A stretch of 20,105 nucleotides of DNA, from the IMG/VR virus record IMGVR_UViG_3300042350_005609, positions 1-20,105 of that record; one strand, written 5' to 3'. Below, piece after piece: positions 1-20,105 of this stretch (position 1 is the stretch's first letter; each line of letters begins with the position of its first letter). Source of the DNA: a virus. The notes beneath the pieces are model-generated. The model was given only the letters and a program-made list of their open reading frames with translations. It was not told the origin of the DNA and searched no databases. The position numbers and the translations under genes were made by a program.

Positions 1-1
1 T

Positions 2-187
2 AGTGGCACATCTGGTTCATCAGGAACATCTGGTAATTCTGGTAGTAGTGGCACATCTGGTTCATCAGGAACTTCTGGTTCATCAGGAACCTCTGGTTCA
101 TCAGGAACATCTGGTAATTCTGGTAGTAGTGGGACATCTGGTTCTTCTGGCACATCTGGTTCATCAGGAACATCTGGAACTGGATTT
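2..187 (+). repeat. Collagen-like Gly-X-Y repeat array (about 20 triplets)
   Basis: About twenty consecutive codon triplets encode GTS, GSS or GNS, ending in GTG. The DNA is a 9-nt-periodic array with a longer-range copy: the block beginning ggcacatctggttcatcagg near nt 5 recurs about 90 nt later. Proline is absent, so any triple helix would rest on Gly packing and Thr/Ser. Such arrays are prone to slippage and recombination. The array continues off the left edge. Confidence 0.85.
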
Positions 188-1354
188 ACAACAATAACAA
201 ATGCCGTGGATAACAGAGTATTGACATCAGATGGAACCACAAATTCAGCAAATGCTGAAAGTGCATTGAGTGTTTTATCAAATGTAACCGTAATGCAATC
301 TTCAATATGGGCAACTGGAAGTGTTTATACAACTGGTAGTATTTATGTTACTGGAAGTATAGATGTAAAAACCACACCAGGAACCGCATCTATTATGGGC
401 TTGGTATCAAGTGCTTCTTATACAGAGATATTTGAAATAGTTGGTAGTAACGGAACATATAATTGGAATAAACCATCATGGGCAAAAACCGTAACTGTTG
501 TTTGTATTGCCGGAGGAGGAGGTGGTGGTGGAGCAAGAACGGCATTTTCTTCTGTAAATCGTTTTTCAACTGGTGGTGCAGGTGGTGCAGGTGGTGCAAT
601 AGTCATGGGCAGATTTGATGCTTCAAATTTATCAAGTACAGTTCTTGTGACCGTTGGTAGAGGTGGAAATTCAACAACAACTTTACAAGGACAAGTTCCT
701 GGAGCAGGTGGTATTGGTGGAGATAGTACATTTGGTGAGTATATTCGTGCTCAAGGTGGTGCAGGTGGTGTTGGTAGTATTACGAGTGCAAATACTACAA
801 CTACAACTACATATACAGTTGGCAGAGGTTCAATAGGATTCATGGGATTCGGCAGTGGTTGGGGTGGTCGTGGTATCGTTTTACCGACTACTGGTATTGA
901 CGGAGAACCACCGGCATTACCAATGCGAGATGCTATAAATGCACCATTTGCACCGGCATCTGCTTATCCTTGGCCATCCGCATTAACAACCACCGGTGGA
1001 GGTGGGGGAGCTGGTATGGATTGTCTGTCTCAACCATGTGCTGCATACAGCGGTAGAGGAGCTGGTGGTAGAATCAATGGTGGTGGTAGAGGAACTGCTT
1101 ATCCAAGCTATGATGTTGCTGGTGTAGTTCCAAATAATGTTACTTATCAAAGACCAACAAACAATAATGTTCCTGCATATTACACATTAGTTGGATTAGG
1201 TGGTCGTGGTGGAGAATCCGGCGTTGATGCAGAGGATGGTGCATTATATGGCGGTGGTGGAGGTGGTGCAAGACCGCAACCTGCTCAAAATACGGATGGG
1301 TTTCCAAGTGGTAAAGGTGGAAACGGTGTTGTAGTAGTAATTTCAGAGGCATAA
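2..1354 (+). CDS. Phage tail fibre/adhesin with collagen-like repeats and glycine-rich C-terminal domain (5' partial)
   Basis: The frame is open from the first bases, so the gene starts upstream of the window; 450 residues are visible. The first 60 or so are Gly-X-Y triplets (GTS, GSS, GNS), a collagen-like shaft. A linker with DNRVLTSDGT follows, then short TGS motifs (ATGSVYTTGSIYVTGS). From about nt 420 the sequence changes to a glycine-rich domain: a WNKPSWAKTVTVV strand leads into a run of seven Gly, further Gly-rich stretches follow, and it ends GKGGNGVVVVISEA. That start and finish are typical of the Gly-rich domains at the tips of phage fibres, including polyglycine-sandwich adhesins. 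The probable role is binding a host surface receptor at the fibre tip. An internal GTG at 206 could serve as a start, but the frame is uninterrupted upstream, so I treat it as internal. The receptor cannot be predicted. Confidence 0.85.
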   Translation, partial: SGTSGSSGTSGNSGSSGTSGSSGTSGSSGTSGSSGTSGNSGSSGTSGSSGTSGSSGTSGTGFTTITNAVDNRVLTSDGTTNSANAESALSVLSNVTVMQSSIWATGSVYTTGSIYVTGSIDVKTTPGTASIMGLVSSASYTEIFEIVGSNGTYNWNKPSWAKTVTVVCIAGGGGGGGARTAFSSVNRFSTGGAGGAGGAIVMGRFDASNLSSTVLVTVGRGGNSTTTLQGQVPGAGGIGGDSTFGEYIRAQGGAGGVGSITSANTTTTTTYTVGRGSIGFMGFGSGWGGRGIVLPTTGIDGEPPALPMRDAINAPFAPASAYPWPSALTTTGGGGGAGMDCLSQPCAAYSGRGAGGRINGGGRGTAYPSYDVAGVVPNNVTYQRPTNNNVPAYYTLVGLGGRGGESGVDAEDGALYGGGGGGARPQPAQNTDGFPSGKGGNGVVVVISEA

Positions 1355-1355
1355 A

Positions 1356-2297
1356 ATGGCAGTTTACAAAATATATGATACAGGTAGTGGTGCAATTTTT
1401 AATGTAGTAGAATGGGATGGTGTTGGATCTTTCACATTACCAACATTTCATAGTATGTCACTATACACTGGTTCATTAACGGGTTCTGATCAATGGACTG
1501 GATCTGGAGATTATTCTGTTACAATACAGGCAGGACTATTTTTTGGAGAATTAACAGGTGCAGCATCAGGATCATTCACCGGTTCACTAACCGGTTCATT
1601 CAACAATTACTCAGGATCACTTGGCTGGATATATTCATTTCCAACTGGATCATGGCAAACCGGTTCATTTACTGGTTCATTCACTGGATCATTAGAGGGA
1701 TCCGCATCTTATGCAATATCTTCATCATTTGCAACAACTGCATCTTATGTACTCGGCGGTGCAGGTGTAACTGTTACAAATGCAGGTGATAATAGAATAA
1801 TAACTTCCGATGGAACTTCAACTGGACTTGTTGGTGAATCTAATCTATCATTTGATAGTGTAAATTTACGTGTAACCGGTTCTATGGATATTACCGCAGG
1901 AATAACAATGAACTCGTCATCATTAAACAATCCATTATTCAAAGGTTATTATGAAACTATGGTTTCAAAGTCAGTATCGGCTGATTATGCCGGTGGTATA
2001 GTTCAGATAGATTTAAGTTTAGGAAACATATACAGAATAAATTTAACTGCAAATGTGGCGGATTTTAACATAACAAAAAATCCAACAGCATTGCAAGCTG
2101 GATCATTTACTCTAATTTATATTGGCGATGGTACACCTAGAACTGTTTCATGGGGAACAGAAGTAACTTGGCCAGGAGGTGCACCATCAGTAACTACTGC
2201 AGCCGGAAATATGGACATATATTCGTTTTTTACTGTAAATAGTGGAACAGAATATGTTGGATATGTTCTTGCACAAAATCAAAGTGGTTTAATTTAA
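1356..2297 (+). CDS. TGS-repeat tail fibre protein
   Basis: A 313-residue protein starting one base after the previous stop. The N-terminal third has repeated TGS units (SFTGSLTGSF and similar), then SYAISSSFATTASYVLGG, a low-complexity pattern I associate with fibre proteins of uncultured aquatic phages. Near residues 140-155 it has DNRIITSDGT, nearly the same as DNRVLTSDGT in the upstream fibre, so the two share a module. The C-terminal half (about 190-313) is less repetitive and beta-rich in appearance (GSFTLIYIGDGTPRTVSWG), as expected of a fibre head. There is no clear Shine-Dalgarno; translation may be coupled to the upstream gene. Structural role in the tail fibre is inferred from composition and position. 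Confidence 0.75.
   Translation: MAVYKIYDTGSGAIFNVVEWDGVGSFTLPTFHSMSLYTGSLTGSDQWTGSGDYSVTIQAGLFFGELTGAASGSFTGSLTGSFNNYSGSLGWIYSFPTGSWQTGSFTGSFTGSLEGSASYAISSSFATTASYVLGGAGVTVTNAGDNRIITSDGTSTGLVGESNLSFDSVNLRVTGSMDITAGITMNSSSLNNPLFKGYYETMVSKSVSADYAGGIVQIDLSLGNIYRINLTANVADFNITKNPTALQAGSFTLIYIGDGTPRTVSWGTEVTWPGGAPSVTTAAGNMDIYSFFTVNSGTEYVGYVLAQNQSGLI
1450..1720 (+). repeat. TGS/TGSF coding repeats
   Basis: Imperfect short repeats of the type (gg/ac)-ggt-tca-tt(c/a) encode TGSL, TGSF and SGS units at irregular 4-8 codon spacing. They form the N-terminal shaft-like part of the 1356-2297 protein. Confidence 0.6.
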
Positions 2298-2311
2298 TAT
2301 GAGAATAAGTT

Positions 2312-3457
2312 ATGATTGCTAATATATTACGAATGGCATTTGCTGCATCAGCATCATATACTATCTATACACCCCCAACTGAATTTAATCTTTTTTCATG
2401 GGGCGCAGGTACAAATGGTCAGTTGGGAAATACAAGTACCGTTAGTAGAAGTTCTCCAGTTCAAGTTGGAACTACTGCAATTTGGAAAGAAGTTCATTCA
2501 GGAGATTTTCACAGTATAGGTATTAGAAATAATGGAACCTTATGGTCTTGGGGCAATAATCCATTCGGTGAATTGGGAACTGGTAACACTACTCAAAGGA
2601 GTTCCCCAACACAAGTCGGTCTTTTAACTAATTGGAGTAAAGTAGCAACGGGAAACAATCATTCCCTTGCAATAAAAACCGATGGAACATTATGGGCTTG
2701 GGGATATAATGATAATGGCGAATTGGGTAATGGTAACAGAACAAGTATATCCAGTCCAGTTCAAATTGGATCCGATACAAATTGGGCAAAAATTGCGTGT
2801 GGTGCAAATCATTCCCTTGCAATAAAAACTAATGGAACACTTTGGGCATGGGGTGCAAGCACGGCAGGTGAAACTGGTCTTGGCATAACTGGAATTGGTG
2901 CCAGTGGAAGGCTATCACCAAGTCAAGTTGGATCATTAACTAATTGGGCTGAAATAGCTGGTGGTAATTATTTTACATTAGCAGTGAAAACAGATGGAAC
3001 ACTTTGGACATGGGGTGATAATCCAAATGGCAATTTAGGCACAGGTAACACAACAGATAGATCGAGTCCAGGTCAAGTTGGATCTTTAACTAACTGGAAA
3101 TATGTTGCAGCTTCACAGGGTCAAACTGGTAATTGTCATTCTCTTGCCGTAAAAACAGACGGAACACTTTGGGCATGGGGAGTAAATGCGGGTGCATTGG
3201 GTGATGGCACAACCACCCAAAGAAATTCTCCCGTTCAAATTGGTTCCCTAACAAATTGGGCAAATGTAGAAGCCGGAAGTTATTGTTCTATGGCGTTAAA
3301 AACTGATGGAACAATTTGGTCATGGGGGACAAACGCCAATGGAGAATTAGGTTTAGGTAACACAACAACTACATCAAGTCCTTCACAGATTGGCAGTTTA
3401 ACATCATGGTATAAAATAATGGCAGGAAGAAATCATATGCACGGATTAAGAACTTAA
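2312..3457 (+). CDS. Seven-bladed RCC1-repeat beta-propeller protein
   Basis: 381 residues made almost wholly of RCC1-type repeats. Each unit opens with LWSWG or LWAWG, continues G.LG.G.T..R.SP.QVGS.TNW, and closes with A.G..HSLA.KTDGT. The seven openings are at residues 27, 77, 127, 177, 231, 285 and 335, about 50 apart, which is what a closed seven-blade propeller needs. The first 25 residues are a short alanine-rich leader. RCC1 propellers are protein- or ligand-binding scaffolds; eukaryotic RCC1 is the exchange factor for Ran. Here the gene sits between fibre genes and a glycosyltransferase, so a virion-surface or receptor-binding role is the best inference. No catalytic function is visible. 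The strong similarity between blades suggests fairly recent internal duplication. Confidence 0.85.
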
Positions 3458-3490
3458 TTTATATTGAATTAAAAATTTGGAAAAATGATT

Positions 3491-3518
3491 AGAATTATGT
3501 ATATTTGTATGTAATTCT
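3491..3518 (+). other. Inverted repeat containing an ATATTT motif
   Basis: AGAATTA (3491-3497) and TAATTCT (3512-3518) are perfect inverted repeats. The 14-base centre can extend the stem with A-U and G-U pairs. No T-run follows, so it is not a convincing intrinsic terminator. It lies 16 bases before the glycosyltransferase start and overlaps the candidate promoter motif at 3500-3509. Function unknown. Confidence 0.35.
3500..3509 (+). promoter_or_regulatory. Candidate late-promoter motif (TATATTTGTA)
   Basis: A one-mismatch version of the ATATTTAT motif found in four other intergenic gaps. It lies 24 bases before the ATG at 3534, in the 76-bp gap after the RCC1 gene. Assigned only by recurrence. 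Confidence 0.25.
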
Positions 3519-3533
3519 ATTTAAGGTTTTGAA

Positions 3534-4550
3534 ATGAAAAGTGAAGTAATTGATCCATTAGATATTGCTCTAAACTACACTATAAATGGATTTCCAGAAA
3601 AAAGTGAAGATATATTGAGAAATCAGTCACAAGATGATTTACGTGTTCTTTTCAATTTAGGATGGCATGAAATGCGTCATGGTAATCTTAAAAAAGGATT
3701 TGAACATCTAAATTATGGAAGATACATAAATGTTTTTGGATTACCAGCCGTTCTTGGAAAAATATGGAAAGATGAACCACTTGAAAATAAAACATTGCTA
3801 TTCAGATGTGAAGGTGGATATGGTGATCAAATACTAAATTTTCGTTTTGCTAAAAAATTTCAAGAATTGGGTGCTAAAGTTGTAATATCATGTTCAACTG
3901 AATTAAAAGAATTATTTTCAAATCATGGATTTGTTTGCATTGATAATAAAGGTATACAGTTTCTTCATTATGATTATTGGGTTCCTGCTATGTCTGCCGC
4001 TTATGTATTGAATATGGAGTATGATGATATTGATGGTAGTCAATATATTTTTCCAAAAAATCCAATATCTTTGTTTTCCAAGAATAATAATTTGAAAATT
4101 GGTATTCGTTGGAGTGGTAATCCTGAATTTGAACACGAACAACATAGAAGGTTTCCACCAGAATTGATGATTGCACTATCAGAAATTCCAAACACATCGT
4201 TCTATTCACTACAAAGGGATGAAAATTGTATAGATGGATTGCCATTTTCTGATATGCGTGACCAAATGAAATCATGGGATGATACTACAAACATTATTGC
4301 AGATTTGGATTTAGTAATAACATCTTGTACTTCGATAGCTCATCTTTCAGGTGCAATGGGTATTCCCACATGGGTTATTGTTCCTATAATGCCATATTAT
4401 ACTTGGGTTTTTCCCGGTAATACTTCTCGTTGGTATAATTCTGTAAAATTATTTCGTCAAGAAAAATATGGAAAATGGGATGATACATTCTTAAAAATTA
4501 GAGAAGAACTCACTAAATTATCAGAAGAACATAGTAAACAATCGGTTTAA
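3534..4550 (+). CDS. GT9/GT-B-like glycosyltransferase
   Basis: 338 residues with helical, TPR-like residues 30-75 (ILRNQSQDDLRVLFNLGWHEM) and then a GT-B-type transferase. Key motifs are LLFRCEGGYGDQILNFRF (88-105, N-terminal nucleotide-fold loop), IGIRWSGNPEFEHEQHRRF (189-207), YSLQRDE (224-230) and a C-terminal donor-site signature DLDLVITSCTSIAHLSGAMG (257-276) followed by a PTW..VP segment. This pattern matches heptosyltransferase-like (GT9) and TPR-linked transferases, which move a sugar from a nucleotide-sugar donor to an acceptor. The acceptor is not evident. Position after three fibre-type genes suggests glycosylation of a fibre protein or alteration of host surface glycans. AAGG lies 11 bases before the ATG. 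There is no signal peptide, so it should be cytoplasmic. Confidence 0.8.
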   Translation: MKSEVIDPLDIALNYTINGFPEKSEDILRNQSQDDLRVLFNLGWHEMRHGNLKKGFEHLNYGRYINVFGLPAVLGKIWKDEPLENKTLLFRCEGGYGDQILNFRFAKKFQELGAKVVISCSTELKELFSNHGFVCIDNKGIQFLHYDYWVPAMSAAYVLNMEYDDIDGSQYIFPKNPISLFSKNNNLKIGIRWSGNPEFEHEQHRRFPPELMIALSEIPNTSFYSLQRDENCIDGLPFSDMRDQMKSWDDTTNIIADLDLVITSCTSIAHLSGAMGIPTWVIVPIMPYYTWVFPGNTSRWYNSVKLFRQEKYGKWDDTFLKIREELTKLSEEHSKQSV

Positions 4551-4551
4551 C

Positions 4552-4560
4552 ATATTTATA
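4552..4560 (+). promoter_or_regulatory. Candidate late-promoter motif (ATATTTATA)
   Basis: One of five related AT motifs in intergenic gaps. It sits immediately after the glycosyltransferase stop and 35 bases before the ATG at 4596. On the opposite strand it reads TATAAATA, the T4 late-promoter consensus, but no gene lies downstream in that direction. Confidence 0.35.
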
Positions 4561-4595
4561 GATAGTATATTGTTTTTAACAAAAAGAGTTTATAC

Positions 4596-5045
4596 ATGAA
4601 ATATATTTTAGTAGAAAATGGAAACATCGTTGGAAATCCAATGGAACTTCCAAGAAATTGGGCAAATATATCAAATTTTTATCTTTTTGATAATGAAACA
4701 TTGAAACAATATGGTTGGTACCCGTTTAGATTTGTGGAAGCAGAAATAAATTCAAATCAATTTTATGATGGAAGCGATTTTGTTATTGAAGAAGACGAAG
4801 TAGTTGAATACCAAAAGGTTCGTAATAAAACCCCACAAGAAATTGAAGAAGAACTTGAAAGTCAATGGGCTTTTATTCGTCGCCGTAGAAATGAATTTTT
4901 ATTGGAATGTGATTGGACACAACTACAAGACAGTCCATTGTCTGAACAAAAACAACAAGAATGGCAAACATATCGTCAGTCTTTAAGAGATATAACAGTA
5001 CAATCTGATCCATTCAATATAATTTGGCCAACAAAACCAGAATAA
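4596..5045 (+). CDS. Phage tail (fibre) assembly chaperone
   Basis: 149 residues. Residues 88-149 match the phage tail assembly chaperone pattern: RRRRNEFLLECDWTQLQDSP, then WQTYRQSLRDI and the terminal IIWPTKPE. Members of this family are small cytoplasmic helpers encoded next to fibre genes and are needed for correct fibre or tail-tip assembly without being in the virion. The N-terminal part (1-80), with two acidic stretches, resembles the variable domain of these proteins. It lies at the downstream end of the fibre block, as expected. Start chosen at the only in-frame ATG after the 45-bp gap; the ribosome site (AAGAG) is weak. Confidence 0.8.
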   Translation: MKYILVENGNIVGNPMELPRNWANISNFYLFDNETLKQYGWYPFRFVEAEINSNQFYDGSDFVIEEDEVVEYQKVRNKTPQEIEEELESQWAFIRRRRNEFLLECDWTQLQDSPLSEQKQQEWQTYRQSLRDITVQSDPFNIIWPTKPE

Positions 5046-5048
5046 AAT

Positions 5049-5792
5049 ATGAACAACAAAATTCTTAAATTGATAAAAGAAATGAACCTTGCTATATTCA
5101 ATGAAAATGAATTAGTGGACAAAGATATTGTTGTTCTGTATCCTGGCAAATTTCAACCGATGGCAATTTATCATCGTGAAGAATATGAAAGAATTTGCCG
5201 TAAATTTGATAAAGACAATGTTATTATTGTTACAAATGATATTACAGATCCAATAGAAAAACCATTAACGTATGACGAGAAGTTTGCAATAATGCGTCGT
5301 CATAATGTCAAACATATTCAAAAATCAAATACACCATTTCATGCAACAAATGTTATAGAACAATTTGATGGTGATGCTACTGTTGTAATTTATGCGGTGG
5401 ACAAGGATGATGTATCGAAATTAAAAGATTACAAAAGATTGATGAAATGGAATGGTAGTAGTCATTTGCCATACAAAGATATTCAAAATCCATATGTGTA
5501 TTACATGGTAGTGAATCATGTCATATATGATATTCCATCATTTGGCGAAATGGGTTCAAAGAGTATTTTTGCTGCTTTGGCAGACCGTTCTGCTAAATTA
5601 TCCGAATTAAAATCTCGTTTCATTTCCATATTTGGTTGGTTTGATGTAGAGATATTCAATATGGTTGTTTCAAAGTTCAATACTAAACGCGGTAAAATGA
5701 AAGAAAGTAAAAAAGATAAAAATGGTTTAAGACCATTACACATGATAACAAGAAAATTTTGGAATAAAGTTTACAATGAAATAATAAAATAA
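5049..5792 (+). CDS. Nucleotidyltransferase-fold protein with degenerate active site
   Basis: 247 residues. VVLYPGKFQPMAIYHREEYE (28-47) aligns with the first strand and HxGH loop of cytidylyl/NMN adenylyltransferases, whose usual form is GRFQPFHxGH. Here the loop is A39-I40-Y41-H42: the first His and the Gly are lost. VIIVTND (58-64) and TYDEKFAIMRRHNV (74-87) fit the family. The second nucleotide-binding motif, normally ISSTxIR, reads MGSKSIFAAL (168-177) with Phe at the Arg position. Catalysis is therefore doubtful. Related phage proteins with intact HxGH loops have, as I recall, a short helical leader like the MNNKILKLIKEMNLAIFNEN here. It starts 3 bases after the chaperone gene. It may be a structural or binding relic of an NAD-metabolism enzyme. 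Confidence 0.7.
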   Translation: MNNKILKLIKEMNLAIFNENELVDKDIVVLYPGKFQPMAIYHREEYERICRKFDKDNVIIVTNDITDPIEKPLTYDEKFAIMRRHNVKHIQKSNTPFHATNVIEQFDGDATVVIYAVDKDDVSKLKDYKRLMKWNGSSHLPYKDIQNPYVYYMVVNHVIYDIPSFGEMGSKSIFAALADRSAKLSELKSRFISIFGWFDVEIFNMVVSKFNTKRGKMKESKKDKNGLRPLHMITRKFWNKVYNEIIK

Positions 5793-5803
5793 AAGGTTAT
5801 GTT

Positions 5804-6430
5804 ATGGATATTAAAATTGATGGATTGAAAGATGTAAAAAAATTACTTGATGGTTCACATGACAGTCAGACTAAAATACAGTTAGGGTATGACGGTGAGA
5901 AGGCTAAAATTAGTCCAGCCAGAGAAGTCGGTGAAAAATGGTTTGATGAACAAGGGAATGAGTGGGAACAAAAAGATGGTTACTCTGTAAAATTGGGGAA
6001 AAAGTGGCAACAAGAATTGCATGAATACTTAAACACATTTCCAAAATGTCAAAAAGAAACTTGCACATGCATTATGCCAAAAAAACTAGATGAAAAAATG
6101 CGTAGGATTCATGGTATGTGTTTGGATTGTGTTGTTTCAATGGAACATAAACTTCGTATTGAAGGAAAATGGGAAGAATATGAAAAAACAAAATTAAAAG
6201 AAAATGCAATGGCATGGTTAAATGAGGCAGAGAGTGATAAGAATAGAATTGTAGATGAACTTACAAAATTAGAGTTTACAAAAAATGAATTTGGTGATAT
6301 TGAAAAATGGGACACACGATTGAACAAAGAAGAACTTTTGTTAAAAATAGAATCGGAATTTGATGAGTTCAGAAAAAACTTCATCGAAAAACTAGAAAAA
6401 GATTTGGAACAAATAAATAATGAAAAATAA
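5804..6430 (+). CDS. Conserved phage protein with Cys cluster (possible zinc site)
   Basis: 208 residues. Cysteines at 82, 87, 89, 106 and 109 form CxxxxCxC and CxxC groups around RIHGMCLDC, a plausible zinc-binding site. The C-terminal half (about 115-208) is charged and helical, probably coiled coil. I recall similar sequences (TFP.C....CxC....DEKMR.IHGMC.DC) from uncultured marine phages but know no function. The upstream sequence AAAAGG lies about 8 bases before the ATG. The last 11 bases overlap the next gene. An RNA- or protein-binding role is possible; nothing in the sequence decides it. Confidence 0.7.
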   Translation: MDIKIDGLKDVKKLLDGSHDSQTKIQLGYDGEKAKISPAREVGEKWFDEQGNEWEQKDGYSVKLGKKWQQELHEYLNTFPKCQKETCTCIMPKKLDEKMRRIHGMCLDCVVSMEHKLRIEGKWEEYEKTKLKENAMAWLNEAESDKNRIVDELTKLEFTKNEFGDIEKWDTRLNKEELLLKIESEFDEFRKNFIEKLEKDLEQINNEK

Positions 6431-6728
6431 TCCTATATCAGAAACTTTTAGTGGAATAAGAGGTAGGTTATCATCAAAAAGAATGATGATGTTTTTTTCC
6501 TTTATGATTATGATATTTATGGCAATACTATCTACTTTCTACGATAAGAAGATAGAACAATTTATATTTGATGGTTTTCTTTACATTGTAGTTGGTAGTC
6601 TTTTTTCAGTTGCATCAGAACAATTTGCTACGAAATTTAGGAAACTTGATAATAGTGAATACTATGAAGAAATAAATGATATTGATATAGTTCACGATGA
6701 ACCAAAAAGAAAACGGAGAAATGAATGA
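6420..6728 (+). CDS. Two-TM membrane protein, holin-like
   Basis: 102 residues with two hydrophobic segments, about 22-40 (MMMFFSFMIMIFMAILSTF) and 47-66, and a charged, basic C-terminus ending KRKRRNE. The preceding SSKR, the FDGFLYIVVGSLF segment and the following SEQFATKF resemble small two-TM phage proteins often labelled holin or inner-membrane protein. Short length, two TM segments and a polar tail fit a class II holin, which would permeabilise the inner membrane at lysis. No endolysin is visible in the window, so this remains tentative. It overlaps the upstream gene by 11 bases and the downstream gene by 4 (ATGA), suggesting translational coupling. Confidence 0.65.
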   Translation: MKNNPISETFSGIRGRLSSKRMMMFFSFMIMIFMAILSTFYDKKIEQFIFDGFLYIVVGSLFSVASEQFATKFRKLDNSEYYEEINDIDIVHDEPKRKRRNE

Positions 6729-7300
6729 AACAAGTAATACTTGAAAGAGCAGTTCCAACTAACAAAAAACTATATGCAAGTGTAAAAGCCAGAATTAAAA
6801 AAAAATATAAAGTATGGCCAAGTGCTTATGCATCCGGTGCATTAGTAAAGGCATATAAAGCTGCTGGTGGTGGATTTCGTAATGTAAAAGAAGTTATGAA
6901 TAATGCATCTTATCAACTTGAAGGTTATTCAACAAATTCATGTGGTAAAATAACTGAATTACATTTCCGTTTACAAGAAAATGAACCAAACATGATGAAT
7001 GAGGCGGAATATCGTGGTAGAAAAGTTTCTCTAGGTAAACCTTTTAGAACACCCGGAGGTCCAAAAAAGTTTTCTGTTTATGTTAAAAAACCAAATGGAA
7101 ATGTTGTAAAAGTAAACTTTGGTCACAAGGGTGAGGGTGGAAAGAAAACAATGAAAATAAAAAAAAGTAATGCAGCTCGTAGAAAATCATTTCGTGCTCG
7201 TCATAATTGTCAATCACCTGGACCAAGACATAAAGCAAGGTATTGGTCATGCCGTTTTGGATGGCCTTCGAGTGGCAAGGGAGCAATAGATAAAACATAA
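6725..7300 (+). CDS. Basic two-domain conserved phage protein
   Basis: 191 residues, strongly basic. Residues 16-51 contain LYASVKARIKKKYKVWPSAY followed by ASGALVKAYKAAGGGF, a motif I associate with small uncharacterised proteins of aquatic phages and giant viruses. Residues 113-180 contain KKFSVYVKKPNGNVVKVNFG and then ARRKSFRARHNC and ARYWSCRFGW, a second conserved phage motif with Cys and His that could bind metal. The two motifs may be a fusion of separately occurring domains. Start overlaps the previous stop (ATGA), and GGAGA lies upstream. Function unknown; the basic charge would fit nucleic-acid or virion-core association. Confidence 0.7.
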   Translation: MKQVILERAVPTNKKLYASVKARIKKKYKVWPSAYASGALVKAYKAAGGGFRNVKEVMNNASYQLEGYSTNSCGKITELHFRLQENEPNMMNEAEYRGRKVSLGKPFRTPGGPKKFSVYVKKPNGNVVKVNFGHKGEGGKKTMKIKKSNAARRKSFRARHNCQSPGPRHKARYWSCRFGWPSSGKGAIDKT

Positions 7301-7303
7301 TAT

Positions 7304-8296
7304 ATGAATAAACAAACATTCAAATCTTTGTTAAAACCAGAAATGGGAACTAACAGCGTTGATGATGTTGATCATGCAGCCAAAATACTGGCTGATGCAT
7401 ATGAATTATCAACCATTGGAAGCAGTTGTACTTTTTATGGATCAACATTAGTTCGTGGTGATAAATCAACATTGGAAAAATTTATCAAAGCGGCATTTGA
7501 AGTAAATAAATCAACAAATTCTAAAAATGGTTACATTCTGATGGCAGTTGGTTTTTGTTCTTATTGGATAGGAACAACATTTACACCGTTACCACCAATG
7601 CCTCCTGCAATATCATCAACGGTAGGAACAAAGGTTTTGTTTCCCGGTGATCCAAAAAAATTAGAACAAAAGTTACAAGTTGCATTTGATCAATCTGAAT
7701 TTGATTTATTCGTTGAAATGTTATACACTGCATTGTGTTCATTTCATAGTACAATAGCAGGAACATTTCAGGGATTGGTTCCAGCTGCACCATCTCCTGT
7801 TCCAATAATACTACCTTGGGTTTCTATTTTATGTGTACCACCTAAATCACAAGGAACATCAGGAACATCTGGAACGAGTGGAACATCCGGCACAACTGGA
7901 ACTTCTGGAACATCTGGAACATCCGGCACAACTGGAAGAACTGGAACTTCTGGAACATCCGGCACAACTGGAACTTCTGGAACATCCGGCACAACTGGAA
8001 ATATAGACACTATAAATGCTATTAGTTGGGGAACTGATATAAACAGAACAAAATATCCATATGGTATAAACATTTCAATAACAGTTAAAACTGGAAATGG
8101 TGGAACTTTATCTTATATTTTCGATAATGAAGGATTTGTGGATGTTAATGGAAAAAAATACTTTGCTGATAAAGTCATTGGTGTTAATAAAGAATCTGTT
8201 TTAGACTGGACTAAAAAACAATTAAAAGAAAATCCATCTTGGGAAGAACTTCGTAATTTAATACAATTAGGTTGGAAACAAAATCCATATACCTAA
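7304..8296 (+). CDS. Putative virion protein with collagen-like insert
   Basis: 330 residues in three parts. Residues 1-180 form a globular domain containing TIGSSCTFYGSTLVRGDKST, MAVGFCSYWIGTTF and PSPVPIILPWVSIL, features I recall from uncharacterised phage structural proteins. Residues 184-231 are sixteen Gly-X-Y triplets (GTS, GTT, one GRT). Residues 235-330 form a second small domain with KYFADKVIGVNKESVLDW and a helical C-terminus. The collagen-like insert resembles the one in the fibre gene at 2-187, though Y is sometimes Thr here. A trimeric structural or fibre role is inferred. It starts 3 bases after the previous gene without a clear Shine-Dalgarno. Confidence 0.7.
   Translation: MNKQTFKSLLKPEMGTNSVDDVDHAAKILADAYELSTIGSSCTFYGSTLVRGDKSTLEKFIKAAFEVNKSTNSKNGYILMAVGFCSYWIGTTFTPLPPMPPAISSTVGTKVLFPGDPKKLEQKLQVAFDQSEFDLFVEMLYTALCSFHSTIAGTFQGLVPAAPSPVPIILPWVSILCVPPKSQGTSGTSGTSGTSGTTGTSGTSGTSGTTGRTGTSGTSGTTGTSGTSGTTGNIDTINAISWGTDINRTKYPYGINISITVKTGNGGTLSYIFDNEGFVDVNGKKYFADKVIGVNKESVLDWTKKQLKENPSWEELRNLIQLGWKQNPYT
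7853..7996 (+). repeat. Collagen-like GTS/GTT triplet array (16 triplets)
   Basis: Sixteen in-frame Gly-X-Y triplets within the 7304-8296 gene. At DNA level the unit ggaacatccggcacaact recurs several times with small changes. This is the second such array in the window and uses a different triplet mix (GTT rather than GSS or GNS), so it is not a simple copy of the first. Confidence 0.85.
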
Positions 8297-8311
8297 TAAA
8301 CTATAAAATTG

Positions 8312-8321
8312 TATATTTATC
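8312..8321 (+). promoter_or_regulatory. Candidate late-promoter motif (TATATTTATC)
   Basis: Matches the ATATTTAT core found in other gaps. It ends only 3 bases before the ATG at 8325, which has no visible ribosome binding site. If it is a -10 type promoter, the transcript would begin at or very near that ATG. Confidence 0.3.
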
Positions 8322-8324
8322 AGT

Positions 8325-8669
8325 ATGAATAAATGTGCAGAAAATATAGTTAGAGAAATAATTCGTGAGTATCTCCGTTCAGTATTGATTGAAGGAAAAA
8401 AACCCAGTGGTGGTTTAACTGGATGGTTTAGAGAAAGATGGGTTGATATTTCTCGTAAGAAAAAAGGTGGTGGACATCCGCCATGTGGCGCCTCTGCTGG
8501 TAGTAAAGCCAGAAAGGGTGGTAAGAGGGCATATCCCAAATGTGTTCCGGCATCAAAAGCATCTTCAATGTCATCAAAACAAAAGAGAAGTGCCGTAACA
8601 CGAAAGAGAAAAAAAGGTGCTACCGGCCGTGGTAAGGCAAAAATGGTTTCAACATATACAAAGGATTAA
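8325..8669 (+). CDS. Small basic protein with putative capsid-targeting leader
   Basis: 114 residues, very rich in Lys and Arg. Residues 1-23 form an amphipathic helix (ENIVREIIREYLRSV) ending LIE-G at 21-24, which matches the T4 gp21 protease rule of cleavage after (L/I)xE and resembles the capsid-targeting leaders of T4 internal proteins. The rest contains GGLTGWFRERWVDI, PPCG, AYPKCVPASKASSM and SAVTRKRKKG, a motif series I associate with the DUF5872-like family of phage and algal-virus proteins (family name from memory). The two Cys motifs may bind metal. A DNA-associated internal head protein is a reasonable inference, but it has not been shown. No ribosome site precedes the ATG, and there is no other credible start before the conserved region. 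Confidence 0.7.
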   Translation: MNKCAENIVREIIREYLRSVLIEGKKPSGGLTGWFRERWVDISRKKKGGGHPPCGASAGSKARKGGKRAYPKCVPASKASSMSSKQKRSAVTRKRKKGATGRGKAKMVSTYTKD

Positions 8670-8671
8670 AG

Positions 8672-9010
8672 ATGGAAGATGTTTCGGTAAAAAAAATTGG
8701 TGATTACATAAAAATTTTCGCCGGTGTATTGTTTGCAATAATGTTCTTATACATTGTCTATGATAATTACAAATCAAAAGAACAAATAAAGTCTTCAACA
8801 AAAACAAAGGATAGTTTGGAGGCATTGATAAACAAATATGAATTTGACTATGTTGAATTGAAAAAAAGAGCTGATAATTTGGATTCACTTATCAAAGTTC
8901 GTAAAGATAGTATTCTAATAATAAAAGAAAGATTCTACGTTTACAGAAACCGAGAAATAAAAAATCCAGATGAAGCAACTAAACTTATTAAAAAATTTCT
9001 GAATGAGTAA
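8672..9010 (+). CDS. Single-TM coiled-coil protein, possible inner-membrane spanin
   Basis: 112 residues. A hydrophobic segment at about 14-31 (IKIFAGVLFAIMFLYIVY) follows a short cytoplasmic N-terminus. Residues 35-95 are charged with heptad-like spacing, predicted to be periplasmic coiled coil, and the chain ends DEATKLIKKFLNE. An N-terminal anchor plus a periplasmic coiled coil is the topology of Rz-type i-spanins, which help disrupt the outer membrane at lysis. Family membership cannot be shown by eye. AAGGA lies 8 bases before the start. The next gene also encodes an exported coiled-coil protein, which supports a pair. Confidence 0.6.
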   Translation: MEDVSVKKIGDYIKIFAGVLFAIMFLYIVYDNYKSKEQIKSSTKTKDSLEALINKYEFDYVELKKRADNLDSLIKVRKDSILIIKERFYVYRNREIKNPDEATKLIKKFLNE

Positions 9011-9013
9011 TAT

Positions 9014-9385
9014 ATGAAATATCTTATTGCATTGTTATTTTCCGTTTCGATTGCATTTGCTTCCGAAAAAGATTCCCTCGTTTGTTTTACAAAACCCGAA
9101 GTAACTAAATTGTGGAATAAAATTCAACTGATAAGAGATTCGGTTGAATACCTTACTGCAGTTGTTAATGTTCAAGATACAGTAATAGATTTATATGTTT
9201 CTAGATCAGAAATGTTTATACAACAATTAAAAAATCGTGATGAAACACTTGCCGCTTGTAAAAAGAGAAGTGAAGAACTTGAAAAAATAAATCAAGAACT
9301 GCAACCTCGTTGGTATGATAATAAATTTTTATGGTTCCTAACCGGAGCCGCTTCTGTTGTTGGAATAATTCTTGTAGTACAATGA
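9014..9385 (+). CDS. Exported coiled-coil protein with C-terminal TM
   Basis: 123 residues. Residues 1-17 look like a signal peptide (MKYLIALLFSVSIAFASE). Residues 28-98 are charged and probably coiled coil. A C-terminal membrane segment lies at about 105-122 (FLWFLTGAASVVGIILVV) after QPRWYDNK. There is no lipobox at the signal cleavage site; Cys24 is preceded by charged residues and Val, so this is not a standard o-spanin lipoprotein. The topology is the reverse of the preceding gene product, so the two could form a membrane-spanning complex. A lysis role is possible but unproven. Its stop overlaps the terminase start (ATGA). Confidence 0.6.
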   Translation: MKYLIALLFSVSIAFASEKDSLVCFTKPEVTKLWNKIQLIRDSVEYLTAVVNVQDTVIDLYVSRSEMFIQQLKNRDETLAACKKRSEELEKINQELQPRWYDNKFLWFLTGAASVVGIILVVQ

Positions 9386-10974
9386 GTCAATCGAATAAAA
9401 ATCTTAAAGACATAATAAAAGAGGAATACGCAAAATGTGCGTCTAATCCCGTATACTTTATGAAAAGGTATGCTAAGATTCAACATCCAACTCGTGGCAA
9501 AATACTTTTTGAATTATACCCATTCCAAGAAGATGTTGTAAAAGAATTTAATAATAACCGATGGAACATAGTTCTGAAATCTCGTCAGTTGGGCATTTCT
9601 ACTCTTATTGCCGGTTATTCACTTTGGTTGATGTTATTTAACCAAGATAAAAACATTCTTGTTATTGCAACAAAACAAGAAACTGCAAAGAATTTGGTTA
9701 CAAAAGTGCGTGTTATGTATGACAATCTTCCAAGTTGGTTGAAGACCGGTGTTCAAGAAGATAACAAACTTTCACTTCGATTTAAGAATGGTTCACAAAT
9801 CAAAGCCGTTTCTGCTGCCGCTGACTCTGCTCGTTCTGAAGCACTTTCACTTCTGATTATAGACGAGGCCGCCTTTATTGATGACATTGATAAGATATGG
9901 GCATCTGCACAACAAACATTGGCAACCGGTGGTACGGCAATTATCAATTCTACCCCAAACGGTGTTGGTAACTTTTATCACAAACAATGGGTAAAGGCAA
10001 CACTAAAAGAGAGTGCATTTAATCCAATAGAATTATTATGGCAAGTTCATCCAGACCGAGATCAAACATGGAGAGACGAACAAGATATTCTTCTTGGACC
10101 AGATTTGGCAAAACAAGAATGTGATGGAAACTTCCTTGCATCCGGTCGTTCTGTTATTGATGGTGAATTGGTTCAATGGTATAGAGAAACTTATGTCTGT
10201 GAACCAAAAGAAAAAAGAGGTGCAGAAGATGCTTATTGGATTTGGGAATATCCGGATTCAAATAAAACTTACATTGTTGTAGCCGATGTTGCTCGTGGTG
10301 ATGGTAATGATAATTCAGCATTTCACGTAATTGATATTGATAATTTAGAACAAGTTGCGGAATATCGTGGAAAACTTGATACGAAGTCTTATGGTAATAT
10401 GCTGGTATCAGTTGCAACCGAATATAACGATGCAATGCTTGTTATTGAAAATGCTAATGTTGGGTGGGCAGTAATCCAACAAGTAATAGACAGAGGTTAT
10501 CCGAATCTGTATTACACCTACAAAGAAGATGGATATGTTGATCCATCTATTCAAATACCAAAAGGTTATGACTTAAAAGACAAATCACAAATGGTTCCTG
10601 GTTTCACTACAAGTGCAAAAACAAGACCATTGTTGATTTCAAAGTTAGAAACATATTTTCGTGAGAGGACACCTATTGTAAAATCTGCAAGATTGACCGA
10701 AGAACTTCTTGTATTCGTTTGGAATGGTTCAAAGGCTGAAGCACAATCTGGATACAGTGACGATTTAGTTTTGTCATTTTCTATTGGTCTTTGGGTTAGA
10801 GATACTGCTATAAAACTTCGCCAAGAAGGTTTGATGAAGACCAGAATGAGTTTAGATTACATGGGTAAATCAACCAGTCCATTAAAACCGTCATATAATT
10901 TTTCTGATAATAATAATGGTTGGAGTATGAATATAAACGGTCAAAACGAAGATTTAACTTGGTTGCTAAAATAA
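9382..10974 (+). CDS. 17: Terminase large subunit (T4 gp17-like)
   Basis: 530 residues from the ATG at 9382, which overlaps the previous stop as ATGA. This start gives a sensible N-terminus; the upstream ATG at 9331 only adds translated sequence from the preceding gene. The ATPase domain has Walker A SRQLGIST (68-74; T4 has SRQLGKTT), Walker B LLIIDEAAF (157-165) and coupling motif NSTPNG (189-194). The RNase H-like nuclease domain has acidic residues in VADVARGDG (Asp302), VIENAN (Glu356) and YSDDLVLSF (Asp460/461). It is the packaging motor that translocates DNA through the portal and cuts the concatemer. The expected small terminase (gp16) is not recognisable upstream. The portal gene follows directly, unlike T4. 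Confidence 0.95.
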   Translation: MSQSNKNLKDIIKEEYAKCASNPVYFMKRYAKIQHPTRGKILFELYPFQEDVVKEFNNNRWNIVLKSRQLGISTLIAGYSLWLMLFNQDKNILVIATKQETAKNLVTKVRVMYDNLPSWLKTGVQEDNKLSLRFKNGSQIKAVSAAADSARSEALSLLIIDEAAFIDDIDKIWASAQQTLATGGTAIINSTPNGVGNFYHKQWVKATLKESAFNPIELLWQVHPDRDQTWRDEQDILLGPDLAKQECDGNFLASGRSVIDGELVQWYRETYVCEPKEKRGAEDAYWIWEYPDSNKTYIVVADVARGDGNDNSAFHVIDIDNLEQVAEYRGKLDTKSYGNMLVSVATEYNDAMLVIENANVGWAVIQQVIDRGYPNLYYTYKEDGYVDPSIQIPKGYDLKDKSQMVPGFTTSAKTRPLLISKLETYFRERTPIVKSARLTEELLVFVWNGSKAEAQSGYSDDLVLSFSIGLWVRDTAIKLRQEGLMKTRMSLDYMGKSTSPLKPSYNFSDNNNGWSMNINGQNEDLTWLLK

Positions 10975-10993
10975 GGTTTACAATTTTTCCTAC

Positions 10994-11002
10994 ATATTTA
11001 TA
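10994..11002 (+). promoter_or_regulatory. Candidate late-promoter motif (ATATTTATA)
   Basis: Same core as at 4552, in the 59-bp gap between terminase and portal genes, 31 bases before the portal ATG. A good Shine-Dalgarno (AGGTGA) lies between it and the ATG, so a transcript starting here would have a normal leader. Confidence 0.35.
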
Positions 11003-11033
11003 TTAAGTTTATATTATAGAAAACAGGTGACAA

Positions 11034-12899
11034 ATGGCACAAAAAAAATCATTATTTGATAGATTGAAAACACTTTTTTCAACCAATGTTGTTGTTCGTA
11101 ATGTTGGTGGTAAAAAATTAAGAGTGGTTGATACCGCAAGGTATCAGGGTGATGGGAACCCACATACCTCAAAGGTTATAGATCGATATGGTAGATTGCA
11201 TGGTACAAAGGGAACCCCAATATCTGTTTACAATCAATACAATTCTTTTTCTGCTACAAAAATAGATTTGTACACCGATTATGAGGCAATGGACACCGAT
11301 GCAATTATTTCATCCGCGCTTGACATATATTCCGATGAAAGCACTCTTAAAAATGATCAGGGCGATGTTCTTACAATAAAAACCGATAACGATAATATAA
11401 GAAAAATACTTCGTAATCTTTTTTATGATGTTCTTAACATAGAATACAATCTTTGGCCTTGGATTAGAAATCTTTGTAAATATGGAGACTTTTACCTTTA
11501 TCTTGATGTAAAGGATGAATTGGGTGTAACAAATGTTGTACCATTTTCACCATATGAAATGCAAAGAGAAGAAGGAACTGATCCCGAACATATTTACATG
11601 ACAAAATTTATTTATGAAGGACCTCTCGGAAAAGGTGAATTTCAGAATTATGAAATTGCTCATTTCCGTCTTCTTGGTGATACAAATTTTTTACCCTATG
11701 GCAAATCTATGTTGGAAGGTGCTAGAAAACTTTTCAAACAGATTTTATTGATGGAAGATGCTATGTTGATACATCGTATTATGCGAGCACCAGAAAAGAG
11801 GATATTCAAAATTGATATTGGTAACATTCCACCTGCAGAAGTAGACCAATATATGAACAACCTTATGAATAAAATGAAGAAAGTTCCAATAATAAATGAA
11901 CAGACTGGTGACTATAATCTTCGTTTTAATATGCAAAATCTTTTGGAAGACTTTTATCTTCCAGTTCGTGGTGGGCAATCTGGAACTTCTATTGAGTCTC
12001 TTGCTGGATTACAATATGATTCTATTCAAGATATTGAGTATTTGAGATCGAAGATTTTTGCCGCTCTTAAAGTCCCAAAACCATATTTGGGCTATGATGA
12101 AAGAGTTGAAGGTAAGGCAACTCTTGCTGCTCTCGATATTCGTTTTGCCAGAACAATAGAGAGAATACAAAGAATAGTTGTTTCAGAATTGACAAAAATA
12201 GCTATTGTTCATCTTTACTCACAAGGTTACGAAAATGCAGACCTTGTAAATTTTGAACTTGGTTTGACTGGTCCATCTATAATATATGAACAAGAAAAAG
12301 TTGCTCTTATGAAAGAGAGAGTAGATTTGGCTGGAACACTAATTGAGAAAAAATTATTTTCATTGAAATACATATATTCTAACATATTCAATTTGTCAGA
12401 AGATGAAGCGGAATTTGAAAAAAATGAAGTTCTTGAAGATATTAAACATGCATTTCGTCAGAAACAAATTGAAAATGAAGGAAATGATCCAGCAGTTACA
12501 AAGGAATCTTTCGGAACACCACATGATATTGCAAGTATGCAAGTTCGTGGTGGTGCTAAAATGATAAATGATAATGAGGTTCCAGACGGTGGTTGGCCTG
12601 GTGCAGGTAGACCTGCTAAAAACTTGAATTATGCAACAGATAAAAGTCCATTTGGAAGGGATCCAATAGGAATGAAGGATGTTGGTAGTACACTTAAAGT
12701 TAATCAATCACCAAAGGCAAACCATAAGGGTAATTCACCATTATCTCTTGAAAATAAAAACATTGAAAAATTGATTGGTAGTATGTCTGGTATGAGAGTA
12801 AAGACTAAACAAATAATATCAGAAAGTCTTAAACCATCAAATAACAAAGAAATTGAACCAAATTTATTAGATGAAAACAATTTATTAGATGAATTGTAA
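11034..12899 (+). CDS. 20: Portal vertex protein (T4 gp20-like)
   Basis: 621 residues, longer than T4 gp20 (about 520). Conserved features: RYGRLHGTKG (51-60), DIYSDEST (97-104), a core with HRIMRAPEKRIFKIDIGNIP (247-266), then LLEDFYLPVRGGQSGTSIES (303-322) and KVPKPYLGY (346-354). These are typical of T4-type portals, which form a dodecamer at one capsid vertex, start prohead assembly and act as the DNA channel. The C-terminal extension (from about 470) is polar, and ends in a duplicated NLLDEN/NLLDEL from a short direct repeat at about 12861-12895. AGGTGA lies 6 bases before the ATG. Position directly after terminase supports the call. Confidence 0.95.
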   Translation: MAQKKSLFDRLKTLFSTNVVVRNVGGKKLRVVDTARYQGDGNPHTSKVIDRYGRLHGTKGTPISVYNQYNSFSATKIDLYTDYEAMDTDAIISSALDIYSDESTLKNDQGDVLTIKTDNDNIRKILRNLFYDVLNIEYNLWPWIRNLCKYGDFYLYLDVKDELGVTNVVPFSPYEMQREEGTDPEHIYMTKFIYEGPLGKGEFQNYEIAHFRLLGDTNFLPYGKSMLEGARKLFKQILLMEDAMLIHRIMRAPEKRIFKIDIGNIPPAEVDQYMNNLMNKMKKVPIINEQTGDYNLRFNMQNLLEDFYLPVRGGQSGTSIESLAGLQYDSIQDIEYLRSKIFAALKVPKPYLGYDERVEGKATLAALDIRFARTIERIQRIVVSELTKIAIVHLYSQGYENADLVNFELGLTGPSIIYEQEKVALMKERVDLAGTLIEKKLFSLKYIYSNIFNLSEDEAEFEKNEVLEDIKHAFRQKQIENEGNDPAVTKESFGTPHDIASMQVRGGAKMINDNEVPDGGWPGAGRPAKNLNYATDKSPFGRDPIGMKDVGSTLKVNQSPKANHKGNSPLSLENKNIEKLIGSMSGMRVKTKQIISESLKPSNNKEIEPNLLDENNLLDEL

Positions 12900-12906
12900 T
12901 TTTCTC

Positions 12907-12916
12907 TATATTTATT
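12907..12916 (+). promoter_or_regulatory. Candidate late-promoter motif (TATATTTATT)
   Basis: ATATTTAT core in the 51-bp gap after the portal gene, 34 bases before the ATG at 12951. AAGGA lies just before that ATG. It fits the position of the motif before the portal gene. Confidence 0.35.
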
Positions 12917-12950
12917 CTATGAAAGTGCACACAAATAGGTATAAGGAAAA

Positions 12951-13793
12951 ATGAAGAAAATAAAACATTCAAAATTCAAAAATACTGCAATGTTATTTGA
13001 GCTATTAACACGCCAGATAACATCTGACATTATTTCTTCCAATGAATCTATCGCTATTCAAATTCTTAAAAAGTTCTTCAATAAAAACACAGAACTTATT
13101 AAGGAATATAGACTATACAAAACTTTAGTAGATGAAAAATTAAAATCAGACACAAAGGCAAATATGTTAATTGAAGCGGTTATGAAGGCAAGAAGGGGTT
13201 TGAATAGAAATAAATTACAAAATGAAAAGTATGAGTTGATTAAAACTATAAAAGAAAATTTTGAAATTGATTCATTCTTCCAAACAAAAGTTCACGATTA
13301 CAAACTACTTGCTTCAATATACAAAGTATTTGAATACAATGAATTGGAAAATCCAGTTGAAATAACAAAATCAAGAATAACAATACTTGAAAATGTGACG
13401 AGAAAATCAAATAACTCAAATATAAACGAGACTGTATCTATTGTAAATGAACCAAAAGAGGTTCGTATATTGGCATACAAATATCTTGTAGAAAAATTTA
13501 ATACAAAATATAGTAATCTTTCTGAACCACAAAAGGTTTTGTTAAGAGAATATATTGAAAATGTAAGTAACACCAACAACTTGAAATCACTTATTCAAAC
13601 CGAAGCAGTAACTATTAAACGGTTTTTTACAAAAAATATGCATAGAGTAAAGGATAAGTCATTAAAAATAAAATTACAAGAAGTAGTTGGTCTTTTAGAC
13701 AGTTATGAAACAATAAAAAAAGTAGAAGAAAATCATATTTCTGCACTACTTCGATATTATAGTCTAATAGATGATTTATCATGGAGTAAATAA
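12951..13793 (+). CDS. Conserved head-region protein of T4-like aquatic phages
   Basis: 280 residues, mostly helical and charged, with a striking N-terminus HSKFKNTAMLFELLTRQITS (6-25), then ILKKFFNKNTELIKEY and KARRGLNRNKLQNEKYELIK. I recall proteins with this KFKNTxxLFELLxRQIT opening next to prohead genes of uncultured marine myoviruses, but no function is known to me. It occupies the place of T4 genes 67/68, which are prohead core components, though no sequence match to them is visible. No TM segment or catalytic motif is apparent. A prohead assembly or core role is inferred from position only. AAGGA precedes the ATG, and the stop overlaps the next start (TAATG). Confidence 0.7.
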   Translation: MKKIKHSKFKNTAMLFELLTRQITSDIISSNESIAIQILKKFFNKNTELIKEYRLYKTLVDEKLKSDTKANMLIEAVMKARRGLNRNKLQNEKYELIKTIKENFEIDSFFQTKVHDYKLLASIYKVFEYNELENPVEITKSRITILENVTRKSNNSNINETVSIVNEPKEVRILAYKYLVEKFNTKYSNLSEPQKVLLREYIENVSNTNNLKSLIQTEAVTIKRFFTKNMHRVKDKSLKIKLQEVVGLLDSYETIKKVEENHISALLRYYSLIDDLSWSK

Positions 13794-14116
13794 TGCCAGT
13801 AAACGAAATTCACCCATATAATTTTCCGCAATCACAGGCAAATGATTTTGAAAGAAAAGGGCATCCAGGAAAATTTTTACAATCTATAACTTGTTCAAGT
13901 GGAACAACAACTTATTTTACCGGTTCAAATTTTGGAGTTGGTGGATTGATAGTTCCTGCATTAACAACTGGAACGGCATCACTTTCAAAAGGTGGTGATA
14001 TTCCACTTGCTGTTCTTGCAGGTTCATTGAGAATACAAGAATTATCAGTATTATCGGTAAAGGTAGATACTAATGGTCCTGTTTATGCTTTAGTAAAAAA
14101 TCCACTTGTAAAATAA
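13793..14116 (+). CDS. Small putative virion protein
   Basis: 107 residues, beginning MPVNEIHPYNFPQSQ, with HPGKFLQSI, TGSNFGVGGLI and GGDIPLAVLAGSLRIQELSV. The sequence is beta-rich in appearance and has no TM segment. The pattern resembles short uncharacterised proteins I recall from head modules of aquatic myoviruses. A GGAGT site lies 6 bases before the start, which overlaps the previous stop by one base, so expression is coupled to the 12951 gene. A decoration or minor structural role is possible but not shown. Confidence 0.65.
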   Translation: MPVNEIHPYNFPQSQANDFERKGHPGKFLQSITCSSGTTTYFTGSNFGVGGLIVPALTTGTASLSKGGDIPLAVLAGSLRIQELSVLSVKVDTNGPVYALVKNPLVK

Positions 14117-14124
14117 GGTAAAAT

Positions 14125-14628
14125 ATGAATGTTGAATCTTTCATAAAAAAATTAAAAGAATCAGAAGAATATCGTCAATTTGCAGAAGAAATTGCATTGG
14201 ACGAAATGAGCACCACTGCTTCTGTTCCTGGATATCAAACACCGAATGCATTTGCTCCGAGTGAAAAAGAATTTGAAAAAAGTAGTAAAGAAAATGCAGA
14301 AACTCAGGGATATACAGTTGTTCCTAAAAAATCAAAACGAAATTATGAATCCATTTACAAACAGGCAATGGGTGTAATTAACGAGGGAACATATAAAGAA
14401 TTTCGTGGTGATGAAAGCCGTAGCACGAATAGAAAAATAAATGATTCTATAAAAAATATAAACAAAACAATCTATGAAGTTGAGAGAGTCGTTGAACATG
14501 CACTCAAATTAAAAACAGAAATGAATGTTGATCAAAGAACTCTTTGGGGTGAATCCATGAGTAGATTGAGAAAAATATCAGAAAGAATAAACAGAATTAC
14601 TAAAAAAATACACGAATTAGGTGCTTAA
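14125..14628 (+). CDS. Head-region coiled-coil protein with possible gp21 site
   Basis: 167 residues. An N-terminal acidic helix (MNVESFIKKLKESEEYRQF) is followed by DEMSTTASVPGYQTPNAFAP, a Gly/Thr/Pro motif that I recall recurring in aquatic phage head proteins. MGVINEGTYKEF holds an I-N-E-G site matching the gp21 rule (L/I)xE. The C-terminal half (about 95-167) is a long helix with STNRKINDSIKNINKT and LRKISERINRITKKIHEL. KISERI also occurs near the C-terminus of the 15304 protein. The site lies immediately before the helical region and could release it. Role: candidate prohead core component, by position and composition. AAGG precedes the start. Confidence 0.65.
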   Translation: MNVESFIKKLKESEEYRQFAEEIALDEMSTTASVPGYQTPNAFAPSEKEFEKSSKENAETQGYTVVPKKSKRNYESIYKQAMGVINEGTYKEFRGDESRSTNRKINDSIKNINKTIYEVERVVEHALKLKTEMNVDQRTLWGESMSRLRKISERINRITKKIHELGA

Positions 14629-14629
14629 G

Positions 14630-15301
14630 ATGAAACAACTACTCGTAGATACTATACTTTTTGCGGCAAATCCAAAATTGATTGCAGAATCGGAAAGAAA
14701 AAACAATGGTAAAGTCATAGTTTCGGGTGTTTTACAAAGAGCTGAGGCGAAAAATCAAAATGGTAGAGTATATCCAAAAAAGATTTTGATGCGTGAAGTA
14801 AAAAAATATGCTGCAACAAATATAAAAGAAAATCGTGCTCTCGGAGAACTTGACCATCCAGATTCATCTGTGATAAATCTTCGTAATGTTTCTCACAACG
14901 TTCTTGGTGTAGATTGGAAGGGAAATGATGTTGTTGGTACTGTTGAGATATTACCAACTCCGTCCGGAAACATTTTGAAACAGCTTCTTGGTGCAGGCAT
15001 TCGTCTTGGTATATCATCAAGAGGATTGGGTTCAGTTGAAGAAATAAGTGAAGGTACAGTTGAAGTTCAAGATGATTTTGAATTGATAGGTTGGGATTTT
15101 GTTTCTAATCCATCAACACATGGTGCATTTATGTATCCAGACGGAATGCATGAGGGCATAAATGAGGGGTTAATAACAGAGGGGATTGATATGTCTACTA
15201 TTTCAAAGATTGATCCTAAAATACAACGTATTCACAATAATATAACAAACATTATTTGTGAAATTGGAAATGTTTGTGAATGTATATTTGAAGGGAGATA
15301 A
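14630..15301 (+). CDS. 21: Prohead core protease (T4 gp21-like, peptidase S77)
   Basis: 223 residues from ATG 14630, chosen over the GTG at 14621 because AGGTG lies 7 bases before it. Family motifs: NGRVYPKKIL (44-53), GELDHP with catalytic His76, GISSRGLG (127-134) with the catalytic Ser at 129/130, and DFVSNPST (156-163). The enzyme is a serine protease that assembles in the prohead core and cleaves scaffold, capsid and internal proteins, generally after (L/I)xE, then itself. INE-G (177-180) and ITE-G (182-185) lie just after the catalytic domain and are good self-cleavage candidates. The C-terminal tail (190-223) has three Cys-containing helical turns. Length is close to T4 gp21 (212). Confidence 0.93.
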   Translation: MKQLLVDTILFAANPKLIAESERKNNGKVIVSGVLQRAEAKNQNGRVYPKKILMREVKKYAATNIKENRALGELDHPDSSVINLRNVSHNVLGVDWKGNDVVGTVEILPTPSGNILKQLLGAGIRLGISSRGLGSVEEISEGTVEVQDDFELIGWDFVSNPSTHGAFMYPDGMHEGINEGLITEGIDMSTISKIDPKIQRIHNNITNIICEIGNVCECIFEGR

Positions 15302-15303
15302 AA

Positions 15304-15909
15304 ATGCCCTCATTATCACAACAACAACAAAAACTTATGGGATTGGCTCTTGCATATAAAAGAGGTAAAGTTTCTGGATCAGAAGTTAGTAAATCCGTAA
15401 GACAACTTGCAAATTCCATGTCTGAAAAAGAACTTGCAGCATTTGCAGGGACAAAACATAAAGGTCTTCCAAAAAAGGTTAGTGAATATAAAAAATCAAT
15501 AACAAGAGAAGAAATAAACAAATTGGTTTCCGATGCAGTTGAAGAAGTGATGTCTGAAAAACTCAATGTTAAAGTATTGACATCTGAACAAAAACAAAAA
15601 TACATAGAGGCAATATCACGGTATAACGAATATCGTGAGATAATTCATAGATCAAAGACACTTCCAGAAATAGTATCAGAAATAAAAAGACTTGTTGAAT
15701 TTGCTTCAAAAAATATGGTAGAAGAATCTGGTGATTGGTTTGAAGGTGTATCACACAGAAGAAACTCAAAAAGATTAAAAGAATCGGTAAATGAATTTCA
15801 AAAAATATCAGAAAGAATAGTTAAGTTACAAAGAACCCTGGAGTCTATCTACGAGAATATAGGTAAACAACTCGGATCGTTTTATGAAATAAAAAATAAG
15901 GATAAATAG
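15304..15909 (+). CDS. DUF3008-like protein with C-terminal coiled coil
   Basis: 201 residues. The first 60 match the small DUF3008-type phage/bacterial protein: MPSLSQQQQKLMGLALAYKR, then VRQLANSMSEKELAAFAG and TKHKGLPKKV. Free-standing members are about this size, so here the domain is fused to an extra 140 residues. That part is helical, with EINKLVSDAVEEVMSEKL, GDWFEGVSHRRNSKRLKE and a C-terminal FQKISERIVKLQRTLESIYE. Similar WF..V..+RN.K.LK tails are, as I recall, found in aquatic phage head modules. Function is unknown. GGGAG precedes the ATG, 3 bases after gp21, so the two are likely translated together. Confidence 0.7.
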   Translation: MPSLSQQQQKLMGLALAYKRGKVSGSEVSKSVRQLANSMSEKELAAFAGTKHKGLPKKVSEYKKSITREEINKLVSDAVEEVMSEKLNVKVLTSEQKQKYIEAISRYNEYREIIHRSKTLPEIVSEIKRLVEFASKNMVEESGDWFEGVSHRRNSKRLKESVNEFQKISERIVKLQRTLESIYENIGKQLGSFYEIKNKDK

Positions 15910-15912
15910 GTT

Positions 15913-16140
15913 ATGTCAGACAGAGTTTTTACCACATCAAAACCTGCTCATGTAAAAGTAAAGGCAGGTGGAATGAATGTAGATACGATGATTAAAGTTT
16001 TTAAGCGTAAAGTGAAAGAAGCTGGTATTCTTGAAGAATATAAAAATCGTATGGAATATATTAAACCATCAAAAAGAAAATCTGAAAAAAGAAATGCAGC
16101 CGTAAGGAGACAACGCAAACTTGATTCAGAAAACATTTAA
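15913..16140 (+). CDS. Phage-encoded bS21 (ribosomal protein S21) homologue
   Basis: 75 residues. Residues 13-69 follow the bacterial bS21 pattern: VKVKAGGMNVDTMIKVFKRK (14-33), then EAGILEEYKNRMEYIKPSKR (36-55), and a basic Arg/Lys tail. The FKR..EKAG....R...Y.KPS core of bS21 is recognisable. bS21 binds the 30S platform near the 3' end of 16S rRNA, close to the anti-Shine-Dalgarno, and affects initiation. Phage bS21 homologues are known from environmental phages, including those of pelagic bacteria. The first 12 residues are an extension. It follows the DUF3008-like gene by 3 bases with AGGTT before the ATG and precedes the ADP-ribosyltransferase by 10. Exchange into host ribosomes is inferred. 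Confidence 0.82.
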   Translation: MSDRVFTTSKPAHVKVKAGGMNVDTMIKVFKRKVKEAGILEEYKNRMEYIKPSKRKSEKRNAAVRRQRKLDSENI

Positions 16141-16150
16141 TGGAGATGAG

Positions 16151-17413
16151 ATGACCTTTGCTAGTCTTGAAAAACTAATTCGTGAAGAAACACGAAAAGT
16201 TGTTGAAAACCTGGAAAGGTCTTTTTCATTATATGAAAATGATGAAAAACCTGCAAGTGAAAATCCTGATAAGATGCTTGTTGTGAATAAAGAAAGTGGA
16301 AAATCTTATTACATAAACAAAGATAGTTTTGATCCATCTAAACATCAAACATCTTCATCTAAAACCCCCAAAAAAGAAGAAGAAGAACCCGCTGCAGATT
16401 CTACACCAACAGAAACTCCTGCGGAAGAACCAACTGCAAAAGAAAAACCTGCTGAAGAAGAACCAAAATCAGATTCAACTGAAACTCCAGAAGAAGAAAA
16501 AAAAGACGATAAGGATTCAGGTGATGAATCAAAACCAACATCCGATTCTGAAAAAAAATCAGATGATACAAAACCAGCAGAGGAAAAACCGGCAGAGGAA
16601 AAACCAAAAGAACCCAATGAAGAAAAAACGGGATTAAAAACTGTTGGTTTTTTGAATAAAGTAGACACCAGAGATTTGGATATAAAAACTGATAATTTAT
16701 ATCCAGAAACGCGTGATCAACTTTTACAATATGACTATGAAGACATAATTGATATGTATGATTTAAGTATGGGTGATGAAAAGGTAAAATTTTCAAAATT
16801 GTATAAAAAAATAGAAATGATTGCTGTTTCTAAACATAGTTTGATAAGTAAAGGTAAGTTAGATAGACAGACTGTATTGGCACTAAATCATTATTATCTA
16901 AATTCGGAAAAAATAAATAATATAATACGGTTTTCAAAACCATCTGTTTCAAAAAAAGAAATCGAACTTCAAATAAAATTGGGAAAACCAAAAGAAGGCG
17001 ATGCAAGAGAAAAGATGTACAATAGTGCAATGAATGCATTTACGATAAATGAAATGGATTATGCATTTTCAGAACAACCACAAATGCTAAAGTATAGTAT
17101 ATTGTCATATAGATTCGTTCAAAATGAAAATGTATTACAAATGTTTATAGATGCAGGTCAATGGGTTGATAAAACATTTGTAACAACATCATTGAATCCG
17201 TTGATATGTGAAGGTGGTGATAAGAAAAGAATGCCTTTATTTGAATTTTTTATTCCAGCTGGAACATCTGTATTAACTTTACCATGTCATTCCAATGATT
17301 ACTGTCACGAAACAGAAGTAACACTTCCGAGAAATTGTAGATATACAATTCAAGGTTTTAATGAAACCAGAAATATCTATAAAATTTTAGTAGAGGAAAA
17401 CTATGGCAGATGA
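16151..17413 (+). CDS. Putative ADP-ribosyltransferase, Alt-like internal head protein
   Basis: 420 residues from ATG 16151, which has a strong GGAGATGAG site; an upstream in-frame TTG at 16121 lies inside bS21 and is rejected. Residues 1-29 form an amphipathic helix (SLEKLIREETRKVVENL) ending L27-Y-E29, a gp21-type site. Residues 70-155 are a Pro/Glu/Lys/Ser linker. The C-terminal domain has the R-S-E layout of ADP-ribosyltransferases: SYRF (Arg321), KTFVTTSLNP (TTS 345-347), then IPAGTSVLTLP and HETEVTLPRN (Glu387-x-Glu389). Spacing (24 and about 40 residues) is close to ExoS-type enzymes. The fold transfers ADP-ribose from NAD+ to proteins. Leader plus catalytic domain parallels T4 Alt, injected with DNA to modify host RNA polymerase. 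The target here is unknown. Confidence 0.75.
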   Translation: MTFASLEKLIREETRKVVENLERSFSLYENDEKPASENPDKMLVVNKESGKSYYINKDSFDPSKHQTSSSKTPKKEEEEPAADSTPTETPAEEPTAKEKPAEEEPKSDSTETPEEEKKDDKDSGDESKPTSDSEKKSDDTKPAEEKPAEEKPKEPNEEKTGLKTVGFLNKVDTRDLDIKTDNLYPETRDQLLQYDYEDIIDMYDLSMGDEKVKFSKLYKKIEMIAVSKHSLISKGKLDRQTVLALNHYYLNSEKINNIIRFSKPSVSKKEIELQIKLGKPKEGDAREKMYNSAMNAFTINEMDYAFSEQPQMLKYSILSYRFVQNENVLQMFIDAGQWVDKTFVTTSLNPLICEGGDKKRMPLFEFFIPAGTSVLTLPCHSNDYCHETEVTLPRNCRYTIQGFNETRNIYKILVEENYGR

Positions 17414-17531
17414 AAAGAAAATAGATACAAAAGACCGTGATAAACGTTATATGTATACTGAAAATGATGTAAAATCACTTTTTCAGTATGGTCCTACAAA
17501 AAAATCTGATCAAAAAATAGAAAAAAAATAA
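17403..17531 (+). CDS. 42-residue hydrophilic protein
   Basis: A short reading frame beginning MADEKKIDTKDRDKRYMYTE and ending with a lysine-rich tail. GAGGA lies 5 bases before its ATG, and the gene overlaps the end of the ADP-ribosyltransferase by 11 bases in another frame, like other small overlaps here. No TM or known motif is visible; it contains DVKSLFQYGP. T4 has small core proteins near genes 21-22, so a prohead core peptide is conceivable, but similarity to them is not visible. Confidence 0.5.
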   Translation: MADEKKIDTKDRDKRYMYTENDVKSLFQYGPTKKSDQKIEKK

Positions 17532-17558
17532 ATTAGTTTATAGTTATAGTTACGAAAT

Positions 17559-17577
17559 ACTCTATCTGTTATAGAGT
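17559..17577 (+). other. Hairpin 1 upstream of the scaffold gene
   Basis: ACTCTAT and ATAGAGT form a perfect 7-bp stem with a 5-base loop. A T-rich stretch (ATTATTTTTATT) starts a few bases downstream, but CCG intervenes, so a classical intrinsic terminator is only a weak possibility. It may instead protect or process the gp22-gp23 transcript. Confidence 0.5.
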
Positions 17578-17598
17578 CCGATATTATTTTTATTGCAA

Positions 17599-17620
17599 TT
17601 AGTGTTTCAAATAACACTAA
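17599..17620 (+). other. Hairpin 2 upstream of the scaffold gene
   Basis: TTAGTGTT and AACACTAA form an 8-bp perfect stem with a 6-base loop, ending 7 bases before the GGAG ribosome site of gp22. It does not sequester that site. A 5' structure close to the site could stabilise the mRNA. The following sequence has no T-run. Confidence 0.5.
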
Positions 17621-17637
17621 AATAGTTGGAGATTTTT

Positions 17638-18702
17638 ATGAATGATTTATTGAAAGAAGCTATTGCAGATGCAAAAGCCGTCAAGGAAGTAGCATTAGCA
17701 AACGCTAAACTCGCACTGGAAGAGGCATTCACTCCGCGTTTGCAGTCTATGCTTTCTCAAAAGTTGGCAGAGGAGGCAGAAGCCGAGGAGCCAGTTGAGG
17801 AAGGTGAGGGTGAAGAAGAAGCACCCGTAGAAGAATACGGATTCTATAGCGAAGGTGAAGATGAAGAACCTGCTATGGAAGAAGGTGAAGAAGAAGAAGC
17901 ACCGGTTGAAGAAGGTGAAGATGAAGAAGCACCTATGGAAGAAGGTGAAGATGAAGAAGCACCTATGGAAGAAGGTGAAGATGAAGAGCAAACAATGGAT
18001 GAAGAATTGATGGAAATTATTCGTCAATTAGAAGAAGACATTGATTCATCTGAAATCGGAAAAGGTGATAATGCAAAACCATCAAAGGTTGCTTCAGATG
18101 ACAGCACAGAAGACAAATCTGAAAAACTCGTTCAATTAGTTGAAGAAGAAGATGAAGATTCAGAAGAAGTTGCTGAAATCAAAGAAATTCTTCGTGCTCT
18201 TCGCGAGGAAGAAGGTGAAGAAGAAGCGGCTCCCGTTGAAGAAGGTGAAGATGAGGAAGAAGTAGACATAAAAGAAGTTCTTCGTGCTCTCCGTGAGGAA
18301 GAAGACGAAGAAAAGGTTGAAGAAGCAGAAGAAAGTGAAAAAGAAGTTGCAGAAGCAAAACTTCGTGAAGCTTATGCAGTTATTTCATTCTTGCGTTCTA
18401 AAATCAATGAAGTCAATCTTTTGAACTCAAAATTGCTTTTCTCTAACAAGTTGTTCCGCAAACACTCACTTAGCGAAAAACAAAAAATGACTGTTATCGA
18501 AAACTTCGATCGTGCATCAAGTCTTCGTGAAGTCAAATTAGTTTTTGCAACACTTAGCGAATCGTTTAGAACAACAAAAGTTAAACCTATCAAGGAATCT
18601 TTTGCTTCTAAACCAACAGCAAGTACACGCCCATCAAAGCCAATTTTGAATGAAGGTGATGATATGGCAAATCGTTTACGTAAATTAGCAGGTTTGAAAT
18701 AA
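17638..18702 (+). CDS. 22: Prohead scaffold core protein (T4 gp22-like)
   Basis: 354 residues from ATG 17638 with GGAG 6 bases upstream; the in-frame TTG at 17626 lies ahead of that site and is rejected. An N-terminal helix (NDLLKEAIADAKAVKEVALA) leads into a very acidic Glu-rich region (about 43-250), including a perfect 10-residue tandem repeat (EEGEDEEAPM) and a duplicated IKE(I/V)LRALREEE. The C-terminal region is typical of gp22: YAVISFLRSKINEVNLLNSK, KLFRKHSLSEKQKMTVIENF and SLREVKLVFATLSESF. gp22 forms the prohead core around which gp23 assembles and is later degraded by gp21. L337-N-E339-G is a candidate cleavage site just before the C-terminal basic tail. Acidic expansion makes it longer than T4 gp22 (269). 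Confidence 0.92.
   Translation: MNDLLKEAIADAKAVKEVALANAKLALEEAFTPRLQSMLSQKLAEEAEAEEPVEEGEGEEEAPVEEYGFYSEGEDEEPAMEEGEEEEAPVEEGEDEEAPMEEGEDEEAPMEEGEDEEQTMDEELMEIIRQLEEDIDSSEIGKGDNAKPSKVASDDSTEDKSEKLVQLVEEEDEDSEEVAEIKEILRALREEEGEEEAAPVEEGEDEEEVDIKEVLRALREEEDEEKVEEAEESEKEVAEAKLREAYAVISFLRSKINEVNLLNSKLLFSNKLFRKHSLSEKQKMTVIENFDRASSLREVKLVFATLSESFRTTKVKPIKESFASKPTASTRPSKPILNEGDDMANRLRKLAGLK
17881..17990 (+). repeat. 30-bp tandem repeat in the scaffold gene
   Basis: The 30-nt unit starting gaaggtgaagatgaagaagc occurs identically at 17911-17940 and 17941-17970, with a partial copy at 17971-17990 and an imperfect one at 17881-17910. It is in frame, encoding 10-residue acidic units, so copy-number change would keep the frame open. 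Confidence 0.9.
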
Positions 18703-18720
18703 TTTTTTAAGGAAAACAAA

Positions 18721-20105
18721 ATGAGTATACAATCTTTATTGAATGCCTCTGGGAATCCCCACAAGGCACTTATCAAAGAAAACAAGCAAATTGTCAATAA
18801 ATGGCAAAAAACTGGTCTTCTTGATAATTTGAAAAACGAGTATGAGAAGAACTCTATCGCAATACTTCTCGAAAATCAAGCAAAACAACTTATTGAAGAA
18901 TCAAACAGAACAGGTACAGCAGCTGGTTCAGAAGAATGGGCTGGTGTTGCACTTCCATTGGTTCGCCGTATTTTCTCTGAAATTGCTGCGAAAGATTTCG
19001 TTTCTGTTCAACCAATGAACTTGCCTTCTGGTCTTGTATTCTATCTAGACTTCAAATATGGTTCAGCACAACCTGGATTCACAACCGGTTCCGGTAGAAC
19101 ATCACAGGCAGATTCAGTATTCGGTATCACCGGTGCTGGTGCTAAAGATGCTGATCCTTCAGGCGGTCTTTATGGTGCAGGTCGTTTCGGTTATTCTATT
19201 AACGATGCCGTAACAAGTTTAACATCTGCATCTACATTGTCAGGTACAAACTTTGTAACTGGTTCAGTAACACACAATACACCATCATTATTCCAACATG
19301 ATACAGAGTTCCAAAATTCTTACTCTGCATCACTTGCCGGTGGTAATATATTTACTGTTACAGTTTCATCTGCATCATTTACAGATGCTGATTATGAAGG
19401 TGTTCGTGCATTTAAGATTACTGGTTCAACTATTAAGGGTTATTTCCCTCAATATACAACCACAAATTCAACAAACACACAAGTTACTTTCGTAGTTTCA
19501 GCATCCGCAGTTCCAACTGCAGCTGATGTTTACTATGAAAAGCAACCTATTGCTTCAAATCGTGGTGATTTTGAAGAAGGTGCTGCTGGTGCAGCTCTTG
19601 ACATTCCTGAAATCAATCTTGAATTGCGTTCAGAATCCATCGTTGCTAAAACACGTAAGTTGAAGGCAGTATGGACACCTGAATTTGCACAAGATTTGAA
19701 TGCATACCACTCAATCGATGCAGAAGCTGAATTGACATCAATGTTGTCTGAATACATTTCACAAGAAATTGATTTGGAAATTCTTGATATGTTGATTAAG
19801 AATGCACAAACAACAGAAAGATGGTCTGCACGTATTGGTCGCACTTATGATGGTGCTACTGGTAGATTTGATGACTATACAAATGCTCAGGCATCTGCTG
19901 CTGCGTTTAATCAACAAACTTGGTTCCAAACACTTGGCACAAAGATTCAAAAAGTATCAAACGCAATTCATCAGAAAACACTTCGTGGTGGTGCAAACTT
20001 CCTCGTATGTTCTCCACAAGTTGCTACAATACTTGAATCAATGCCTGGCTATGCAGTTGATGGTGAAGGTATGAAATTCGCAATGGGTGTTCAAAAAGTT
20101 GGTCA
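18721..20105 (+). CDS. 23: Major capsid protein (T4 gp23-like), 3' partial
   Basis: 461 complete codons are visible with no stop; the gene runs off the right edge. AAGGA lies 8 bases before the ATG. The N-terminal prosequence (1-59) is helical and charged and ends KQLIE at 55-59, a gp21-type site in the position of the T4 maturation cleavage (after residue 65). Then follow LPLVRRIFSEIAA and FVSVQPMNLPSGLVFYLDFK, the gp23 hallmark (T4: ..VRRAIP..IAFDICGVQPM). An insertion-like Ser/Thr-rich stretch (about 160-275) is followed by conserved KTRKLKAVWTPEFAQDLNAY and AEAELTSMLSEYISQEIDLE. It forms the hexameric capsid lattice around the gp22 core. Position after gp22 matches T4 order. Confidence 0.95.
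   Translation, partial: MSIQSLLNASGNPHKALIKENKQIVNKWQKTGLLDNLKNEYEKNSIAILLENQAKQLIEESNRTGTAAGSEEWAGVALPLVRRIFSEIAAKDFVSVQPMNLPSGLVFYLDFKYGSAQPGFTTGSGRTSQADSVFGITGAGAKDADPSGGLYGAGRFGYSINDAVTSLTSASTLSGTNFVTGSVTHNTPSLFQHDTEFQNSYSASLAGGNIFTVTVSSASFTDADYEGVRAFKITGSTIKGYFPQYTTTNSTNTQVTFVVSASAVPTAADVYYEKQPIASNRGDFEEGAAGAALDIPEINLELRSESIVAKTRKLKAVWTPEFAQDLNAYHSIDAEAELTSMLSEYISQEIDLEILDMLIKNAQTTERWSARIGRTYDGATGRFDDYTNAQASAAAFNQQTWFQTLGTKIQKVSNAIHQKTLRGGANFLVCSPQVATILESMPGYAVDGEGMKFAMGVQKVG

What the first reader, a model, noticed from the sequence alone, without database searches (positions are those of the whole stretch)
16151..17413. Alt-like ADP-ribosyltransferase with a capsid-targeting leader, encoded in the head gene cluster
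Seen: an R321 / T345-T-S347 / E387-x-E389 signature with family-like spacing, a long acidic Pro/Glu linker, and an N-terminal amphipathic helix ending L-Y-E. Known: ADP-ribosyltransferases use an Arg, an STS and an ExE motif; T4 Alt is carried in the head and injected with DNA. Inferred: this protein is packaged via its leader, trimmed by gp21, and released into the host to modify proteins or RNA. The unusual points are the gene's place between gp21 and gp22 and the length of the charged linker.
Basis: partly seen in the sequence, partly recalled or inferred. Interest (0 to 1): 0.82.

Follow-up and report, generated by a model that had tools for sequence, protein, structure and literature searches.

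The report
Phage head-packaged ADP-ribosyltransferase with cleavable tag
A T4-like environmental phage carries, among its head-building genes, an enzyme of the ADP-ribosyltransferase kind (it would attach a piece of NAD to host molecules) behind a short N-terminal tag that looks made to load it into the virus head and be cut off there; the idea is known from phage T4, but this family, its layout and its fixed gene position appear to be undescribed.

Summary
ORF 16151-17413 encodes 420 aa with Y320-R321, T345-T-S347, E387-x-E389, a leader ending L27-Y-E29 and an acidic, nearly hydrophobe-free linker. Two AlphaFold models match only ADP-ribosyltransferases (VIP2, C3, CDTa, iota) among the listed top 50 hits; 30-37%-identical relatives pass Pfam PF03496 and match Alt-like PHROG 802. 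About 80 contigs carry the gene, in all 22 examined loci in one order: gp17-gp20-...-gp21-DUF3008-bS21-ART-gp22-gp23. The (L/I)-x-E leader end is kept in every sequence with a complete N-terminus, behind two different leaders (29 or 10 residues), x varying; gp21, gp22 and gp23 of these phages carry the same signature. The 10-residue leader (MIKLKxxLxE) has T4 IPIII geometry and recurs on 8 unrelated protein families (p=3e-8). Ten relatives lack the gene at the same site, so it is accessory. Caveats: R321 became Lys in at least three lineages; no virion proteomics or activity data exist. Best reading: a packaged, gp21-trimmed, injected mono-ADP-ribosyltransferase working like T4 Alt without being its ortholog (lacks Alt's large N-terminal part, different locus). 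New variant of a known kind.

The parts
16151..17413 (+). ART gene, 420 aa: leader, cleavage motif, beta module, disordered linker, ADP-ribosyltransferase domain
16151..16237 (+). leader, residues 1-29; helix 3-28; predicted capsid-targeting propeptide
   Evidence: AF2 helix; leader conserved; IIREE-type leader shared with unrelated families
16229..16237 (+). L27-Y28-E29, predicted gp21 cleavage motif (L/I)-x-E
   Evidence: present in all sequences with complete leader, x varies; motif rule from PMC9026906
16262..16348 (+). conserved beta-hairpin module, residues 38-66 (DKMLVVNKESGKSYYINKxSFDPxKH), directly after the cleavage motif
   Evidence: pLDDT 75-86, strands 41-46, 52-56, 65-67; kept to Mel-JY01; new hits of its own search checked were all ART genes or fragments of them; deleted in some members
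16358..16654 (+). disordered acidic E/P/K/T linker, residues 70-168
16658..17410 (+). ADP-ribosyltransferase domain, residues 170-420
17111..17113 (+). R321 (AGA), candidate NAD-binding Arg on first core strand; Lys (AAA) in some relatives
17183..17191 (+). T345-T346-S347, STS-type motif
17309..17317 (+). E387-T388-E389, ExE motif (form seen in Arg-specific ARTs)
14621..15301 (+). gp21-type prohead protease, predicted to trim the leader; own motif I18-A-E20 (counted from ATG 14630)
   Evidence: PF03420 2.1e-29, phrog_207 4.8e-53; motif conserved
15304..15909 (+). DUF3008-domain protein
   Evidence: PF11450 2e-14
15913..16140 (+). ribosomal protein bS21 homolog, same strand, ends 10 nt before the ART start
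   Evidence: PF01165 5.2e-13
17626..18702 (+). gp22-like scaffold (conserved start MNDLLK at 17638) with L-A-E45
   Evidence: position and conservation; no profile match
18721..20105 (+). gp23 major capsid protein (cut by window end); I58-x-E60 motif
   Evidence: PF07068 5e-52; I-x-E60 in 21/21 loci
8325..8669 (+). small basic protein with leader of the same type (MNKCAENIVREIIREYLRSVLIE|GKK)

Best explanation
The protein is a virion-packaged mono-ADP-ribosyltransferase of the R-S-E (Alt/VIP2) clade. It is made late with the head proteins. Its N-terminal helix binds the gp22-type prohead core and takes it inside. The gp21-type protease cuts after L-Y-E29. The mature enzyme (beta module, flexible acidic tether, ART domain) stays in the head, enters the host with the DNA, and transfers ADP-ribose from NAD+ to host macromolecules at the start of infection, probably to arginines given the ExE motif. 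Shown computationally: ART fold and motifs, conserved leader and cleavage motif, conserved place in the head cluster, accessory status. Inferred: packaging, cleavage, injection, activity, target.
For: Fold: AF2 pLDDT 81, pTM 0.81 for residues 157-420; all 50 listed PDB matches are ARTs, best 3.3e-8; the full-length model gives VIP2 first, 4.3e-8; phage VIP2-like, MuF-fused and Alt-type ARTs in the viral library. Sequence: relatives 30-37% identical pass PF03496 (L078 46.6 bits, cut-off 23.4) and match phrog_802 Alt-like (2.5e-12); phiAS5 Alt hit by tblastn 4e-4; the profile aligns R/STS/ExE with Vis toxin (E 0.0023). Purifying selection, dN/dS 0.06-0.21 on the domain. Leader: L27 and E29 kept across a leader swap (29 vs 10 residues) with conserved sequence after the site; gp23, gp22 and gp21 controls; DUF3008 and orf107 proteins mostly or wholly lack the motif; shared leaders on unrelated proteins; 10-residue form matches T4 IPIII, processing at residues 8 and 10. 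Context: same gene order in 22/22 loci; 10 relatives have bS21 directly followed by gp22, as expected of a dispensable effector like Alt.
Against: R321 is Lys in at least three lineages; Arg-to-Lys at this position is known to cripple other ARTs (own knowledge), so some members may be weak. The window protein itself matches no curated profile. No virion mass spectrometry, no activity, no target. The Arg-Glu distance was not measured.
Confidence: 0.72

Rival explanations
1. The ART is a prohead-core component that acts inside the producing cell or on phage head proteins during assembly (or protects packaging proteins from host defence) and is not an injected effector.
For: Encoded and probably expressed with late head genes; Iyer et al. 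2022 raise this alternative for ARTs beside packaging genes.
Against: Absent at the same site in 10 close relatives with otherwise intact clusters and not found in complete Flavobacterium phage immuto, so not needed for assembly; T4 precedent is injection.
Confidence: 0.15
2. The protein keeps the ART fold but is a weak or inactive enzyme (NAD-binding or decoy) in part of the family, including relatives nearest the window.
For: R321K in at least three lineages inside the window's subfamily; TTS becomes TTT in L064.
Against: Only Arg or Lys ever occurs; E387, E389, T346 and W338 stay fixed; dN/dS stays near 0.1 between Lys members; the window has Arg.
Confidence: 0.08
3. The leader is a core-binding helix that is never cut; L-x-E conservation reflects helix packing only.
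For: The motif is short and no cleavage data exist for this lineage.
Against: Middle residue varies freely (Y, S, H, L, I, T, N, A); the motif persists when the rest of the leader is replaced; same signature in gp21, gp22, gp23; AF2 shows the helix ending there with pLDDT <50 at 25-33.
Confidence: 0.05

Closest known systems
T4 Alt (gpAlt) and Alt-like ARTs of T4-like phages (phrog_802; phiAS5 ADM79888)
   Same: R-S-ExE ART domain (tblastn 4e-4, blastp 1e-8 to relative L078); N-terminal propeptide ending LxE (phiAS5: MSIKDMLLTE|A); in T4 packaged, trimmed by gp21, injected (PMC9026906)
   Different: 420 aa against 647 in phiAS5, no large Alt N-terminal region; head operon instead of beside dda and DNA ligase; novel beta module and long acidic linker
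VIP2 / C3 / iota-type ART toxins (fold relatives only)
   Same: Fold and R, STS, E motifs; ExE as in VIP2 and iota rather than QxE
   Different: No toxin translocation parts seen; sits in a phage head operon with a propeptide
T4 internal proteins IPI-III with capsid-targeting sequence
   Same: Short N-terminal tag with (L/I)xE; subfamily-2 leader is 10 aa with L8 and E10 like IPIII
   Different: Cargo is an ART; subfamily-1 leader is a longer 29-residue helix
Phage ARTs encoded near head genes or fused to MuF/portal (Iyer et al. 2022, PMC9503650)
   Same: Contextual inference of head packaging; about 44% of phage ARTs
   Different: Stand-alone ART with its own cleavable leader; family not matched by curated models in the window's subfamily

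Membership tests
R-S-E clade ADP-ribosyltransferase (PF03496 / Alt-VIP2) | ART fold | tested here: met
R-S-E clade ADP-ribosyltransferase (PF03496 / Alt-VIP2) | Arg on first core strand after an aromatic residue | tested here: met
   Y320-R321 in strand 317-322; Lys in 5 of 47 distinct relatives
R-S-E clade ADP-ribosyltransferase (PF03496 / Alt-VIP2) | S/T-T-S motif on a later strand | tested here: met
R-S-E clade ADP-ribosyltransferase (PF03496 / Alt-VIP2) | ExE at the start of a core strand | tested here: met
   E389 opens strand 389-392; 42/42
R-S-E clade ADP-ribosyltransferase (PF03496 / Alt-VIP2) | Curated profile match | tested here: inconclusive
   Window protein: none; several relatives above cut-off
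R-S-E clade ADP-ribosyltransferase (PF03496 / Alt-VIP2) | NAD-dependent ADP-ribosyl transfer | not testable with these tools
   needs enzyme assay
T4 Alt orthologs | Alt domain layout with large N-terminal region | tested here: not met
   420 aa with about 100 disordered; phiAS5 Alt 647 aa
T4 Alt orthologs | alt locus beside DNA ligase/dda | tested here: not met
T4 Alt orthologs | N-terminal gp21 motif | tested here: met
   L27-Y-E29
Capsid-targeting-sequence cargo (T4 IP type) | Short N-terminal propeptide ending (L/I)xE | tested here: met
Capsid-targeting-sequence cargo (T4 IP type) | Tag shared by unrelated proteins of the phage | tested here: met
   8 of 11 unrelated MIKL families with E10 vs 47/812; IIREE-type leader in 12 families
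Capsid-targeting-sequence cargo (T4 IP type) | Packaged and processed in virion | not testable with these tools
   needs virion mass spectrometry
MuF-fused / polyvalent ART | MuF, portal or other fused domain | tested here: not met
   full-length model

The most novel reading that the evidence does not exclude
The two leader types on this ART family (MIKLKxxLxE and the longer LxxIIREExxKxxxxxLxE helix) are interchangeable head-loading tags used by a large set of unrelated proteins in this wide group of T4-like phages, so that the whole injected set of each phage could be read from its genome by its N-termini; the ART is one cargo, and DarT/HYD1-like ARTs with the same tag are others.
Probability: 0.45. 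Interest if true: 0.72.

Novelty: new variant of a known kind. Interest (0 to 1): 0.52.

Why it matters
It extends head-packaged ADP-ribosylation from T4 to uncultured T4-like phages related to Flavobacterium and Microcystis-associated isolates, with a gene found at one fixed site and missing from close relatives (a natural knock-out). The leader comparison gives a readable rule (tag, then L/I-x-E) that predicts other injected proteins and can be tested by virion proteomics on a culturable relative (Microcystis phage Mel-JY01).

Tried and rejected
Single-sequence Pfam, PHROGs and NCBIfam on the window protein: nothing meaningful. phmmer and the first profile against PDB sequences: no ART; the deeper alignment found Vis. 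PF03496 on the window's own record: no match. Relatives in bacterial genomes (GTDB): none. The beta module elsewhere: the new hits checked were all ART genes or fragments of them. A paper on Mel-JY01: none found. Chen et al. 2022 bS21 phages (PMC9723584) also have bS21 in the head cluster but on the opposite strand, and the term ADP-ribosyl does not occur in it, so not the same arrangement. Considered and rejected: Alt ortholog (locus and layout differ); MuF or polyvalent fusion (no such domain); chance motif (conservation and fold exclude it). A C-terminal gp21 site (L413-V-E415) was considered, but V414-E415 lie in the last core strand and subfamily 2 keeps VE without L-x-E, so it is probably structural.

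Full report
What is there. ORF 16151-17413 (+) encodes 420 aa. ATG 16151 follows GGAG by 5 nt and lies 10 nt after the bS21 stop. The window is a T4-like head cluster: gp17, gp20, three small genes, gp21, a DUF3008-domain protein, bS21, the ART, gp22-like scaffold, gp23.

Family. A first search found 44 IMG/VR contigs; alignment searches extended this to two main subfamilies plus Mel-JY01 and, with further hits to the beta module, to about 80 contigs. Subfamily 1 (the window's) is 47-100% identical to it; subfamily 2 is 30-37% identical. The only close match in 50,697 phage records is WWT39312 of Microcystis phage Mel-JY01, annotated hypothetical. No relative was found in GTDB genomes.

Fold and catalytic motifs. 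AF2 on residues 157-420 gave pLDDT 81, pTM 0.81; the listed top 50 PDB matches are all ADP-ribosyltransferases. A second, full-length model with 23 sequences gave VIP2 first. Strand order fits an ART: R321 in strand 317-322, TTS at the end of strand 344-347, E389 opening strand 389-392. Several subfamily-2 members pass the PF03496 cut-off and match Alt-like phrog_802, L078 matches phiAS5 Alt directly, and the family profile aligns R, STS and ExE with the Vis ART. The domain is under purifying selection (dN/dS 0.06-0.21).

The Arg. R321 is Lys in L003-L007 and L009 and in L064. On a 47-sequence tree at least three changes are needed. Codons are AAA for Lys and AGA or CGT/CGC for Arg. Nothing but Arg or Lys occurs, and the other motifs stay, so a positive charge seems required. 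This weakens, but does not refute, catalysis in those members; the window has Arg.

Leader. In subfamily 1 a helical leader of 29 (30 in two) residues ends in L-x-E in all sequences; x is Y, S, H, L, I, T, N or A. In subfamily 2 the leader is MIKLKxILxE, 10 residues, cut motif L8-x-E10; Mel-JY01 has I8-L-E10; a GTG-started third branch has V/M-IKLKDILLE. Sequence right after the motif is conserved across subfamilies: the leader was replaced while the cut motif stayed. T4 gp21 cuts after L/I-x-E, and T4 IPIII needs ten residues with processing at 8 and 10 (PMC9026906). In the same loci gp23 has I-x-E60 (x = E, D or S) in 21/21, gp21 has (I/L)-x-E20 in nearly all, gp22 L-(A/S)-E45 in nearly all, while DUF3008 proteins (with two exceptions) and orf107 proteins (with two exceptions at position 6) lack it.

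Shared tags. In five other contigs plus Mel-JY01, ORFs starting MIKL have E at position 10 in 14 of 17, against 47 of 812 others; by family without the ART, 8 of 11 (Fisher p 3e-8). The cargo is diverse: a Tox-ART-HYD1-like protein (E 0.011), a hydrolase-like, a beta-flower and a DUF7178 protein. The second type, LxxIIREExxKxxxxxLxE, occurs at the N-terminus of 12 unrelated families (79 of 1652 ORFs against 5 of 6724 internal Met windows), among them the gp22-like scaffold, the ART and the window gene at 8325. These counts include orthologs and should be read as enrichment, not as exact probabilities.

Position and dispensability. All 22 loci examined have the ART between bS21 and gp22. A search by gp21 found 10 contigs with bS21 followed directly by gp22. 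The family was not found in complete Flavobacterium phage immuto, though that search had no positive control of its own. So the gene is an accessory cassette at a fixed site, as expected for an effector and not for an assembly protein.

Mechanism. Most likely: loaded through the leader into the gp22 core, cut by gp21, retained, injected with DNA, and used to ADP-ribosylate host molecules early. ExE suggests arginine as acceptor (general ART knowledge). The acidic linker (49-102 residues in ten members) is best read as a flexible tether; the beta module after the cut is of unknown role.

Known or new. Head-packaged ARTs are known: T4 Alt, and by context 44% of phage ARTs (PMC9503650). New here are the family, its layout, its site, and the shared-tag evidence. 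It works like Alt but fails two ortholog tests (layout, locus).

Noticed in passing
L155:276-926, 923-1105, 2056-2718 (Mel-JY01 60276-62718); L132:5249-5827: Related ORFs with MIKLK-type leaders followed by SD[RI]V[WY]H[LF]TT..SA..I; the L132 copy weakly matches Tox-ART-HYD1 (E 0.011). Possibly a second packaged ART family.
   Followed up: partly
L138:2031-2675; L138:10403-11278; L146:7186-8130; L162:17594-19191: Unrelated proteins with the same MIKLKxxLxE N-terminus; candidate injected cargo.
   Followed up: partly
L277:5972, L285:7119, L292:6465, L295:8557 and 10367, L297:7232: Distant T4-like contigs carry different proteins, several between gp21 and gp22, with IIREE-type leaders; may be a general head-loading tag.
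   Followed up: partly
window 15913-16140: bS21 homolog in the head cluster on the same strand, next to the ART in all 22 loci; the bS21 phages of PMC9723584 have it on the opposite strand.
   Followed up: partly
L003-L007, L009, L064: Repeated Arg/Lys exchange at the presumed NAD-binding Arg, with AGA/AAA codons, under purifying selection.
   Followed up: partly
L226:3190-4026: Third ART branch lacking Cys at the positions of C379 and C385, otherwise near invariant; starts from GTG.
   Followed up: no
window 5049-5792: Cytidylyltransferase/NMNAT-like protein (PF01467, E 0.0099) upstream of the terminase, conserved in Mel-JY01; immuto has a gene annotated NadR in the same region. A link to NAD supply is possible.
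   Followed up: no
window 2312-3457: Protein made almost wholly of RCC1 repeats (PF00415, 7 repeats) in the tail-fibre region.
   Followed up: no
window 2-1354 and 7304-8296: Gly-Thr-Ser-rich collagen-like repeats (PF01391 9.7e-8 in the second).
   Followed up: no
L046: Mel-JY01 is recorded on Microcystis, yet its portal's next relatives in the phage collection are Flavobacterium phage immuto and Rhodothermus phage RM378; the true host of this lineage may be Bacteroidota.
   Followed up: no
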